In this document: one piece after another, positions 1 to 64,000 of the stretch | How positions within the stretch are numbered: position 1 is the first letter of the stretch | Layout: every line of letters begins with the position of its first letter | Origin: Nitrospirota bacterium | Lineage (GTDB): Bacteria > Nitrospirota > Thermodesulfovibrionia > Thermodesulfovibrionales > SM23-35 | NCBI GenBank assembly: GCA_014859105.1 | Contig: JACUUX010000001.1 | Coordinates: 107,315-171,314, forward strand | DNA length: 64,000 nt | Direction: 5' to 3' | Program-made: the position numbers and the translations under genes | The notes under the pieces: model-generated | The model's database searches: none | Told to the model about the DNA's origin: nothing | Seen by the model: the letters and a program-made list of their open reading frames with translations, nothing else

Positions 1-1429
1 CTTTTCCCCAATTTTTTTCAAGAACATCAAAATGATTTTTAATAATCTGCTTTTGTTCCTCAAATTCCTTTAGCTGCTGTTCATATTGTTCTTTGAGGCT
101 TAAGTTGAAAAAATTTATTTCATCAACTGATTTTTTCCAAGCAGTCATTTCTTCATGATAGAATCTTTCCGAAATTGTTTCAGCCTGTTTAATTTTTTTT
201 TCTTTTTGTGATTTAAAAAATTTGTCGACTAAAGAAAATTGTGGTTTAATAAGGTCGAAACGTTTCTCTGGTTTTTGGGGTAGTTCTTTAAAAATTGGCA
301 GTGTTGGCGGTCTTATTTTGCAAAGTTCTGTTTCCAAATTATTTTTGGGATTTGGAATCGTATATTTTTTCGTATCTTTGAGTGAATCCCAACTTGTCCT
401 GTTGTTATTGCTAAGGGCATTAATAAGCAAATCGTCAATTTGTTTTTGTTTTTCTCTCGCCTCTCGTGTTCTTTCTTCCGCAATGTTTAAACTCGCTTCT
501 CTGTCAGCCTGTGATTTTTTATTGTGACAAATTTTTGCCCACTGGATATCCCACTTTTTAAATTGGGCTGCAATCTTAGGATTACTAAAACTACTAAAAC
601 CCCAACAGTTAGTGTAATCGTCCCTTATTACACGGGTAACACCGAGCCCCTTATGTTCAATTTTATAATATGACCAATAACAGTTGTCACTATCCCATTT
701 ATCCAATATGTTGTGTAGATCTTCAAAATTCTCTTCAATTTGTTCAGCAGCTATATTATTTGCCGTTGCGTTAGTTCCAATCTCTTTGAACAATCCAAGT
801 TCTTTTAATTTAAAAAAACATTGGGCTGTCATAGCAGCATCAATATTAGCGTTATGCATATTAGTTATTCTTTTTATAGAATCATTAGGAAAAAAACACT
901 TTTGGTAAAGCTCTACAAGTGTAGGCCATTTATATTCACCGTTTTTATATGGTGGAATTTTACAAAATTTTGTTCCTGTTTTCATAGTGCAGAACATTTT
1001 ATTATCAGGAAAATTCCATTGCATGCCATTCCTTAAAAAGTCAGAATGAATTATTGGAATTTCGAAATCTATATTATGGCAAATCAGATATTCAGTATTA
1101 TTGACTACCTTTTTGAAATTGGCATATACATTTGAAGGTTCTACGCCTTTTTCGAGCATCATTGTTGTAGTAATTCCATGTATGTTTGTTGCATCGGCCG
1201 GTATTTCTACCGGCTGTTTTAAGTAGAAGTTATTATGTTCAATAAGTTTGTATTCATCATCAAACAATAACCATGCGATTTGAACAACATAAGGCCAATT
1301 TTTAAAATCATTAGGAGAGGCATATCTATTAATTGGAAGACCGGTTGTTTCTACGTCAAATACAAGATACTTACAAATGGCTTTTGTTGAATCTTCAAAG
1401 TCCAATTTAACTTCTTTTATAATTGACAT
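1..1429 (-). CDS. DEDDh (DnaQ-like) 3'-5' exonuclease with long coiled-coil C-terminal extension, partial (runs off window)
   Basis: Own translation of minus strand from ATG at 1429-1427, uninterrupted to the window edge: MSIIKEVKLDFEDSTKAICKYLVFDVETTGLP...ATNIHGITTTMM...LICHNIDFEIPIIHSDF...NMHNANIDAAMTAQCFFKL; ExoI/II/III motifs present. Absent from the supplied ORF track because it is open at the edge. Confidence 0.85.
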   Translation of the reverse strand, partial: MSIIKEVKLDFEDSTKAICKYLVFDVETTGLPINRYASPNDFKNWPYVVQIAWLLFDDEYKLIEHNNFYLKQPVEIPADATNIHGITTTMMLEKGVEPSNVYANFKKVVNNTEYLICHNIDFEIPIIHSDFLRNGMQWNFPDNKMFCTMKTGTKFCKIPPYKNGEYKWPTLVELYQKCFFPNDSIKRITNMHNANIDAAMTAQCFFKLKELGLFKEIGTNATANNIAAEQIEENFEDLHNILDKWDSDNCYWSYYKIEHKGLGVTRVIRDDYTNCWGFSSFSNPKIAAQFKKWDIQWAKICHNKKSQADREASLNIAEERTREAREKQKQIDDLLINALSNNNRTSWDSLKDTKKYTIPNPKNNLETELCKIRPPTLPIFKELPQKPEKRFDLIKPQFSLVDKFFKSQKEKKIKQAETISERFYHEEMTAWKKSVDEINFFNLSLKEQYEQQLKEFEEQKQIIKNHFDVLEKNWGK

Positions 1430-1530
1430 CTCATCCTCAATTCAGACTAAAAGTTTCATTAAAAAAATTAAAGAAGATGCCCAAAAGTAATTAATGTTTT
1501 TAATGCTTTTATCTTTCATGCTCTTAATTC

Positions 1531-1594
1531 ACATAACGACTGAACTCACAGGTGCGGCAGCCGTTATGCCGCACCTGTGAGTAATTCGTTATGC
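1531..1594 (-). other. attC recombination site (integron)
   Basis: ACATAACG ACTGA ACTCACAGGTGCGGCA-gccgtta-TGCCGCACCTGTGAGT AATTCGTTATGC: long stem, unpaired spacers, AAC/GTT core boxes; overlaps stop codon of the upstream gene. Confidence 0.85.
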
Positions 1595-1834
1595 CAAGAC
1601 TTTCATCTTGTCGTATAGGAATTCGGGAGCAAAGTCGGCTCCATTTTCCCAAACAATGGTCTCAAGAACCGGATCCACCCTGAATGATTTGAACATTTCC
1701 AAATCCTTGAGTGGTTCGAAAACTTCCCCGTAAAGTTCATCTTTGAGGTTGACTTCGCCTTCAGCGCCATCATTAAATCTCAGCCAAATCACGTAATCAT
1801 GAAGGTATTTCGCTTCTTTGACATGAAGTATCAT
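1589..1834 (-). CDS. DUF2442 family protein
   Basis: MILHVKEAKYLHDYVIWLRFNDGAEGEVNLKDEL...; paired with DUF4160 gene. Confidence 0.8.
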   Translation of the reverse strand: MILHVKEAKYLHDYVIWLRFNDGAEGEVNLKDELYGEVFEPLKDLEMFKSFRVDPVLETIVWENGADFAPEFLYDKMKVLA

Positions 1835-1838
1835 TTTT

Positions 1839-2096
1839 TTACTCCAATGGACTAATCCGGACTAAGGGTTTATTTTGTTCAGCCAGCTTCCAGTCAGCCA
1901 GCAATTCCTCTTTATGTTGTTCTCTCCATTCTTGAATCATATTCAATGCCCTTTGAGTAATATGGCCTGTGACCTTGCCCGTTTCAATCTCAACAATAAT
2001 TTCTTCGTCCCCGTATTTCGCATGGAAATGGGGAGGTTGGTGGTCACGCCAGAACATATAAATAACTATTCCAAAAAACCTACTGATTATAGGCAT
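1839..2096 (-). CDS. DUF4160 family protein
   Basis: MPIISRFFGIVIYMFWRDHQPPHFHAKYGDEE typical DUF4160 N-terminus. Confidence 0.85.
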   Translation of the reverse strand: MPIISRFFGIVIYMFWRDHQPPHFHAKYGDEEIIVEIETGKVTGHITQRALNMIQEWREQHKEELLADWKLAEQNKPLVRISPLE

Positions 2097-2116
2097 TATT
2101 TTTTATCTATATTTTA

Positions 2117-2179
2117 GCATAACGTTGCAAAAAACCGGACGCTTTTGGAGCGCATCCGAGTTAATTTGCCTTGTTAGAC
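2117..2179 (-). other. attC recombination site (integron)
   Basis: GCATAAC G TTGCAAAAAACCGGACGC-tttt-ggaGCGcATCCGAGTTAATTTGCCTT GTTAGAC; GTTRRRY core. Confidence 0.8.
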
Positions 2180-2517
2180 TTTGTATCGATTACTGTTAAA
2201 CTCTCAGCCTGTTTAAGTAGCTCGGCTACTTCTTGCACAGAATAGCCCTCAAGATGAACAATCTGTTTGTCTTTTGTTTGTAACATTAGTTTCCGTGAAC
2301 TTCGTGCTTTCAGCCATTGCACAGCAACTGCGGCCAGAGATGGGAATATGGAGGCAGCCCCAACAGCCTTTAGAATTTCGACTATCTCCCCGGTTGCCAT
2401 TACCACACCAGGATGAGGGACTTGTTCTATGAAAAGGAAATTGTTTTCGTCAAGCAGAGAGAGGAAAGATTCTTTGCTATCCCTGAAGGTGACTATTTTT
2501 ATCTTTTCTTCAATCAT
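2161..2517 (-). CDS. small protein with hydrophobic segment, EACC1-like (effector-associated constant component) by layout
   Basis: 118 aa; ...GEIVEILKAVGAASIFPSLAAVAVQWLKARSSRKLMLQTKDKQIVHLEGYSVQEVAELLKQAE; family call by recall of EACC1 pattern, not a search. Confidence 0.4.
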   Translation of the reverse strand: MIEEKIKIVTFRDSKESFLSLLDENNFLFIEQVPHPGVVMATGEIVEILKAVGAASIFPSLAAVAVQWLKARSSRKLMLQTKDKQIVHLEGYSVQEVAELLKQAESLTVIDTKSNKAN

Positions 2518-2550
2518 GTCTGTTACCTATATCCCCGTTCGCTCAGTGAC

Positions 2551-2793
2551 TCAACCAATCATATTGTTTATGATATTTATGCAGATTTCACGAAATGTTC
2601 GGTTCTCCGAATCCCAAAGAAGATTATCGATTTTACGATCAGCTAGAATCATGTTCTCTATAAAGTAATCAATTTCTTTATCCCATTTATCATAAAAAAT
2701 ATTACCATAGTCATCTTTATAAACAGTTTGTTTATACTTTAGGCTTAGCGTTTCTATGTGCTGTTCGGCTATTTCTTTAATCCGTGTTTCCAA
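2551..2793 (-). CDS. hypothetical protein (start codon TTG inside attC core)
   Basis: 80 aa ORF whose first codon is the TTG of the GTTGGAA core. Confidence 0.45.
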   Translation of the reverse strand: METRIKEIAEQHIETLSLKYKQTVYKDDYGNIFYDKWDKEIDYFIENMILADRKIDNLLWDSENRTFREICINIINNMIG

Positions 2794-2844
2794 CGCACGA
2801 AAAGATCACGCGCCCGAAGGGTCGCGTGAATTGATTGGTTCGAA
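2788..2844 (-). other. attC recombination site (integron)
   Basis: TTCCAAC...TCACGCG cccgaagggt CGCGTGA...GTTCGAA; right box matches the left box of the next attC (3500-3506). Confidence 0.75.
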
Positions 2845-3468
2845 CTCCACCTTTATCAACTCATTTATTTCGTCACTACGAAGTATTACTGAAATGTCTC
2901 TAATATCACCAATCAAAATCTCACGAGGTCCGCTTGGGCCTTCTGGGCAGACCAATCTCCACTCAGACTGATAAGCAAATTTCTTGAGCTTCTTGAATGG
3001 GCCGAGTTCCCCAATATATTTATCATCTACATATTCGACCAGATCTGCTTTATAGTTAATCTTTTCGTTTTTCAGAGTTGATTGAACTCTTCGCATAAAT
3101 TCATTGGGATTAATCAGAAACAAAGCATAATCGCCGAATTGAAAATTCCTCGTGTCTATAGGAAAGTTTCCCTCAATAAGTGGACGTAAGGCAAACATGC
3201 AGAATATATTCATCTTCTCTGGTTCGGGCGGGTACATTCTATAAATCCACTCACCCTCCATAGATACCTGTTTCCCATCTGGAAGGGGAATCACTATCTT
3301 TGGGCCTCTTGCTACCTTTGCGATACAATCAAGAGGATCACCACGAAGTTCTTCATCTTCAATTTGCCAGAAATATTCAGGAGTGTTTAAATACAGAGCT
3401 CCTTCTGCTTGAAGCCGCAATAAATGCTCTTGCTTGCCAAACTTGATTAAAGTTCCTGGTTCGCCCAT
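2806..3468 (-). CDS. hypothetical protein, DUF2971-like
   Basis: 220 aa; KFGKQEHLLRLQAEGALYLNTPEYF...DPLDC...FCMFAL resembles the DUF2971 layout; C-terminus translated through attC stem. Confidence 0.5.
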   Translation of the reverse strand: MGEPGTLIKFGKQEHLLRLQAEGALYLNTPEYFWQIEDEELRGDPLDCIAKVARGPKIVIPLPDGKQVSMEGEWIYRMYPPEPEKMNIFCMFALRPLIEGNFPIDTRNFQFGDYALFLINPNEFMRRVQSTLKNEKINYKADLVEYVDDKYIGELGPFKKLKKFAYQSEWRLVCPEGPSGPREILIGDIRDISVILRSDEINELIKVEFEPINSRDPSGA

Positions 3469-3499
3469 TTCAATCAGTCCTTTTTTATTGTTACCTGAG

Positions 3500-3590
3500 T
3501 TCGAACGCTGAAGTTAAGGCGCAGGACCACAGAGGATTGAACAGAAACCAAAAACGTTTATTCCCTGTCGCCTTGAACACTTTGTTGTGC
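3500..3590 (-). other. attC recombination site (integron)
   Basis: TTCGAAC GCTGAAGTTAAGGCG(c)AGG ... CCCTGTCGCCTTGAACACTTT GTTGTGC; paired arms with extrahelical base. Confidence 0.75.
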
Positions 3591-3633
3591 ATGGCTTTGT
3601 CAGGCCTTTAAATTTTAGTTTTGGAGGTCGAAC

Positions 3634-3807
3634 ATGATGTACAGTAAAGCAATTGAGAAGGTTGAAGGTTTTTTGTCTCAGAATAATATCTTTCTTCTCA
3701 GAGTTGAAGGTAGTATCCACATTTCACCTGACTTAGCCGAGTTGCCACCTGGAGAATATTTAGTTACTGATCTCAGGGTGGCAATCCCTATTTCTCGACA
3801 TAAGTAG
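3634..3807 (+). CDS. short 57-aa ORF in reverse orientation inside the cassette array
   Basis: GGAGG 5 nt upstream of ATG; MMYSKAIEKVEGFLSQNNIFLLRVEGSIHISPDLAELPPGEYLVTDLRVAIPISRHK. Confidence 0.45.
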   Translation: MMYSKAIEKVEGFLSQNNIFLLRVEGSIHISPDLAELPPGEYLVTDLRVAIPISRHK

Positions 3808-4015
3808 CTTCAATGCTTTCATTTCTTTTGATGTGGGTGATCTTGAACTTTGAACCGATATACGATGATACGTTAACATCGTAAATGATCATCCACATCA
3901 TAGATTTGAATTTGTCGAACGTGAAGACTTCCCATTTTGAACCATCATCGAGAGTAATAAGCCCTCCTCCATTTTCGACTTTTCTGATTGAGTGTTTACC
4001 TGTGCGTAAGTACAT
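3788..4015 (-). CDS. hypothetical protein
   Basis: 75 aa with AGGAGG upstream of ATG; MYLRTGKHSIRKVENGGGLITLDDGSKWEVF. Confidence 0.55.
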   Translation of the reverse strand: MYLRTGKHSIRKVENGGGLITLDDGSKWEVFTFDKFKSMMWMIIYDVNVSSYIGSKFKITHIKRNESIEATYVEK

Positions 4016-4045
4016 GACAATCGCCCTCCTTTGGCTGACAAATGA

Positions 4046-4348
4046 TTATTTTTCGGTTTTCTTCGGTTTAGACAATACAAATAATCCTGTTCCAGACAAA
4101 ACAAAAATTATTCCCAAAGAAAAAGGGTATTTATACGGAAGCACGACTGGTACATCATGAGGTTCAAAATACGGGTCAAAATCCAACCCGGGCGGAGGTG
4201 TTTGTGGCTTTGCAGGTTGTGTCCATAAGTCAATATTCATTTTTGTAATGCTCCACAAAAAGCCTAATTTGGGGTTGTATCCAGATGAAAAAACAAAGGC
4301 AACAAGAGGAATACAAATGCCAATGAGGATGAGAATAATGATGCCTTT
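4046..4348 (-). CDS. small membrane protein, 5' end probably truncated
   Basis: Two hydrophobic segments (GIIILILIGICIPLVAFVF; YPFSLGIIFVLSGTGLFVL); no ATG near the first TM, track start lies inside the neighbouring gene. Confidence 0.45.
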   Translation of the reverse strand, partial: KGIIILILIGICIPLVAFVFSSGYNPKLGFLWSITKMNIDLWTQPAKPQTPPPGLDFDPYFEPHDVPVVLPYKYPFSLGIIFVLSGTGLFVLSKPKKTEK

Positions 4349-4349
4349 G

Positions 4350-5225
4350 TTAGGCGATCTCACTCGATAATTTCGCCAATTCTTTGAAATCGCTTTCTTT
4401 AAGAACTCGCATTGGAAAACCTTTCCGAATAAGTTCCTCCGCCTTTCTGTGCTTGGAACTTTTCTCGTGACCCGCAAGTTTTTTTACGTCTTGGTCACCG
4501 ACAACCAGCAATGTAGTTTTCTTTGTTACCCCTGATGCCACTTGGCAACCAAGGGTAGCCGCTAAATCGGCTGCTTCCCGGCGTGGTATTTCAAGTGCAC
4601 CGGTGAAAACAAGAACCTCACCGTAAAGTGCACCTTCGGGATTCCCTTCACGATTAATAGCAAAACCAGAGCTGCTTGCGGTGGGGTCGATTGGTTGGCG
4701 TACCCGCTTGAGCCATCCATTTATGTCTAGTCCGCTCTTATTGGACGCGGTAACAAGGATATGCGCCGCTGCTTTTGCATCTTCCAAGGCATCATGATGT
4801 TTGAAGTCATATCCGAGGATCTGACATACGTTATATAGCCCATACCCTTTCCATGCGCATTCCTCCCATGTTCGGCGGGCCACACGCGCTGAGTCGAGCC
4901 AAATACACTTTATCGCGTTAATGTGATACCGTTGAGTTGCCTGATTCATCGCGACCCGATCAAAGTGTGTGTGGCAAACAACTACTGCGCCTTCGAGAGA
5001 TGATCCTAACGTATCGGCCAATTGTGGGAACTTTGGGGCACCTTTAACAACAGTCTCGTCGATCCCGTGGATAGCAACATTAAAGGCATCAAAATAGTCC
5101 TCTGGATCGACGTAGGTTTTCCATTCATCTGACAAAGTTCCGCTTTCGTACTTTACCAGACCGATCTGGCAAATCGATGCCATATCGGCATTCGCTGTTT
5201 CAACGTCAATAGCTACAAAGTTCAA
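4350..5225 (-). CDS. DnaQ-family exonuclease with C-terminal BRCT domain
   Basis: MNFVAIDVETANADMASICQIGLV...IHGID...HHDALEDAKAAA + GALYGEVLVFTGALEIPRREAADLAATLGCQVASGVTKKTTLLVVGD (BRCT). Confidence 0.9.
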   Translation of the reverse strand: MNFVAIDVETANADMASICQIGLVKYESGTLSDEWKTYVDPEDYFDAFNVAIHGIDETVVKGAPKFPQLADTLGSSLEGAVVVCHTHFDRVAMNQATQRYHINAIKCIWLDSARVARRTWEECAWKGYGLYNVCQILGYDFKHHDALEDAKAAAHILVTASNKSGLDINGWLKRVRQPIDPTASSSGFAINREGNPEGALYGEVLVFTGALEIPRREAADLAATLGCQVASGVTKKTTLLVVGDQDVKKLAGHEKSSKHRKAEELIRKGFPMRVLKESDFKELAKLSSEIA

Positions 5226-5250
5226 TTAAATCCTTCTCCAAAATTATGGG

Positions 5251-5616
5251 CTAAACGTACTTCTTTAAATCAGCGGTGTAGATAACCTTTACCCCAGATT
5301 TTGAGCAGATAAGTTCTCTCTCTTCACCGAGATCGATATCAAGATCATCACCCCTTATGCCTTGCCATTCTGCTAAGTAGTTAAGTGATCCATATTTCTT
5401 ATTGGTCTTTTTCTTCGGATCAACGCCCCACTTCCAACCCAGATCAGGCAACTCACCATTTTCAGCTTGCTTAGCCAACTCTGGCGATTCAATGCGCCTT
5501 TTTCTGCCAATTTCCCAGCAGATAATTAGACCCTTGTCGGGACCTCTCCAACGTTCCTCAAATGAGGGATTTTCTCTTATGGGTTTGTTAATAGACCGAT
5601 AAATGCGAGTCGCCAT
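5251..5616 (-). CDS. hypothetical protein
   Basis: 121 aa, good coding character, no family recognised. Confidence 0.6.
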   Translation of the reverse strand: MATRIYRSINKPIRENPSFEERWRGPDKGLIICWEIGRKRRIESPELAKQAENGELPDLGWKWGVDPKKKTNKKYGSLNYLAEWQGIRGDDLDIDLGEERELICSKSGVKVIYTADLKKYV

Positions 5617-5653
5617 TTTCCCCTCCGATTAGTCTTTTATACGCCTAACAAGT

Positions 5654-7455
5654 CTGTAGAAAAAGTCTTTTTTAATAAAATACCTCTCCCTTAAATGTCT
5701 TGTAAATCATTTTTTATAGCAGTTCAATATCAAAGAAGATCATTGGCATTCTTTATTATTATGCTTACTGCTTTACTGCTGAACCATTCTCTACATTCTC
5801 TATATCTATCTAACCACTTCATGCAAAAGCAGTCCCGTATCTATGGATTTTTATCAGGTTATGCACCAGACAATAAAGTTTCCACTGAATGTTCACCTTT
5901 CGTTTCCCCCGCAGGGTGAATCTGTCCAATCCCAAGGTGGAGCGAATATGGGCAAAAGGCGGTTCAGCCGTTCCAAGTCTTCTGTTGTAAATGAGCCGAC
6001 CTCTTATCGAATCAATCTTGCGTTTCATCTTCTGTGTAAATGTTTCAGGTGCACTTTCTGTTCGCCCTTGAAAAAAATAAACCTGGCGTGTTTCACTCGT
6101 ATCAGGATTCCGTAAACATTTCTCTCGTAGTTCGCATATTCGACAATCTGACTTGCGGCCCCGGAATTTGATCGCTCTGTTTCCGTCAACGATTACATTG
6201 CCTCCATTTCGGTACATTCGCTTTCCTGCAGGGCAGATGCAGTGTGTCTTGTCTTCGCTCATCGTAAAATCTTTTACCCTGTATAATACTCTTGTCCCAT
6301 AATACTCCGCTCTCTCTTTTCTAAAACGTTCTTTATACCTGTCAACGCCTTTAAACCGGGGATCACGCTTCCTAAACTGTGTGTCCGCTATGTATGCATC
6401 TATTCCTTCTTCCATGACCATCTTCATGTTGGACTCTGTATGAAATCCGCTGTCGGCAACGAGCTTCGCATCTTCGAACACATCTTTTTTACTACCGATT
6501 GCTTTAAAGTTCTCTCTCGCTCCCTTTACCATAGGCTTAAGCAGATCGTGCTCCTGTGCTGCCCCAAATGCTTCCGCATGCACGATTACCTGCTGCTTAT
6601 CGTCTACTACTGCTACTCCGTCATATCCCTGTATTACCCCATGCGATGTCTTCATCTTCGCACTGTCATTATCCGTAATGTTGCTTTTGATGGGTTTCCC
6701 CCTCTTGCCGGACTTGTCGTCGTTTTGCTTCAACCAATCTTTTATCTTCTTTACCTTCTCCCGAAGGGTATCTGCGTATTGCTGCTCCCACCCAACTATT
6801 TCCTTGTCCTGCTCTATTTCATCTATTTCACGATGCCGTTTGACAATCTGTCGTATGGCTTGCTTCATCTTCTCTTTCTTGTTTTGCAGATCTTCTTTCG
6901 TCCCGCTCCATTCCTTCGATGCATTGGAGGGCAGCTTGCATCCGTCTACAGCGAACATCTCTTTCCCTATCAGCCCCATCTCGTCACAGATCAATAAAAC
7001 TTCAAGAAATAACTTGATTATCTCTTGATCCAGTGATGATATAAAATCAGCTATTGTTGTAAAGTGCGGCTGTGTGTCTGCCGAAAGCGCCATGAAAATA
7101 ATGTTCTCCCTGCAGCATTGCTCTATCTTTCGGCTTGAAGTAATACCCCGTGAGTAGGCATATAGTATTATCTTTAATAGTATTGCAGGATCATATGCAG
7201 GTGCCCCTGTCTCGTCGTTCTTATACCTTTCATCAAACAGAGATAGGTCTATTTCGTTATCGATTAGATAATGAAGGGTGTGTTCAAAAGTCCCCGGCAG
7301 GATCTGTTTGTCGAAATACACCGGGATGAATTTCCCCTGGGAATAGTCATACTCTTTATATCTCGCCATCCGTCCTCCTTCCTACTAAGCGGCCTTTGAT
7401 TATTTTCCCGCAATGGAATGGCGATATTATAAGCCTTTCAAAACTTTTTCTACAG
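5654..7455 (-). mobile_element. IS1182-type insertion sequence
   Basis: Terminal inverted repeats CTGTAGAAAAAGT ... ACTTTTTCTACAG flanking a 516-aa transposase. Confidence 0.85.
5819..7369 (-). CDS. IS1182 family transposase
   Basis: MARYKEYDYSQGKFIPVYFDKQILPGTFEHTLHYLID...YDPAILLKIILYAYSRGITSSRKIE... Confidence 0.9.
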   Translation of the reverse strand: MARYKEYDYSQGKFIPVYFDKQILPGTFEHTLHYLIDNEIDLSLFDERYKNDETGAPAYDPAILLKIILYAYSRGITSSRKIEQCCRENIIFMALSADTQPHFTTIADFISSLDQEIIKLFLEVLLICDEMGLIGKEMFAVDGCKLPSNASKEWSGTKEDLQNKKEKMKQAIRQIVKRHREIDEIEQDKEIVGWEQQYADTLREKVKKIKDWLKQNDDKSGKRGKPIKSNITDNDSAKMKTSHGVIQGYDGVAVVDDKQQVIVHAEAFGAAQEHDLLKPMVKGARENFKAIGSKKDVFEDAKLVADSGFHTESNMKMVMEEGIDAYIADTQFRKRDPRFKGVDRYKERFRKERAEYYGTRVLYRVKDFTMSEDKTHCICPAGKRMYRNGGNVIVDGNRAIKFRGRKSDCRICELREKCLRNPDTSETRQVYFFQGRTESAPETFTQKMKRKIDSIRGRLIYNRRLGTAEPPFAHIRSTLGLDRFTLRGKRKVNIQWKLYCLVHNLIKIHRYGTAFA

Positions 7456-7515
7456 GTTCAACGACTTAAATCACTGGCAGGCTGAAAGCCTGTCCAGTGG
7501 ATTGTCTTGTTAGCC
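7456..7515 (-). other. attC recombination site (integron), IS inserted at its edge
   Basis: GTTCAAC GACTTAAAT CACTGGCAGGC tgaaa GCCTGTCCAGTG GATTGTCTT GTTAGCC. Confidence 0.85.
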
Positions 7516-7770
7516 TCCCTCTTTTATCATTTTTTCGTATTCATCGTGTGTTCCTATCCACGCCCAAATATAATCATCGCCGTCTTCTATAGCAAGAGCT
7601 CTATAGTTCAGCCCAGCGCGGACAGACCAGAATGTGCCTATTTTCTTAAAGTGGAGAGATGGATGTGAGGGATTTGATTTTAGTAACTCGAAATTTTTCT
7701 TTGATATTTTTTGAACAGGATAGGGAAGACTTTCAAAACATTTCCAGAAACGCCCTGTTGTTCGGTGCAC
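7510..7770 (-). CDS. RelE/ParE-superfamily toxin-like protein
   Basis: FWKCFESLPYPVQKISKKNFELLKSNPSHPSLHFKKIGTFWSVRAGLNYRALAIEDGDDYIWAWIGTHDEYEKMI. Confidence 0.8.
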   Translation of the reverse strand: MHRTTGRFWKCFESLPYPVQKISKKNFELLKSNPSHPSLHFKKIGTFWSVRAGLNYRALAIEDGDDYIWAWIGTHDEYEKMIKEGG

Positions 7771-7971
7771 CTAAAGATCCCTGAGTTTATTTGTTGCCTT
7801 TGCCTCAAGGGCTTCCTTCATTAAAAAGGCCAATTTCCCTGAACCCGAGTCTGCTGCAATTTGTGCATCCCATTTTTGCCAGTCTTTTTCGGAGAACCAC
7901 TGTCTCAACAGAACATAGTCTTCTTCGGGTAGGGTGTCAATGGCTTGTTTTATTTCTTCCACTTTTGACAT
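7771..7971 (-). CDS. cognate antitoxin-like protein
   Basis: MSKVEEIKQAIDTLPEEDYVLLRQWFSEKDWQKWDAQIAADSGSGKL; adjacent to RelE-like toxin. Confidence 0.75.
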   Translation of the reverse strand: MSKVEEIKQAIDTLPEEDYVLLRQWFSEKDWQKWDAQIAADSGSGKLAFLMKEALEAKATNKLRDL

Positions 7972-8024
7972 TTTTGACTCCCTTCAATTTGTTACTAATG
8001 CTTATATTATACATCATTTCTTAT

Positions 8025-8111
8025 GGCTAACGACTTAATTCAGCGGCAGGGAATCTACCATTGAAAAACCAAACAAGGTTATTCCCTGTCCGCTGGAATG
8101 TCTTGTTGTGC
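8025..8111 (-). other. attC recombination site (integron), end of first cassette
   Basis: GGCTAAC GACTTAATT CAGCGGCAGGGAAT ... ATTCCCTGTCCGCTG GAATGTCTT GTTGTGC; R'' is the complement of the cassette 5' core at 10350-10356. Confidence 0.9.
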
Positions 8112-8510
8112 AATCTTTTTTATTCGGTTCATTTTGCGATTGAGTTTGCCTTCCTTAATTTCATGTTCCCAAATTCTGATTACCTGCCACCCTTTCATTT
8201 TCAGAGCTTTTGTTATTTTCTTGTCTCTATTTTTATTCTTTTCAATTTTATTATTCCAGTAATTAACATTAGATGAGGGCATACGGCAATGGCGGGGGCA
8301 TCCATGCCAAAAACAACCGTCAATAAACACTGCTATCTTCAAACGCGGAAAAATAAAATCAGGCTTTCCGGTCAACGGGTAATTGCGTCGCCATCCAACA
8401 ATGCCTTTTTCTTTGAGGATAGAAATAAATTTAAGTTCTGTGGATTTTGTGTTTCTGGACTTTACGCTTGCCATAATCCTTGAGCGTTCGGTCTTTGAAA
8501 ATGTATCCAC
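8079..8510 (-). CDS. vsr: very short patch repair endonuclease
   Basis: MDTFSKTERSRIMASVKSRNTKSTELKF...FPRLKIAVFIDGCFWHGCPRHCRMP. Confidence 0.95.
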   Translation of the reverse strand: MDTFSKTERSRIMASVKSRNTKSTELKFISILKEKGIVGWRRNYPLTGKPDFIFPRLKIAVFIDGCFWHGCPRHCRMPSSNVNYWNNKIEKNKNRDKKITKALKMKGWQVIRIWEHEIKEGKLNRKMNRIKKIAQQDIPADRE

Positions 8511-8513
8511 TGG

Positions 8514-9251
8514 TCACTTGATAATTTCTATCCAAGACTCATCAAACTTTATTGCTTTAAGGATTTCGTCTCGGTCAACTATGGGAGGTTTCTTAATTCT
8601 TATTGCAAGCCTGTCAGCAGGAACGTCCTCAATGATGGTAAATTGAGAGCCATGAGGCTGCCAAGTGAAAATATGTTGCTTGCCTTTTTTGCTAAATCCC
8701 TCCAAGTTGTTTCTTTCATTCCATTGCCACCAATAATCTTCAGCCCTATATAGAATAGTTTCAAATTCAAAAACAGCAGCCTCCAACAAGTCATCTGATT
8801 TGATAAGAACGACAGTCCTGACATGCTTATAAAGTTTGCGGATTCCAGCTACACGCTCGTTCCAGATCGAAAGAACTTTTTCGCCAAGATCGTTTGGGTC
8901 GGCATCGCTGATTTCTCGGTCGCCAAAAGAATAGATGGGGGAGTTTCTTCCAGATATAAGTCGAATTTTAGAGACCGTTGATGGTTGTCTATTTTTGACA
9001 GTCTTAGCTCCCCAAGCTGTTTGTTGAAGAACTATATCGTCTAACCCGACATTTGAGGGTTTCCATTTCGCGCCGACAAGCCTTGCAAATATTTCCTCCC
9101 AATCTGGGCCTTCCAGTCTTGTCGTGCCGCGCGATGCAAGTAAATACACAAGCTCGCGTCCCAAATTAAGCGCAAATTCTTTTGGGAATTTATTCAGCGG
9201 ATAAGGCGACTTGTATTTCTCTACTGTTCTTAATCTTGGCCTTTCTGCCAT
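8514..9251 (-). CDS. putative type II restriction endonuclease (by context)
   Basis: 245 aa between C5-MTase and Vsr, start overlaps MTase; no family motif recognised with certainty. Confidence 0.6.
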   Translation of the reverse strand: MAERPRLRTVEKYKSPYPLNKFPKEFALNLGRELVYLLASRGTTRLEGPDWEEIFARLVGAKWKPSNVGLDDIVLQQTAWGAKTVKNRQPSTVSKIRLISGRNSPIYSFGDREISDADPNDLGEKVLSIWNERVAGIRKLYKHVRTVVLIKSDDLLEAAVFEFETILYRAEDYWWQWNERNNLEGFSKKGKQHIFTWQPHGSQFTIIEDVPADRLAIRIKKPPIVDRDEILKAIKFDESWIEIIK

Positions 9252-10299
9252 ATTTTTTCCCTTTTTCGAAAATCATCATCTGGCCATCAACCATTTGATA
9301 CTGAAGATTATTGATATCGTATTCAACATAGCCGTTGTGCCATCCCTGAGCAATAAACAAATTTCTAAGGACTGCTTTAGCAACGGGGACAGGAAGACTA
9401 TTTCCAGCTTGCTTTCGAGTCTGGCTATAATTGCAGACAATTTTAAAGCTGTCTGGAAATCCCTGTAAACGCAACATTTCACGCATTGTGAGCCGCCTCT
9501 CTCCGTTAACGAGCAAGTAATTATATGAAGCTCCGGCACGCAATGCGCAAGAAAATGGATATGCGCTTATATGACCTGCCTTATTTTCGTGCCAGATTGT
9601 TACTTCTTTCGTGGGCTTAAGTTTTTTCAGGCGATTCTTTCGGATATACTTGGACGCATAATATTGCTCAGGAACATTTTCTTCTAAAATCTCCTTTAGA
9701 GGAATCATGGGGAACCCGCTTTTTGGCCAATCAAATGAACAGGCTTTTTTAAAACCAACAATAAAAATGCGTTCTCTTTTTTGGGGAAGCCCGAAATCTA
9801 AAGCATTTAGGACGCGAAAGTCTGCATAATAGCCTAAGTCTTTTAAAGCTGACATGATGCGCTTAAGCGTTTTGCCGTTATTATGGCCTGCCAATAATTT
9901 TACGTTTTCCAGTAAAAATGCTGGTGGTTTTTTAGCTTCAAGTATGCGTGCGATATCAAAAAAAAGCGTGCCGCGTGTGTCCTCAAAACCCTTTCTGTGG
10001 CCGATTATACTGAATGGCTGGCAGGGAAAGCCAGCAAAAAGCACGTCATGGTCAGGGATGGCCTCAGCCTTGATTGCCGTGATATCGGCTGCTGGTCTTT
10101 CGCCGAAATTTTCCTCATAAGCTTTTTGGCATTCCTCATCAATATCGCATGAAAAAACACATTTGACCTGAATACCGAATTCATTAGCCATTTGTTCAGC
10201 GGCGATCCGAAAACCGCCAATGCCGCAAAATAAATCAATAAATCTAATTGCTTTACCGTTTTTCCCTTCATTATTTGCCATGTTGCTATAGCTTACCAT
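9190..10299 (-). CDS. DNA (cytosine-5-)-methyltransferase
   Basis: FIDLFCGIGGFRIA...FAGFPCQPFSIIGHRKGFEDTRGTLFFDI...LLENVK...FGLPQKRERIFIVGF...RRLTMREMLRLQGFPD. Confidence 0.97.
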   Translation of the reverse strand: MVSYSNMANNEGKNGKAIRFIDLFCGIGGFRIAAEQMANEFGIQVKCVFSCDIDEECQKAYEENFGERPAADITAIKAEAIPDHDVLFAGFPCQPFSIIGHRKGFEDTRGTLFFDIARILEAKKPPAFLLENVKLLAGHNNGKTLKRIMSALKDLGYYADFRVLNALDFGLPQKRERIFIVGFKKACSFDWPKSGFPMIPLKEILEENVPEQYYASKYIRKNRLKKLKPTKEVTIWHENKAGHISAYPFSCALRAGASYNYLLVNGERRLTMREMLRLQGFPDSFKIVCNYSQTRKQAGNSLPVPVAKAVLRNLFIAQGWHNGYVEYDINNLQYQMVDGQMMIFEKGKKYGRKAKIKNSREIQVALSAE

Positions 10300-10349
10300 T
10301 ATCGACTGAGAGTCTTCAATTGTCTTTTATTATGTCGTTATTTATTAAT

Positions 10350-10356
10350 GCACAAC
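10350..10356 (-). other. attI-cassette junction core (GTTGTGC on minus strand)
   Basis: Plus GCACAAC between the first cassette gene and intI; complementary to the R'' of the first attC (8105-8111). Confidence 0.65.
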
Positions 10357-10481
10357 ATTTATTTTTAAACCTATTCTACATCTGGAAGCATTATATAAAG
10401 ATGCGTATTACAAGTCAAGAAATTCAATGTTATCTAAAGCTTAAAAGAATGTTGTTTTGTGGGTATTAATTCTATATAATA

Positions 10482-11759
10482 ATGCTATTTTGGTTGATAA
10501 GTTTAATATATATAAATCACATGCTTGATAATTTTAGGAGTTATCTGCTGCAAAAAGGGTCAATAAAACCAAACTATGTCCCTTATTATCTCAAATGGGT
10601 GGCGGATTGCTATTCCTTCCTCAATGTCCTCAATTCTGACCGGCTCGACAGCGATCGGAAGAAGCTCTATTTAGCCGATCTCGGCAAACGGCACGAGGAC
10701 TGGCAGGTAAAACAGGCTGATATGGCGTTGAGACTTTATGATTACTTCCTTTCCCGGGGATTGAAGTCATCGGCCTCCGGGATACCCGTATCGGGTGAGG
10801 ATTGGGCAGCCATCGAAGTGAAGATGCAGGAGGTGCTCCGGCTGAAACACATGTCATACAGCACTGAAAAAACATATCTCCTGTGGCTTCGCAGCTTTCG
10901 TGCATTCGTAAAGGAAAAGAATCCTGCAGAGCTTTCAGGACATGACCTGCAGGATTTTCTTAGCTATCTTGCTGTTGAGAAGAGAGTTTCTGCTTCTACC
11001 CAGAATCAGGCGCTGAATGCCATCGTATTTCTGTACCGCCACATCTTGGAGAAAAATATTGATAATGAATTGAGTGCAGTCCGCGCCAGTTACAGGAGAC
11101 GTCTTCCGGTTGTGCTGACCATACAGGAAATTGAGCGGATTTTTGATCATATAGAAGGTGTACAGCGTCTCATGGCTATGCTCATCTATGGATGCGGCCT
11201 CAGATTGCAGGAATGCCTGAGGCTTCGCATTAAGGATATCGACCTTGAGCAGAATATTGTCATTGTCAGATCCGGCAAAGGGGACAGGGATCGACGGACG
11301 ATTCTGCCGGAGTCACTAAAAGATGATCTCATACGACATATTGCAAAAGTAAAATCTCTTCATGATAAAGACAGAAAGGATGATATCAACGGTGTCTGGC
11401 TTCCGGGTGCACTGGAGAAGAAATATCCGAATGCAGGGAAAGAATGGGCATGGTTCTGGCTTTTTTCTTCCAAATCGCTGTCGGTTGATCCCCGTACTCT
11501 TTTAGTAAGGAGGCACCATATGCATCCTGCATCGCTCCAGAAGGCTTTTTATGATGGACTGAAAAAATCGGGCATAGCAAAACAGGCATCGGTGCACACC
11601 TTGAGGCACAGTTTTGCAACATACCTCCTTGAAAACGGATATGACATCAGGACAATTCAGGAACTCCTTGGACATAAAAACCTTCAGACCACGATGATAT
11701 ACACTCATGTGGCATCAAAAAACATTCTTAGTGTACGGAGTCCGCTGGATAAAATATAA
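10482..11759 (+). CDS. intI: integron integrase IntI (probable start ATG 10521)
   Basis: Tyrosine recombinase with IntI-specific insertion VWLPGALEKKYPNAGKEWAWFWLFSSKSLSVDPRTLLVRRHHMHP and HTLRHSFATYLLENGYDIRTIQELLGHKNLQTTMIYTHV. Confidence 0.97.
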   Translation: MLFWLISLIYINHMLDNFRSYLLQKGSIKPNYVPYYLKWVADCYSFLNVLNSDRLDSDRKKLYLADLGKRHEDWQVKQADMALRLYDYFLSRGLKSSASGIPVSGEDWAAIEVKMQEVLRLKHMSYSTEKTYLLWLRSFRAFVKEKNPAELSGHDLQDFLSYLAVEKRVSASTQNQALNAIVFLYRHILEKNIDNELSAVRASYRRRLPVVLTIQEIERIFDHIEGVQRLMAMLIYGCGLRLQECLRLRIKDIDLEQNIVIVRSGKGDRDRRTILPESLKDDLIRHIAKVKSLHDKDRKDDINGVWLPGALEKKYPNAGKEWAWFWLFSSKSLSVDPRTLLVRRHHMHPASLQKAFYDGLKKSGIAKQASVHTLRHSFATYLLENGYDIRTIQELLGHKNLQTTMIYTHVASKNILSVRSPLDKI

Positions 11760-11770
11760 TAAAATAAGCT

Positions 11771-12610
11771 ATGAAACTTGTTTGGAGAGATTTCTTCTTA
11801 GACTTCTCTAAAAAGACCTATGTTATGGGAATACTCAATGTCACACCCGATTCTTTTGCTGATGGAGGACTCTATTTTGATAAATCTTCAGCAATTGAAA
11901 GGGCATACCAGCTTGTCGAAGATGGTGCTGATATCATTGATATTGGAGGTGAATCAACAAGGCCGGGTTCGGAATCTGTAAGCATTGAGGAAGAGCTAAA
12001 CCGTACAATCCCTGTTATTGTATCTCTTGCAAAGAAAATCAATGTTCCCATATCGATAGATACTTACAAATCTGAGGTTGCTAAAACGGCACTCGATGCG
12101 GGGGCTTCTATGGTTAATGACGTCAGCGGGCTGAGGTTTGATCCCCTCATGGCTAGTATTGTCTCCCGATATGAAGTTCCTGTGGTGATTATGCATATTA
12201 AGGGTAAGCCTAAAGACATGCAGCAAAATCCTGTTTATGAGGCATTGATACCAGAGATACTGGATTACCTGAGGTCATGTATAAAATCGGCTATGGAATC
12301 TGGCATCCCGGAAGACAAGATAATAATCGATCCCGGCATAGGTTTTGGCAAGACATTTGAGCATAACCTTGAGATAATTAATAATCTTAGAGAATTTACT
12401 TCTCTGGGAAAACCGTTACTCATAGGACCATCAAGAAAAGCCTTCATAGGAAAAATCCTTGGAGATGTCCCTGCTGGAGAAAGGCTTGAGGGAACCGCTG
12501 CGGCAGTCGCAATCTCGGTGATGAACGGAGCGAATATAGTCCGTGTTCATGATGTCAGGGAGATGGTGAAGGTTGTCAAGGTTGCAGATGCAATTAAGAA
12601 TCCAGGTTAA
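11771..12610 (+). CDS. folP: dihydropteroate synthase
   Basis: VMGILNVTPDSFADGG...DIIDIGGESTRPGS...PISIDTYKSEVA...IIIDPGIGFGKTFEHN...PLLIGPSRKAFIG. Confidence 0.97.
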   Translation: MKLVWRDFFLDFSKKTYVMGILNVTPDSFADGGLYFDKSSAIERAYQLVEDGADIIDIGGESTRPGSESVSIEEELNRTIPVIVSLAKKINVPISIDTYKSEVAKTALDAGASMVNDVSGLRFDPLMASIVSRYEVPVVIMHIKGKPKDMQQNPVYEALIPEILDYLRSCIKSAMESGIPEDKIIIDPGIGFGKTFEHNLEIINNLREFTSLGKPLLIGPSRKAFIGKILGDVPAGERLEGTAAAVAISVMNGANIVRVHDVREMVKVVKVADAIKNPG

Positions 12611-13833
12611 ATCTTTTTCTTTATCAGCTCCTCATAAAATTCCAGTGTTTGAGTGGCTATGCTCTGCCAGCTGTAATGTCTTACAACTGTTTCTCTGGCT
12701 TTTGTCCCCATCATTTGAGTCTTTTCCGGTGAAAGAATCAGTTCGTTTATAGCAGTCGCCAGGTCTCTGGCGAACTGTTCCGGATTATATGGTTCAGGGT
12801 TATTTGTATCCAATGGTTCAAATGAAACTAAAAACCCGGTCTCATTATGGATAACAACTTCCAGAATTCCTCCGACTGCAGAAGCTACAACAGGAGTCCC
12901 GCATGCCATGGCTTCAAGATTTATAATTCCGAAAGGCTCATAAATTGATGGACAGACAAATACCGAGGCATGACTGTATAGGGTGATGAGATGTTCCCTG
13001 GGAATAAATTTGTCTATCCAGATAATCCTATTCGATGTTTTAGCTTCTACTTTTCTAACCTGCTCTTTCATCTCATTTAAGATTTCTTTTGTATCAGGGT
13101 CAGCAGCAAGCAGAACAATCTGCATATTGGGAACAAGGTATTTAATCGCATTGAGAAGATGGAAAATTCCCTTTTGCCTCGTAATCCTTCCAACAAAAAG
13201 AACGAAGGGTTTATCAGGATTGATTTTGCATAACCTAAGCATTTCCTGATTAAATGTCGGTTTATATTGATTAATATCGATTCCATTCGGAATTATCCTT
13301 ATCTTCTCATGAGAAATGTTATAAATATCTTGTATAGATTTTTTCATAAATTGAGAGACAGCAATGATACCATCAGCATTTTCAAGGGCTGTCTTTTCGA
13401 CCCAGATACTTGCTTTGTATGCAGAACCTAATTGCTCTTCTTTCCAGGGACGCTGTGGCTCGAGTGAATGGGCAGTGATGACAAAAGGTATATTTAAAAT
13501 CCTCTTTATAAGACAACCTGCAAGCAGGGTATACCAGGTATGGCAGTGAACAATGTCTGCCTTCGATACAGAGCCAGTCATGAAAATATTCCGGAAAAGG
13601 GTTTCCAGTAATTTCTTATTGCAGGTATCGTGATAAGGAAAGCTGAAATCGATTTGTATGCCCTGTACTTTTATATTTTTTGAATATTCTTTCTGTTCAC
13701 CAAAACAAAGGATCTGGATATTATGTGCCCCACCGTCTAACCCTGCGAGTTCTTTTGTAAGATTTGTAACATGAATACCGGCCCCTCCATAAATATGAGG
13801 GGGGTATTCATTCGTTAAGATAATGATCTTCAT
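12607..13833 (-). CDS. glycosyltransferase family 4 (glycogen synthase-like)
   Basis: MKIIILTNEYPPHIYGGAGIHVTNLTKELA...FVGRITRQKGI...PSIYEPFGIINLEAMACGTPVVAS. Confidence 0.9.
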   Translation of the reverse strand: MKIIILTNEYPPHIYGGAGIHVTNLTKELAGLDGGAHNIQILCFGEQKEYSKNIKVQGIQIDFSFPYHDTCNKKLLETLFRNIFMTGSVSKADIVHCHTWYTLLAGCLIKRILNIPFVITAHSLEPQRPWKEEQLGSAYKASIWVEKTALENADGIIAVSQFMKKSIQDIYNISHEKIRIIPNGIDINQYKPTFNQEMLRLCKINPDKPFVLFVGRITRQKGIFHLLNAIKYLVPNMQIVLLAADPDTKEILNEMKEQVRKVEAKTSNRIIWIDKFIPREHLITLYSHASVFVCPSIYEPFGIINLEAMACGTPVVASAVGGILEVVIHNETGFLVSFEPLDTNNPEPYNPEQFARDLATAINELILSPEKTQMMGTKARETVVRHYSWQSIATQTLEFYEELIKKKI

Positions 13834-14336
13834 TACTTGCCGGGAGTTCCGAGGACGAGTGTCCAGTAAGTTCTGAGATTACCGCTCCTCGCGTATGCAG
13901 CACCTGCCTCTTTAAATTCAGGGTTCATTATATTTTTACAATGCATTTTGCTTTTAAGCCATGACCGGACTGCGTCTTCAGGAGCCTGATATCCCTGGCC
14001 GACATCCTCACCGTAAAGAGACCACCGGTAACCGGCCATTAAAAGTCTTTCTCCCGGATCACTTCCGTCAGAGCCTTTATGGCTTAAAAAGCCGTTTTCT
14101 GCCATATCCAGAGAGTGTTGCAATGATGCCTGTGCGAGCTTTTCGTTCCATACAACGGGGGGGGCTGCTTTATAGTATTCATTCCCGCACATAATGCCGC
14201 TTGTGCGGGCCTTATTAATAGGCTCTATTATGCTTTCTACCATTGAGTGACTTTTATATATTCCTGAAGATGTATACATTACTGTACCGCAACTGTTTAC
14301 AAGCATCACGATCAAAAAAAGAGCAAAAAGGAACAT
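13833..14336 (-). CDS. CAP (SCP/PR1) domain lipoprotein
   Basis: NEKLAQASLQHSLDMAENGFLSHKGSDGSDPGERLLMAGY...GEDVGQGYQAPEDAVRSWLKS... Confidence 0.85.
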   Translation of the reverse strand: MFLFALFLIVMLVNSCGTVMYTSSGIYKSHSMVESIIEPINKARTSGIMCGNEYYKAAPPVVWNEKLAQASLQHSLDMAENGFLSHKGSDGSDPGERLLMAGYRWSLYGEDVGQGYQAPEDAVRSWLKSKMHCKNIMNPEFKEAGAAYARSGNLRTYWTLVLGTPGK

Positions 14337-15101
14337 ATTGCCTCCTTAAAAATCAATTTCTGATTGCAAACTTTCTAATTTTACCTGTCTTGAAAATAGA
14401 AAGCAAAGACCAAAAATAAATCTTCACTTTTAAAAATTGATAATTTAAACCTTTAGTTATAAATAAATCTATAACTTTTTTCTCTGAAAAATATAACTCT
14501 TTGAGGATTGACAGATAAATATTTTTTGATATAAATATAAGTAAAATAAAAATATTTTCTGGTATTTAATTGAACTTGAACCTTTGTTTTTTAAGGAAAA
14601 TTTGTTGAATATAATAATATGAAAAGGTTCATTAGTTAGATTACAGATGGAGCTGCAATTGAGAGATGATATAAACACAGAAGTGCTAATGTCAGTAAGC
14701 AGGCAGAGGATAAAAATGCTTATCTCAGTATTAATGGAGTCACCGATTTATCTGACTTTATCTCTGGAAGAAAGATATATGCTCCTGAAAGGATTGATCG
14801 GACGATATCCTTCTATCTTTGATAAATAAGCAACAAACTGGAGGGCAGCGGTAAAGTCTGAATTAAAAAATTGTTGGGGGGGAGGGCTACCGCTGATTTT
14901 TGATTACCAGTCATTCGTCCTGGAAGTCTTTCAGGGAGTCTTTCTTTAATGCTTTTTCCAGAAGTTTTCTTTTCCTGGATGGCATTATTTTCCCCTTTAA
15001 AAACGAAACGGGGATTCTTTTTCTGGAAGTCTTTTTAAGTAATTTTACCGTCTCTTTTTTCATTTTGCTTATATATATATTTTAATACATTTTTTCATTT
15101 C

Positions 15102-15317
15102 TCAGTCAGCTTCCATCCACTTTTCCGTATCAGCCTTTTCCTCTTGAGTACTGATCTGAATCTCTGATTCCAGAATCCTTCTGATTAAATCCAGCTCCAG
15201 GTATTCTTTTTTTAAAACCTCCCAGTTTAACAGCGTCTTAATCACGTCTTTAAAAAACATTCTTTCCATAAGCGACAGCTGTTGTACTTCCGTTTTCCAG
15301 AATCTTACAGATTTCAT
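15102..15317 (-). CDS. hypothetical protein
   Basis: Likely start MKSVRFWKTEVQQLSLMERMF with GGAGG-like upstream; track start longer. Confidence 0.4.
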   Translation of the reverse strand: MKSVRFWKTEVQQLSLMERMFFKDVIKTLLNWEVLKKEYLELDLIRRILESEIQISTQEEKADTEKWMEAD

Positions 15318-15561
15318 AGTACCTCCCAAATTTAACTTCGAATCTTTTTTAAAATATAAATGCAAAGGTCTAAAAAATTTGTAATCTGTATCACAAGGAT
15401 TTTTTATAAGTTTAAAACTTTGGGCTCAAACTTACATAAAACCTATTCTCGGAAAATTTATAACTATTTCTGCTTGAAAAATATATAAATTCCATGTTAA
15501 ATAAATAATATTCTCAGTCAATTATAAATAATATTCGGTCAAAATTTTTAAGCTTTCCCTT

Positions 15562-16068
15562 ATGTATTTCATTCAGACTACAGAGATTATTAAAAAGTCA
15601 GGGAGAAGAATATTCCCTGACAGGAGGGAGGTTCCTACACCTTTCATAAGCAGATATACATTCATTGGTGGACGGAGACGCGCTGTCAGAAGAAAAGAGG
15701 ATATGAAAAAAGACTATTTTGTGGACTTATACAGCACCAGGCTATTGGTGACGGTTATGTCTCTGTTGATTCTGAGTATTTTTGATGGCTGCCTGACTCT
15801 TATTTTAATAAAAGAGAATATAGCGTTTGAGGCAAACCCTATTATGGCCTCGTATTTAAATTTCGGTGATATGTCTTTTTTAGTCGGAAAATTCATAATT
15901 ACCACTGTGTCAGTCGTTATTTTATGCATATGCAAGAATTTCCCATTCACGAGGGCCTTATTGGTCTCTGCCTTAATAATTTATATTGGTATTGTGGCGT
16001 ATGAATTGATCATCATGTTTAAATTCATTCCGGATTTTACTCTATATGCCTCTTTAAAAATAAAATAA
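15562..16068 (+). CDS. DUF5658-like membrane protein
   Basis: LLILSIFDGCLTLILIKENIAFEANPIMASYLNFG + multiple TM segments. Confidence 0.7.
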   Translation: MYFIQTTEIIKKSGRRIFPDRREVPTPFISRYTFIGGRRRAVRRKEDMKKDYFVDLYSTRLLVTVMSLLILSIFDGCLTLILIKENIAFEANPIMASYLNFGDMSFLVGKFIITTVSVVILCICKNFPFTRALLVSALIIYIGIVAYELIIMFKFIPDFTLYASLKIK

Positions 16069-16073
16069 GAATA

Positions 16074-16607
16074 TTAAATGCTTCTTCTGCATTCTTTTAA
16101 GAAGCTACATATAAAATCCAGACATTTATCCTTTTCTTTTGTGCGAAATAGTTTAGCACCCTCTGGTATGCCGGCCGGGAGTTCTTTATCATAGATTACT
16201 ATATCTGCCATACTCAGCACATTCTCAGCGCTTTTCTTGAATCTTTTATTATCGCCAGCAACAAAAACCACGAAATCGGGTTTTAACATCTTTATGGCGC
16301 TATTACCTTCAATCAGGATGCCTTCGAGATAAGATAACATTCCTGCAGCCATTTGAATGATATCAGGAAGTTCAGAGACTGGAGATTGAACCCAGAGGAC
16401 CCTTTCAGCACCTGAATCGAGCAGTTTCCTCGTGTCCTTGCCCTTCTCGGACAGTATTTCAATATCATCTGTTATAGAGATGTAAAGAGAGGTTTTTGTA
16501 TATTTTATAGCACCCCAGCCCTTGAGTCTTTTGAGAATCAAAGAGGCATATGTGGTCTTTCCTGCCCCGCTGTATGCTCCACCAATTCCGATTATTATGG
16601 GTCTCAT
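16074..16607 (-). CDS. MobB-like P-loop NTPase (molybdopterin-guanine dinucleotide biosynthesis-type)
   Basis: MRPIIIGIGGAYSGAGKTTYASLILKRLKGWGAIKYTKTS. Confidence 0.75.
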   Translation of the reverse strand: MRPIIIGIGGAYSGAGKTTYASLILKRLKGWGAIKYTKTSLYISITDDIEILSEKGKDTRKLLDSGAERVLWVQSPVSELPDIIQMAAGMLSYLEGILIEGNSAIKMLKPDFVVFVAGDNKRFKKSAENVLSMADIVIYDKELPAGIPEGAKLFRTKEKDKCLDFICSFLKECRRSI

Positions 16608-16637
16608 AATACTTTTCTATTTATACCCCAGAAACTT

Positions 16638-18968
16638 CTAAGCAACACCTGCAGGAACAGCTTCTTCTGTAACCTTCTCGATCTCCCTGTATCCACACTC
16701 TTTATTATGGCAAAAGTGTATTATCTCTCCTGCCTTATTCCACCTTTCGAGGAGGAAATCGGCATTGCATTTTGGACATTTCATGGGAACAGGTTTATAC
16801 CAGGTGGCAAATTTGCATCTGGGAAAATTACTGCAACTCCAGAAAGTTTTACCTTTTTTCGAACGTCTCTCTATTATTTCTCCCCCGTCTATTGGACATT
16901 TTATTCCTGTTGAAAGGGGCTTCGTGTTTTTGCATTCAGGATATCGCGAGCATGCAAGGAATTTTCCATACTTTCCTGTTTTTATTAACATCGGGGCACC
17001 GCACTTTTCGCAAATCTCACTTGACTGATGATTATTATTTGTTGACTGCTGGCCTTTTGATTGATGATTTTCCAGTGGCTTGGCGTTTTTGCATTCAGGG
17101 AACCCCGAGCATGCAAGGAATCTTCCGTGTCTACCCCATCTTATTACCATGTTAAGACCGCATTTCTCGCATATAGTATCAGTAGGTATGTCCTTTGGTT
17201 TTACTTTTCCTTTAACCTCTTCTGCCTTAGTCAGAACCGTCTTGAAGGGGGTGTAAAAATCTTTCACGACCTTTTCCCATTTCATCTCCCCGTCTTCGAT
17301 TCGGTCAAGTTCATCTTCCATTTTCGCGGTAAAATTGACATCAATCAACTCAGGGAATCTTTCAACAAGAAAATCATTTACTACCACACCGAGTTCGGTA
17401 GGGAAAAATTTGCCGTCAGTCTTCTGAACATATTTTCTATCCTGAATTGTTGAAAGAATTGTTGCATAGGTACTTGGTCTGCCGATACCCTTTTCCTCAA
17501 GTGCCTTCACGAGTGTTGCCTCTGTATAACGAGGAGACGGCTGTGTGAAATGCTGTTTCGGCTGTAAGTTGAGAAGTCTCAATATTTCCCCTTCATTGAG
17601 CACAGGTAATGTCAGACCGTTTTCTTCGTCGATATCGTCCTTGCTCTCGGTATACAGCGCCATGAAACCATCGAAACGTATAATGGTTCCGGATGCCCTG
17701 AATTCCGCACCCCCCTTTAATTCCCCCCTTGGTAAGGGGGGATGGAGGGGGGTAATAATGAATGTCGTTTGTTCAAGTTGTGCCGGTGACATCTGACTAG
17801 CAATGAAACGGTTCCATATCAGTTTATATAGTGCATATTGATCTTTTGAAAGTAACTGTTTTATCTCTTCTGGTTTTTTCTCGGGATATGTAGGTCTGAT
17901 TGCTTCATGCGCTTCCTGTGCCGATGCCTTGCTCTTGTAAACAGGAGGCTTGTCCGGAATATAATTTTTTCCGAACATTTTCTGAATCAAGCTCCGTGCC
18001 CACTCCTGAGCCTCCGCAGCCACCCTGTGAGAATCCGTTCTCATATAAGTAATCAGTCCCACCGAGCCCTCTTCCCCGAGATCTATACCTTCATAAAGCT
18101 GCTGTGCTATTATCATGGTCTTTTTCGCAGGAAACTTCAGCTTTCTCGCCGCTTCCTGTTGAATAGTGCTTGTGATAAAAGGTGGGTAAGGCGTCCTTTT
18201 CCTTTGCTTGCGTTCTATCTTATCCAGAATGAATTCTCTATTTTTTAAGTCAGTAACTATTGCATTTGCTTTTTCTTCATCAGGAATAAGAAACTTGTTT
18301 TCTGTTTCTGACTGTTGATTTATCCTGTAAAGCCTGGCCAGAAATTTCGGGGGCCTGGAACCCTCGAACTCAGCAATAATGCTCCAGTATTCTTCAGGTT
18401 TGAATTCAGCTATTTCACGCTCCCTGTCAACAATAAGCCTTACCGCAACAGACTGTACTCTGCCCGCACTTAAGCCCCTGCGCACTTTTTTCCATAGCAA
18501 AGGACTGAGCTTGTATCCGACAATCCTGTCAAGTATCCTTCTGGCCTGCTGTGCCTCGACCTTCTTCATATCTATCTTTTGAGGGTTTTTTATTGCTTCA
18601 CGAACCGCCCTCTCCGTGATTTCATTGAAGATGATCCTGTATATCTTGTCATTCAGTCTTTTAGATTTCTTATTGGTTATTTCAGATGCAATATGCCAGG
18701 CTATTGCCTCACCCTCTCTGTCAGGGTCCGGGGCAAGAAGAATTTTATCAGCATCCCTGGAAGCCTTTTTCAATTCTTTAATAACCTTCTCTTTCCCCGG
18801 AATAACAACATAATAGGGCTTGAAATCATTATCTATATTGACACCGAAATCTTTTTCCGGAAGGTCCTTAATATGTCCAATAGAAGCCTTAACAGAAAAT
18901 TCCTTTCCGAGTATTTTATGGATGGTCTTTGCTTTAGCTGGTGATTCAACAATGACAAGCGAATTCAT
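16638..18968 (-). CDS. topA: DNA topoisomerase I
   Basis: MNSLVIVESPAKAKTIHKILG...LAPDPDREGEAIAWHIA...ITYMRTDSHRVA; C-terminal zinc ribbons. Confidence 0.98.
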   Translation of the reverse strand: MNSLVIVESPAKAKTIHKILGKEFSVKASIGHIKDLPEKDFGVNIDNDFKPYYVVIPGKEKVIKELKKASRDADKILLAPDPDREGEAIAWHIASEITNKKSKRLNDKIYRIIFNEITERAVREAIKNPQKIDMKKVEAQQARRILDRIVGYKLSPLLWKKVRRGLSAGRVQSVAVRLIVDREREIAEFKPEEYWSIIAEFEGSRPPKFLARLYRINQQSETENKFLIPDEEKANAIVTDLKNREFILDKIERKQRKRTPYPPFITSTIQQEAARKLKFPAKKTMIIAQQLYEGIDLGEEGSVGLITYMRTDSHRVAAEAQEWARSLIQKMFGKNYIPDKPPVYKSKASAQEAHEAIRPTYPEKKPEEIKQLLSKDQYALYKLIWNRFIASQMSPAQLEQTTFIITPLHPPLPRGELKGGAEFRASGTIIRFDGFMALYTESKDDIDEENGLTLPVLNEGEILRLLNLQPKQHFTQPSPRYTEATLVKALEEKGIGRPSTYATILSTIQDRKYVQKTDGKFFPTELGVVVNDFLVERFPELIDVNFTAKMEDELDRIEDGEMKWEKVVKDFYTPFKTVLTKAEEVKGKVKPKDIPTDTICEKCGLNMVIRWGRHGRFLACSGFPECKNAKPLENHQSKGQQSTNNNHQSSEICEKCGAPMLIKTGKYGKFLACSRYPECKNTKPLSTGIKCPIDGGEIIERRSKKGKTFWSCSNFPRCKFATWYKPVPMKCPKCNADFLLERWNKAGEIIHFCHNKECGYREIEKVTEEAVPAGVA
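17707..17756. repeat. palindromic C/G-tract repeat inserted in frame in topA
   Basis: cccccctttaattccccccttggtaaggggggatggaggggggt encodes TPLHPPLPRGELKGGAE. Confidence 0.8.
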
Positions 18969-20050
18969 GCCAGATAAAACCTCTTCCCCGATATTTGCTT
19001 TACAGCACCTTTTAACTCAAGCCCCAGAAGAATTCCGAGTATCCTTGAGGATGGTAAGCCGCTCTCACGTGATATAGCATCTATCTGCTTCGGCTCCCCC
19101 GATAGATGTTTACATAATTCCATTTCTTCTCCTGTAATTTCAATTTTTACCTTGTCTTTGGATTTTATAAATCCTCTCAAGACAGGGGCAAGTTCTCTGA
19201 TAACATCATCTGCATTTCTTGTTAGTATAGCACCTCTCTTGACCAGTTCGTTCGTACCCTCGGAATTGAAAGAGGTTACATTACCGGGTACTGCAAAGAC
19301 CTCCCTGTTCTGTTCAAGGGCATATGCTGCTGTTATCAGTGAACCGCTGTCAGATGTGGCCTCTATGACAAGCACACCAAGACAAAGCCCGCTGATGATT
19401 CTATTTCTCCTCGGAAAATTTTCCCTGTCAGGAGGAGTCCCGGGAGAAAACTCGCTTAAAACACACCCTGAACCTGCAATCCTTTCCATCAAGATTTTAT
19501 TCTCTGGAGGATATGGAATGTCAAGACCTGAACCAAGCACTGCTATAGTTCTTCCTCCAGCTTTTAATGCACTTCTGTGCGATAACGAATCAATACCTCT
19601 TGCCATTCCACTTACTATAGTAAATCCCATCGATGCAAGTTCTTCAGCTATTTGTTCGGCAACCGATGCACCATAGTGTGTTGGGTTCCGTGAACCAACA
19701 ACTGCTATCGCAAATTTATCTTTAGGCTGGATGTCACCCTTAATATAAATCAATGCAGGAGCATCCTCTATCTCCCTGAGCATCTCCGGATACAAAGGGT
19801 CTCCATAACTGATAACTTTTAACCCTTTACTTTCCAATACATCAATCTGTTTCCCGATCAAATCCCATGATGAAAATTCTTTTATAGTTTTCGCCACCCT
19901 TGTACCTATCCCTTCCACAGCAAGAAGGTCATCAAAATCGGAATTGAATATGTTTCCGGGCGTACCGAACTTTGAGAGCAACTTCTTAGCCCTCACCGGA
20001 CCTACATCCTGTAACATTGATAAAGCAATCCAGTATTTGATGTCTGACAT
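18965..20050 (-). CDS. dprA: DNA processing protein
   Basis: AVVGSRNPTHYGASVAEQIAEELASMGFTIVSGMARGIDSLSHRSAL. Confidence 0.95.
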   Translation of the reverse strand: MSDIKYWIALSMLQDVGPVRAKKLLSKFGTPGNIFNSDFDDLLAVEGIGTRVAKTIKEFSSWDLIGKQIDVLESKGLKVISYGDPLYPEMLREIEDAPALIYIKGDIQPKDKFAIAVVGSRNPTHYGASVAEQIAEELASMGFTIVSGMARGIDSLSHRSALKAGGRTIAVLGSGLDIPYPPENKILMERIAGSGCVLSEFSPGTPPDRENFPRRNRIISGLCLGVLVIEATSDSGSLITAAYALEQNREVFAVPGNVTSFNSEGTNELVKRGAILTRNADDVIRELAPVLRGFIKSKDKVKIEITGEEMELCKHLSGEPKQIDAISRESGLPSSRILGILLGLELKGAVKQISGKRFYLA

Positions 20051-20054
20051 TAAA

Positions 20055-21245
20055 CTAACTTTTCAATTTTCTTAATTTTAACCTCAGGGCATTGAGTTTT
20101 ATGAAACCTTCTGCATCTTTCTGATTATATACTTCTTCACCCTCAAATGTTGCTAGTTCAGGTTGATATAATGAATTAGGTGATTTTCTTCCTATAATAT
20201 AACAATTGCCTTTATACAGCTTTATCCTTACAGTGCCTGTTACTCCTTTCTGTATGTAATCTATAAATTTCTGAAGGGCAACCCTCTCAGGAGAAAACCA
20301 GTAACCATAATAAACAAGCTCTGAATAACGGGTTATGAGCGAGTCCCTGATATGCATTATCTCTCTATCAAGCACAAGTGATTCTATCGCCATATGCGAT
20401 TTGTGAAGTACTGTACCACCAGGTGTTTCATAAACGCCTCTTGATTTAATGCCTACGTACCTGTTTTCTACTAAGTCAACTCTGCCTATACCATGTTGGC
20501 CTGCTAATGAATTCAATTTTGCGAGCAGTTTTGCAGGAAACATTCGTTTATTGTTTATTCCAACAGGGTCACCGTTTTTATAAGATATATCAATGTATAC
20601 AGGTTTATCCGGTGTTTTTTCAGGCGGTGTAATCATTGTATACATATCCTGCGGTGGTTCTTCCCATGGATCTTCGAGTACCCCGCCTTCATAGCTTATA
20701 TGAAATAAGTTCCTGTCGACGCTATAAGGTTTTTCTCTTGTTGCTGTAACATATATTTTGTGTTTCCGGGCATATTCAATCAGGTCGCTTCTCGATTTAA
20801 AAGGCCATTCTCTCCATGGAGCTATAACCTTTATTTCCGGTTTGAATGCATAGTATGTAAGCTCAAACCTGACCTGATCGTTCCCCTTCCCTGTAGCTCC
20901 ATGGGCTACAGCTTCTGCTTTTTCCTTCTCGGCAATTTCTATCTGCTTTTTTGCAATTAGAGGCCTTGCAATAGATGTTCCGAGCAGATAGAAGCCTTCA
21001 TACACCGCATTAGCCCTGAGCATCGGAAATATATAGTCTTTTACGAATTCTTCTCTCAAATCTTCAACATAAACTTTTGAGGCTCCTGTCATCAACGCTT
21101 TTTCTTTAATCCTGTCAAGATCCTCACCTTGTCCGATATCAGCGCAAAAGGCTATTATTTCTACCTTATATTTTTCCTTAAGCCATTTTATAGCAACAGA
21201 AGTATCAAGCCCGCCCGAGTATGCAAGTACTACTTTACTTAACAT
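20055..21245 (-). CDS. argG: argininosuccinate synthase
   Basis: [23 protein letters not shown]...[14 protein letters not shown]. Confidence 0.97.
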
Positions 21246-21398
21246 TTAGAATCTCCTGACTATCTTTGATGATAAGAAAACTCTTTTCTTTCAGAATATT
21301 AAAGTTAGCATAATCAGAAAAAAATGTAAAACTGACACTGAAACGCTATTGACCCATATCATTCACTTATTCGGGTTGATATAGGCAGGAAAAAGTTG

Positions 21399-21449
21399 TT
21401 GACATTCTGGTATGCGGCATTTTAAAATGATTTTGAGAATCAATCTCAA
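21399..21449 (+). promoter_or_regulatory. promoter with Fur-box-like operator upstream of fur
   Basis: TTGACA-N18-TAAAAT followed by TTGAGAATCAATCTCAA palindrome 5 nt before the ATG. Confidence 0.55.
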
Positions 21450-21454
21450 TTATT

Positions 21455-21886
21455 ATGGAAGAAAAGATATTTAAAAAATTTCTCAAGGATAGAGGACAGA
21501 GGTTAACCAGAGAACGGGCAGCCATTCTCCGGAAGACTTCTTCAAGTCAGGGTCATTTCGATCCCGAGTCCCTTTATCTGGAGATGAAGAAAAAGAGCCT
21601 CAAAATCTCGCGGGCTTCTGTTTACCGGACTCTCCACATCCTCTGTGAGTGCGGATTGATAGAGAAGGTCAAAAAGACAGAGCACGGGACGATTTATGAA
21701 AAAACCTATGGTCAGGGGCACCACGACCACATGCTCTGCCTCAGTTGCGGCGAGGTTATTGAGTTTTACTCTGAAGATCTCGAGAGATTACAGAAAGACC
21801 TCTGTAAAAAGTATGGTTTTCAATGGACGAACCATACTCTTGAAATACAGGGCTACTGCAAAAAATGTCTGAAGAAAACCGGTTAA
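21455..21886 (+). CDS. fur: Fur family transcriptional regulator
   Basis: GQRLTRERAAILRKTSSSQGHFDPESLY...HHDHMLCLSCGEVIEF. Confidence 0.93.
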   Translation: MEEKIFKKFLKDRGQRLTRERAAILRKTSSSQGHFDPESLYLEMKKKSLKISRASVYRTLHILCECGLIEKVKKTEHGTIYEKTYGQGHHDHMLCLSCGEVIEFYSEDLERLQKDLCKKYGFQWTNHTLEIQGYCKKCLKKTG

Positions 21887-21902
21887 TGGGGGAAAAGAGT
21901 TT

Positions 21903-22175
21903 ATGAACATAGATTTACTGCCACTTATTGCTTTAAGAGAAGGAGAAGAAGGGCTTATTCATTTCATTTCAGGAGGATACGGTCTCATAAGCAGACTTGC
22001 TTCCATGGGGATAGCCCCTGGTACACAAGTTACAGTCCTTAGAAACAGCGGAGGTCCTCTGTTGCTCCTCACCAATGGTACAAGGATTGCAATTGGGAAA
22101 GGTCAGTCTTCGAAGATAATGGTGTGCAAGCTCAAGATAAAAAAAGAGACAAAACCGAATGAGGGGAAAAAATAA
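21903..22175 (+). CDS. feoA: ferrous iron transport protein A
   Basis: GLISRLASMGIAPGTQVTVLRNSGGPLLL; adjacent feoB. Confidence 0.9.
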   Translation: MNIDLLPLIALREGEEGLIHFISGGYGLISRLASMGIAPGTQVTVLRNSGGPLLLLTNGTRIAIGKGQSSKIMVCKLKIKKETKPNEGKK

Positions 22176-24147
22176 GCTCCTTGTAGCCCTTGCGGGACAG
22201 CCGAACGTTGGAAAATCCACAGTCTTCAATATTCTTACAGGATTATCTCAACATGTAGGCAACTGGCCCGGGAAAACAGTAGAGAAAAAAGAAGGGTTTT
22301 TCATCTCAGGAGATACTGAGATAAAAATAGTTGACCTTCCCGGAACATACAGTCTTACAGCATTTTCAGAGGAAGAAAGGGTAGCAAGGGATTTTGTAAT
22401 AAAGGAACAGCCAGGCGTTATTATCCTTATAACCAATGCAGCTGCCCTCGAACGAAGTCTGTATCTCCTTTCGGAGCTGCTACTTCTCGGTTCACCTGTC
22501 GTACTTGGCCTGAACATGATAGATGTAGCGCAGGAGCAGGGGATTCAGATAGATGTGGAAGCCCTGAAAAATTTTCTTGGAATACCTGTCGTCCCATTGG
22601 TTGCAACAAAAAATAAAGGGCTAAAGGAGCTTATCTCGGGGGCAGTATCTCTTGTAAAAGGAGAGCTTTCGTATAACCTCTCGCTTCCCAGGGTATCCCC
22701 TGATCATAAAGAGGTATTCGATGACCTTTTAGAAAAGGTGAAAGAACATATTCCACAATCTTATCCTGTACATTGGGTCGTAACAAAGTTAATGGAAGGG
22801 GACCCGGAAGTCCTGGACATGCTAAAGAAATTTTTACCAGCAGAAAAATGGGAAAAAGTAGAATCTCTTCTCCTGAAACATGAAGACTCCCAGCTCGCCA
22901 TCGTCGCAGGCAGATATGACTGGATAGAGGATGCCATTCGTGCATCTGTCTCCCAATTTAAAAGGGGGCAGATACTTCTAACGGACAGGTTAGATCAAGT
23001 GCTTACACGTCCTGTATTCGGCATTCCGATACTTTTAGGTATACTCGGTATCGTGTTTGTGCTGACCTACGGGTTAGGGTCACCCTTACAGGGGCTGCTG
23101 GAATGGCTGATAAACTCTTTTGCGAGATGGATTGATCCATTTCTCTACAGCGCTTCAGCATGGATAAGGGGAATCATAATAGACGGCATAATAGGAGGAG
23201 CGGGAACAGTCCTCACATTCCTGCCCATACTGCTTATTTTTTTCGCAGCCATGGCTTTTCTTGAGGACGTAGGATACATGGCAAGGGCTGCCTTCGTAAT
23301 GGACAGGTTTATGCATATAATAGGTCTCCATGGGAAAAGTTTTCTTCCCATTTTTCTTGGATTCGGGTGCAATGTCCCCGCAGTGCTGGGTGCAAGGATA
23401 ATAGAATCCGAAAGGGCAAAAATCCTTACAATATTACTCACGCCTTTTGTCCCCTGTACTGCCAGGCTTGCGGTACTGGCACTGGTAGCAGCCGCGGTTT
23501 TTGGAAGTTCAGGAGCCATTGTATCGTGGTCTCTTGTAGCTTTAAACATACTTGCTCTGGGTATCGCCGGAATGCTCGTAAGCAGGTTTTTTTTAAAAGG
23601 GCAAAAAATGCCTTTCATAATGGAACTTCCTCTTTATCACAGGCCGAATCCGAAGACAATATGTGTAGTTGTCTGGAACAGGTTAAAGGCATTTATAAAA
23701 CGCGCCGGTACGGTTATTCTCGGATTTTCTGTATTTATATGGATCATATCCAATATCCCCGGTGCAACGATAGAGGAGAGCCTTCTCGGATGGATGGGAC
23801 TTCTTATCGAACCTTTAGGAGAGCCTCTCGGTCTGGACTGGAAGATGATAGTAGCCTTGCTGGGAAGCTTTGTTGCCAAAGAGAACACGATAGCAATGCT
23901 CGGGGTGCTCTATGGCGTGGGCGAAGAAGGTCTCAGGAATGTCCTGCCAAATGTAATGAGTCATGCATCTGCACTTTCATTCCTTGTCGTTATGATGCTC
24001 TTCATACCATGCGCAGCAACAGTGGCTGTGATGAAGCAGGAGATAGGAAGCTGGAAGTGGTTCCTATTTTCTTTCGTCCTAATGTTTATCGTATCATTCG
24101 GCAGCGGATTAGTGGCCTACCGCCTTGCACTGCTATTAGGGATATAA
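22159..24147 (+). CDS. feoB: ferrous iron transport protein B
   Basis: VALAGQPNVGKSTVFNILTGLSQHVGNWPGKTVEKKEG...; C-terminal permease. Confidence 0.97.
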   Translation: MRGKNKLLVALAGQPNVGKSTVFNILTGLSQHVGNWPGKTVEKKEGFFISGDTEIKIVDLPGTYSLTAFSEEERVARDFVIKEQPGVIILITNAAALERSLYLLSELLLLGSPVVLGLNMIDVAQEQGIQIDVEALKNFLGIPVVPLVATKNKGLKELISGAVSLVKGELSYNLSLPRVSPDHKEVFDDLLEKVKEHIPQSYPVHWVVTKLMEGDPEVLDMLKKFLPAEKWEKVESLLLKHEDSQLAIVAGRYDWIEDAIRASVSQFKRGQILLTDRLDQVLTRPVFGIPILLGILGIVFVLTYGLGSPLQGLLEWLINSFARWIDPFLYSASAWIRGIIIDGIIGGAGTVLTFLPILLIFFAAMAFLEDVGYMARAAFVMDRFMHIIGLHGKSFLPIFLGFGCNVPAVLGARIIESERAKILTILLTPFVPCTARLAVLALVAAAVFGSSGAIVSWSLVALNILALGIAGMLVSRFFLKGQKMPFIMELPLYHRPNPKTICVVVWNRLKAFIKRAGTVILGFSVFIWIISNIPGATIEESLLGWMGLLIEPLGEPLGLDWKMIVALLGSFVAKENTIAMLGVLYGVGEEGLRNVLPNVMSHASALSFLVVMMLFIPCAATVAVMKQEIGSWKWFLFSFVLMFIVSFGSGLVAYRLALLLGI

Positions 24148-24195
24148 GATATGTCGCTATTTGTAATCTAAATTGAGTTTATAAACGAATGCTAA

Positions 24196-25023
24196 TTAAT
24201 ATTGATATAGTATCGACAGCTTTGCTCTTTCGGAAGGATTTGCTGTATCTTGCGCATCAACCTCAATTGTGTAGAGATACGGCACAGGGACCACAGATGA
24301 TCCCGGTACAGGTGGGAATCCCGGATCAACCAGCCCCTCGTCCTCACCTGTATTGCCCCAAACTGTATCAACTATCTTTGCATAAGCCGTATATGTTGGA
24401 CTTACACCGAGATTCAGACTCATGTCATATGTGGAAGGGGTTCCATGGGTAATAGTAAGAGAACTATCACAGCCTGTCCAACAGGCTGTTGGCAGATTGA
24501 GCTTGGTAGCCAGATCTGTATAATTGCCAATAGTGATACATGGTGTACCATCTGGAAGAGTAGCAGCTACATTAGTCTGGCATGTTGCAGGTGTTGTAAT
24601 TAAAGGACCGAGGGACGATAAGTCACCCAAAAGGTTATTAACTTTAGATTGCTCTCCCCGCATTCCAATAAACTGATATATGACATCTGCACCGCCTATA
24701 CCAGCCTCAAGTGCTGTTTTATATCTCTTCTCCATGCCCGATATTTGTGTACCGGTCGTTAGCATGTAAATCAACCCTGCCATGATAGCCAGGGCAATAG
24801 CCGATAATATCAGTACCATCACAAGGGCTATGCCTTGGTCAGTAGACAGTAGACGGTAGGTAGTAGACAGGGAATTCTTTTTTTTAGTAGACAGTAGAGA
24901 GTAGACAGTAGACAGGAATCCATTTGTCTTTCCCTGTCTACTATATGCTGTTTGCTGTCTACTTCCTTTGCTGTTTGCTACATGCTGTCTACTTTCCTGT
25001 TTGTATACTTCTGATAAGTCCAT
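24196..25023 (-). CDS. PilX-like minor pilin assembly protein (copy 1), N-terminus extended through repeats
   Basis: GIALVMVLILSAIALAIMAGLIYMLTTGTQISGMEKRYKTALEAG; paralogue of 35966-36634. Confidence 0.75.
   Translation of the reverse strand: MDLSEVYKQESRQHVANSKGSRQQTAYSRQGKTNGFLSTVYSLLSTKKKNSLSTTYRLLSTDQGIALVMVLILSAIALAIMAGLIYMLTTGTQISGMEKRYKTALEAGIGGADVIYQFIGMRGEQSKVNNLLGDLSSLGPLITTPATCQTNVAATLPDGTPCITIGNYTDLATKLNLPTACWTGCDSSLTITHGTPSTYDMSLNLGVSPTYTAYAKIVDTVWGNTGEDEGLVDPGFPPVPGSSVVPVPYLYTIEVDAQDTANPSERAKLSILYQY
24838..25012. repeat. degenerate AGTAGACAG / CTGTCTACT phrase repeats
   Basis: Multiple direct and inverted AGTAGACAG units read in sequence; further units at 25259-25300. Confidence 0.8.
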
Positions 25024-25245
25024 AAAGCATCCTCCCGGCTTCTTCAGTCAGACATGTTAAATCCTTATTGTCTTTTGAATATCCAAGATCTACGGATAGA
25101 ATAAGATAATACCTCAATTCTTCCAAAGAACTCTGACTGATGTTGTAAAAAGGGGAAATCTCTTGTAATTCTATATGTATCTAATACAAGTTTATGCGCC
25201 TTCTTCCAGACTTCTAAATCCTCAAATCTCTTAACCTTTTTATTC
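25024..25245 (-). pseudogene. four-helix-bundle (23S rRNA IVP/S23-type) protein remnant
   Basis: MNKKVKRFEDLEVWKKAHKLVLDTYRITRDFPF then frame change to SLEELRYYLILSVDLGYSKDNKDLTCLTEEAGRMLYGLIRSIQTG; middle missing. Confidence 0.7.
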
Positions 25246-26576
25246 ATTTTTCTTCCGCCTGTCTCCTGTCTACTATCTACTGTTTGCTGTCTACTTTTTT
25301 CTCTCAGATTATTCGGTTTCACAACCAGTGTATACACTTTCCATCTGTAATTTTGCCAGTTAGTTATTCCATTGAGTTTAAAATCTCGCCCTAAAACTGT
25401 CTCTCCGGTACAACTACCGCCCGGTAAATCCGCTGAAAGTTCCCCAACTCTGATAGAACCGGAGGCTACAGGAGGATTAAAGGTAAAATCTCTATCAAAT
25501 TGTCCCTCCTGTGCTAGTATGTATACTCTCACCGCTCTCACACGATCCCGTATATTTTTGGCATCCACTGTAGCTAAAACATCTTCAAGGTCATTTACAT
25601 AACAATTCACTGCGCCATCTGTATCAATATCAATACCATACACTATCTGCATGTCGGCGACACAGTCGAGGAGGGGTAAGATATCCCTCCTTGATCCATC
25701 AGCATGAGCTATAACAGCCTTTCTAAGAACACCTGTGTTAGGGGCACATCTGTCAGGCACATCATCTTGAGCCGGATCGATGTGTGACCTCCAGATATAA
25801 TAATCTGCCCTGTTAAAAGGCATTCGAGGAGGGTTATCATCAGCAGGATTGTTAATGCCATATATAAAACGGGTCTCCGTATCATCTGCAAAACCGTCGG
25901 TAGCATTATATGTTGTATGAAAACCTCCACCGCTGACAACTAAGGATCGCCGGTTTGCATCTGAGGTTCCTGGTGAGAGAACAATCACACGATCGCCATT
26001 AACAAAATTCTCATTTGCAATATCCCAGATCCTTTTCACATCGCCCGTACTCAAGTGTGTCCATCTCCGGGCTGGAGCATTTCTTGCGACATTCGTAGCT
26101 TTTATCACCAGATAATCGGAGTCATTGAAAACAGCATTCGGCCAACCAAAAGTAACGTTATTCCCGCTTATAATTGCCCTCGGTGGGTTATTTGGAGCAT
26201 CGTTGTATACTGCTGCTTCAGCAGCCGATGCCTCCTCATAATTTATGCCTGCAGGAATCACCCATGACAGCCCATATCCTGCATGCTCAATATCTCGTCT
26301 CAATATCTCAAGCCCAATTATGCCTTCTATATCAGTCTCTGCTATCTTGCTTTGCTGTTTGAATTGTGTTAGCAAACCTGTAAATACCTGAGAAGCAGCA
26401 GCCATAACAAGCACAAAGACAACCATTGTTACCATGAGTTCTATTAGGGTAAACCCCGTTTGATTCATGATGCATAATGCACGATACGACCCGATACATG
26501 ATCCACGATTCACGATACATGATAAATACCTGCATCCTGTATCCTGCATCTTGTATCCTTGCCTCTTCGTGCCCAT
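25065..26576 (-). CDS. PilW-like minor pilin (copy 1), 3' end fused to repeat and S23 remnant; likely start MNQTGFTLIELM
   Basis: GFTLIELMVTMVVFVLVMAAASQVFTGLLTQFKQQSKIAETDIEGIIGLEILRRDIEHAGYGL. Confidence 0.85.
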   Translation of the reverse strand: MGTKRQGYKMQDTGCRYLSCIVNRGSCIGSYRALCIMNQTGFTLIELMVTMVVFVLVMAAASQVFTGLLTQFKQQSKIAETDIEGIIGLEILRRDIEHAGYGLSWVIPAGINYEEASAAEAAVYNDAPNNPPRAIISGNNVTFGWPNAVFNDSDYLVIKATNVARNAPARRWTHLSTGDVKRIWDIANENFVNGDRVIVLSPGTSDANRRSLVVSGGGFHTTYNATDGFADDTETRFIYGINNPADDNPPRMPFNRADYYIWRSHIDPAQDDVPDRCAPNTGVLRKAVIAHADGSRRDILPLLDCVADMQIVYGIDIDTDGAVNCYVNDLEDVLATVDAKNIRDRVRAVRVYILAQEGQFDRDFTFNPPVASGSIRVGELSADLPGGSCTGETVLGRDFKLNGITNWQNYRWKVYTLVVKPNNLREKSRQQTVDSRQETGGRKMNKKVKRFEDLEVWKKAHKLVLDTYRITRDFPFLQHQSEFFGRIEVLSYSIRRSWIFKRQ

Positions 26577-27184
26577 TATCTCCTCACAATTGTTGAAATA
26601 GTATGGGTATATGGGTCACCATTAGCCACAGTCTTTTCCTTCCATTCCCATGTAATTTGTATCTCAACCAGTTTGTTATCGTCATTCAAATCATCAATTC
26701 TTTTCATGGATGTAAAAGGAAAATTATTAATATTTCTCACATCCCTTTGAATCGTTGTATCGGCTACAAAATTCCCGGGATTGTTTGGCGCACCATTTGT
26801 ATCTGTCAATAATATATCGTCAAATGAGACATTCCTGTGAGCTGACATTCTCTCATCAGCAATGCTAACCGCCTCATCTCTCAAAATATTTATCATGTTT
26901 GAGTCAATACCTACGAGTGCGGTCTGCATCAGGGCAAGGAAGACCACAAGGGTTACCACAAGGGCAATCAAAACTTCAACAAGGGTGAAGCCTCCGGAAA
27001 ATGGACATAGAAAATTGTCATTGCGAGTGAAACGAAGCAATCTCGCGTTTTTGAAACGAGATTGCCACGCACCCTTCGGGTGCTCGCAATGACAGATAAG
27101 GTTGCTCGTTTGATTGTCTATGTCTATTTTTCGGAAACCTTTTTTATTTAGCAACACAATTATCTGCATTACATGTTCCTCCAT
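26576..27184 (-). CDS. PilV-like minor pilin (copy 1) with MITE-derived insert in leader
   Basis: LLNKKGF[49 aa insert]FTLVEVLIALVVTLVVFLALMQTALVGIDSNMINILRDEAV. Confidence 0.85.
   Translation of the reverse strand: MEEHVMQIIVLLNKKGFRKIDIDNQTSNLICHCEHPKGAWQSRFKNARLLRFTRNDNFLCPFSGGFTLVEVLIALVVTLVVFLALMQTALVGIDSNMINILRDEAVSIADERMSAHRNVSFDDILLTDTNGAPNNPGNFVADTTIQRDVRNINNFPFTSMKRIDDLNDDNKLVEIQITWEWKEKTVANGDPYTHTISTIVRR
26993..27133. mobile_element. MITE-like palindromic element inserted in frame in pilV copy 1
   Basis: Inverted ends CGGAAAATGGACATAGA / TCTATGTCTATTTTTCGG, internal gtcattgcgag...ctcgcaatgac stem, flanked by GAAGCC/GAAACC. Confidence 0.7.
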
Positions 27185-27695
27185 CCGTAATCTTTGTTGT
27201 CAATTTCCCGAGATTTATTCTCGATGCTGAAATCACAATACAGTCATAATCTGCGTCAGCATCGGTGTTACTACATATAGTTTTATTATCATTTGAAAGC
27301 CCCCCTGTAGTAAAACTTATCTCAATGTCCGCTATATTACTCCACGTTATAGGATGATTCGGATTCAGGTCTTTTTGCAGTAAAGGGATTGGGTCGTTGT
27401 ATCCAGCAGGACGGACATTATCTGCTGCGGTTAAATTTCCATCGCCATCAGGCCAGGGGGCGATATCCTCCTGTATTGTATATTGTGTATTCGCAATAGT
27501 AACAAAATGCGCCCTGTTTCTCTGCATTGCCCTTGCCCTTGCATTCATCAGATCAACATACATCTCTTTTATCTCACTTTCAGCCCTGTATTTACCTATC
27601 CAGCCCTGAAACGAAAAACCGAGGGCCACAGCGAGAATGCCAATTATAGAGATAACGATTATAAGTTCGATTAAAGTTATGCCCCTGTTGTTCAT
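27144..27695 (-). CDS. GspH/FimT pseudopilin (copy 1)
   Basis: MNNRGITLIELIIVISIIGILAVALGFSFQGWIGKYRAESEIKEMYVDLMNARARAMQRN. Confidence 0.88.
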   Translation of the reverse strand: MNNRGITLIELIIVISIIGILAVALGFSFQGWIGKYRAESEIKEMYVDLMNARARAMQRNRAHFVTIANTQYTIQEDIAPWPDGDGNLTAADNVRPAGYNDPIPLLQKDLNPNHPITWSNIADIEISFTTGGLSNDNKTICSNTDADADYDCIVISASRINLGKLTTKITDGGTCNADNCVAK

Positions 27696-27743
27696 AATAA
27701 ATTTAAAATTTAAAAGTCAAAATGTAAAATTACAATTAAAAAT

Positions 27744-28133
27744 TCAAAATGTTTTGTTCTTTAAAGTTAAAATGCTTGAAGCAAGTATATTCGATAATTC
27801 TTTTGCCTCATTTAGCAAAGGATTTATTTCATTCTCTGGTTTTTTCCCAGAATCTTTTAATAGTGACAACCAAAACTTAGTTTCATTGGCAGATTTTAGG
27901 GCATGATTCAGAAAATTCTTAAAATCCTTTCTCGAACTTGCTGCCTGTGCTTCAACAATATTTGCTCCGATACTTGTGGCACTTCTAAGTAATTGGTCTC
28001 CTATTATCATATTGGCCCTGCAATTAGACAATGTGTCAATAAGTTTTATTGTGCTTAAAGCAAAGCTATATGCCCTTCCTTTTATATTTAATTTTGCGTT
28101 TTGCTCTGTATTTTTAAATTTCTCATTTTGCAT
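27744..28133 (-). CDS. four-helix-bundle (23S rRNA IVP/S23-type) protein
   Basis: GRAYSFALSTIKLIDTLSNCRANMIIGDQLLRSATSIGANIVEAQAASSRKDFKNFLNHALKSANETKFWLSLL. Confidence 0.85.
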   Translation of the reverse strand: MQNEKFKNTEQNAKLNIKGRAYSFALSTIKLIDTLSNCRANMIIGDQLLRSATSIGANIVEAQAASSRKDFKNFLNHALKSANETKFWLSLLKDSGKKPENEINPLLNEAKELSNILASSILTLKNKTF

Positions 28134-28146
28134 TTTGAATTTCTTT

Positions 28147-31100
28147 TCACCTTTCCCTCATATGTATTGTCCTTTTCACAGGCGGCGGTGGTAACAGGGT
28201 AGCCGGGGTCCCTCCTGTAATTCCTTCGATTTCCATATCCATAGGCGGCTTTCTGCCTCCACGCTTTGTAAAGGCTTTTGAAAGGTCTATCTGCTCGATT
28301 GCAGCTGTTGAGACCTGAAGTATTGCTATTCCTTTCAGGGTACTGCCGGGAGAACCACCTGTATCATATTTCACCGCCCACATGGTACTTCTGCCTCCAA
28401 TTGCACATACATCGGTGTAGGGTCTTATTGTTGTAAAAAATACAACACCCATGGTTGTTGCCTCCGGGTCTGTAATAACACGCTCTGCCCCGAAATCTGT
28501 CTCGGAAGGGTCGAGATCGATATACCATCCGTCCTTATTGTCTGGGACGGGGGCATTTATGCAATCAAGAGCGTCTGTAGGACAGGTTTTATCGACCAGA
28601 TCAGCAAGAGCAACTGCTATGCCGCTGCCGGCGGTACACTCATTTTTAAGTGGTACATCTCCGGTCTGAAAACAGGGCTCTTTTATGCCAAAAATCCGTC
28701 TCCTGCTGCTGTGGTCATCTACGCCGGATTCCTGCACGAAGTAATATCTGCCTGTGCCAAAGTAGAGCCACAATAAGCCCTTCTTTTTGTTCTGAATCCT
28801 GGCAACACCAGATGTAACAGGGCCAATGTTGTCTATAACTATACTCCATTTCCAGTCGGAAGGATTAGGGTCCTCTCCTGTCACCAGTCTGCCAACACCA
28901 CCGTTTGTCCATGTATATGGATTTGCTGGAGTTCCCGCTCCTGCCCTCTTTACATAGGGAATATAAAGAACATCGGTCTCATAGTCTCCAGACCCGCCGC
29001 TTATTAAATCAGAATCATTCTGAGAATTCATCATTGAGCCAGCAAAGGCAAACTGGATTCCTGAATCTATAATCCTCTCGGGATTACCGGTCTTTAGATT
29101 GAGGACAAAGAGCCGCAGATTCTGGTCTGAACGGCCCATAAACTGCCAGTCTGTGCTTATCGGACCTGTTGGACCAGAACCGAAAACAACGAACCAGTTG
29201 CCGTTTTTAGCCTTATCTCCTATTCGAACAATAGCAGGGCCTGTTGTTGTAAAGCCGAGCCGGGGATGAGAAAACTCCCAGAGGAGCTCGGGGTTGTTCG
29301 GGTCTGTAACATCGAAGGCGAAGTAGGAAGAAAATCCAACACCATCAACTGGTGTTTTTACACAGTCTGTACAGGAAGCATTATAATTTCTGCACGCACC
29401 GCCAAACCTCATTCCCCCTATAAGGATGGTTCTCCAGCTACTCACCGTCCTCTCATCATCAGGGGTTCCCTCAATGCTTGCATCAATAAGATACGGTGTA
29501 AGATCAACAGTATAGATATGACAGTAGCCTGGGTCTGCGATGTATTTAAGATAAGGCAGGGCATTCCTGGGAATAAATGCCCATGCCTCATGTCCGATAG
29601 GTGTAGATAGGTCAGGATTTGTTAGCTTTGCCTTCTTGGTTACAGAATCCTTCCATGCACCGCTGAGCTGTAATTTCCCGAGCTTGAAGGCATGAAGCAT
29701 ACCATCGTTTCCGCCTGTAAAGACCATCCCCCTGTTTTTATAGGTTAATGAGCTTATAAAATCTTTATATGTTGTATCACTGTATCGAGTGTCATAATTG
29801 TTCAGCTGCAGCCATGAGGCAATCCTTGGTGTTGAACTCAGTATATCGCCTAACTTCCACACATTCGTCTCATCTCCAATTGTTACAGTCCTTAATCTAT
29901 AGTCGTTTACACCGTCGCCGTCAGCATCCTCAATTAGATCCTCACCATGAACCCATCCTATAATCTTTGATGCATGAGTCCCATCTGTTGCCTGAAGATA
30001 AGAAGCAAGAGTTCCGGCATTGGTTATTGAAAAGGATATGAGTGAACTGCCATCAACTGTTGTATAGATGGTTCTCGGATCTGCAGAAAGATCCCTGCTC
30101 CACAGGAGTTTGCCTGCCTCCCAGAGGTTGCTTATGTCTTCAAACTGTACGGCCGGCATTACAATGTCTGCATCGCCATCACCATCAGTATCATGCCATC
30201 GCTTTGCTTTTGTAGTCTGCGTATCGGTGTCAAAGTAAATCTGCATAATATAGTCATTTGTGAGGTTGAGTAAGCTGTCTGTTACTGTTTCTTCCCTTAT
30301 ACTGCTTTTTGCAAAGAAGGGGTCAACATGGTACCAAAGGTTCTGGAGCGCTCCTGTCCATGTAATTATCTCATCGCCGAACCTGCGTCTCGGATAAAAA
30401 ACAGCCTGGACAAGATTGGCACCCTGGCCCTCACCTGATGCAAGAACAGACGCCGCTGTGCCGGAAGATGCCCGCGATAGTATGCTTGAAAAGGCATCTT
30501 CGATCGCCTTCTCAAGCCTGTAACCTTCTGTAGCCTCAAAAAAATTGTCAGGCTCGCCGTTACCACTCTTATCCCATTCTGCCTTAAGATCAGGGATATT
30601 ATTGCCATTTAAATCTTCAAATCCCCCATTTATGGCAGCATATCTAAGTAAAGTGGACCCCTTACCAAAGGCAAATACAGTATAAAGGACTAATTTCTGC
30701 TTGCCCGGGATAGCAGGCCTGAGGTCTGTTGTATTCATATATAAGGCAACATCTTCGATACCTGCAACATAACATCCACTTACTATCCCACCGCATGAGG
30801 CAGACTCGCCTCCCCCGGTGCAGGAAGGAAATGTTGATGCAGGGAATGGACCTACTGCAGGGCAACCTGTGCCTGAACAGTTATATCCAGATTTCCCTGA
30901 AGCATAATCCCTTAAGGTGGCGGGCAGATAGCCATCAGCACAGGGTTCACCGTCTGTTATATAAAGAACAAAATTTTTTGAACACCAGGGCCATCGGGGT
31001 GATCCGCCAGTTCCATAGTTAAGAGGGTCAACATCGTTATTTATCTGATAATCACCACCTTTATACATTGGGCCGGGCCCACCTTCCATGGTTGCCTGCT

Positions 31101-32076
31101 GGGCAAAATAACCTGCTACTGTCCATAATGTCTCAGCAAGAGGGGTATTTGTTTTGCCCATTAAGCTGCTTGGGTCATTATTTATCTGGTTTACTATGCT
31201 TGATAGACTTAAGCTACCAACATTTACCTGAACAAAACCGCCGTGCGGGGTTGGATTATTAACACGATAAAATGAAAGCCCAAGTCTTGCACGGGCTCCA
31301 ACAACCCTCTGTAGCACACCTTCAACAGGAGGTGGAACTACAACATCTACAGAAAAAGTACCACCAATACCTGACACACTAAATGAGGATGTACCTGAGC
31401 CTCCTGTACTGAAAGTGAATGTCTTATTCTCACTATAAGGTGTATAGTCATTTGCATTTAATATTTGCTTGTATATACCTCTTCCAGCATAATCAGCTAT
31501 CTGCCCTAAAAGCCTTGTATTTGCACCTGAACCTGTAGTCTTTCCGCCTGCCAAAACCTTTCTTATAACATCCACCCTCCTCATCGTCAGCCAGTTGAGG
31601 AAATTACCATCCCATTCTGTAGCTGCCTTAGCCCGCTCTCCCGGAATACAACTCCCCGTTTTGGGACCTGCAGACACAAACCTGTTTGATGTATAGGTAT
31701 ACCAGTAGTCAGGATTAAAATAGCCGTAATATTTGAAATAAGCTGAGGGATTTGCTTGGTAAGCCGCACAGGAAGGCGGGTAGATCCCTCGATCTATAAA
31801 TCCTGTGCATGGGGTGGCAGGATCCGTACACATATGGTCATCTGAAGTATCAAGTAGACCGTCAGCTCCGGGATCAACATATGCAAAATTAAACATACTC
31901 CCTGAATTATCCAGGACAATCATGACATTCGGGGCTACATTCTGGATAATATATGGCGGAACCGCACAGTAATCTTCCATAACCGCAGAATGTGAATTTT
32001 TAAAAGGCATGAATGTTAAAAATAAAGATATCGCAATCAGTAAAAAAACTAATTTTTTCATATTACCCTCACTCAA
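28147..32076 (-). CDS. pilY1: PilY1-type pilus tip protein with VWA domain (copy 1)
   Basis: NVMIVLDNSGSMFNFAY...LPYLKYIADPGYCHIYTVDLTPYLIDAS...ILIGGMRFGG... PilY beta-propeller. Confidence 0.9.
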   Translation of the reverse strand: MSEGNMKKLVFLLIAISLFLTFMPFKNSHSAVMEDYCAVPPYIIQNVAPNVMIVLDNSGSMFNFAYVDPGADGLLDTSDDHMCTDPATPCTGFIDRGIYPPSCAAYQANPSAYFKYYGYFNPDYWYTYTSNRFVSAGPKTGSCIPGERAKAATEWDGNFLNWLTMRRVDVIRKVLAGGKTTGSGANTRLLGQIADYAGRGIYKQILNANDYTPYSENKTFTFSTGGSGTSSFSVSGIGGTFSVDVVVPPPVEGVLQRVVGARARLGLSFYRVNNPTPHGGFVQVNVGSLSLSSIVNQINNDPSSLMGKTNTPLAETLWTVAGYFAQQATMEGGPGPMYKGGDYQINNDVDPLNYGTGGSPRWPWCSKNFVLYITDGEPCADGYLPATLRDYASGKSGYNCSGTGCPAVGPFPASTFPSCTGGGESASCGGIVSGCYVAGIEDVALYMNTTDLRPAIPGKQKLVLYTVFAFGKGSTLLRYAAINGGFEDLNGNNIPDLKAEWDKSGNGEPDNFFEATEGYRLEKAIEDAFSSILSRASSGTAASVLASGEGQGANLVQAVFYPRRRFGDEIITWTGALQNLWYHVDPFFAKSSIREETVTDSLLNLTNDYIMQIYFDTDTQTTKAKRWHDTDGDGDADIVMPAVQFEDISNLWEAGKLLWSRDLSADPRTIYTTVDGSSLISFSITNAGTLASYLQATDGTHASKIIGWVHGEDLIEDADGDGVNDYRLRTVTIGDETNVWKLGDILSSTPRIASWLQLNNYDTRYSDTTYKDFISSLTYKNRGMVFTGGNDGMLHAFKLGKLQLSGAWKDSVTKKAKLTNPDLSTPIGHEAWAFIPRNALPYLKYIADPGYCHIYTVDLTPYLIDASIEGTPDDERTVSSWRTILIGGMRFGGACRNYNASCTDCVKTPVDGVGFSSYFAFDVTDPNNPELLWEFSHPRLGFTTTGPAIVRIGDKAKNGNWFVVFGSGPTGPISTDWQFMGRSDQNLRLFVLNLKTGNPERIIDSGIQFAFAGSMMNSQNDSDLISGGSGDYETDVLYIPYVKRAGAGTPANPYTWTNGGVGRLVTGEDPNPSDWKWSIVIDNIGPVTSGVARIQNKKKGLLWLYFGTGRYYFVQESGVDDHSSRRRIFGIKEPCFQTGDVPLKNECTAGSGIAVALADLVDKTCPTDALDCINAPVPDNKDGWYIDLDPSETDFGAERVITDPEATTMGVVFFTTIRPYTDVCAIGGRSTMWAVKYDTGGSPGSTLKGIAILQVSTAAIEQIDLSKAFTKRGGRKPPMDMEIEGITGGTPATLLPPPPVKRTIHMRER

Positions 32077-32365
32077 GCATATATTCGTGAACTAATACAC
32101 TTGTTATTTTGTTCCCGAGAAAAAATATTTCTACCTTTTTGCCCTGGTTTAAATAGGATTTTGAAAGTGTTTCTCCTGAAGCATTTTTGAGAGGTACATG
32201 GGCGATATTATAATAATTACCGCGGACTCTGATAGAATCGTCTGTAACTTGTTCAATAATCCCTTCTACAACTCTTACTTTGACTTTTTCAGCAAAACAA
32301 AAAGAAGCAAATACCAATGTGAAGGTAATAAGCAAACTGATTACAGTAAAAATTTTGTTCTTCAT
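32069..32365 (-). CDS. small exported protein upstream of pilY1 (copy 1)
   Basis: MKNKIFTVISLLITFTLVFASFCFAEKVKVRVVEGIIEQVTDDSIRVRGNYY; paralogue at 42887-43180. Confidence 0.75.
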   Translation of the reverse strand: MKNKIFTVISLLITFTLVFASFCFAEKVKVRVVEGIIEQVTDDSIRVRGNYYNIAHVPLKNASGETLSKSYLNQGKKVEIFFLGNKITSVLVHEYMLE

Positions 32366-32569
32366 ATATGCACCTCATGAAATATAATTAATTAGCATTT
32401 GATAAATAAGCAAAAATCCTGCCAGCTATGAAAAATTTTATCATCTTGATTTTTAAATGATTTTATAGCTTACCTTCTAAAATTGTGTAAAATATTACCT
32501 AATATGTGTAATCAATTGCTTAATAATTGGGGGCGCCGGAGTTTGATTTAGATGAAAAAGGATTATACT

Positions 32570-32780
32570 AGAGGAAAATTCTTTCTTCGAAGTTAGGCAT
32601 AATCTCGAGGGTAAAGCTCTGCATTGCCTCTCCACCACGGCCGTCTGTGACAGACACGGTAAAAGGAGCCTTGCCTTTAAAATCAGGGGGTACATTCCAT
32701 TGGATAAGTCCTGTGGATGGATTTATGGTCATGCCGGGAGGGGCGAACTTAAGAGACTATGTCAGTGTTTCACTATCAGG
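32570..32780 (-). pseudogene. 3'-end remnant of the Ig-like lipoprotein gene (direct repeat of 34913-35095)
   Basis: ataatctcgagggtaaagctctgcattgcctctccaccacggccgtctgtgacagacacggtaaaaggagccttgcc... closely matches 34928 onward. Confidence 0.85.
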
Positions 32781-32802
32781 CGGGTTAAGGACCTGTTCGT
32801 CT

Positions 32803-33147
32803 TTAAATAAAATCAAATAGATAATCAGTGGGATTTTCCTGCCACCCCGAAACGTATCCAAGAATAGCATCTGCAATCTCCTTAAAGTCATTTGGCTTAT
32901 AAGATGATGATATAATCAATACCCCTTTATGTGATATATTGCTGGAGAAGAACTGGCGGGTAAGGATTATGTAATCATTTCTGTTTCTGGTCACGAAGCA
33001 CCGGCCTTCAGAGGCCGCATATTCGAGTTGCTCCTGATCAGTTAATCCTGCACATCCAATTTCGTACACGCTCAGGACATCTATGCCTCTCTCTCTGAGA
33101 ATAATCGCTATTTTGGGGCTAAGGTCTTCATCCAGAAGGAGCTTCAT
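32803..33147 (-). CDS. DUF5615 PIN-like toxin
   Basis: MKLLLDEDLSPKIAIILRERGIDVLSVYEIGCAGLTDQEQLEYAASEGRCFVTRNRNDY. Confidence 0.9.
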   Translation of the reverse strand: MKLLLDEDLSPKIAIILRERGIDVLSVYEIGCAGLTDQEQLEYAASEGRCFVTRNRNDYIILTRQFFSSNISHKGVLIISSSYKPNDFKEIADAILGYVSGWQENPTDYLFDFI

Positions 33148-33572
33148 CCTTTCTTCCTGACAAACGGAAGTTCAGCATGAGCTTTTTCTTTACTCCATCC
33201 CCTGTTTATTTTTATAAGCACCTGTATTTCATCGGGATATGCATTTGCATAGCCAATTGCTGCCATGATCTGTCTGTCTGTAAGCCAGTGAAATGCCTCT
33301 TTTAAGGCATTGAGGTCGCTGTTAAGCTCCTCATAGGCAGAAATAAGTTCCCAGACGTCTATCCCCGTACCTTCAATCCTCGCACGCCTTCCGGCAGGTC
33401 CTTCAACAAAGACTATCCCGGGACACTTCCTCATTTTTACAGCTTCGGCTATTAACTCGGATGTAAGTCTTGAGAAGGTCTCTTTCTTTGTATGCAGAAG
33501 GCTTTCCACCTCCGACAGAGTTTTTTCATCGATTCTAATACTTTTTACAACGCTACCCATTATTCCCTCCAT
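33144..33572 (-). CDS. DUF433-type antitoxin
   Basis: GRRARIEGTGIDVWELISAYEELNSDLNALKEAFHWLTDRQIMAAIGYANAYPDEI. Confidence 0.85.
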   Translation of the reverse strand: MEGIMGSVVKSIRIDEKTLSEVESLLHTKKETFSRLTSELIAEAVKMRKCPGIVFVEGPAGRRARIEGTGIDVWELISAYEELNSDLNALKEAFHWLTDRQIMAAIGYANAYPDEIQVLIKINRGWSKEKAHAELPFVRKKG

Positions 33573-33589
33573 CTAACCCTTTTAAGTTA

Positions 33590-33775
33590 TAAATTTTGCA
33601 TATTAATCCTCAAAGATCTTAAAAGTTGTTTAAGTTTTTCAATTCTGTCATTCTGGCTTGTCGGGAATCTTTCTTTGAACAACCCCCTAATCCCCTTTAC
33701 TAAGGGGGATTCAGAAAGATTCCCGACAAGCGGGAATGACATACAACCATTGGAACAGAGTTTGCTGTGTATAAT
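33590..33775. repeat. dispersed repeat copy (see also 50395-50562, 60283-60455)
   Basis: attaatcctcaaagatcttaaaagttgtttaagttttt...gattcccgacaagcgggaatgacatacaaccattggaacagagtt. Confidence 0.85.
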
Positions 33776-34081
33776 CGGGCTAATTCAATTGTATACATAA
33801 TACTACATTGTAGTTTACTTTTGTCAAGAGGGCCTCTGACGACAACTCTATTCAAAGATATTGTAGTTTGTCAAGCAATCAGGACGGTGTTGTTACGGAA
33901 ATATCATTTGTGTACTATTGGGAAAAATCATAATTGCACATGTTAAGCAGGCCACTTGTTTCTTAGATGGAAAAGTGACACAATAAATAGGAAGAACCTT
34001 ACCTAACAATATGTGCACAAATAGTTTCCCATATGTGCAAGTATGATATTTACGTACTATCAATTGTAGCTGTTAAGGTTT

Positions 34082-34363
34082 TTAAATATTTGCAGGCTCT
34101 TTCTTAATTTCTATAAGTTCAGCGTCTTTTTCAGTATATTCTTCAATTTCAGGCTTGAATAATTTTTCTAAAGGATATTCATCAGGATTTAATATCTCAA
34201 TTCCTATCAAGTTGCCCTTTTCATCAAGGTCTATATTTAAATTCTCGTTTATTTCAACAGTTCTACCGCGTTCTTTTTCTTGCAGTCTTATATAAAGAGC
34301 TTTTGCATATTTGTCATATTCTATTCTCATAAGTCCCCCTATTGATTCCGGTAGTATTGTCAA
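34082..34363 (-). CDS. DUF2283 family protein
   Basis: MRIEYDKYAKALYIRLQEKERGRTVEINENLNIDLDEKGNLIGIEILNPDE. Confidence 0.85.
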   Translation of the reverse strand: MTILPESIGGLMRIEYDKYAKALYIRLQEKERGRTVEINENLNIDLDEKGNLIGIEILNPDEYPLEKLFKPEIEEYTEKDAELIEIKKEPANI

Positions 34364-34665
34364 AAGTTATTTTCCCTCTCCCCTTGTGGGAGAGGGTTAG
34401 GGTGAGGGGTGAGAAGAGCAGCCCTAAGCCATTCATCCCGTATCTTATCGCTTGAATTATCTGCATGCTGCCCTCCATCTACCTCTATAACCACTTTATT
34501 TTCAAAGTTTACGAAATCTACTATATACTTGCCCAACTGCTGTTGACGACGAAATTTAACCCCCTCTACTTGCCTATTCCTGAGATATCTCCATAAATAC
34601 CGTTCCGTATCCGTAGAGTTTTTTCTAAGTCTTCTGGCTATATCTATCAGACTTTTCACCCCCAC
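34360..34665 (-). CDS. DUF559 (endonuclease-like) protein with repeat-derived C-terminus
   Basis: RRLRKNSTDTERYLWRYLRNRQVEGVKFRRQQQLGKYIVDFVNFENKVVIEVDGGQH; tail LLTPHPNPLPQGERENNF. Confidence 0.85.
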   Translation of the reverse strand: MGVKSLIDIARRLRKNSTDTERYLWRYLRNRQVEGVKFRRQQQLGKYIVDFVNFENKVVIEVDGGQHADNSSDKIRDEWLRAALLTPHPNPLPQGERENNF

Positions 34666-34912
34666 CCTCGCCCTCCCCCCTCAAGGGGGAGGGTTTCTTT
34701 TATATTTCAATATGTTTTAAACCACTTTTTCATGAAATTTTTGACATTACCAGTTTTAAATTTATATCACAAAACGGAATAATTAGAGTCTGTCCATAAA
34801 CTAAGGTTTTCTGTGATTTCTGCCACGTATCAAGTACGGGATAAACTCAGGCAGAAATCCAGAACCTCTTGAAAATACCGGACCCCGGCTTAAGCCTGTC
34901 CCTGCAGCTACC

Positions 34913-35836
34913 TCACTTCTCTGGCGTAATCTCGAGGGTAAAGCTCTGCATCGCCTCTCCGCCGTGTCCATCTGTGACGGAGACAGTAATAGGAGCCTTG
35001 CCTTTGAAATCAGGGGGTACATTCCATTGTATCAGTCCAGTCGATGGATTTATGGTCATACCCGCCGGTGCGGATTTAAGGGAATAAGTAAGCGGGTCTC
35101 CGTCGGGGTCGGTGGCTTTGACCTGGTGGGTATAAGTTTTCCCATCGAAATTGTAATTCTTACTTTCAATAATCGTCGGGGGGATATTTACTATCTCCCT
35201 GTGTAAGATAACCGGCCGACCATGAGCCTCGCCATCATATGGAGTAATTTTCACAGAAACTTTGTCTCCCCTTTGGAGGGATGTCTCAATCTTTTTGTCA
35301 TTTCCAGCAGGTTCACCGTTCTTGGTCCATTCATAATTAATAGTTACTTCGTCTCCATCTAAATCGCTTCCGGAGGCCTCGACGTACAATGTATCACCAG
35401 GTTTAAATACTTCAGGGAGTATTCTAACCTTACTGATTTCAGGCGGGGAATTTGTTATTTGTATGATATTGGATTTTATTTTCTGACCGTCTCTCCATGC
35501 CACAGCCTGAACCTCATCACCTTTTTTAGTTTCAGTTGCTTTGAACTGATCAGCTACAGGAGTATTGGTTAATATGCCATTTACCAGCCACTCTATCTTT
35601 GCATCGGTGAGATTAAATCTACGGGGAATTACATATATCACTGAATTACGGGAGGCATCTATCGGGGCGATTTCTATTGAATAAGACTCACCAGTTACAG
35701 ACACATGAGCCTGTGAGGTTTCAGAAACGTGACTGCGTACTGCCTCTGAAGGCTTTTGACTACTAATATCAGCAGGCTTTTCAGATGAGCAGGATAGAAT
35801 TAAAAGTAATGTTATACAAACCAAAAATTTACACAT
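34913..35836 (-). CDS. lipoprotein with Ig/cadherin-like putative-Ig domains
   Basis: CSSEKPAD lipobox; DPDGDPLTYSLKSAPAGMTINPSTGLIQWNVPPDFKGKAPITVSVTDGHGGEA. Confidence 0.85.
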   Translation of the reverse strand: MCKFLVCITLLLILSCSSEKPADISSQKPSEAVRSHVSETSQAHVSVTGESYSIEIAPIDASRNSVIYVIPRRFNLTDAKIEWLVNGILTNTPVADQFKATETKKGDEVQAVAWRDGQKIKSNIIQITNSPPEISKVRILPEVFKPGDTLYVEASGSDLDGDEVTINYEWTKNGEPAGNDKKIETSLQRGDKVSVKITPYDGEAHGRPVILHREIVNIPPTIIESKNYNFDGKTYTHQVKATDPDGDPLTYSLKSAPAGMTINPSTGLIQWNVPPDFKGKAPITVSVTDGHGGEAMQSFTLEITPEK

Positions 35837-35965
35837 CTTATATCATTGTTACATTGTCATTGCGCGCCCGAAGTGCGTGGCAATCCAACGAAGTCGTTGC
35901 GAGCGTTAGCAAAGCAATCCCGATGAGATTCCTCGCTTCGCTCGGAATGACACGCCATTTAAGTG

Positions 35966-36634
35966 TTAATACTGATACAGTATTGACAGCTTTGCCCTTT
36001 CGGATGGATTTACGTCCCTCTGTGCGTCAATTTCTATTGTATAGAGATACGGCCGATGCACTACAGTCACCTCGCCCGACCCGGAGACAACAACTCCTTT
36101 ACCCAGCAAACCTTCATCTCCACCGGAATTGCCTTCTACGGTGTCAACTATTTTGGAAAATACTCTATAAGTTGGACTTGCTCCTATATCAAAAAACATG
36201 TCATGAGAATCAGGGCCTGTAGTCATTAAATTATCACATCCAACTCCCCAGTCAATAGTAGATCTAAGTAATTTGTCATTGATACACGCCTGGCTAATAG
36301 CAATATTAAAGGTATTGAGAAAGCTGAATTCATTTTCGATCTGAGTGGGATCATCCATTCTTGCTGCGATAACTTGATAGATAATATCTGCACCACCTTT
36401 ACCGGCTTCAAGGGATGTTGCATATCTTTTCTGGAGACCTGAAATCTGAGTCCCGGACGTAATCATGTATATCAATCCTGCCATGATTGCAAGTGCAATA
36501 AACGAAAGCACGAGGACCATCGCAAGAGCAATACCTTTTTCGTTAATCCCCCATCGTCCTCTTAGCAAGGTGAGGCGAAAGGGGAGTAATGTTTCCTTTG
36601 CTCCCACTTCTTTACTCTTTGCTCTTTGCTTCAT
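35966..36634 (-). CDS. PilX-like minor pilin assembly protein (copy 2)
   Basis: KGIALAMVLVLSFIALAIMAGLIYMITSGTQISGLQKRYATSLEAGKGGADIIYQV. Confidence 0.8.
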   Translation of the reverse strand: MKQRAKSKEVGAKETLLPFRLTLLRGRWGINEKGIALAMVLVLSFIALAIMAGLIYMITSGTQISGLQKRYATSLEAGKGGADIIYQVIAARMDDPTQIENEFSFLNTFNIAISQACINDKLLRSTIDWGVGCDNLMTTGPDSHDMFFDIGASPTYRVFSKIVDTVEGNSGGDEGLLGKGVVVSGSGEVTVVHRPYLYTIEIDAQRDVNPSERAKLSILYQY

Positions 36635-36638
36635 CTGA

Positions 36639-37823
36639 TCACCTCAGATTATTTGGTTTTACGACTAATGTATATAGTTTCCATCTGTAATATTTATACT
36701 CAGGATCCCCGATCTCAGTTTTAAGGTTTACAAAATCAATAGTTCTTGAATTAGGGCCTAAACTCTCTGTAGCAGATAAATATTCCTTCGAACCACCTAA
36801 TGAAAAATCATAATTAATATCCTTTTGCCCTTCCTGAGCTACTATATATACTCTGACTTCTCTTACCTGCTCCCTTATCTGTTGAGCTGTAAAATCGAAG
36901 ATACTATCTGAAGGCGGCCAATCAATGTTACCGTCTCCATCTGTGTCAAGCCAGAAGGTTACCTGAATATCAGCAACACAGTCGAGAAGGGGAAGTTCAT
37001 CAAGCCCGCCATCATCATGTCTCACCGTAGCTTTGTAAAGTATGCCGGTATTGGGAGCGCATCCCTGCGGCATGGCATCAGGAATCCTGATATAATAATC
37101 TGCCCTGTTGAATGGCATCCTCAACGACGGAACATCGGACCCTGCAACACCATAAACTAGGTGGGTCTCGGCTACACCTGTCGGTGGCCAGGGCGATGAT
37201 ATAATGTTATTATAACTTGTTGAAAAAGATTCTCCGCTGACAACCATCGCCCTTTGATTTCCTGCTCCCCCGGTCTGGAGGACTATTACATTGTCATTAG
37301 GGTTTAGATTTTCGGTTCCGGGTGTCCATTGTCTCGGGTTATATTCATCAGAGAATGACGGGTTGGCCTTCAGCGGGGTCCATTTTTTAGATGTAGAGTC
37401 CCTTGAAACATTAATCGCCTTGATGGCAAGTACATCTGACCCGTACAGCGAAGATCCGTTTCCGCTCCGTATCCCCGCCGGAGGATTAGAGGCTCCGGCG
37501 GAATCGGCGTCTCTGGCCGGGTTATCGGGGGGGCCGTCGTTAAAGTCACTGTCCGCCCATGAAGTTTCAGATATGTTAGCAGCTTCCTGATAGGAAGCTC
37601 CATTCAAGTTCCACGGCAAACCATATCCTGCATGCTCAATGTCCTGCCTCAAAATTTCAAGGCCAACTATACCTTCGATGTTAGTTTCTGCTATCCTGCT
37701 CTGCTGTTTAAACTGTGTTAAAAGCCCTGTAAAGACACCGGAGGCAGCAGCTATGATAAGAACAAAGACTACCATTGTTATCATGAGTTCTACTAAAGTA
37801 AATCCTGCTTCTCGTTTAATCAT
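36639..37823 (-). CDS. PilW-like minor pilin (copy 2)
   Basis: MIKREAGFTLVELMITMVVFVLIIAAASGVFTGLLTQFKQQSRIAETNIEGIVGLEILRQDIEHAGYGLPW. Confidence 0.88.
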   Translation of the reverse strand: MIKREAGFTLVELMITMVVFVLIIAAASGVFTGLLTQFKQQSRIAETNIEGIVGLEILRQDIEHAGYGLPWNLNGASYQEAANISETSWADSDFNDGPPDNPARDADSAGASNPPAGIRSGNGSSLYGSDVLAIKAINVSRDSTSKKWTPLKANPSFSDEYNPRQWTPGTENLNPNDNVIVLQTGGAGNQRAMVVSGESFSTSYNNIISSPWPPTGVAETHLVYGVAGSDVPSLRMPFNRADYYIRIPDAMPQGCAPNTGILYKATVRHDDGGLDELPLLDCVADIQVTFWLDTDGDGNIDWPPSDSIFDFTAQQIREQVREVRVYIVAQEGQKDINYDFSLGGSKEYLSATESLGPNSRTIDFVNLKTEIGDPEYKYYRWKLYTLVVKPNNLR

Positions 37824-38236
37824 TGTCTCCTCAATATAGTATTAATTGCATGTGTATAGGGATTGCCACTAGCAACTGTATTCTCTTTCCATTCCCATGT
37901 AACAGTTATATCGATTTGCTTGTTGTCAGTATTTAGGTCTGTAATCGTTCTGGTTACTGTATATGGAAAATTTTGTATGTTTCTTAGATCTCTAAAAACT
38001 TGTTCTGAATTAATACCTTCCGTTAAACTGTCAAAGTCTCTGTTCCTCGTTTCGCTCATCTTCATCTCGGCTGTGCGTACAGCCTCATCCCTCAGAATAT
38101 TTATCATATTGGAATCTATGCCTACCAGGGCAGTCTGCATGAGGGCAAGAAAAACAATAAGCGCTATTACGAGAGCAACCATTACTTCGACAAGAGTAAG
38201 CCCTTTTTTATTTAACAATGCAATTCTCTTCATCAC
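37820..38236 (-). CDS. PilV-like minor pilin (copy 2)
   Basis: MMKRIALLNKKGLTLVEVMVALVIALIVFLALMQTALVGIDSNMINILRDEAV. Confidence 0.88.
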   Translation of the reverse strand: MMKRIALLNKKGLTLVEVMVALVIALIVFLALMQTALVGIDSNMINILRDEAVRTAEMKMSETRNRDFDSLTEGINSEQVFRDLRNIQNFPYTVTRTITDLNTDNKQIDITVTWEWKENTVASGNPYTHAINTILRRQ

Positions 38237-38810
38237 ACGCTCCCCCGTCCGGAATTTTAGCTGCTAATGTGCCTAAATTTATTCTCGTCGCCGATACGAT
38301 AATACAGTCGTAATCTGTATCAGGGTTGCTGTTACAGCAAAGCGTTTTTGTACCATCGAGATCGGAGAGCCCTGCTTTCGTAAAATTTATCTGGGGATCT
38401 CCCAAATCACTCCAGCTAAGAGCATAATCAGGATTAAGGTCCCTCTGGAGTATCAACGTATCTAAAGCTGATTCAAAATTCTCATTTCCATCGGGTGCTG
38501 GATTTGTGTCCTCATAGATTATATATTGTGTATTTGCAAGAGTAACAAAGTGCATCCGGTTTCGCTGCATCGCTCTTGCTTTTGAATTCATCAGGTCAAT
38601 ATACATTTCTTTGATCTGGCTTTCCACCCTGTACTTCCTTATCCAGTCTCTGAACTCAAACCCAAGTGCGACAACAAGAATGCCGATTATGGAAATAACA
38701 ACTATTAGTTCTACTAGAGTTATGCCAGATGATCCACGAAGCAGGATATATGATTCATGATGCATAATTGTCGTTTTTTTATCCTGTATCCTGTATCCTG
38801 TATCCTGCAT
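38208..38810 (-). CDS. GspH/FimT pseudopilin (copy 2); N-terminal extension is repeat-derived
   Basis: GITLVELIVVISIIGILVVALGFEFRDWIRKYRVESQIKEMYIDLMNSKARAMQRN. Confidence 0.85.
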   Translation of the reverse strand: MQDTGYRIQDKKTTIMHHESYILLRGSSGITLVELIVVISIIGILVVALGFEFRDWIRKYRVESQIKEMYIDLMNSKARAMQRNRMHFVTLANTQYIIYEDTNPAPDGNENFESALDTLILQRDLNPDYALSWSDLGDPQINFTKAGLSDLDGTKTLCCNSNPDTDYDCIIVSATRINLGTLAAKIPDGGACDEENCIVK

Positions 38811-38814
38811 CCTG

Positions 38815-41800
38815 CTACCTTTCCCTCATATGAATTACTCTTTTCACAGGCGGAGGTGTTGACAGGAGAGATAATCCTTGCGCAGTGGGAGGAACACCTT
38901 CAAGTGCCGAGGTTTTTCTTCCACCTGCTTGTGTAAATGCGCTTGAAAGATCTACTTGTTCAATACTTCCTGTTGAGACCTGGAGTAAAGCAATACCCTT
39001 TAATAATGCGCCGGGGGGTCCTCCTGTCGTATATCTGACCGCCCATATAAAGCTTTTTCCGCCGATACCGCACACATCATTATAGGGCTTGTATGTCGTA
39101 AAAAATACGAGGCCCGTTGTAGCTGCCAACGGATCTGTAATAACCCTTTCGGCACGATAGGCTTTTGTTGAGGATTTGGTGCAGGTGCCATCAGCATTTA
39201 CCTCGTCGCAATAAGTATAATTATCCGTAGCGTCAAGATTAATAAACCACCCTTTGAAACTTGATGAATTTGCATCATTTTCTGAAGGAATATTGCTTAC
39301 TGATGTAACATCGGTTAGACCGGTAGTGCCACTTGCTGTGCTCTGACATTCACCTGCCTGATCAGGATCTATAATATTTGTTCCGGTAAAACACGGCTCT
39401 TTTATGCCGAAAAGTCCTCTCTGTCCGTCGGGGTCATCAGTTACAGATCCTATCTCATAGAAGTACCTTCCGGTGCCAAAGTACAGCCATAATATATGTC
39501 TTTTATTGCTCTGGAGTTTAGCGACTGCTGATGTAACCGGTCCGGTATTGTCCCTTAAAACCCTCCAGACCCAGTTTGAAGTATTATCGTTTTCTTTTGT
39601 AAATATCCTGCCGATACCCCCTTCTGTCCATGAAATGTTTGAACCCGACCCTGTTCTTTTGACATAACCGACGTAAATAGCATCATCTTGGTAATCTAAG
39701 TCACTGTCTGTCGTTACATTTAACATCGACCCTGCAAAGGCATACTGAATTCCTGTATCTATTGTCCTTAAAAGAGCGCCGGTCTTCAGATCAAGCACAA
39801 AGAACCTGAGATTCTGGTCAGAGCGGCCCAGAAACTGTTGGTGGGTGGTGTTTATAGGGCCCGTAGGGCCAGAACCGAAGACTACAAACCACTTGCCATT
39901 TTTTGTTTTATCCTGCCCAATTCTCACAATCGCAGGGCCCGTCGTGGTAAAGCCGAGTTGTGGATGAGAAAACTCCCAGAGAAGCTGGGGGTTGTTCTGG
40001 TCGGTAATGTCGAGTGCAAAATATGAAGAATACCCTACGCTACTGCCATCCACTTCAGCAGGAGCACAGACACTGTCAGGTGTGGCGGTAGAGCAATTCA
40101 CATTCATTGGCTTGCAGGCTCCGCCGGTTCTCATCCCTCCTATAAGTATTGTCTTCCAGCTCATGACATCTTTGTCGCATTCTGAATAATCACTTGCACA
40201 ACCGCTCGGACTGTTGATGCTGGCATCGAAAATATACGGACTGAGGTCAACGGTATATACATGACAGTATTCGGGGTCCAGCAAATATTTGAGATAAGGC
40301 AGGGAATTCTTTGGAAGGAAGGCCCACATTTCATGCCCGATGGGCATTGACGAACCGCCGAGGTATCCTGCGGGATTCGACAAACATGCCTCATCATGGT
40401 TGCCGAAGGTACAATTTTCCGGTTTGGTCTTAAGCTCCAGTTTTCCAAGTTTGAAGGCATGGAGCATACCGTCATTGCCGCCTGCGAATATCATGCCTCT
40501 TTCCTTATATCCATCAGGTCCGGTAGTCTCAAGGAAAGCCTTATAGGTCAGATCATTGTGGACACTATCATAATTGTTTAATGGTATCCATGAGGTAATT
40601 CGGGGGGTTGAATTGAGAATATCGCCTAATTTCCACACATTTGTTTCAGAAACGAATGTCCCGTATCTTGGCCGGTAATCATCTATACCGTCGCCGTCTC
40701 TGTCTACGCCTTCAATTATAATTACGGGATTCCCGTCTTCATCAAAATCTTTCAGGGTTGTAAGCGCTTCTCCATGTATATAACGGATTATGTCTTCAGC
40801 CTCGATATCATTAGCTGCCTGTAGATATGGTATTAATGTGGTTTTATTTTCTGTCGAAAAACCTCCTGATAAAAAATTACTTCCGTCGATTGTAGTATAA
40901 ATCGTCCTCGGCTGCACTGATATATCTCTGCTCCATAATTCCTTGCCTGCTTTCCAGAGAGTCAATACATTTTCAAAGATAAGATTAGGTTCGATTCTAT
41001 TGTCTGCATCTCCGTCGCCATCGGTATCCGCGAAGCGCCTTGCCATGGTTCTCTGCAAATCCTGATCAAAATAGAGTTGTACAATATGGTCATTTGTTAA
41101 ATTAAGCATTCGGTCGGCAACCGTATCTTCCCTTATACTGCTGCTTGAAAAAAACGGGTCAACATAATACCAGAAATTATGGTTCTCGCCTATCCAGTTT
41201 ACAATATAATTGCCGATGATGCGTCTCGGATAAAACACTGCCTGAACGAGGTTTGCTCCACTTCCCTCACCGGATGCGAGCACTGATGCTGCGGTGCCTG
41301 AAGCCGCGCGCTTGATTATTGTTGAAAATGCCTCTTCGACTGCCCTCTCAATCTCATAGCCGTCAGTGGCCTCAAAATAATTATCGGGTATAATGTTGCC
41401 GTCTTTATCCTTTCTATCATACGCTGCCCATTCTGACTGATCATTAGGGGTATTGCTCTCATCCATGTCTTCGAATCCACCGTTAATGCTTGCATACTTG
41501 AGAAGGGTTGAGCCTTTTCCGAAAGCAAATACAGTAAAAAGGGTCAATTTTTGCTTGTCTTCGATATCAGACCTGAGATCTGTCGTATGCATATATAAAG
41601 CTATATCTTCGATGCCTGCTACATAGCAGCCGCTTACTATTCCACCGCATGAAGCAGACTCACCTCCCCCGGTGCAGGAAGGAAATGTTGATGCAGGGAA
41701 TGGACCTACAGCAGGGCAACCTGTGCCTGAACAGTTATATTCAGATTTCCCTGAAGCATAATCCCTTAAGGTAGCAGGCAGATAGCCATCAGCACAGGGT

Positions 41801-42906
41801 TCCCCGTCAGTTATATATAAAACAAAGCTCTTTGAGCAATATTCCCATCGCGGATTACCGCCGGTTCCGTAATTATAAGGGTCATTATTGTTATTTATCT
41901 GAAAATCACCCGAATTATATCTCGGGCCGGGTCCGCCTTCCATGGTTGCCTGCTGTGCAAAATAACCTGTTACAGTCCACAATGTTTCGGCAAGAGGGGT
42001 ATTTGTTGTTCCCATTAAACTGCTCGGGTCATTATTTATTTGGTTTACCACACTGGACAAACTTCCGCTATCAACGTTTACCTGAACAAAACCGCCTTGC
42101 GGCGTTGGATTATTAGCACGATAAAATGAAAGTCCTAATCTCGCACGGGTGCCAACAACCCGCTGTATAACGCCTTCAACAGGAGGTGGAACTACAGCGA
42201 TTACAGAAAACGTACCACTAACACCTGACACACTGAATGAGGATGTAGCTGAGCCTCCATAACTGAACGTGAATGTTTTATTACCATTATAAGGTGTATA
42301 GGTATTTGCATTTGCTATTTGTTTGTATATACCTCTTCCATCGTAATCGGCGATCTGCCCTAAAAGTCTGGTATTTTCACCTGCACCTGTAGACTTTCCG
42401 CCAGCTAAGACCTTTCTCACAACATCAACTCTCCTCATTGTAAGCCAGTTGAGAAAATTGCCATCCCATTCAGTGGAGAGCTTGACCCGAGAGCCGCTGA
42501 TGCCGCTCCCTATTTTTGGCTCTGTAGGACTGAACCTATTGTTTCCGTAGGTATACCAGTAATCGGGATTGAAATAACCATAATATTTATAGTTGGGATA
42601 AGTACCAGGGTCTTCAAAGCCAGTGCATGGACTAGCAGGATTTGTACATCGGTTGCAGGGACTTGGCACAGTTGCACAATCGTCTCTTGTAAACCCGTCA
42701 AAATAAGCAAAATCAAGCATACTCCCTGAGTTATCCAGTACTATCATGACATTCGGCGGGATGTCCTGTATGACATATGGCGGGATAACGCAGTAATTGC
42801 TCATAGAAGCAGCCTCTAAATTTTTTGAGGGTAAAAATAACAAAGAAACTATAAAAATAAGAAATAATACTCTTTTCATAGGAACCTCACTGAACCATTT
42901 CCTCAT
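38815..42906 (-). CDS. pilY1: PilY1-type pilus tip protein with VWA domain (copy 2)
   Basis: NVMIVLDNSGSMLDFAY...; paralogue of 28147-32076. Confidence 0.9.
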   Translation of the reverse strand: MRKWFSEVPMKRVLFLIFIVSLLFLPSKNLEAASMSNYCVIPPYVIQDIPPNVMIVLDNSGSMLDFAYFDGFTRDDCATVPSPCNRCTNPASPCTGFEDPGTYPNYKYYGYFNPDYWYTYGNNRFSPTEPKIGSGISGSRVKLSTEWDGNFLNWLTMRRVDVVRKVLAGGKSTGAGENTRLLGQIADYDGRGIYKQIANANTYTPYNGNKTFTFSYGGSATSSFSVSGVSGTFSVIAVVPPPVEGVIQRVVGTRARLGLSFYRANNPTPQGGFVQVNVDSGSLSSVVNQINNDPSSLMGTTNTPLAETLWTVTGYFAQQATMEGGPGPRYNSGDFQINNNNDPYNYGTGGNPRWEYCSKSFVLYITDGEPCADGYLPATLRDYASGKSEYNCSGTGCPAVGPFPASTFPSCTGGGESASCGGIVSGCYVAGIEDIALYMHTTDLRSDIEDKQKLTLFTVFAFGKGSTLLKYASINGGFEDMDESNTPNDQSEWAAYDRKDKDGNIIPDNYFEATDGYEIERAVEEAFSTIIKRAASGTAASVLASGEGSGANLVQAVFYPRRIIGNYIVNWIGENHNFWYYVDPFFSSSSIREDTVADRMLNLTNDHIVQLYFDQDLQRTMARRFADTDGDGDADNRIEPNLIFENVLTLWKAGKELWSRDISVQPRTIYTTIDGSNFLSGGFSTENKTTLIPYLQAANDIEAEDIIRYIHGEALTTLKDFDEDGNPVIIIEGVDRDGDGIDDYRPRYGTFVSETNVWKLGDILNSTPRITSWIPLNNYDSVHNDLTYKAFLETTGPDGYKERGMIFAGGNDGMLHAFKLGKLELKTKPENCTFGNHDEACLSNPAGYLGGSSMPIGHEMWAFLPKNSLPYLKYLLDPEYCHVYTVDLSPYIFDASINSPSGCASDYSECDKDVMSWKTILIGGMRTGGACKPMNVNCSTATPDSVCAPAEVDGSSVGYSSYFALDITDQNNPQLLWEFSHPQLGFTTTGPAIVRIGQDKTKNGKWFVVFGSGPTGPINTTHQQFLGRSDQNLRFFVLDLKTGALLRTIDTGIQYAFAGSMLNVTTDSDLDYQDDAIYVGYVKRTGSGSNISWTEGGIGRIFTKENDNTSNWVWRVLRDNTGPVTSAVAKLQSNKRHILWLYFGTGRYFYEIGSVTDDPDGQRGLFGIKEPCFTGTNIIDPDQAGECQSTASGTTGLTDVTSVSNIPSENDANSSSFKGWFINLDATDNYTYCDEVNADGTCTKSSTKAYRAERVITDPLAATTGLVFFTTYKPYNDVCGIGGKSFIWAVRYTTGGPPGALLKGIALLQVSTGSIEQVDLSSAFTQAGGRKTSALEGVPPTAQGLSLLSTPPPVKRVIHMRER

Positions 42907-43180
42907 ACACTAAGATGGTCGTTAATTTATTGTTTCTAAGAAATAATTCAACACGTTTACCTGTTTTTAACCACGCTTTTGTCAGGGTCGCATCCGAGGC
43001 ATTTTTTATTGAAACTCCGGCAATGCTGTAATCCCTGCCTCTTACCCTGACAGAGTCGTCTGTTACATTTTCTATCAGTCCCTCGACAATTCTGAGCTTC
43101 TCCGCATAAGAGTGAGATACAAACATTCCAGTAAAAACAAAGATTGACAGAAACATCACTATAAGAACTTTACTTCTCAT
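42887..43180 (-). CDS. small exported protein upstream of pilY1 (copy 2)
   Basis: KLRIVEGLIENVTDDSVRVRGRDYSIAGVSIKNASDATLTKAWLKTGKRVELFL. Confidence 0.75.
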   Translation of the reverse strand: MRSKVLIVMFLSIFVFTGMFVSHSYAEKLRIVEGLIENVTDDSVRVRGRDYSIAGVSIKNASDATLTKAWLKTGKRVELFLRNNKLTTILVYEEMVQ

Positions 43181-43576
43181 TTAAACACCTCTCTTTATTG
43201 ACTTGACGAGACATTTTTATAGTTAATCAGTATTAGTGTATCTCAAAATAAAGCAAACACTATGCCATTTTTATAACTATTTGATATTATTGAATTTTTA
43301 AAAACAGGTGGGTAATGCTGGTAAAGGAATTATGTAATGGATTACATAATGAGCCGGTCAATAGTCATTGGCCATTGGTCAACGGCTATTGTTTATTCAC
43401 CGAGGAAATTATATAGCTTCAGTAGTGTCAAAATAAGAGATGTTTCGCTTCGCTCAACATGACATGCTGGGCGCTTGTCATCTCTGAGCCCTTCGCTATC
43501 TGTCACCCTGAGCTAAGCGAAGGATATCGGTTTATGGCTCAGGATGAACTCCGCGAAGAATTAAGAAACAGGGGCA

Positions 43577-44218
43577 TTAACAGACCCTACTGAAGGCAAT
43601 CTCAAAATCTTTAATCCTGCTTAGAAAGAATTCTCTTACCTTGTTCCATGGAATATTTTCCCCTATCAAAACAGGCTCAGGGCTTCTGTCAGCATCCTCA
43701 AAATATGTAAGTCCTTTAAGTAGGTGAAAGTAATTAACCCTTTTACCAAACTTTTTAAAGGCAAGCTCTGCAGCCTTACCTATCCCCATTTGCTGAACCC
43801 CGAAATAAAAATCATAAAAGTCCTTTTTCTGTCCCCTGTCCGCAATTGTCCTAAGTTTTTCTATAACTATGTCCCTCCAGTCAGCAACGTCTATTGTGTT
43901 GAAAGCCTTGAGGGAAAACAATAAAGGTTGCGGATAAAAGATGAAAGATGTTTTCACCCCTTCAAGAATGCAATAAAGAGTCCTATATCTTATCACTCTG
44001 CTTTCTATGGAAAGGTGATGGGTTGTAAGTAAAGCAGCCACATCATCAGGCATAAACTCATTCGGGGTGAAAAAGTCCATATCAAAAGATTTTCTATGCC
44101 CTATCTGCAGTGCAAGACCAGTCCCACCGGAAAGGTAGAAAGAAAACTCCTTGATGAAGGCGAGCTTCTTGCTGAGATCGAGCATGCCCTCATCGGTCGC
44201 TTCAAGATGCATATCCAA
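43577..44218 (-). CDS. AbiEii/AbiGii-type nucleotidyltransferase toxin-like
   Basis: FYLSGGTGLALQIGHRKSFDMDFFTPNEF...VADWRDIVIEKLRTIADRGQKKDFYDFYF. Confidence 0.85.
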   Translation of the reverse strand: MDMHLEATDEGMLDLSKKLAFIKEFSFYLSGGTGLALQIGHRKSFDMDFFTPNEFMPDDVAALLTTHHLSIESRVIRYRTLYCILEGVKTSFIFYPQPLLFSLKAFNTIDVADWRDIVIEKLRTIADRGQKKDFYDFYFGVQQMGIGKAAELAFKKFGKRVNYFHLLKGLTYFEDADRSPEPVLIGENIPWNKVREFFLSRIKDFEIAFSRVC

Positions 44219-44483
44219 TAGCCTTGCAGAATGACAGTGTTCTGGGAGAAAGGACTTTGCTATGTTCTATAACGTATCCTATCTGATCCTTAGAAAATGT
44301 TAAAAGTAAACATTCCAGGTCCTGAATGTCTCCGAACTCAAGAACCCTTTCAATAATAAAGAACCAATCCCTCTCAATGGAAAGGGCTTCTACGGCTACA
44401 TCCCAGAAAAGTGACCTCCTTAAAAAGATAAGCCTTTTAAAATCTTTCTCTGACCAGCCAACCCTATCTCCTGCAACAGACAT
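44202..44483 (-). CDS. DUF6922-like/antitoxin-position hypothetical
   Basis: Overlaps AbiEii-like gene; LRRSLFWDVAVEALSIERDWFFIIERVLEFGDIQDLECLL. Confidence 0.55.
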   Translation of the reverse strand: MSVAGDRVGWSEKDFKRLIFLRRSLFWDVAVEALSIERDWFFIIERVLEFGDIQDLECLLLTFSKDQIGYVIEHSKVLSPRTLSFCKAIGYAS

Positions 44484-44529
44484 TTTTTATTATACCATAG
44501 CGGACATGACAGGAAGGATAACCCTGAAT

Positions 44530-45366
44530 TCACCGGCTCCTCCTGAAATACCAGCTTAATACCCTTTCAATATTGGCAATAATACTATCCTTGGCATTTA
44601 CTATAAACATCTTATCCCTTATCTGAAATAGTTCTTTTTCTATTCTTGAAACCCTGGGGGAGTTAGTATATCTTTTACTTAATTCCTCTTCAAACATCGG
44701 GACTATCTTGTCCTTCATCCTTAGCTCTGTATCCATAAAAAAGATACTTATTTCTGGACGCAGGTCAGAAATCCGGTCAAAAAATGCTGAAATCTCATTC
44801 TGATATATCTGCTTTGGAGGCGATGACTTTATTTCCATGTATAGTATTGAGCCGTCAACCTTTGCAATAAGGTCATAATCGCCGCCAACCTTCGGGCGCT
44901 TAAATCTTATGCCCCATATTGCCTCTGCAGTGAACTCGACCTTGAATATTTCAGCTATGAACCATTCAAGTGTTTCACCGAAACTTTTAATGGGTCTGAT
45001 AGAAAGTCTGAAACCATCGGATAATCTTTCAACAAGACCTGTATTAATTATATATTTGAGATAGTCCTCTGTAACTTCTGATGTTGCATAACGTGTAACA
45101 TCTTCCAGCCTGAAAAATTTCTGATGTTTAATAACCTCGCGCAGAAATAAACGAAATGAATATTTTTTCATCATCTCATAATAACTTCTTATGTGTTTTT
45201 CTTCTGGCAGGAGCAAATCTTCTGACGGCTCTTTTTTAAAGATTTTGAAACCCCTTCGCTTCAAAAGCACATCGAGAGTAGGGGTAAGTTCTGAGAGCGA
45301 TTTCCTCAGTCTTTTTATCTCTTCGCGAAGAGATGTGGTTTCATTGGAATGTCTGTCACTGCTCAT
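44530..45366 (-). CDS. putative PD-(D/E)XK-like nuclease
   Basis: GGDYDLIAKVDGSILYMEIKSSPPKQI (D...ExK motif) in a 278-aa protein. Confidence 0.55.
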   Translation of the reverse strand: MSSDRHSNETTSLREEIKRLRKSLSELTPTLDVLLKRRGFKIFKKEPSEDLLLPEEKHIRSYYEMMKKYSFRLFLREVIKHQKFFRLEDVTRYATSEVTEDYLKYIINTGLVERLSDGFRLSIRPIKSFGETLEWFIAEIFKVEFTAEAIWGIRFKRPKVGGDYDLIAKVDGSILYMEIKSSPPKQIYQNEISAFFDRISDLRPEISIFFMDTELRMKDKIVPMFEEELSKRYTNSPRVSRIEKELFQIRDKMFIVNAKDSIIANIERVLSWYFRRSR

Positions 45367-45368
45367 AA

Positions 45369-45764
45369 TTAAGGTATAAATTTAACTGCAATCCTTCTGT
45401 GTCGTGGGCCGTCAAACTCGCAGAAGAAGATTGATTGCCAGGTACCGAGTAATAATTTACTATCATCGACGATGACATTAACAGATGCCCCGACTATTGT
45501 AGATTTTATATGTGCATCAGCATTCCCTTCTCTGTGGGCGTAATTCATGTCATGTGGTATGAGCCTGTTCAGTGCATTCAATATATCACGCTGTACGCTC
45601 GGGTCTGCCCCTTCATTTATAGTTATTCCGGCCGTTGTATGCGGAACATATAAATAACAGACCCCGGTCTTTATACCTGCCTCTTTTATAACATCCTGAA
45701 CCATTTCAGTAATATCAATAAATTCATTCCTCGTTTTACTTCTCACATTGATATACCTGACCAT
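45369..45764 (-). CDS. YjbQ/UPF0047 family protein
   Basis: GVCYLYVPHTTAGITINEGADPSVQRDIL...LLLGTWQSIFFCEFDGPRHRRIAVKF. Confidence 0.95.
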   Translation of the reverse strand: MVRYINVRSKTRNEFIDITEMVQDVIKEAGIKTGVCYLYVPHTTAGITINEGADPSVQRDILNALNRLIPHDMNYAHREGNADAHIKSTIVGASVNVIVDDSKLLLGTWQSIFFCEFDGPRHRRIAVKFIP

Positions 45765-45949
45765 AAGACCTCCATTTTATTCTTTTCCGTCATTCCGACT
45801 TGTTCGGAATCCTTTTTTCGAGCATAACAAAAGAATCTAAGAGGGGATGTGTTTCAGAAAGATTCCCGACAAGCGGGAATGACACTTTGTACAAACTTAA
45901 ACTTTTATAAGCTGTAACCCTTATGTTCATTTGTATTGATTAATCATGG

Positions 45950-46993
45950 TCAAAGGTTATTTTTTATTCCTCTGAATACTTCCTCATAAAACTCATCATC
46001 AACATAGAATTCAATAGCTAATGACACCAGATTCTCAGGCATATCAAAACCCTTCATTCTCATTATATCTTTTTCTGTCGTGACAATCCATTGTGCGCCA
46101 CTTGTTTTTGCCAGATTAATGATCTTTTTTATATCATCCGGACTGTACCTATAATGATCCCTGAAAACTTTAAATCCTTTTAAATCAATATTTAAGGATA
46201 AAAGGGTTTTTCTGAAAGAATCGGGATTTCCTATGCCACAGAATCCGAATAATTTCTTATCTTTTGACCATTCAATGGATAATTTGTCTCCTGTCATCTT
46301 TATGAATTCAGAGGGTTTATGTTGTGCAAAAAATATTGGGGCGCTGGTATTATATTGTCTTATTTCTGAAATGAGATTATCGTCACCCCCTCCCTTGCCC
46401 TCCCCCCTCAAGGGGGAGGGAGGGGTGGGGGTATTTGTTATTACAATAATATCGGCCATTTTCATTGAAGAAAGGGGCTCCCTGAGACGGCCGACCGGCA
46501 GTAAATGTTTTTTCCCGAAAGGATTCGAAACGTCGATCAAGAGGATATCCTTGTCTCTGAATAAATGCCAGTGCTGAAACCCGTCGTCAAGGATAAAAAG
46601 GTCAGGGCTAAGTGCTAAGGGCAAAGAGCTAAGAGCAAACATACCTGCCTCATACCTGTTTTTGCCTTTTACAACAGGAACACCTTTTAATTTCTCTGCC
46701 ATGAGGAGGGCTTCATCTCCTGCCTGATATTCATCTAACACCGGATTCTCACCTCTGCTAACAAAACAGGGACCTTTAGCCTTGCCTTTATAACCTCTGG
46801 TAAGGATACAGGGATTAAATCGTCTCTTAATGGCTTCTCTGGCTAAGGCTATAGTTGCAGGTGTTTTTCCAGTGCCTCCCATGGTAATGTTTCCGATGCT
46901 TATGACCTTATGAGGAAGCCTCTTTTGGTTTTTGAGTGCATAATGTTTTTTTATCAAATATCCTAAATAATATAGAACCTCAGGAAATGTCAT
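45950..46993 (-). CDS. lpxK: tetraacyldisaccharide 4'-kinase
   Basis: VISIGNITMGGTGKTPATIALA...GDEALLMAEKL...FILDDGFQHWHL. Confidence 0.95.
   Translation of the reverse strand: MTFPEVLYYLGYLIKKHYALKNQKRLPHKVISIGNITMGGTGKTPATIALAREAIKRRFNPCILTRGYKGKAKGPCFVSRGENPVLDEYQAGDEALLMAEKLKGVPVVKGKNRYEAGMFALSSLPLALSPDLFILDDGFQHWHLFRDKDILLIDVSNPFGKKHLLPVGRLREPLSSMKMADIIVITNTPTPPSPLRGEGKGGGDDNLISEIRQYNTSAPIFFAQHKPSEFIKMTGDKLSIEWSKDKKLFGFCGIGNPDSFRKTLLSLNIDLKGFKVFRDHYRYSPDDIKKIINLAKTSGAQWIVTTEKDIMRMKGFDMPENLVSLAIEFYVDDEFYEEVFRGIKNNL
46384..46433. repeat. palindromic C/G-tract repeat in frame in lpxK
   Basis: accccctcccttgccctcccccctcaagggggagggaggggtggggg encodes TPTPPSPLRGEGKGGG. Confidence 0.8.
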
Positions 46994-47275
46994 ATTTTTT
47001 TCTTTAGTCCTTTTAATTCATAGCGAACTCTGTTCCAATCAAGGTGATTGCGGCACAGTCTCCAAGTCGAGCAATGACAGATTATATACACTAAGGCAGT
47101 AAAAAGACTATACTTACTAACTGTATTATTATAGGCGCTCATTAAGCAAAAGCTTTTAAGTCCAAATATTTTAATGAAAAAAGCAAAAGGCAATTTAATT
47201 ACGTATGCTTATTCAGTAAAATAGATACCGGATGATTTATTCAAAAGTATAAAATTTATTATGCAGCTTTAATCG

Positions 47276-48844
47276 ATGAAATTAATGGACAGATTAAATG
47301 TTAAAAGTCTTATAAACATGTATGGACCTGCTGTTATATCAGGACTCGTTCTTGTATTGTGTTTTCCTGCAATTGATCTGTTTTATCTTGCATGGGTAGC
47401 ACTGGTTCCATTCCTTGTATCACTGTATGACAAAGAGCCGAAACAGGCATTTATATCAGGTATCTTTTTGGGGTTCCCGTACTTCTTTGGTACGCTCTAC
47501 TGGATATACCATTCAATCAATCATTATGGAGGAGTCCCTTTTGTTACAAGCATCATTATAGTCATTTTACTATGTTTATATCTCAGTATATATACAGGGA
47601 TATTTGCATTTTTGTTCTCCATCACAATAAAGAGAACAAAAATGCCCGCACTTTTTATTGCTTCGGTTTTCTGGGTTGTGCTTGAGTTTCTGCGTACATA
47701 TATGTTTACCGGGTTTCCATGGTCGAGTATAGGATATACTCAATATAAGTTTCTTTCTGTTATTCAGATCGCTGACATAACCGGGATATATGGCGTATCT
47801 TTCCTTATCGTTGCTGTAAACGGTGCATTGGCAGATTTATTTCTTTTAAAAAGAAGAATAAAGGACATGCCTCTTTTTCCATTGTCACAAACAGTAATAG
47901 GACTCGTTATCCTTATAATATTCATCGTTATATCAGTGATATACGGGCAAATAAGACTCGCGGAAGAAAGGCCCGGAAATCAATTCAGGGCAAGCATTGT
48001 GCAGGGAAATATCGAACAGGATAAAAAATGGGAACCTTCCTACCAGAACACTGTAATAGAAACTTACAAGAATCTGACTTCAGAGTCTGTTTCATACCAG
48101 CCTTCTATGGTAGTCTGGCCTGAAACGGCTGTGCCATTCTTTTTTGGAACAGCTATGAATTATACGAATGAACTTGTTGATTTTCAGAAACAGTTGAATA
48201 CTTATTTACTCTTCGGGAGCGTACTCGTTAAAGAAAAAATAAACGAGAATTACCTTTTATCAAATAGTGCTGTTTTACTGGACAGGGATGGAAATGTAGA
48301 TTATGTATATGATAAAATACATCTGGTACCTTTTGGAGAATATGTACCCCTGCAAAAGTTCATCTTCTTCATAAATAAGCTTGTTGTTGGCATTGGTGAT
48401 TACGTTCCGGGTGACAGTTATGTAAAGGCAGAAACTCCCTTTGGAGATTTTGCTCCTTTGATATGTTATGAGATTATCTTTCCCGGACTTGCGAGAAAAT
48501 TTTATTCCACCGGCGGGGATTTTATTGTAAATATAACGAATGATGCATGGTTTGGAAGGACGAAAGGTCCTTATCAGCATTTCAGCATGGCGGTCTTTCG
48601 TGCGGTTGAAAACAGAAAGCCTGTAATAAGGGCAGCTAATACAGGAATATCAGGCTTTATAGACAGCAATGGAAGAATTTTATCAACAACTAAACTTTTT
48701 CAACGGGCGGTGTTAACGGAAGAGATAAAAACTGACAGTACAAGGACATTTTATTCGAAATATGGTGACCTTTTTTCATATATATGGATTGTTTTTTCCA
48801 TAAGATTGTTGACTAATTTATTCGGAAAAAAAAGAAACTTATAA
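47276..48844 (+). CDS. lnt: apolipoprotein N-acyltransferase
   Basis: FTGFPWSSIGYTQYKF...MVVWPETAVPFFF...YDKIHLVPFGEYVP...NITNDAWFGRTKGPYQHFSMAVFRAVENRKPVIRAANTGISG. Confidence 0.96.
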   Translation: MKLMDRLNVKSLINMYGPAVISGLVLVLCFPAIDLFYLAWVALVPFLVSLYDKEPKQAFISGIFLGFPYFFGTLYWIYHSINHYGGVPFVTSIIIVILLCLYLSIYTGIFAFLFSITIKRTKMPALFIASVFWVVLEFLRTYMFTGFPWSSIGYTQYKFLSVIQIADITGIYGVSFLIVAVNGALADLFLLKRRIKDMPLFPLSQTVIGLVILIIFIVISVIYGQIRLAEERPGNQFRASIVQGNIEQDKKWEPSYQNTVIETYKNLTSESVSYQPSMVVWPETAVPFFFGTAMNYTNELVDFQKQLNTYLLFGSVLVKEKINENYLLSNSAVLLDRDGNVDYVYDKIHLVPFGEYVPLQKFIFFINKLVVGIGDYVPGDSYVKAETPFGDFAPLICYEIIFPGLARKFYSTGGDFIVNITNDAWFGRTKGPYQHFSMAVFRAVENRKPVIRAANTGISGFIDSNGRILSTTKLFQRAVLTEEIKTDSTRTFYSKYGDLFSYIWIVFSIRLLTNLFGKKRNL

Positions 48845-48853
48845 GGAGGCAAT

Positions 48854-49952
48854 ATGCTTATACAGAATGAATTGAAAGAAGAATTATCTAACCTCAAAGA
48901 AAAGATAGAGTCTTTAAGAGGTTATCTTTGATTTACCGGGGCTAAAAGACAAGATAGAAAAGATTAAAAAAGACCTTACATCTGAAAAAATATGGTCGTC
49001 CCCCAATTTGATACGGGAATTGTCTAAAAAACAATCAAAAATTGAAGATATTGTTTCGAGCTTTGAGGTTCTTTCCAGTAAACTTTCATACCTGCAAGAA
49101 TCTATTGATATTCTCGAAGAAGAAAGCGGCGATCTTTTTCTCAATGACCTGCGCAATGAGATTAAAGATTTAAGGGAAGATTTAGAATCGCTGGAGATAC
49201 ACTATCTTCTTTCGGGTGAGATGGATAAAAATAATGCCATACTTACAATACATCCGGGTGCAGGAGGAATAGAAAGCCAGGACTGGGCTCAGATGCTGAT
49301 GAGGATGTACCTGAAATGGGCTGAGAGACAGAAATTTAACACACAGGTTGTAGATTTGCAAATGGGTGAAGAGGCAGGTATAAAAAGTGCAACTATTACT
49401 GTATCAGGCCCATATGCATATGGTTATCTTAAATCAGAGGCGGGGGTACACAGACTTGTCAGGATTTCACCTTTTGATGCGAATAAAAGGAGGCACACGT
49501 CTTTTGCTGCTGTCCTTGTTTACCCCGAGGTAGAGGATGATGTTGAAATAGAAATAAGAGACGATGATATAAAAATGGATACTTTCAGATCATCAGGAGC
49601 AGGTGGTCAACATGTAAACAAAACATCTTCTGCTATAAGGCTTACGCATCTTCCAACCGGAATAGTGGTAAGCTGTCAGAATGAGAGGTCACAGCATAAA
49701 AACAGGGCACTTGCTCTGAAGATACTGAAAGCACGTCTATATGACTTCAAGCTCAGGGAACAGGAAAGGAAGATGGAAGATTTTATAGGAGATAAAAAGG
49801 GTATTGCATGGGGAAACCAGATAAGATCGTATATTTTACAACCATACAGGATTGTTAAGGATCACAGGACAAATATAGAGGCAGGCAATGTAGAAGCTGT
49901 AATGGATGGTTATATAGATGAATTTATAAAAGCTTATCTTAAAAGGAAGTAG
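48854..49952 (+). CDS. prfB: peptide chain release factor 2 with programmed +1 frameshift at CTT TGA (48926-48931)
   Basis: ATG 48854 after GGAGG; MLIQNELKEELSNLKEKIESLRGYL-UGA then +1 frame ...DLPGLKDKIEK...; AGGTTATCTTTGAT slippery site; GAGGQHVNKTSSAIRLTHLPTGI. Confidence 0.95.
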
Positions 49953-50560
49953 GTTTTTCTACTATTATAATATATTTTTTTTAGTAGTTATCGTAGTAGA
50001 GAATGTTTATATGTTAATAAATAAACATTAAGCTGAATTAAAAATTAAATTTTGATGTTAGTAAAAGGTTTAATCATTAATCTATTTTTTAACAATTCTT
50101 TATTATCAGATTATTTAACATTAGAATAAACAGGTTTATAACAGATTTCTTGTTTTCACTGTCACTATTTGGATATAATGATATACCTCTGACAGGTATA
50201 AAGCAGACTGTGAAAGGTTATTAGTTGTGGCCTTTAGTTTTTAATGGCTTTGTATCGTTAGGTTAAGCAGGTTATTAACATGTGTTAGTAGATTGTTAAT
50301 TTATTATTTCGGCAGGTAAGTTGCACGAATATACTATAAATCGTAAAAGATCTTTAAAAACTTTTAAGATCTTTTATTTCTGTCATTAGAGTTCGCTATG
50401 CTATTAATCATCAAAGATCTTAAAAGTTGTTTAAGTTTTATAATTCTGTTATTCTGGCTCTTGTCCCTGCTTGTCAGGGATCAGTCCAGAATCTGTCTTT
50501 CTTTTAAGAAGGATTCCCGACAAGCGGGAATGACATACAACCATTGGAACAGAGTTCGCT
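49953..50560. other. candidate oriC / dnaA upstream region
   Basis: AT-rich ~600 bp intergenic before dnaA with degenerate TTATTAACA/TTATNNACA-like motifs; context only. Confidence 0.4.
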
Positions 50561-50562
50561 AT
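50395..50562 (+). repeat. dispersed repeat copy ending at the dnaA start codon
   Basis: attaatcatcaaagatcttaaaagttgtttaagtttt...gattcccgacaagcgggaatgacatacaaccattggaacagagttcgctatga. Confidence 0.85.
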
Positions 50563-51892
50563 GAATGTAGAAGAAATATGGCTTAAAAGTCTTTCTAAGA
50601 TAGAAGACAGGGTTGGTAGTAATATAATAGACCTCTGGTTCAGGCCTATTAAAATATTACAGATAAAAGAACGACAGATTACAATCGAAATACCTAACAG
50701 GTTTTTTAAGGATTGGATTGAGGACAACTATCCTGACATAATAGCCGACACAACAGGAGATATTCTTGGTTTTCCTGTAACTGTTCGTTACAGAATCGAG
50801 GAGAAAATTGACCCTGCCGTGAAGAAAATGGATATGCGATTAGAAAACCGGAGGCAAAAACTCGCGAGCAGGGGAATATACCTTAACCCTAAATATACAT
50901 TTGGAAGTTTTGTTATCGGGCCTTCAAACCAGTTCGCACATGCAGCGGCACGGGCTGTTGCTGAAGCCCCGGGCAGAACATACAATCCTTTATTCATATA
51001 TGGTGGCGTAGGCCTGGGTAAGACACATCTGATTACTGCTATAGGAAATGCTGTAATTGATAAGAGATCCGACATGAACATAATCTATGTTTCCGCTGAA
51101 CAATTCACAAATGAAGTGGTATCTGCCATAAGGCATGAAAAAATGAGCGAGGTAAAGGAGAAATACAGGAATGTTGATCTCCTTTTGCTTGACGACATAC
51201 ATTTCATTGCAAACAAAACACAGACGCAGGAAGAGTTTTTTCATACATTTAACGCAATTTATGAGAGACAAAAACAGATAGTCATTTCAAGTGACAGGCC
51301 CCCAAAAGAGATAGGTGCAGTTACAGACAGGCTGAAGTCAAGATTTAGCATGGGTCTCATTGCTGATATTCAACTCCCGGAACTTGAGACAAAAGTTGCT
51401 ATATTACTCAAAAAGGCTGAAATGGAGAAAATTACAATACCCGAGGATGTTGCTTATTATTTAGCTTCAAAAGTTAAATCAAATATTCGCGAACTTGAAG
51501 GCTGTCTTATTCGTTTAGGTGCACAGTCATCTCTCACAGGAATGCCCATAAATCGGGAAATGGCGAAAAATATCCTGCAGGATGTCCTGGAAGACGATGA
51601 AAAACCGGTTACTACTGATCATATCCAGAAAATAGTCTGTGAGCATTTTGCCATCAAACTGTCTGATATAAAGGCAAAGAAGAGGACAAAGGAGATCGCC
51701 TTACCACGACAGATAGCAATGTATTTATGCAGGCAGACGACAAATCTGTCTCTGAATGACATAGGAAAAAATTTCGGGGGTAAAGACCATGCAACTGTTA
51801 TATATGCCTGCAAGCAGGTGGAAGAAAAAAAGTCAAAAGAGGAAGAATTTAACAGAATGGTTGAGAATCTTTTACGTAAGGTAAAAATATAA
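50561..51892 (+). CDS. dnaA: chromosomal replication initiator protein
   Basis: NPLFIYGGVGLGKTHLITAIGN...LLLLDDIHFIANKTQTQEEFFHTFN...NFGGKDHATVIYACKQ. Confidence 0.98.
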   Translation: MNVEEIWLKSLSKIEDRVGSNIIDLWFRPIKILQIKERQITIEIPNRFFKDWIEDNYPDIIADTTGDILGFPVTVRYRIEEKIDPAVKKMDMRLENRRQKLASRGIYLNPKYTFGSFVIGPSNQFAHAAARAVAEAPGRTYNPLFIYGGVGLGKTHLITAIGNAVIDKRSDMNIIYVSAEQFTNEVVSAIRHEKMSEVKEKYRNVDLLLLDDIHFIANKTQTQEEFFHTFNAIYERQKQIVISSDRPPKEIGAVTDRLKSRFSMGLIADIQLPELETKVAILLKKAEMEKITIPEDVAYYLASKVKSNIRELEGCLIRLGAQSSLTGMPINREMAKNILQDVLEDDEKPVTTDHIQKIVCEHFAIKLSDIKAKKRTKEIALPRQIAMYLCRQTTNLSLNDIGKNFGGKDHATVIYACKQVEEKKSKEEEFNRMVENLLRKVKI

Positions 51893-51924
51893 AAAATGAT
51901 TGTTAATATCCTGGAGGAAGGAAT

Positions 51925-53052
51925 ATGAAATTAAACGTGTCTAAAGACGAGATGCAGGAAAAGCTTGCAAATATACAGAATATCATCGAAAAAAAGAATA
52001 CAATGCCCATATTAAGCCATTTTCTCCTCAATGCCGATAAAAAAGGTTCATATATAATAGCAACCGATATTGAAACAGCGCTCAAAGAGCCGCTCGATGT
52101 TAATCTTGAAGAAGAAGGGAAGATCTGTATACCTGCAAGAAAACTTTTTGAGATTGTAAGGGAAGTCGAAGGTGACTTATCATTTGAAACAATTGAAGAA
52201 TCTGCCACAGATGGATGGTTAAGAGTCAGAGCAGGAGCAAGCGATTTCAAACTTGCATGCCTTTCTCCGGGTGACTTTCCTGCGTGGCCAGCAATGGGAG
52301 ATGTGGAAGAACTGTATATAGATGCCCCAGTACTTTTAGAAATGATAGAAAAGACCATTTATTCTGCCGGAGAAAGTGACACCAGATATACACTTAACAG
52401 CCTTCTGTTTCATATAAAGCCACAGGAAAAAGCTTTCACTGTAGTGGGCACAGATGGACACAGACTGGCTTTAATAGTCAGACAGACGGACGGCGGAGTG
52501 AAAGAAGAAAAAAAAATTATAGTACCACGTAAAGCCGTTTCCGAGCTAAGAAGATTTCTGAATATTTCCGATGGTCAAGAAGTGCAAAAAGTTAAGGTCT
52601 TACTGGGAGAAAAACACCTCCTTTTTAATATAGATGAAATTCAATTCCTTACGAGACTCATAGAAGGCTCATATCCAAATTATGAGAATGTAATTCCTCA
52701 AGCAAATGAAAAGAAGATGCTCATAGCAAGAGAGCCTTTTACAAAAGTATTGCGCAGGGTGTCAGTCATGTCCAGGGAGAGGGCAAGTGCTGTGAGGTTC
52801 GAGCTGGAAGAAGACAAGCTTACTGTTTCGTCTTCAAGCCCAGACCTTGGTGAAGCAAAAGAAGAAGTTTCAATTGACTATAAAGGTGACAAGGTGTCTC
52901 TCGGTTTCAATGCAAGATATGTATTAGATGTATTAGGATCAATGTCGTCAGATAAGGTTATCTTCGAATTTCAGGACCCGTTGAGTCCGGTCCTTGTGAA
53001 AGAGGAAGAAAATGATAATTACAGGTGTGTAATAATGCCGATGAGAATATAA
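51925..53052 (+). CDS. dnaN: DNA polymerase III beta clamp
   Basis: MKLNVSKDEMQEKLANIQNIIEKKNTMPILSHFLL...VVGTDGHRLALI...NYRCVIMPMRI. Confidence 0.98.
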   Translation: MKLNVSKDEMQEKLANIQNIIEKKNTMPILSHFLLNADKKGSYIIATDIETALKEPLDVNLEEEGKICIPARKLFEIVREVEGDLSFETIEESATDGWLRVRAGASDFKLACLSPGDFPAWPAMGDVEELYIDAPVLLEMIEKTIYSAGESDTRYTLNSLLFHIKPQEKAFTVVGTDGHRLALIVRQTDGGVKEEKKIIVPRKAVSELRRFLNISDGQEVQKVKVLLGEKHLLFNIDEIQFLTRLIEGSYPNYENVIPQANEKKMLIAREPFTKVLRRVSVMSRERASAVRFELEEDKLTVSSSSPDLGEAKEEVSIDYKGDKVSLGFNARYVLDVLGSMSSDKVIFEFQDPLSPVLVKEEENDNYRCVIMPMRI

Positions 53053-53089
53053 AGACAGTCAATAGTCATCAGTCACTTATAATTACATA

Positions 53090-53221
53090 AATTAAGCGAT
53101 TCTTTGTTTAAATTCAGGACAGCCGGGACGGCTGTCCTACCGGGTAGGTGATAGGTTAATTTTAGCAGGACAGGCGTCTCGCCTGTCAGAACGGATGTTT
53201 TTAAAGAAGAATCGCTCAATT
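53090..53221. repeat. MITE-like element with AAGCGATTCTT/AAGAATCGCT inverted ends
   Basis: aattaagcgattctt ... aagaatcgctcaatt with internal palindromes ggacagccgggacggctgtcc and aggacaggcgtctcgcctgtc. Confidence 0.65.
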
Positions 53222-53249
53222 GAGGAATTATTGACTATTTATTTTGTGA

Positions 53250-55651
<2,402 letters not shown>

Positions 55652-55652
<1 letters not shown>

Positions 55653-56190
55653 GATGCAAGATTCACGATGCAGGATGCAGGACCAAACCCTCCCGTCTCC
55701 CTTTAATAAAGGGAGGCAGGGTGGGATTATTAAAAATCATTCATCATGTATCTTGCATCAGGCATCATATGCATTTATACCCTTTGTGGTGAGCCTTTTA
55801 GTTTTTATCCTTATCTCATGCGGGAAAAAAGAGGTAAAGCCTGTTTCGGCGGAGTCGAAGCTAGCACAGGAGGCGTTCGAACTTGCAGAGACACTCAGGA
55901 TTGCCTATCTTGAAAATGACCTTAGAAAGCTTGAAAAAAACTCTACAAAGGACGGCTATATAGAACTTATCGGGGCGATTAAGAATTTTGACGGTGCTGA
56001 GCTAACCTTTACTTCTACATGGCTTGAGATAGAGGAGTCGACAGTTTATCTTACGGTTTCCTGGAAAGGTGCATGGAAGGCAGGAGGGAGAATCTCAGAG
56101 GAAAGAGGTGTTGCAATCTTTGAATTCGAAGGGAAGCCTTTGAAGCTCTCCAAAGTTCACAGAGCAAACCCATTCATACAGCCCGAATAA
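55652..56190 (+). CDS. hypothetical lipoprotein; N-terminal part of track ORF is repeat-derived
   Basis: PFVVSLLVFILISCGKKEVKPVSAESKLAQEAFELAETLR lipobox; start uncertain. Confidence 0.6.
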
Positions 56191-56208
56191 AAAACTCAAA
56201 TAAATTTT

Positions 56209-56418
56209 CTATTTACATGAAATGCAGGAAGTTTTGGTGCAGGATGTGCACCCTGATGTGCCTGCAAGGGGTTTCTCGGTGCCTGTTGCACTGAATACTG
56301 AAAATTTCTTTTTAACATCTTTTGAGCTACACTTAGGGCAGTTTATATCAGGATTCCCTGATACAAGTTTTTCAAAATCCTCACCGCAACTGCAACATTT
56401 ATATTCAAATATCGGCAT
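56209..56418 (-). CDS. FmdB-type zinc ribbon protein
   Basis: MPIFEYKCCSCGEDFEKLVSGNPDINCPKCSSKDVKKKFSVF. Confidence 0.95.
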   Translation of the reverse strand: MPIFEYKCCSCGEDFEKLVSGNPDINCPKCSSKDVKKKFSVFSATGTEKPLAGTSGCTSCTKTSCISCK

Positions 56419-56525
56419 TTTACCTCACCTCAAAATATACTGATAATTCATTTTTACAACAAAGCGAATACATCCTATTATAACAGAATAATATGTTATT
56501 GAGATACTGACGAAGTTCTTGGGAC

Positions 56526-56664
56526 CTAATTTGAGCGATTCTTTTAAGGTTGTCATTGCGAGGAGCGGAGCGACGTGGCAATCTCACACACTAAAAGAGA
56601 GATTCTTCGCTTCGCTCAGAATGACAATTTTAAACGGTTTATACATAAGAATCGCTCAAATTAG
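56526..56664. repeat. MITE-like element with perfect 18-bp inverted ends CTAATTTGAGCGATTCTT
   Basis: CTAATTTGAGCGATTCTT (56526-56543) / AAGAATCGCTCAAATTAG (56647-56664). Confidence 0.8.
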
Positions 56665-56676
56665 TTGGGAATCAGT

Positions 56677-57852
56677 TTACTTTTCCTGAAAAAGTGCCTC
56701 TTCAATAGCCTCGATTAAATGTATTACAGGTTTGTCTTTAATTTCGTTTGAAAGTTGCATAATACAGCCAGGACATGAGGTGATAATCACCTCACCTCCT
56801 GCTTTTGTATATTCTTCTGTACATTTGTTAAGAAGTTGCCGTGAAAGCTCCATGAAAGAAAGACAGAAAAGACCTGCGAAACCACAGCATCTGTCGCCTT
56901 CAGTCCTTATCAGGTTAATGCCGATTTTTTCTATAATCTCCCTCGGCTCTCTTTCAATCCCCAGTCCGTATTTCAGATGACACGGGTCATGATAGATTGC
57001 GTTCCTGGAGTCAGAAGATGGAGTAAATCGGGAAGGGTCTATTTTATCAATGAAGAAACTTGATATGTCTTTTGCTTTATCAATACCTTCGCCAATAAGC
57101 TTTGGGTATTCTGTTTTAAGTGCAAGTGTACAACTAGGGCAGAGACTTAATACAGCCTCAACATTTAACCTTTTAAATGTTTCTATATTTCTTTTGGCCA
57201 AATTTACTGCCTCTTCCTCAAGACCGAGGGTTCTTAAGGGCATACCACAACATACTTCATTAGCAGGAAGGACAATCTCATAGCCGAGTCTGAGTAATAC
57301 ATTAATGAGGGCTTCTCCTAAGTGGGGGTATAGAAAATTAACAACACACCCTGTAAAAACAGCAACCCTTCCTCTCTTCTTTGTAACAGTAAATACCTGG
57401 GGCCTGTCTTTCAGGTGGCGTTCGGGTAACTCAATTCGGAAAGGGAGGGTTCCTTTTTTCAGAAGATACGGAAATAAAACAGGGTGAATTGCACTCAGCA
57501 GCTTGAAAGTCAGCCCTGGCTTTTTTATAAAGAGTTTTGTAAAAAAGCGAAGATATTTCCTCTGATTATCCTTTTTTTTCAGCAAAGTTCTGCCGTGATA
57601 TATGACCTCTTTTATATCAACTGCAAGCGGACAGAGGCCTTCGCATTTACCACATAACATACAGCCGAAGATGCGATCATTTAGAATATGAGAGGATGTA
57701 ATCTGCCCGGAAGAAAGAGCCCATAAAAGTGCAAGTCTCCCTCTTGCACTCATTGATTCTGTTGAATCTTCCTCATAAGTGGGACAAAAAGCCTTACAAC
57801 TTCCGCAGCGTACACATTTTGAAAGTTCATCAAGATATTGAGAGCTTTCCAT
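56677..57852 (-). CDS. glcF: (Fe-S)-binding protein, glycolate oxidase iron-sulfur subunit-like
   Basis: CVRCGSCKAFCPTY...CMLCGKCEGLCPLAV...CCGMPLRTLG...CCGFAGLF. Confidence 0.9.
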   Translation of the reverse strand: MESSQYLDELSKCVRCGSCKAFCPTYEEDSTESMSARGRLALLWALSSGQITSSHILNDRIFGCMLCGKCEGLCPLAVDIKEVIYHGRTLLKKKDNQRKYLRFFTKLFIKKPGLTFKLLSAIHPVLFPYLLKKGTLPFRIELPERHLKDRPQVFTVTKKRGRVAVFTGCVVNFLYPHLGEALINVLLRLGYEIVLPANEVCCGMPLRTLGLEEEAVNLAKRNIETFKRLNVEAVLSLCPSCTLALKTEYPKLIGEGIDKAKDISSFFIDKIDPSRFTPSSDSRNAIYHDPCHLKYGLGIEREPREIIEKIGINLIRTEGDRCCGFAGLFCLSFMELSRQLLNKCTEEYTKAGGEVIITSCPGCIMQLSNEIKDKPVIHLIEAIEEALFQEK

Positions 57853-58645
57853 TCAAAACTCTATTCATGCTGCCAGACTTATATCCGTCGAGGTCAAGAG
57901 TTATGTATATATAGCCAATTACTTTAAGTGTCTCTGAAATATTTTCTCTTATTTCAGGTTTTGAAAGAATTTCGATTTTATCTTCAGGTACTTCTATCCT
58001 GGCTATACTGTCATAATCCCTTACTCTTACTTCCTGAAAACCAAGAGATTTCATAAAATCTTCTGCCCTTTCTATCCTTTTTAAGACTTCTTTTGTAATC
58101 CTTCGACCATATGGAATCCTTGTCGCAAGACAGGGAGAGGATGGTTTATTCCATGTCTGGAGACCGAGTTGTTTTGATAATTCTCTGACTTCTTTTTTTG
58201 AAAAATCAGCCTCTATCAAAGGAGTTCTTATATTATATTTCCTTGCAGCCTTACTGCCGGGTCTGTAGTCAAAAGTATCATCAACAGTACTGCCATCAAT
58301 AACTACCCGGTATCCCTCTGAAGAGGCTATATGGGTCAGTTTATCAAATAGTTCATTTTTACAGAAGAAACACCTTTCGGGTGTATTACTTACAAACTCC
58401 TCCCTCGAAAATTCTTCTGTTTTTATCACAATATATTTGATGCCCAATTCTTCTGCTGTTCTTTTTGATTCCTCCAGTTCATTGAATGTTCTTATTTCCG
58501 AAGTTGCAATTACGGCAAGACTTTTGATTCCGGAAAGCTGTATTGCCTTAAGGAGGAATGAACTGTCGACCCCTCCGGAATAAGCAAGCACAACACTCTG
58601 CATATCCTTGAGGGTTTTTATAAGATGGGTTAATTTTTCTGTCAT
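57830..58645 (-). CDS. larE: ATP-dependent sacrificial sulfur transferase
   Basis: [19 protein letters not shown]...TPERCFFCKNELFDKL...KPSSPCLATRIPYGRRIT. Confidence 0.95.
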   Translation of the reverse strand: MTEKLTHLIKTLKDMQSVVLAYSGGVDSSFLLKAIQLSGIKSLAVIATSEIRTFNELEESKRTAEELGIKYIVIKTEEFSREEFVSNTPERCFFCKNELFDKLTHIASSEGYRVVIDGSTVDDTFDYRPGSKAARKYNIRTPLIEADFSKKEVRELSKQLGLQTWNKPSSPCLATRIPYGRRITKEVLKRIERAEDFMKSLGFQEVRVRDYDSIARIEVPEDKIEILSKPEIRENISETLKVIGYIYITLDLDGYKSGSMNRVLNGKLSIS

Positions 58646-58741
58646 TCTGTATATCCTTATGTTACTTTTAAAGACTGAATTACGTCAAATAAGCATGAGG
58701 GTTGAGCAACAGAAAGGAAAGAAGTAAAATTCTAATATCAC

Positions 58742-58978
58742 ATGGAGACAATTGAACGGCGCATTCTTTTGATTCGAGGACAAAAGGTTATGCTTGATCG
58801 AGACTTAGCCCAATTATATGGTGTAGAAACACGGGTCTTAAATCAGGCAATACGCAGGAATATTGACCGGTTTCCCGCTGATTTCATGTTCACTTTGACC
58901 CGCGACGAGATCATGAGGATATCACAAATTGTGATATCCTCCGACCAGAACCAAAACGCAAGCGAATCGGCTTTCTAA
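58742..58978 (+). pseudogene. ORF6N-domain protein, C-terminally truncated
   Basis: METIERRILLIRGQKVMLDRDLAQLYGVETRVLNQAIRRNIDRFPADFMFTLTRDEI then premature end. Confidence 0.75.
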
Positions 58979-59128
58979 GGGAGAAAGAAAAATAGATTAA
59001 TATGATAAGATTAAAGATTCCAGATTGCCAAAGCTTGAAAGGGTGAGAAAGGATTGATGATACAAAGTTGACAACCACTTGATAAATGTCAATTATACTG
59101 CTACAATGTTGACATCTTAGAAAGCCAA

Positions 59129-60256
59129 ATGATAACGATAGGGAGATATATTAAGCAAAAAGGTAATTATAAGGCTTTTATCCCCGAAAAGTTCCCGCCC
59201 AAAGGTTTGGTTTTTCATGAGCCAAAGATAATAAAACTTCTTTCAGACGCAAATTTATTATTAGGCAAATTAGATGGTATAGCAAAACTTTTACCTGATA
59301 TTGATTTTTTTATATTTATGTATATTAAAAAAGAGTCTACATATTCAAGCCAAATAGAAGGTACAAAGGCAAGGCTTACCGATGCTTTACAAGCAGAAGT
59401 TGAAAAGACACCCGGATTACCAGATGATGTTGATGATATTTTGCACTATATTAATGCGATGAATGACGGACTAAGACGATTGGAAAAACTTCCTTTGTCT
59501 CTGCGCCTAATCAAGGAAGCGCATCAAGTTTTACTCACGAAAGCAAGGGCTTCTTCTTTTCCATATCCCGGCGAGTTTAGAAAGGTCCAAAACTGGATTA
59601 TGGGAACAAATCCTGCTGATGCGCATTTTGTTCCTCCGCCACCTGAATATGTAATGCATGCGATGAGCGATCTGGAAAAGTTTTTCTACTCCTATGAAGA
59701 CATCCCAATTTTGATTAAGATTGCATTAATTCATAGCCAATTTGAAACAATTCATCCTTTTGTAGATGGTAATGGCAGGACAGGGAGATTGCTTATTACT
59801 TTCTATCTTTGTCAACAAAAAGTATTAGAAAGACCCGTGCTATATCTTTCAGAGCATTTCAAAAAACACCAAGAGCTTTATTTTTCGATGCTGGATGAAT
59901 ACAGAAAGGGGAATATTTCATCATGGCTTAAGTTTTTCTTAAAGGGTGTTGTAACTGTTGCTAAAGAGGCGATTGAAACCTCAGATAGAATTATTGATTT
60001 GCGAGAGAAGGATATGCAAAAAGTATCATCTTTAGGAAGGGCAAGCAAAAACGCAATTTTATTATTGAAAAACCTCTACAAACTACCCATAATAAATGTC
60101 AGAAAGATTCAGGAAGTCACTAACCTTTCACGCGAAGCTTCAAATAGATTAGTAAAAAGATTTATCAGACTTGGTCTTTTGCACCCTAAAGAGAAAGGGA
60201 AAAAATACGGCAGGATATTTGTTTATAAAGAATATCTCGATCTATTCGAAAAATGA
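59129..60256 (+). CDS. Fic/DOC family protein
   Basis: SSQIEGTKA inhibitory helix-like; IHPFVDGNGRTGRLLI Fic motif; C-terminal HTH. Confidence 0.96.
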   Translation: MITIGRYIKQKGNYKAFIPEKFPPKGLVFHEPKIIKLLSDANLLLGKLDGIAKLLPDIDFFIFMYIKKESTYSSQIEGTKARLTDALQAEVEKTPGLPDDVDDILHYINAMNDGLRRLEKLPLSLRLIKEAHQVLLTKARASSFPYPGEFRKVQNWIMGTNPADAHFVPPPPEYVMHAMSDLEKFFYSYEDIPILIKIALIHSQFETIHPFVDGNGRTGRLLITFYLCQQKVLERPVLYLSEHFKKHQELYFSMLDEYRKGNISSWLKFFLKGVVTVAKEAIETSDRIIDLREKDMQKVSSLGRASKNAILLLKNLYKLPIINVRKIQEVTNLSREASNRLVKRFIRLGLLHPKEKGKKYGRIFVYKEYLDLFEK

Positions 60257-60282
60257 AGAAAACTCTTAAATAAGTCATATGG

Positions 60283-60455
60283 CTGTTATGTTATTAATCC
60301 TCAAAGATCTTAAAAAACATTTAAGATCTTTTATTCTGTCATTGCCCGACCCCGATCGGGCAATCCAGTGAAAGGTTCTGGATTAGGAGCCTGTCCCGTA
60401 CTTGATAAGGGAGTCAAGCCGGATAATGACAACCATTGGAACAGAGTTCGCTATG
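60283..60455 (+). repeat. dispersed repeat copy ending at the Mod methyltransferase start codon
   Basis: ttattaatcctcaaagatcttaaaa...gataatgacaaccattggaacagagttcgctatga. Confidence 0.8.
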
Positions 60456-63400
60456 AATAAGATCAACAATCCTACAGAATTACTAAAAGAACTTTTGAAG
60501 ACACTCTTTCAGTTTGAGTCCACAGAGCTTGATTTTGGTATCTATCGGATAATGAATTACAAGCGGAAAGAGATAGAGGATTTTGTTGACAAAGATCTCA
60601 TCCAGGTAATTGAAAAGGAATTTGAAAGATACAGGACTCAAAGCAGCAAAGAATTATTAGAAAAGATTGAGGAAAAGAAAAAAGAGATTGAAAGGCTTGA
60701 AAAAGAACTCGGTGAGAAAATTCTGAAAAATGGTGAAATAGAAGAAAAATTTAAGGATAAACCTTTTGCAAAAGAGTATTTAGAGCTTAAAAGGCAGCTC
60801 AATGAGACAGAAATAACTGACAGCACACAGACTCAGGTCTTCAATGACCTCTATAATTTTTTCTTACGATACTATGAAGACGGAGATTTCATTTCCAAAA
60901 GGCGAATTTCTTCAAAACATCACAGGTATGCAATCCCTTATGACGGAGAAGAGGTTAAACTCTACTGGGCTAACTTTGATCAGTATTACGTCAAAACTGG
61001 AGAGGTTTTTAAGGATTATGAGTTTACCCACAAAGGATGGAGGACTATCTTCAAGACCATTTTTGCCAATGTAGAGACAGGAAATGTCAAGGGCGAAAGA
61101 AGATATTTTGTTTTAGCTGAAGATAAACCTTTAAAAGTTGACAGCACATCAAAGATCTGTCTCATTCAATTCGAATACAAGCCATTAACAGATGCTGTTT
61201 TGAAACAATATAAGATAAAAACAAAATCGGGCGAGGAGAAAAAGACAGGCATATCCCAGGATGATATTAACGTTCTTTTAAGAGATAAAATTCTACAGAA
61301 TATTAAAGAACTTGAGCTTAAGGCTATCCTTACAGAAGAGCAGAATGAGAAGACCATTCTTGAGAAGCATATTTACAAATACACCCGCAAAATAACCAGT
61401 GATTTCTTTATTCATAAAAACCTTAAGGGCTTTCTTGAAAGAGAACTTGATTATTTCATCAAGTCAGAAGTCATTGACCTGAACAATCTGGAGCCGAGGC
61501 ATATAACCAGGGCAAAGGTTGTTGAAGGCATTGGGAAATGGATTATAGAATTCCTTGCTCAAATAGAGGATTTCCAGAAGATGCTCTGGGAGAAAAAGAA
61601 ATTTGTACTCAAAACTGATTATGTCATAACGATAGACAGACTGCCTGAAGAGTTTCATAAGGAAATTCTGGCTAACAAAAAGCAATTGAAAGAATGGGAG
61701 GCGCTTAGTTTCGGGAAGATAAGTAAATATGATGACCTGATTGCCAGAAATGATTTAACAGGAAGAGAATTTAAGAAATTGCCTGTTGATACGAAACATT
61801 TCAGCGAAGATTTCAAAGAGAGACTTCTTGAATATCTGTCAGAACATGCCTCTGTCATTGCGAGGAATGAAACGACGAAGCAAGCACTTGTCGGACTTGA
61901 TGACCTGATAGACGGTGTTCTTATTAAAAGCGAAAACTGGCAGGCTTTGAATTTCTTGAAGAATAAATATAAAGGAAAAATTCAAAGCATTTATATAGAT
62001 CCCCCATTTAATACAGGAACGAATGAATTTTTATATAAAAATAATTATCTTGATTCTAGCTGGGTTACTACGATATATGACCGCTTAGACCTTGGCAAAA
62101 CCTTTTTAAAAGATGATGGTAGCATTTTTGTTAGAATCGATTATCACGGAAATCATTATGTAAGATTCTTAATGAATGAAGTTTTTTGTAAAGAGAATTT
62201 TGGGAATGAGATAATAGTCAATAGATTCAAAAGGCAATTAAAAGAACTCACAAAACTTAATGTTGCTACTGAAAGCTTGATTTATTATGTGAAGACTCAA
62301 AATACTCTTATCAATAATATTTTTAGGAAAAGAACATGTACATTCTGTGGCAGAGAAATTGAGGCTCAATGGAGACCTATGAGTTCGCCAGAGTTAAGAT
62401 ATCCTCCAGAGAGAACTATTCAGGGCAAAACATTGTTACCACCTAAAGGCAGACACTGGACTTTTACACAAGAGAAAATAGATTTAATGCAAAAAGAAGG
62501 CAGAATAAGAATAAATACAGATTTAAACTATATAGACCTTGAAGGAAACAAAATCAAAGGCTTACCAGAATATTTGCAAACTGAGGAAACGCCAGTTGAT
62601 TCAAATTGGACAGATTTAAAAGGTTATGCATTTGGGTCTACTTTTGCAACAGAGAATGCCGAAGAATTGATTGATCGAGTTTTGAAGGTATCTACTAACA
62701 CAAAAAATTGGGTTTTAGATTTCTTTTTAGGCTCTGGTACTACTACAGCTGTATCTCAAAAAATTGGACGAAAATGGATTGGTATTGAAATAGGAAATTA
62801 TTTTGAAAACATTCCTCTTAAAAGAATGAAAATGGTTTTGTCAGGCGATAGGTCAGGTATAAGCAAAACAGTTAACTGGAAAGGCGGAGGATTTTTCAAG
62901 TACCACTACCTTGAACAGTACGAGGACACGCTTCATAACATAGAATTCCCGCAGGAAGAAAAGGGACAAAAGGCGCTTGAGCTATTTGGAAAGACTGATG
63001 AGAGTAATGAGTATTTGATGAAGTATTTCTTGCGTTATGAGACCGAGGGAAGCCCGTCACTTCTTACCCTCAAACAATTTGAGAATCCCTTTGAATACAA
63101 ACTAAAGATAATTTCAGGTAATAAAGGGGAGGAAATCGTCAATGTTGACCTGATTGAAACCTTCAACTATCTGATTGGCTTAAAGGTCAATAAATATAAG
63201 TTCATGAAAGACAATTCAAGTAATCCCCCCTCACCCCCCTTTAGCAAAGGGAGGAAGGGGGGATTTGGTAATGGAAGGAAGTATGTTTTTATCTTTGGTG
63301 AGAAAGGGAATCGAAGAATAGCAATTGTCTGGAGATCCACAAAAGATATTAACCTTGAAAAAGACAGGGAAGTCATTGAGAATGTCATTGGTGATTACAA

Positions 63401-63491
63401 TCCTGACGAGGTTTTTATCAATGGCGACGCCTTTTATCCAAAGGGCTATATGGTCATAGAAACAGAATTCAAGGCATTGATGGGGGTTTAA
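60453..63491 (+). CDS. beta-class site-specific DNA methyltransferase (type III Mod-like)
   Basis: IYIDPPFNTGTNEF (motif IV) before FFLGSGTTTAVSQKIGRKWIGIEIG (motif I); start MNKINNPTELLKE preferred to track start. Confidence 0.9.
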   Translation: MNKINNPTELLKELLKTLFQFESTELDFGIYRIMNYKRKEIEDFVDKDLIQVIEKEFERYRTQSSKELLEKIEEKKKEIERLEKELGEKILKNGEIEEKFKDKPFAKEYLELKRQLNETEITDSTQTQVFNDLYNFFLRYYEDGDFISKRRISSKHHRYAIPYDGEEVKLYWANFDQYYVKTGEVFKDYEFTHKGWRTIFKTIFANVETGNVKGERRYFVLAEDKPLKVDSTSKICLIQFEYKPLTDAVLKQYKIKTKSGEEKKTGISQDDINVLLRDKILQNIKELELKAILTEEQNEKTILEKHIYKYTRKITSDFFIHKNLKGFLERELDYFIKSEVIDLNNLEPRHITRAKVVEGIGKWIIEFLAQIEDFQKMLWEKKKFVLKTDYVITIDRLPEEFHKEILANKKQLKEWEALSFGKISKYDDLIARNDLTGREFKKLPVDTKHFSEDFKERLLEYLSEHASVIARNETTKQALVGLDDLIDGVLIKSENWQALNFLKNKYKGKIQSIYIDPPFNTGTNEFLYKNNYLDSSWVTTIYDRLDLGKTFLKDDGSIFVRIDYHGNHYVRFLMNEVFCKENFGNEIIVNRFKRQLKELTKLNVATESLIYYVKTQNTLINNIFRKRTCTFCGREIEAQWRPMSSPELRYPPERTIQGKTLLPPKGRHWTFTQEKIDLMQKEGRIRINTDLNYIDLEGNKIKGLPEYLQTEETPVDSNWTDLKGYAFGSTFATENAEELIDRVLKVSTNTKNWVLDFFLGSGTTTAVSQKIGRKWIGIEIGNYFENIPLKRMKMVLSGDRSGISKTVNWKGGGFFKYHYLEQYEDTLHNIEFPQEEKGQKALELFGKTDESNEYLMKYFLRYETEGSPSLLTLKQFENPFEYKLKIISGNKGEEIVNVDLIETFNYLIGLKVNKYKFMKDNSSNPPSPPFSKGRKGGFGNGRKYVFIFGEKGNRRIAIVWRSTKDINLEKDREVIENVIGDYNPDEVFINGDAFYPKGYMVIETEFKALMGV
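61852..61884. repeat. repeat-derived in-frame segment (SVIARNETTKQ) in Mod gene
   Basis: tctgtcattgcgaggaatgaaacgacgaagcaa. Confidence 0.7.
63223..63266. repeat. palindromic C/G-tract repeat in frame in Mod gene
   Basis: atcccccctcacccccctttagcaaagggaggaaggggggat encodes NPPSPPFSKGRKGGF. Confidence 0.8.
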
Positions 63492-63839
63492 ATGTCAAAA
63501 AAAATGGCAGGCAAAGACCTTACGGGCAAAGAGATACTCGATATCTTGAGGGAACATCGGGATACCCTGAAGAAATATAAAGTTAAAAAAATAGGACTTT
63601 TCGGCTCATATGTAAAAGGAGATCAAAGGAAGAAAAGTGATATTGATCTTCTCGTTGAGTTTGATATGACAGCCTTTGACGAGAATTTCAGAGGACTTTT
63701 TGATAACTTCATGGATCTATCTTCTTACCTTGAAAACCTGTTCGGGAAAAAAGTGGACATCCTAACCCCTGTCAGCGTTGACTCTATCAGAATCAAGGAG
63801 GTTTCTGAGGAAATAAAACGGAGTGTTATTTATGCCTAA
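63492..63839 (+). CDS. MNT-type nucleotidyltransferase (MntA-like antitoxin)
   Basis: KIGLFGSYVKGDQRKKSDIDLLVEF GSx10DxD motif. Confidence 0.92.
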   Translation: MSKKMAGKDLTGKEILDILREHRDTLKKYKVKKIGLFGSYVKGDQRKKSDIDLLVEFDMTAFDENFRGLFDNFMDLSSYLENLFGKKVDILTPVSVDSIRIKEVSEEIKRSVIYA

Positions 63840-64000
63840 AAGAAGTAACCGGGAATTCATCAGAGATATGAAAGAAGCTATTGAGAGAATTCAGGAATAT
63901 ACCACAGGAATGGATTATGAACAGTTTTTACAAGATAAAAAGACACAGGATGCAGTTATGCGTAATATTGAAATCATTGGAGAGGCAGTAAAAAATCTTT
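63832..64000 (+). CDS. HepT-like (DUF86) protein, partial at window end
   Basis: Own translation: MPKRSNREFIRDMKEAIERIQEYTTGMDYEQFLQDKKTQDAVMRNIEIIGEAVKNL; not in ORF track. Confidence 0.85.
   Translation, partial: MPKRSNREFIRDMKEAIERIQEYTTGMDYEQFLQDKKTQDAVMRNIEIIGEAVKNL

What the first reader, a model, noticed from the sequence alone, without database searches (positions are those of the whole stretch)
1..1429. Exonuclease plus coiled-coil protein in an integron cassette; missing from the ORF track
Seen: DEDDh exonuclease N-terminus followed by a charged tail (WDSLKDTKKYTIPNPKNNLETELCKIRPPTLPIFKELPQKPEKRFDLIKPQFSLVDKFFKSQKEKKIKQAETISERFYHEEMTAWKKS...). The tail recalls the N-terminal region of some Mrr-type restriction endonuclease proteins, so an exonuclease-restriction nuclease fusion may continue off-window.
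Basis: partly seen in the sequence, partly recalled or inferred. Interest (0 to 1): 0.7.

Follow-up and report, generated by a model that had tools for sequence, protein, structure and literature searches.

The report
Exonuclease on a restriction-enzyme scaffold
A mobile integron cassette carries one protein in which a DNA-chewing exonuclease is joined to the whole non-cutting part of a widespread Mrr-type restriction enzyme, whose own cutting domain is missing; this suggests that these bacterial defence proteins can change their cutting tool.

Summary
The ORF is real. It runs off the left edge of the window, and the host contig gives the full 686 codons. Residues 20-215 are a DEDDh 3'-5' exonuclease with all five catalytic residues present. 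Residues 231-686 align with residues 1-442 of an Mrr-type 'restriction endonuclease' family (PADLOC mREase_IV; 47-48% identity to Bacteroidota members). The ORF stops in the linker just before that family's Mrr_cat domain, 29 bp from an attC site. Its cassette lies between two attC-like hairpins in an array led by an integron integrase and holding other restriction genes. Of 139 fetched ORFs (with duplicates) with an intact module and a closed 3' end, 135 carry Mrr_cat. The four without it are this one (DEDDh in cis) and three next to a SNIPE-type (PD-Lambda-1) GIY-YIG nuclease gene. No second DEDDh fusion was found. Best reading: a defence protein whose scaffold targets DNA for an interchangeable nuclease. 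Architecture is shown; function is inferred. New variant of a known kind.

The parts
1..1429 (-). First 476 codons of a 686-codon ORF that continues 631 bp beyond the window (stop at L002:8684)
   Evidence: GAGGATGAG stretch just upstream of the ATG
785..1372 (-). DEDDh 3'-5' exonuclease domain, residues 20-215 (D25, E27, D121, H192, D197)
740..784 (-). About 15-residue joint (216-230) between the end of the exonuclease and the first residue of the restriction-enzyme scaffold
1..739 (-). Start of the Mrr-type scaffold (residues 231-476 here; 477-686 off-window): small beta domain, coiled coil, then the conserved module; no Mrr_cat follows
1531..1594 (-). attC-like hairpin between this cassette and its neighbour (the second attC is off-window at L002:8590-8654)
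10482..11759 (+). Integron integrase intI (TIGR02249 match 10821-11753) at the head of the minus-strand cassette array

Best explanation
The cassette encodes a single-protein nuclease, probably anti-phage, built by swapping the cutting end of a known family. SHOWN: (1) an N-terminal DEDDh exonuclease with a complete active site; (2) fused to it, from its first residue, the whole non-catalytic scaffold of the Mrr-type mREase_IV family (beta domain, long coiled coil, conserved ~180-aa module with no clear match in the PDB); (3) the Mrr_cat endonuclease of that family entirely absent, with the gene ending naturally at an attC site; (4) the same scaffold elsewhere without Mrr_cat, encoded directly before a SNIPE-type GIY-YIG nuclease gene. 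INFERRED: the coiled coil and module recognise the foreign DNA or its entry state and hold the nuclease there. Instead of a double-strand cut, the DEDDh domain then digests from 3' ends, either the ends of linear injected phage DNA or ends made by other nucleases such as the restriction genes in the same array.
For: Domain hits. Alignment covers residues 231-686 against 1-442 of L019/L017/L018, 45-48% identity. 48 of 52 columns conserved at 90% or more in the scaffold are kept, all 84 conserved columns after it are absent. G+C is uniform across the parts (30-33%). 135 of 139 module ORFs carry Mrr_cat; the 4 exceptions have another nuclease in cis or next door. Tree: P0001 nests within Mrr_cat-bearing Bacteroidota members, the SNIPE-paired pair in another starred clade. 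Models of a relative and of its module: pLDDT 89.7 and 91.8. Setting: intI, attC, C5 methyltransferase, Vsr.
Against: The DEDDh fusion was seen once only: none in 396 Nitrospirota, 177 genomes of the same order, or 397 Bacteroidota, nor in patterned scans of 85,462 species and IMG/VR. A singleton cannot show selection on the fusion. A DEDDh exonuclease does not cut intact duplexes, so it needs ends. The AU test does not reject one shared origin of the Mrr_cat-less modules (p 0.16). No activity was measured, and the name 'methyl-directed' is a database label.
Confidence: 0.55

Rival explanations
1. Accidental chimera without function: two genes were joined and cut by cassette formation, and the ORF persists only because integron arrays store many unexpressed genes.
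For: Only one instance found; it lies about 9 kb from intI behind many cassettes and an IS copy, so expression from the array promoter is doubtful; no sigma-70-like promoter in the 300 bp around its start.
Against: 686 codons without a stop, an intact DEDDh active site and 48 of 52 conserved scaffold columns at 47-48% identity imply long constraint on the parts. Whether the constraint acted before or after the fusion is not resolved.
Confidence: 0.25
2. Remnant of a DEDDh-scaffold-Mrr_cat triple fusion: the ancestor had both nucleases and lost Mrr_cat when the attC site was acquired.
For: The stop lies in the linker before Mrr_cat and 29 bp from attC.
Against: No triple fusion was found in any relative.
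Confidence: 0.12
3. A repair or RNA/DNA-processing exonuclease that uses the scaffold as an adaptor, unrelated to defence.
For: Closest DEDDh relatives are stand-alone genes of about 195 aa in Nitrospirota and Bacteroidota that look like housekeeping genes.
Against: The scaffold family is otherwise fused to a restriction nuclease or paired with SNIPE-type nucleases, and the array holds restriction genes.
Confidence: 0.08

Closest known systems
Mrr-type 'restriction endonuclease' family, PADLOC mREase_IV (PDLC03663)
   Same: Residues 231-686 align with residues 1-442 of family members at 45-48% identity, including the small N-terminal beta domain, the coiled coil and the conserved module.
   Different: Mrr_cat, present in 135 of 139 module ORFs, is absent; an exonuclease is added at the opposite end.
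DEDDh (DnaQ-like) exonucleases; PHROG_192; stand-alone Nitrospirota and Bacteroidota 3'-5' exonucleases
   Same: Same domain with five catalytic residues; 38-43% identity to stand-alone proteins of about 195 aa.
   Different: Fused to a 456-residue restriction-enzyme scaffold.
SNIPE / PD-Lambda-1 (Nature 2026, PMC13190303; Nat Microbiol 2022, PMC9519451)
   Same: In three loci the same scaffold module without Mrr_cat is encoded directly before a PD-Lambda-1 gene (L013, L175, L115).
   Different: This protein has neither DUF4041 nor a GIY-YIG domain. SNIPE is a membrane-bound single-protein system; the papers' passages that I read describe no such partner gene.
Domain reshuffling among phage-defence systems (PMC10952713)
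   Same: Sharing of domains, nucleases included, between distinct defence systems is already described.
   Different: No text found that joins DEDDh to an Mrr-type scaffold.

Membership tests
Mrr-type restriction endonuclease (mREase_IV) | Mrr_cat PD-(D/E)XK nuclease domain after the module | tested here: not met
   Pfam finds RNase_T only; all 84 conserved columns after the module are gaps
Mrr-type restriction endonuclease (mREase_IV) | N-terminal region, coiled coil and conserved module | tested here: met
   48 of 52 conserved columns kept
Mrr-type restriction endonuclease (mREase_IV) | Cleavage directed by DNA modification | not testable with these tools
   database label only; needs biochemistry
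DEDDh exonuclease | D-x-E, D and H-x4-D catalytic set in an RNase_T domain | tested here: met
   D25, E27, D121, H192, D197
DEDDh exonuclease | Metal-dependent 3'-5' exonuclease activity | not testable with these tools
   no assay
SNIPE / PD-Lambda-1 | DUF4041 and GIY-YIG domains | tested here: not met
   no match in P0001
Integron gene cassette | ORF bounded by attC sites in an array with an integron integrase | tested here: met
   hairpins on both sides; intI over its cut-off on the same contig
Integron gene cassette | Excision and integration by IntI | not testable with these tools
   needs experiment

The most novel reading that the evidence does not exclude
The coiled-coil/module scaffold is a general targeting platform of bacterial immunity that works with interchangeable nucleases: Mrr endonuclease in cis (the rule), GIY-YIG SNIPE in trans, and a DEDDh exonuclease in cis (this cassette). 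What it recognises is unknown; the SNIPE pairing hints at DNA entry rather than, or as well as, methylation.
Probability: 0.4. Interest if true: 0.7.

Novelty: new variant of a known kind. Interest (0 to 1): 0.45.

Why it matters
The family is labelled a methyl-directed restriction enzyme, yet its largest conserved part has no Pfam match, no NCBIfam match and no clear match in the PDB. If the scaffold keeps its role when the nuclease is changed, that part is the sensor. Swapping nucleases on it then becomes a direct test of what it recognises, and the SNIPE pairing gives a testable link to defence during DNA entry.

Tried and rejected
Mrr_cat further downstream or frameshifted: none in the 12-kb locus, and only 29 bp lie between the stop and attC. 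Mrr_cat elsewhere in the genome: two distant proteins of other types. A second fusion: P0001 patterns in genome and viral collections gave nothing; plasmids and phages gave only Mrr-type or DEDDh-only matches. DEDDh next to canonical members: one of 99 loci (L096, a DEDDh-BRCT gene 79 bp upstream), judged weak. Fold of the module: no PDB match at E <= 0.001; best BFVD match an uncharacterised siphovirus protein, TM 0.50. A full-length model of P0001 was not requested, because part of it lies outside the window in a locus type that the tool does not list; a relative (L017) was modelled instead. DUF4236-module protein L160: weak match (34 bits), beside tellurite-type genes in some plasmids, with no nuclease evident; kept out of the argument.

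Full report
OBSERVATION. The ORF reported at 1-1429 (minus strand) is genuine and runs off the left edge, which explains its absence from a list of closed ORFs. The window lies at C42:107315-171314 of a held 3.16-Mb genome. On that contig the ORF is closed at 686 codons, L002:8684-10744(-).

ANATOMY. Residues 20-215 are a DEDDh exonuclease: Pfam RNase_T 1.7e-10, PADLOC DEDDh 5.6e-24, PHROG_192 4.4e-36. Its five catalytic residues D25, E27, D121, H192 and D197 are in place. The nearest matches are stand-alone proteins of about 195 aa in the same phylum and in Bacteroidota, 38-43% identical. Residues 231-686 align from the first residue to residue 442 of Mrr-type restriction proteins from Bacteroidota (L019, L017, L018; 45-48% identity). 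PADLOC files that family as mREase_IV. In those relatives Mrr_cat follows at about 458-591. Here the ORF stops in the linker, and an attC hairpin begins 29 bp later. Of the columns conserved at 90% or more in the family, 48 of 52 before the stop are kept and all 84 after it are missing. G+C is even across the parts. This is a replacement of the endonuclease by an exonuclease at the other end, not a double nuclease.

STRUCTURE. A relative (L017, 597 aa, 78-sequence alignment) models with pLDDT 89.7: a small N-terminal beta domain, two long helices of 54 and 91 residues, the alpha/beta module, then Mrr_cat. Foldseek finds restriction endonucleases (MspJI, AspBHI) for the whole model; I attribute these to the Mrr_cat part, because the module alone (182 aa, pLDDT 91.8) has no PDB match at E <= 0.001. 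The module matches no Pfam or NCBIfam family. It is a conserved domain of unknown function.

SETTING. An integron integrase over its curated cut-off lies at 10821-11753 (+), and cassettes run away from it on the minus strand. Both cassette boundaries fold as attC-like hairpins (z -8.2 and -6.4). The array includes a C5 methyltransferase, a Vsr endonuclease, a protein of unknown type between them, a DEDDh-BRCT protein and an EACC1-domain protein.

FAMILY SURVEY. The 80 closest loci among 85,462 species all keep Mrr_cat where the contig allows a judgement, as do the viral-contig members except L115. Over all loci fetched, 139 ORFs have a complete module end and a closed 3' end; 135 carry Mrr_cat (some loci are duplicates). 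The four without it are this protein and three beside a PD-Lambda-1/SNIPE-type gene: L013 (Nitrospirota, 4-bp overlap), L175 (Kocuria plasmid, 1-bp overlap) and L115 (viral contig, module ORF broken in two; there the SNIPE-type assignment is by sequence resemblance to L013's partner). In the tree P0001 lies within Mrr_cat-bearing Bacteroidota members (sister to Algoriphagus, SH-aLRT 86). L013 and L175 form their own clade within another fully supported one. At least two changes are forced by starred branches, but an AU test does not reject a single origin (p 0.16). Absence of a second DEDDh fusion: 396 Nitrospirota, 177 of the same order, 397 Bacteroidota; 313 genomes of the order of L017 were searched with the module and all hits carry Mrr_cat.

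MECHANISM. The scaffold is retained with its conserved residues while the nuclease changes, so the parsimonious role of the scaffold is recognition or positioning (inference). SNIPE cleaves phage DNA as it enters, with DUF4041 binding the tape-measure protein and DNA (PMC13190303); a scaffold encoded with SNIPE may act at the same step (inference). An exonuclease in this position would digest linear incoming DNA or ends made by other nucleases (inference from DEDDh biochemistry, own knowledge). The chief doubt is that the fusion is a singleton.

VERDICT. Observation confirmed, interpretation partly supported, new variant of a known kind. No literature describing this fusion was found in the library.

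Noticed in passing
L013:77-2733(-), L175:5992-8612(+), L115:3377-5918(+): A gene for the mREase_IV scaffold without Mrr_cat sits directly before a SNIPE/PD-Lambda-1-type gene (DUF4041 + GIY-YIG) in Nitrospirota, an Actinomycetota plasmid and a viral contig: a possible two-gene form of SNIPE.
   Followed up: partly
window 4350-5225 (-): A second exonuclease cassette in the same array: DEDDh plus BRCT, also matching PADLOC candidate PDC-S48. In L096 (Lutibacter) a DEDDh-BRCT-like gene lies 79 bp upstream of a canonical mREase_IV gene.
   Followed up: partly
window 8079-10299 (-): Restriction genes near attI: C5 methyltransferase (9190-10299), a 245-aa protein without any family match (8514-9251, overlapping the methyltransferase, possibly its cognate nuclease) and Vsr (8079-8510).
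   Followed up: partly
window 5819-7369 (-) and L002:5511-6535 (-): Two copies of one transposase, the second broken, flank the part of the array that holds this cassette.
   Followed up: no
L181:1159-3216(+), L182:1102-3252(+): Actinomycete members have about 180 extra residues after Mrr_cat that look like a TerD domain (by eye, not tested); L160-like DUF4236 proteins with a weak module match lie beside tellurite-type genes on Pseudomonas plasmids.
   Followed up: no
L158:727-2535(+), L159:493-2388(+): Distant members begin with a helix that looks like a membrane anchor (by eye), reminiscent of SNIPE's N-terminal anchor.
   Followed up: no
L006:850-2037: A same-family genome holds a canonical member split into head (+ strand) and tail with Mrr_cat (- strand): an inversion or an assembly fault.
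   Followed up: no
L002:7960-8424 (-): Next cassette downstream encodes a 154-aa protein with no family match and an E-V-K motif that might be a PD-(D/E)XK nuclease.
   Followed up: no

Follow-up and report, generated by a model that had tools for sequence, protein, structure and literature searches.

A predicted restriction-modification system and a Vsr repair gene within one integron cassette

We analysed a 64,000-nucleotide stretch of a Nitrospirota assembly (the window; positions 107315–171314 of its contig, JACUUX010000001.1). Within it, an intact integron integrase gene, intI (10482–11759, plus strand; 425 aa; TIGR02249 405.8 bits against a cut-off of 265), diverges from an array of gene cassettes. 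The first place after attI is occupied by a 2,325-bp cassette on the minus strand (8031–10355, measured between crossover points and bounded by core and attC) that carries three co-oriented genes. These encode a C5-cytosine DNA methyltransferase (MTase) resembling M.HhaI and M.HaeII (9190–10281, minus strand; 363 aa from its probable start, M7; PF00145 3.8e-87), a 245-aa protein predicted from family alignments and a structure model to be a type II restriction endonuclease (REase; 8514–9251, minus strand), and a Vsr very-short-patch mismatch endonuclease (8079–8510, minus strand; 143 aa, GTG start; TIGR00632 118.4 bits against a cut-off of 97.85, PF03852 1.9e-18). The 245-aa open reading frame overlaps the MTase frame as listed (9190–10299, 369 aa) by 62 nt, and vsr starts 3 nt after it. 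We thus found all three genes in the shared orientation described by an earlier, sequence-only reading of this DNA. The true MTase start is probably M7 (10281): the listed start at 10299 is out of frame in relatives L002, L003 and L005, and the ATG at 10281 recurs in nine of the ten sequences of an alignment in which the remaining one, L068, was wrongly oriented and is disregarded. Rfam gave no match in the window.

The unit has the anatomy of an integron cassette, with core/R'' complementarity, a paired attC carrying an extrahelical base, and a linked intI together with further attC sites. Its 5' core site at the attI junction, GTTGTGC (10350–10356, minus strand; crossover between 10356 and 10355), is complementary at 7/7 positions to R'' (GCACAAC, 8105–8111) of its own attC (8025–8111, minus strand; 87 nt). 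The L''/L' arms of that attC pair at 8/8 positions, with the usual extrahelical base. The site overlaps the last 33 nt of vsr; since the vsr frame runs through R'' and L'', the C-terminal residues of Vsr are encoded by attC. The sequence-only reading had the module bounded by exactly matching core sites, which holds for the 5' core and R''; the 3' core, GTTAGCC, belongs instead to the junction with cassette 2, whose own attC (7456–7515, minus strand) has an R'' (GGCTAAC) that matches it 7/7. A strict attC scan that did not require R''/R' pairing recovered four minus-strand sites in the 11-kb array, where shuffled copies averaged 0.0 each, and one site at the same strictness in the other 50 kb scanned. 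A scanner demanding R''/R' pairing overlooked array sites because R' in the array belongs to the next cassette. Further attC-like sites lie at 3500, 2117 and 1531 and outside the window edge. Under the general integron model, first position would make this cassette the most recently acquired, as the earlier reading proposed, although upstream cassettes could have been excised.

Expression of the cassette could draw on two candidate promoters. A Pc-like element, TTGACT-17-TATAAT (10390–10418, minus strand), matches the consensus at 11 of 12 positions and reads into cassette 1. The three closest intI genes (L060, L053 and L051; 58–62% identity) have TTGACA-17-TAAAAT or TTGACA-17-TATGCT at equal distance from intI, and this positional conservation of a consensus match supports the element as the putative array promoter Pc. 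A second candidate, AAGACA-17-GATAAT (10298–10326, minus strand; 9/12 match), lies inside a conserved block upstream of the MTase, TTGAA-N11-ATAATGG, which contains the -10-like hexamer GATAAT; a promoter borne by the cassette itself is plausible. The integrase has an N-terminal extension of ~110 aa beyond the TIGR02249 model, which is usual in its clade; other integrases above the TIGR02249 cut-off in the same order have open frames of mostly 414–526 aa. The host genome holds three intI genes, one in the window and the others on contigs C89 and C99, and all three carry the ~110-aa extension, as do others in the order.

The MTase is intact, with PCQ, ENV and QxRxR motifs. Its best solved relative is M.HhaI (full-length match, 2.4e-65), and its nearest annotated relatives (54–55% identity), from an Acinetobacter plasmid and the gonococcus, adjoin HaeII-type REases. 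HaeII cuts RGCGCY and HhaI cuts GCGC. Since the MTase resembles the MTases of both systems, our guess, held with somewhat better than even confidence, is that the target would have a GCGC core, as RGCGCY and GCGC do. The window holds 66 GCGC sites where 71 are expected, and with no depletion there we see no imprint of long residence.

The 245-aa protein matched nothing in Pfam, NCBIfam, PADLOC, PHROGs or PDB sequences, and so no non-nuclease family, the kind of match that the sequence-only reading had named as telling against its proposal. Alignments to the NAM7 helicase (E about 0.1) were judged to be chance, and homology to the HaeII REase (PF09554) was rejected, with no Pfam match and an hhalign probability of 1.4%. 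The protein nevertheless represents a real family, which we found at 17 loci in the genome-contig collection, with 64–91% identity where most of the protein is covered; one of these loci, L017, holds only a 17-residue end. It occurs in 12 of 396 genomes of the phylum, has further members in viral contigs and in one phage-collection contig, and is absent from the plasmid records searched. Across 20 sequences reaching down to about 50% identity, E52, D71, D72 and K83 are invariant, and position 81, the place of the usual (D/E)XK acid before K83, is G or S.

Modelling the 245-aa protein with AlphaFold2 from 20 diverse sequences gave a pLDDT of 90.1 and a pTM of 0.84. A model built earlier from 15 closely related sequences reached only pLDDT 68, too poor for its fold matches to be used; the rise from 68 to 90 came from adding diverse members. 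Foldseek against the PDB placed four NhoI chains on top (probability 0.84–0.96), followed by apo NhoI (0.75) and DpnI (0.57), with EcoRV further down. These matches are weak, none reaching E 0.001, and TM-scores are low (0.29 query-normalised, 0.42 target-normalised). For comparison we used the PD-(D/E)XK core, alpha-beta-beta-beta-alpha-beta with catalytic D and K. The predicted topology (H49–59, E73–75, E78–86, E95–102, H119–138, E143–151; fold matches at E above 0.001) and the four invariant residues fit a PD-(D/E)XK variant in which E52 may substitute for the usual acid. The best reading of the 245-aa protein is the cognate REase of a type II restriction-modification (R-M) system, and it is probably a new type of DNA-cutting enzyme.

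We next turned to relatives of the module. The MTase lies beside the 245-aa gene at all loci checked where the contig extends far enough on that side, and this pairing holds despite changed gene order or strand at L037, L038 and L046. Vsr is absent or undetected at L007, L009, L010, L029, L035, L036, L037, L039, L040 and L049. An R-M pair with an accessory repair gene would be expected to show this pattern, in which the MTase is always paired and Vsr is more loosely associated. Some copies are damaged: L047 has an in-frame TAG, and L048 and L050 have a frame break in the 245-aa gene. At L029 (MT836739.1, 'Bacteriophage sp.', human faeces), a helix-turn-helix-fused MTase and a 245-aa-family protein adjoin recombinase-like and relaxase-like open reading frames; despite its label, the entry resembles a mobilisable element more than a phage.

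A tree of 30 rows built from REase plus MTase by a quick method, with SH-aLRT support only, places the window module in a 14-row clade (support 99) whose members all have Vsr. Clade members come from Nitrospirota, Myxococcota/Deltaproteobacteria, Thermodesulfobacteriota (Smithella) and Planctomycetota, or about four phyla, a count that binning errors may inflate because the members are contigs of metagenome-assembled genomes. Recognisable cassette ends occur only in this clade or its near-copies, with attC-like 3' ends at L001, L006, L008 (degenerate), L013, L016, L017 and L068. Upstream of the MTase, the core GTTRNGC was present in 7 of 11 clade members and 0 of 13 non-members, against a background of 0.04 per stretch of equal size. 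At L013 the core differs and R'' differs with it, so that the two still match (GTTGGGC/GCCCAAC), covariation as expected for a true cassette; the MTase and 245-aa matches of this locus are truncated and lie about 1.2 kb apart. In cassette-clade members L003, L004, L005 and L008, attC is weak, partial or unrecognisable by scan. A windowed attC test on single relatives had limited power (best p 0.006, many above 0.05), and our case therefore rests on the anatomy seen in the window together with the tree and the distribution of cores among relatives. Among the more complete clade members, cassette DNA is 78–84% identical. Copies outside the clade are without recognisable attC and often without Vsr. 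The sequence-only reading had counted it against a cassette if relatives carried the same three genes in non-attC DNA. Such copies exist (L012, L066 and L069), but all are outgroups to the cassette clade, and so they speak to how the unit arose, not to the cassette in the window. The simplest reading is that the module probably became a cassette once and then spread.

Taken together, these data make it likely, in our judgement, that one integron cassette carries a complete type II R-M system and a dedicated repair gene. The identities of the MTase, Vsr and IntI genes, the anatomy of the cassette, the constant pairing and the presence of the module in several phyla are shown directly; restriction activity, target site, promoter function and current mobility are the parts that we infer. 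The proposal of the sequence-only reading, a restriction and mutation-repair module in a single first-position cassette, thus gains support from the attC anatomy, the MTase-REase pairing and a nuclease-like predicted fold, with restriction itself a prediction. In this scheme the MTase would methylate cytosine at C5, its target probably being a palindrome built on GCGC (RGCGCY or GCGC, for example), and unmethylated copies of that site in incoming DNA would be cut by the 245-aa PD-(D/E)XK-like nuclease, for which E52, D71/D72 and K83 are the probable catalytic residues. Vsr would nick the T:G mismatches that arise when the methylated cytosine deaminates. Transcription would start at Pc, which lies immediately outside the cassette, with a probable contribution from the conserved candidate promoter inside it, and IntI would move the unit by attC x attI recombination. 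We hold more tentatively, at a little under even chances, a joint and more specific reading, in which a HaeII-like MTase, Vsr and an REase from a new type II family together became a self-sufficient, self-promoted cassette in a single event, when an attC joined the 3' end of vsr, and then spread across several phyla by integron recombination.

Three other explanations bear on different parts of this scheme. The one that we take most seriously, as a real possibility though well short of an even chance, keeps the R-M function and places the target outside GCGC-core sites. C5-MTases of 42–45% identity to ours adjoin REases of other types, so relatedness alone leaves specificity unfixed. Those MTases, however, lack the recognition region WHEN...CALRAG.SYNYL.VNG that our MTase has in common with the HaeII-linked ones, making it close to the latter and a poor match to the former, and the best solved relative, M.HhaI, recognises GCGC. 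We consider it unlikely that the 245-aa protein instead acts as a partner for specificity or regulation, or is a nuclease that has degraded, either of which would reduce the cassette to methylation and repair. The protein has no named family, its apparent active site is without the standard (D/E)XK acid, and broken copies occur (frame breaks in L048/L050, an in-frame stop in L047); against this stand the invariance of the candidate catalytic residues across the 20 family sequences down to about 50% identity, an intact gene in the window and a fold search that ranks restriction nucleases first.

It is also conceivable, at very long odds, that the three genes form a chance or static neighbourhood at the integron boundary, with a fortuitous or dead attC-like sequence. 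Several relatives of the module do lie outside attC context, as such a neighbourhood would have it, but the 7/7 core/R'' match, the strict attC, the further attC sites along the array and the core/R'' covariation in L013 all argue for the cassette.

We then compared the cassette with known systems. HaeII and NgoAI, both specific for RGCGCY, resemble it in an MTase of 54–55% identity with the shared recognition region and in an adjacent REase gene. Their REase, in contrast, is unrelated by sequence and profile and is about 350 aa long, compared with about 245 aa here; in the HaeII-type examples L030 and L031, no attC context or Vsr neighbour was noted. The NhoI/BisI family and DpnI supply the best solved folds for the 245-aa model, a weak likeness at the level of fold. 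They are modification-dependent enzymes (PMC11347163), whereas the 245-aa protein should cut unmethylated DNA because a cognate MTase is present. E. coli Dcm-Vsr and gonococcal V.NgoAXIII/XIV (PMC6116569) share with the cassette a C5-MTase association with a Vsr-family T:G mismatch endonuclease, but here Vsr sits in a three-gene cassette, and attC supplies the 3' end of its gene.

Integron cassettes with R-M or anti-phage genes are already known and have been reviewed (PMC8618304, PMC12409362), and like ours they are attC-bounded defence genes expressed from Pc when in first position. Ours differs in holding three genes, including one for repair; one of these reviews (PMC12409362), citing Darracq et al. 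2025, notes that integrons conspicuously lack larger defence systems, those with more than two genes. Our search of open-access papers found none describing an MTase-REase-Vsr cassette. R-M cassettes and Vsr-linked R-M are known; the novelty lies in the nuclease family and in the three-gene cassette. Close relatives of the module in several phyla, many with cassette ends, suggest that restriction systems can travel as integron cassettes. If our reading is true, whole units of three genes, for restriction, modification and repair, can be moved by integrons from one phylum to another, whereas the defence cassettes so far reported are small, with one or two genes. There would also be a further family of restriction enzymes to characterise, one whose target can be tested, and a natural case of a methyltransferase that shares its cassette with the means, Vsr repair, to offset the mutations that methylation costs.

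The rest of the array holds further features. Cassette 2 (7510–7971, minus strand) encodes an 86-aa ParE-like toxin (PF24732, 23.8 bits, just below the cut-off of 24.4) with a 66-aa open reading frame upstream, and is likely a toxin-antitoxin cassette. After it, an insertion sequence (5654–7455) lies within the array, encoding a 516-aa DDE transposase (5819–7369, minus strand) between 16-nt inverted ends (5654–5669/7440–7455, 94%). Beyond that, a minus-strand open reading frame (4350–5225) combines an RNase_T exonuclease domain with BRCT, and is adjoined by a 121-aa open reading frame (5251–5616) with no Pfam match.

Follow-up and report, generated by a model that had tools for sequence, protein, structure and literature searches.

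The window analysed here is a 64,000-nucleotide stretch of a draft genome of 148 contigs, the sole genome of its genus in our comparison. On its minus strand, a pilV-like ORF (26576-27184) runs uninterrupted through an insert that lies ahead of the FTLVEV motif opening the mature pilin. The features of the locus and of a second pilV copy in the same window are listed below.

26576-27169, minus strand: pilV/gspI-like minor prepilin gene with the insert (copy 1); predicted ATG at 27169, open ORF beginning at 27184
26990-27169, minus strand: leader of 60 aa from the predicted start, 49 codons of which come from the element and the target duplication
26576-26989, minus strand: mature part of the pilin, 137 aa from F1TLVEV on; all 15 family-conserved columns kept
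27144-27695, minus strand: upstream GspH/FimT-like prepilin gene (profile matches), overlapping the pilV start
26994-27134, no strand assigned: 141-bp MITE; ends set by the 6-bp target duplications of many relatives
26994-27011, plus strand: left terminal inverted repeat CCGGAAAATGGACATAGA, with 2 differences from the family consensus CCGAAAAATAGACATAGA
27117-27134, minus strand: right terminal inverted repeat TCTATGTCTATTTTTCGG, identical to the consensus
27016-27094, no strand assigned: core palindrome TGTCATTGCGAG...CTCGCAATGACA, also present in MITEs of the same genome with other ends
26988-26993, plus strand: target-site duplication, copy 1, AAGCCT (AGGCTT on the coding strand)
27135-27140, plus strand: target-site duplication, copy 2, AAACCT (AGGTTT on the coding strand)
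37820-38233, minus strand: paralogous pilV (copy 2) without the insert, an empty site by sequence comparison within the window

Start codons are predictions throughout the pilin comparison. For copy 1, a GGAGG upstream of the ATG at 27169 makes this the probable start, and the predicted leader of 60 aa agrees with the length of about 60 aa before G/FTLVEV (the slash marks the predicted cleavage position) given by an earlier, sequence-only reading of the window. Originally 11 aa long (MQIIVLLNKKG), the leader now has 60 aa and terminates in ...PFSGG/FTLVEV, the residue preceding the cleavage Gly being Gly, not Lys. The predicted protein has a class III signal, a Gly followed by a hydrophobic helix with Glu5. 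The N_methyl profile PF07963 matches residues 64-85 just above the cut-off, TIGR02532 also matches above its cut-off, and the best NCBIfam match is gspI, with a score below cut-off. The cleavage motif had been described as duplicated, which holds only nominally: the upstream GF belongs to the target duplication and is followed by RKIDID, not by a hydrophobic segment with Glu5, and it is unlikely to serve as a cleavage site.

The insert is a MITE, being a short multi-copy element with terminal inverted repeats and a target-site duplication and without a transposase. The proposal of a MITE inserted in frame at a prepilin cleavage site is thus borne out, since the insert, its inverted ends and the flanking G-F codons are all found in the sequence; of the limits first proposed (26987-27139), the insert itself is real, but the exact element spans 26994-27134. 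The flanking GGTTTC/GGCTTC repeats exist, although they consist of the 6-bp target duplication and one shared C. The net insertion of 147 bp was correctly recognized: 141 bp of element and 6 bp of duplicated target amount to 49 codons, and the pilV/gspI-like gene therefore stays open. The two 18-bp arms differ at 2 positions and the target duplications are 5/6 identical; a very recent insertion is therefore unlikely. The predicted fold of the 141-bp element is far more stable than that of shuffled sequence (z = -7.9), and an Rfam search with it gave no match.

Approximately 40 near-full-length relatives of the element, 137-143 bp long, were found in other genera and families of the order, many of them with exact 6-bp duplications. 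This spread over many genomes had gone unnoticed in the sequence-only reading, as had the different repeats that occupy the corresponding leader in orthologues. Near-full-length relatives of about 80-87% identity are present in six genomes (G004, G101, G032, G122, G108 and G073), and more distant ones have 76-79% identity. Perfect duplications include CCATAC, TTGATA, TAACAG, TCAAAT, TGGTTT, TCTTTA, TCCTTT, TCCTGG, CCGCCA and CACAAA. The exact 18-bp end occurs in 20 of the 176 genomes of the order (reversed control: 0), while two matches to it in viral contigs were judged to be chance. In the host genome, the exact 18-bp end is found only at this element, whose two arms are the sole close matches. 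The core palindrome, however, is common to MITEs of the same genome with the differing ends CCCAAATCCAGCGATAA, CCCAAATCCCGATATAGA and AATACAAACGCATTAA. In each of these MITEs the arms are complementary to one another, and cores and ends look as if they had been swapped as modules. Six loci of the host genome (L002, L003 and L005-L008) have the same core palindrome and different outer ends, most pairs of which are complementary within a copy. Among the near-full-length copies examined, only the copy in pilV has a length that fits the frame and is also open in the pilin frame, whereas most copies contain stops in it, are of the wrong length and lie outside any through-running ORF. This points to a single frame-keeping accident rather than to an element family selected for coding.

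In G030, the same terminal end adjoins what remains of an IS1380-type transposase (PF13701), and a block of 85-89% identity with this end recurs in G077 and G150, also with PF13701 remnants. An IS1380-type element of G004 has CCCAAATCCCGATATAGA at its end; this related terminal repeat is used by the MITE L003 of the host genome. An IS1380-type transposase thus probably mobilised the element, as its ends suggest. No intact autonomous IS1380-type element with both ends was found among the genomes searched, and the complete IS1380-type genes of G016, G019, G108 and G068 were rejected as partners, as these ends are absent there. IS1380 elements produce target duplications of 4-5 bp, and the 6 bp found here is longer. 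At about 180 bp from the IS1380-type remnant of G077, a gene (L209, 1053-1994) encodes an IS200-like protein (Y1_Tnp, PF01797) whose C-terminal helix-turn-helix is DnaA-like.

The window itself shows what the site looked like before the insertion: copy 2 reads MKRIALLNKKGLTLVEV at the leader, and its leader, ALLNKKGLTLVEV, has no insert. The empty-site check proposed in the sequence-only reading had the expected outcome, in that the site is empty in copy 2 and in nearly all of the ~70 pilV orthologues of the order. Moreover, neither of the patterns that this reading had named as contrary to it was found: the relatives do not have the insert in common as conserved protein sequence, and other copies of the element do have inverted ends. 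The amino-acid branch of copy 1 is twice that of copy 2 (0.39 versus 0.19, on a tree with low support in places). Relative-rate tests on copy 1 are not significant with the two nearest outgroups and significant with one of the six outgroups used (L237, chi2 9.0); in the dN/dS comparison of the two copies, synonymous sites are saturated.

These data raise the question of whether pilins tolerate a leader of this kind. Among the pilV orthologues gathered across the order, most leaders are about 10-30 aa long by the nearest plausible start, and several contain in-frame repeats. The leader of RBG_13_39_12 (G009, locus L075) reads MEVALLNK-TFKSPLPPFTKGGLGGIT-G/LTLIEV and that of G122 MAQTALLNK-IFKSPLPPFIKGGLWGVT-G/FTLVEV; the former contains the repeat KSPLPPFTKGGLGG in frame and the latter a variant of it. 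The two genomes are not sisters on a weakly supported tree, and their inserts share a junction and may therefore not be independent. In G089, the leader reads MIKRLITPSPSSPPLKGGEVKRLNRKG/DTLVEV and contains the repeat PSSPPLKGGE, and in three genomes of genus g17 (G033, G021 and G109) MITE-built leaders of 84 and 77 aa are found. The leader inserts of the orthologues match repeats of their own genomes, and the g17 leader element is high-copy, with dozens of copies in G033. In G061 and G069, a palindromic sequence lies near the pilV leader, but alternative downstream starts are present. No repeat peptide or outsized insert was seen in the 72 mature pilins with a list of hallmark peptides, which is not exhaustive; the mature parts are 119-164 aa long, with one partial sequence of 46. 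An inverted-repeat scan did not discriminate leaders from mature parts. At L254 of G069 (C122:5451-6585), the pilV leader contains a palindrome, and a further leader with its start (MMERTALLNNKKG) comes after it, as though rebuilt downstream. Repeat-like in-frame extensions also precede GspH-like and PilW-like prepilin sites at L067 (G060), L249 (G089) and L230 (G122), with the sequences SSYLKRREGELRSQRG, NPSFKKRGALFVERGG and STVYRLLSTEKG.

Genus g17, in which two species share the MITE-built leader of 77-84 aa and another genome (G044) lacks the insert, allows selection on the leader and on the mature part of the same gene to be compared. In the comparison of G033 with G021, dN is 0.091 and dS 0.658 (dN/dS 0.14) for the mature pilin, versus a dN of 0.230 and a dS of 0.235 (dN/dS 0.98) for the leader, in which a 21-bp indel preserves the frame. 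The leader is therefore constrained in its frame only, and we read this pattern as probable selection for the frame, not for the leader sequence. There is no ATG, GTG or TTG between the insert and the cleavage site, the nearest start being at least 69 codons away, so translation should pass through the MITE. The frame of this leader survives by chance in 24% of simulations with 46 substitutions (probability 0.24), and the main evidence is therefore that the mature part following the insert is conserved.

The reading that we prefer, with a probability of approximately 0.7, is that an IS1380-type MITE in a prepilin leader is read through and cut off, leaving the mature pilin unchanged. A non-autonomous MITE of this type would have transposed into AAAAAAGGCTTCACC, the last codons of the leader, copying 6 bp of the target. 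Translation would begin at the native ATG and proceed through 49 stop-free codons; the 60-aa leader, mostly hydrophilic, should remain cytoplasmic, with the native hydrophobic helix coming next. In known prepilins, leader length varies and the peptidase cuts at the cytoplasmic side after Gly or Ala (PMC10191384). In copy 1, the peptidase is still expected to cleave behind the Gly that precedes FTLVEV; the peptide encoded by the MITE would be lost and the mature pilin released unaltered. With the leader cleaved away, its frame, final Gly and topology should be the only leader properties under selection. We infer translation, cleavage and function of copy 1; between a functional gene and a knock-out, a choice that the sequence-only reading did not make, the comparative evidence leads us to favour a functional gene.

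A frozen knock-out is unlikely in our view; in that case the insertion would have destroyed the leader in a pilin copy that is redundant, and the frame would be open through chance and the youth of the insertion. The second, intact-looking pilV copy in the window could free copy 1 from selection, the branch of copy 1 is the longer one, and frames stay open by chance fairly often, as in the g17 simulations. However, the frame and all conserved columns are intact behind an insertion that is probably not brand new, and working-looking orthologues persist behind similar inserts. Translation might instead start inside the element, at an in-frame TTG 17 codons ahead of the cleavage site, giving a leader of normal length, MLRFTRNDNFLCPFSGG/FTLVEV (17 aa). 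This is quite improbable, as no ribosome-binding site was found before the TTG, whereas the native ATG has GGAGG; moreover, the distance to the nearest start in g17 implies that ribosomes can read through the insert in that genus, barring initiation at a rarer start codon. We give hardly any credence to a domesticated coding palindrome kept for its peptide in the manner of Rickettsia palindromic elements. The element is indeed palindromic, of similar size and in frame inside a protein, but it is the only length-compatible and open one among the near-full-length copies examined, most copies having stops and lying outside through-running ORFs, and the g17 leader has a dN/dS near 1.

Rickettsia palindromic elements were reportedly described by Ogata et al. 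in 2000 and 2002. They are palindromes of ~150 bp that encode a conserved peptide and lie in frame in many unrelated genes, with apparently viable products (PMC10969869). A tolerated in-frame palindromic insertion is common to both systems, but the MITE family described here has no conserved coding frame, most of its copies are not in a coding frame, and the coding copy sits in a peptide predicted to be cut away. With MITEs of insertion sequences (IS1380-type, PF13701) the element shares its short, non-coding, multi-copy nature, 18-bp ends common to transposase remnants and target duplications, while its 6-bp duplications and a core palindrome common to MITEs with different ends set it apart. 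The long-leader prepilins (type IVb; Streptococcus sanguinis; PMC10191384) likewise combine a long leader, a Gly and a hydrophobic helix with Glu5; here, in contrast, mobile DNA supplies the length (60-84 aa), which orthologues do not share as a conserved feature. In the openly licensed literature searched, we found no report of MITEs lying in frame in signal peptides, those of prepilins included, and no paper on the core palindrome.

We are inclined to think that, across this Nitrospirota order, mobile palindromes have repeatedly found a safe in-frame harbour in prepilin leaders, where only the frame would be selected and MITEs would contribute a neutral, translated and discarded peptide to functional genes. 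Such leaders would serve as a clean natural experiment on the amount of sequence that a prepilin leader tolerates, and they would give mobile DNA a route into coding sequence that leaves the mature protein untouched. In the g17 pair, selection on the frame can be told apart from selection on the sequence within one gene. Leader-length filters of pilin finders and trimming to the nearest ATG may misannotate these genes.

Two further pilin-like ORFs of the window also have added segments. The PilX-like ORF (24196-25023, minus strand) has an N-terminal spacer-repeat extension (SRQQTAYSRQ...LLSTDQ) ahead of its hydrophobic segment. The PilW-like ORF (25065-26576, minus strand) terminates in the initial portion of a protein of the four-helix-bundle (23S rRNA intervening sequence) family, connected via a QQTVDSRQE-type spacer, and a whole gene of this family lies in the same pilin operon at 27744-28133.
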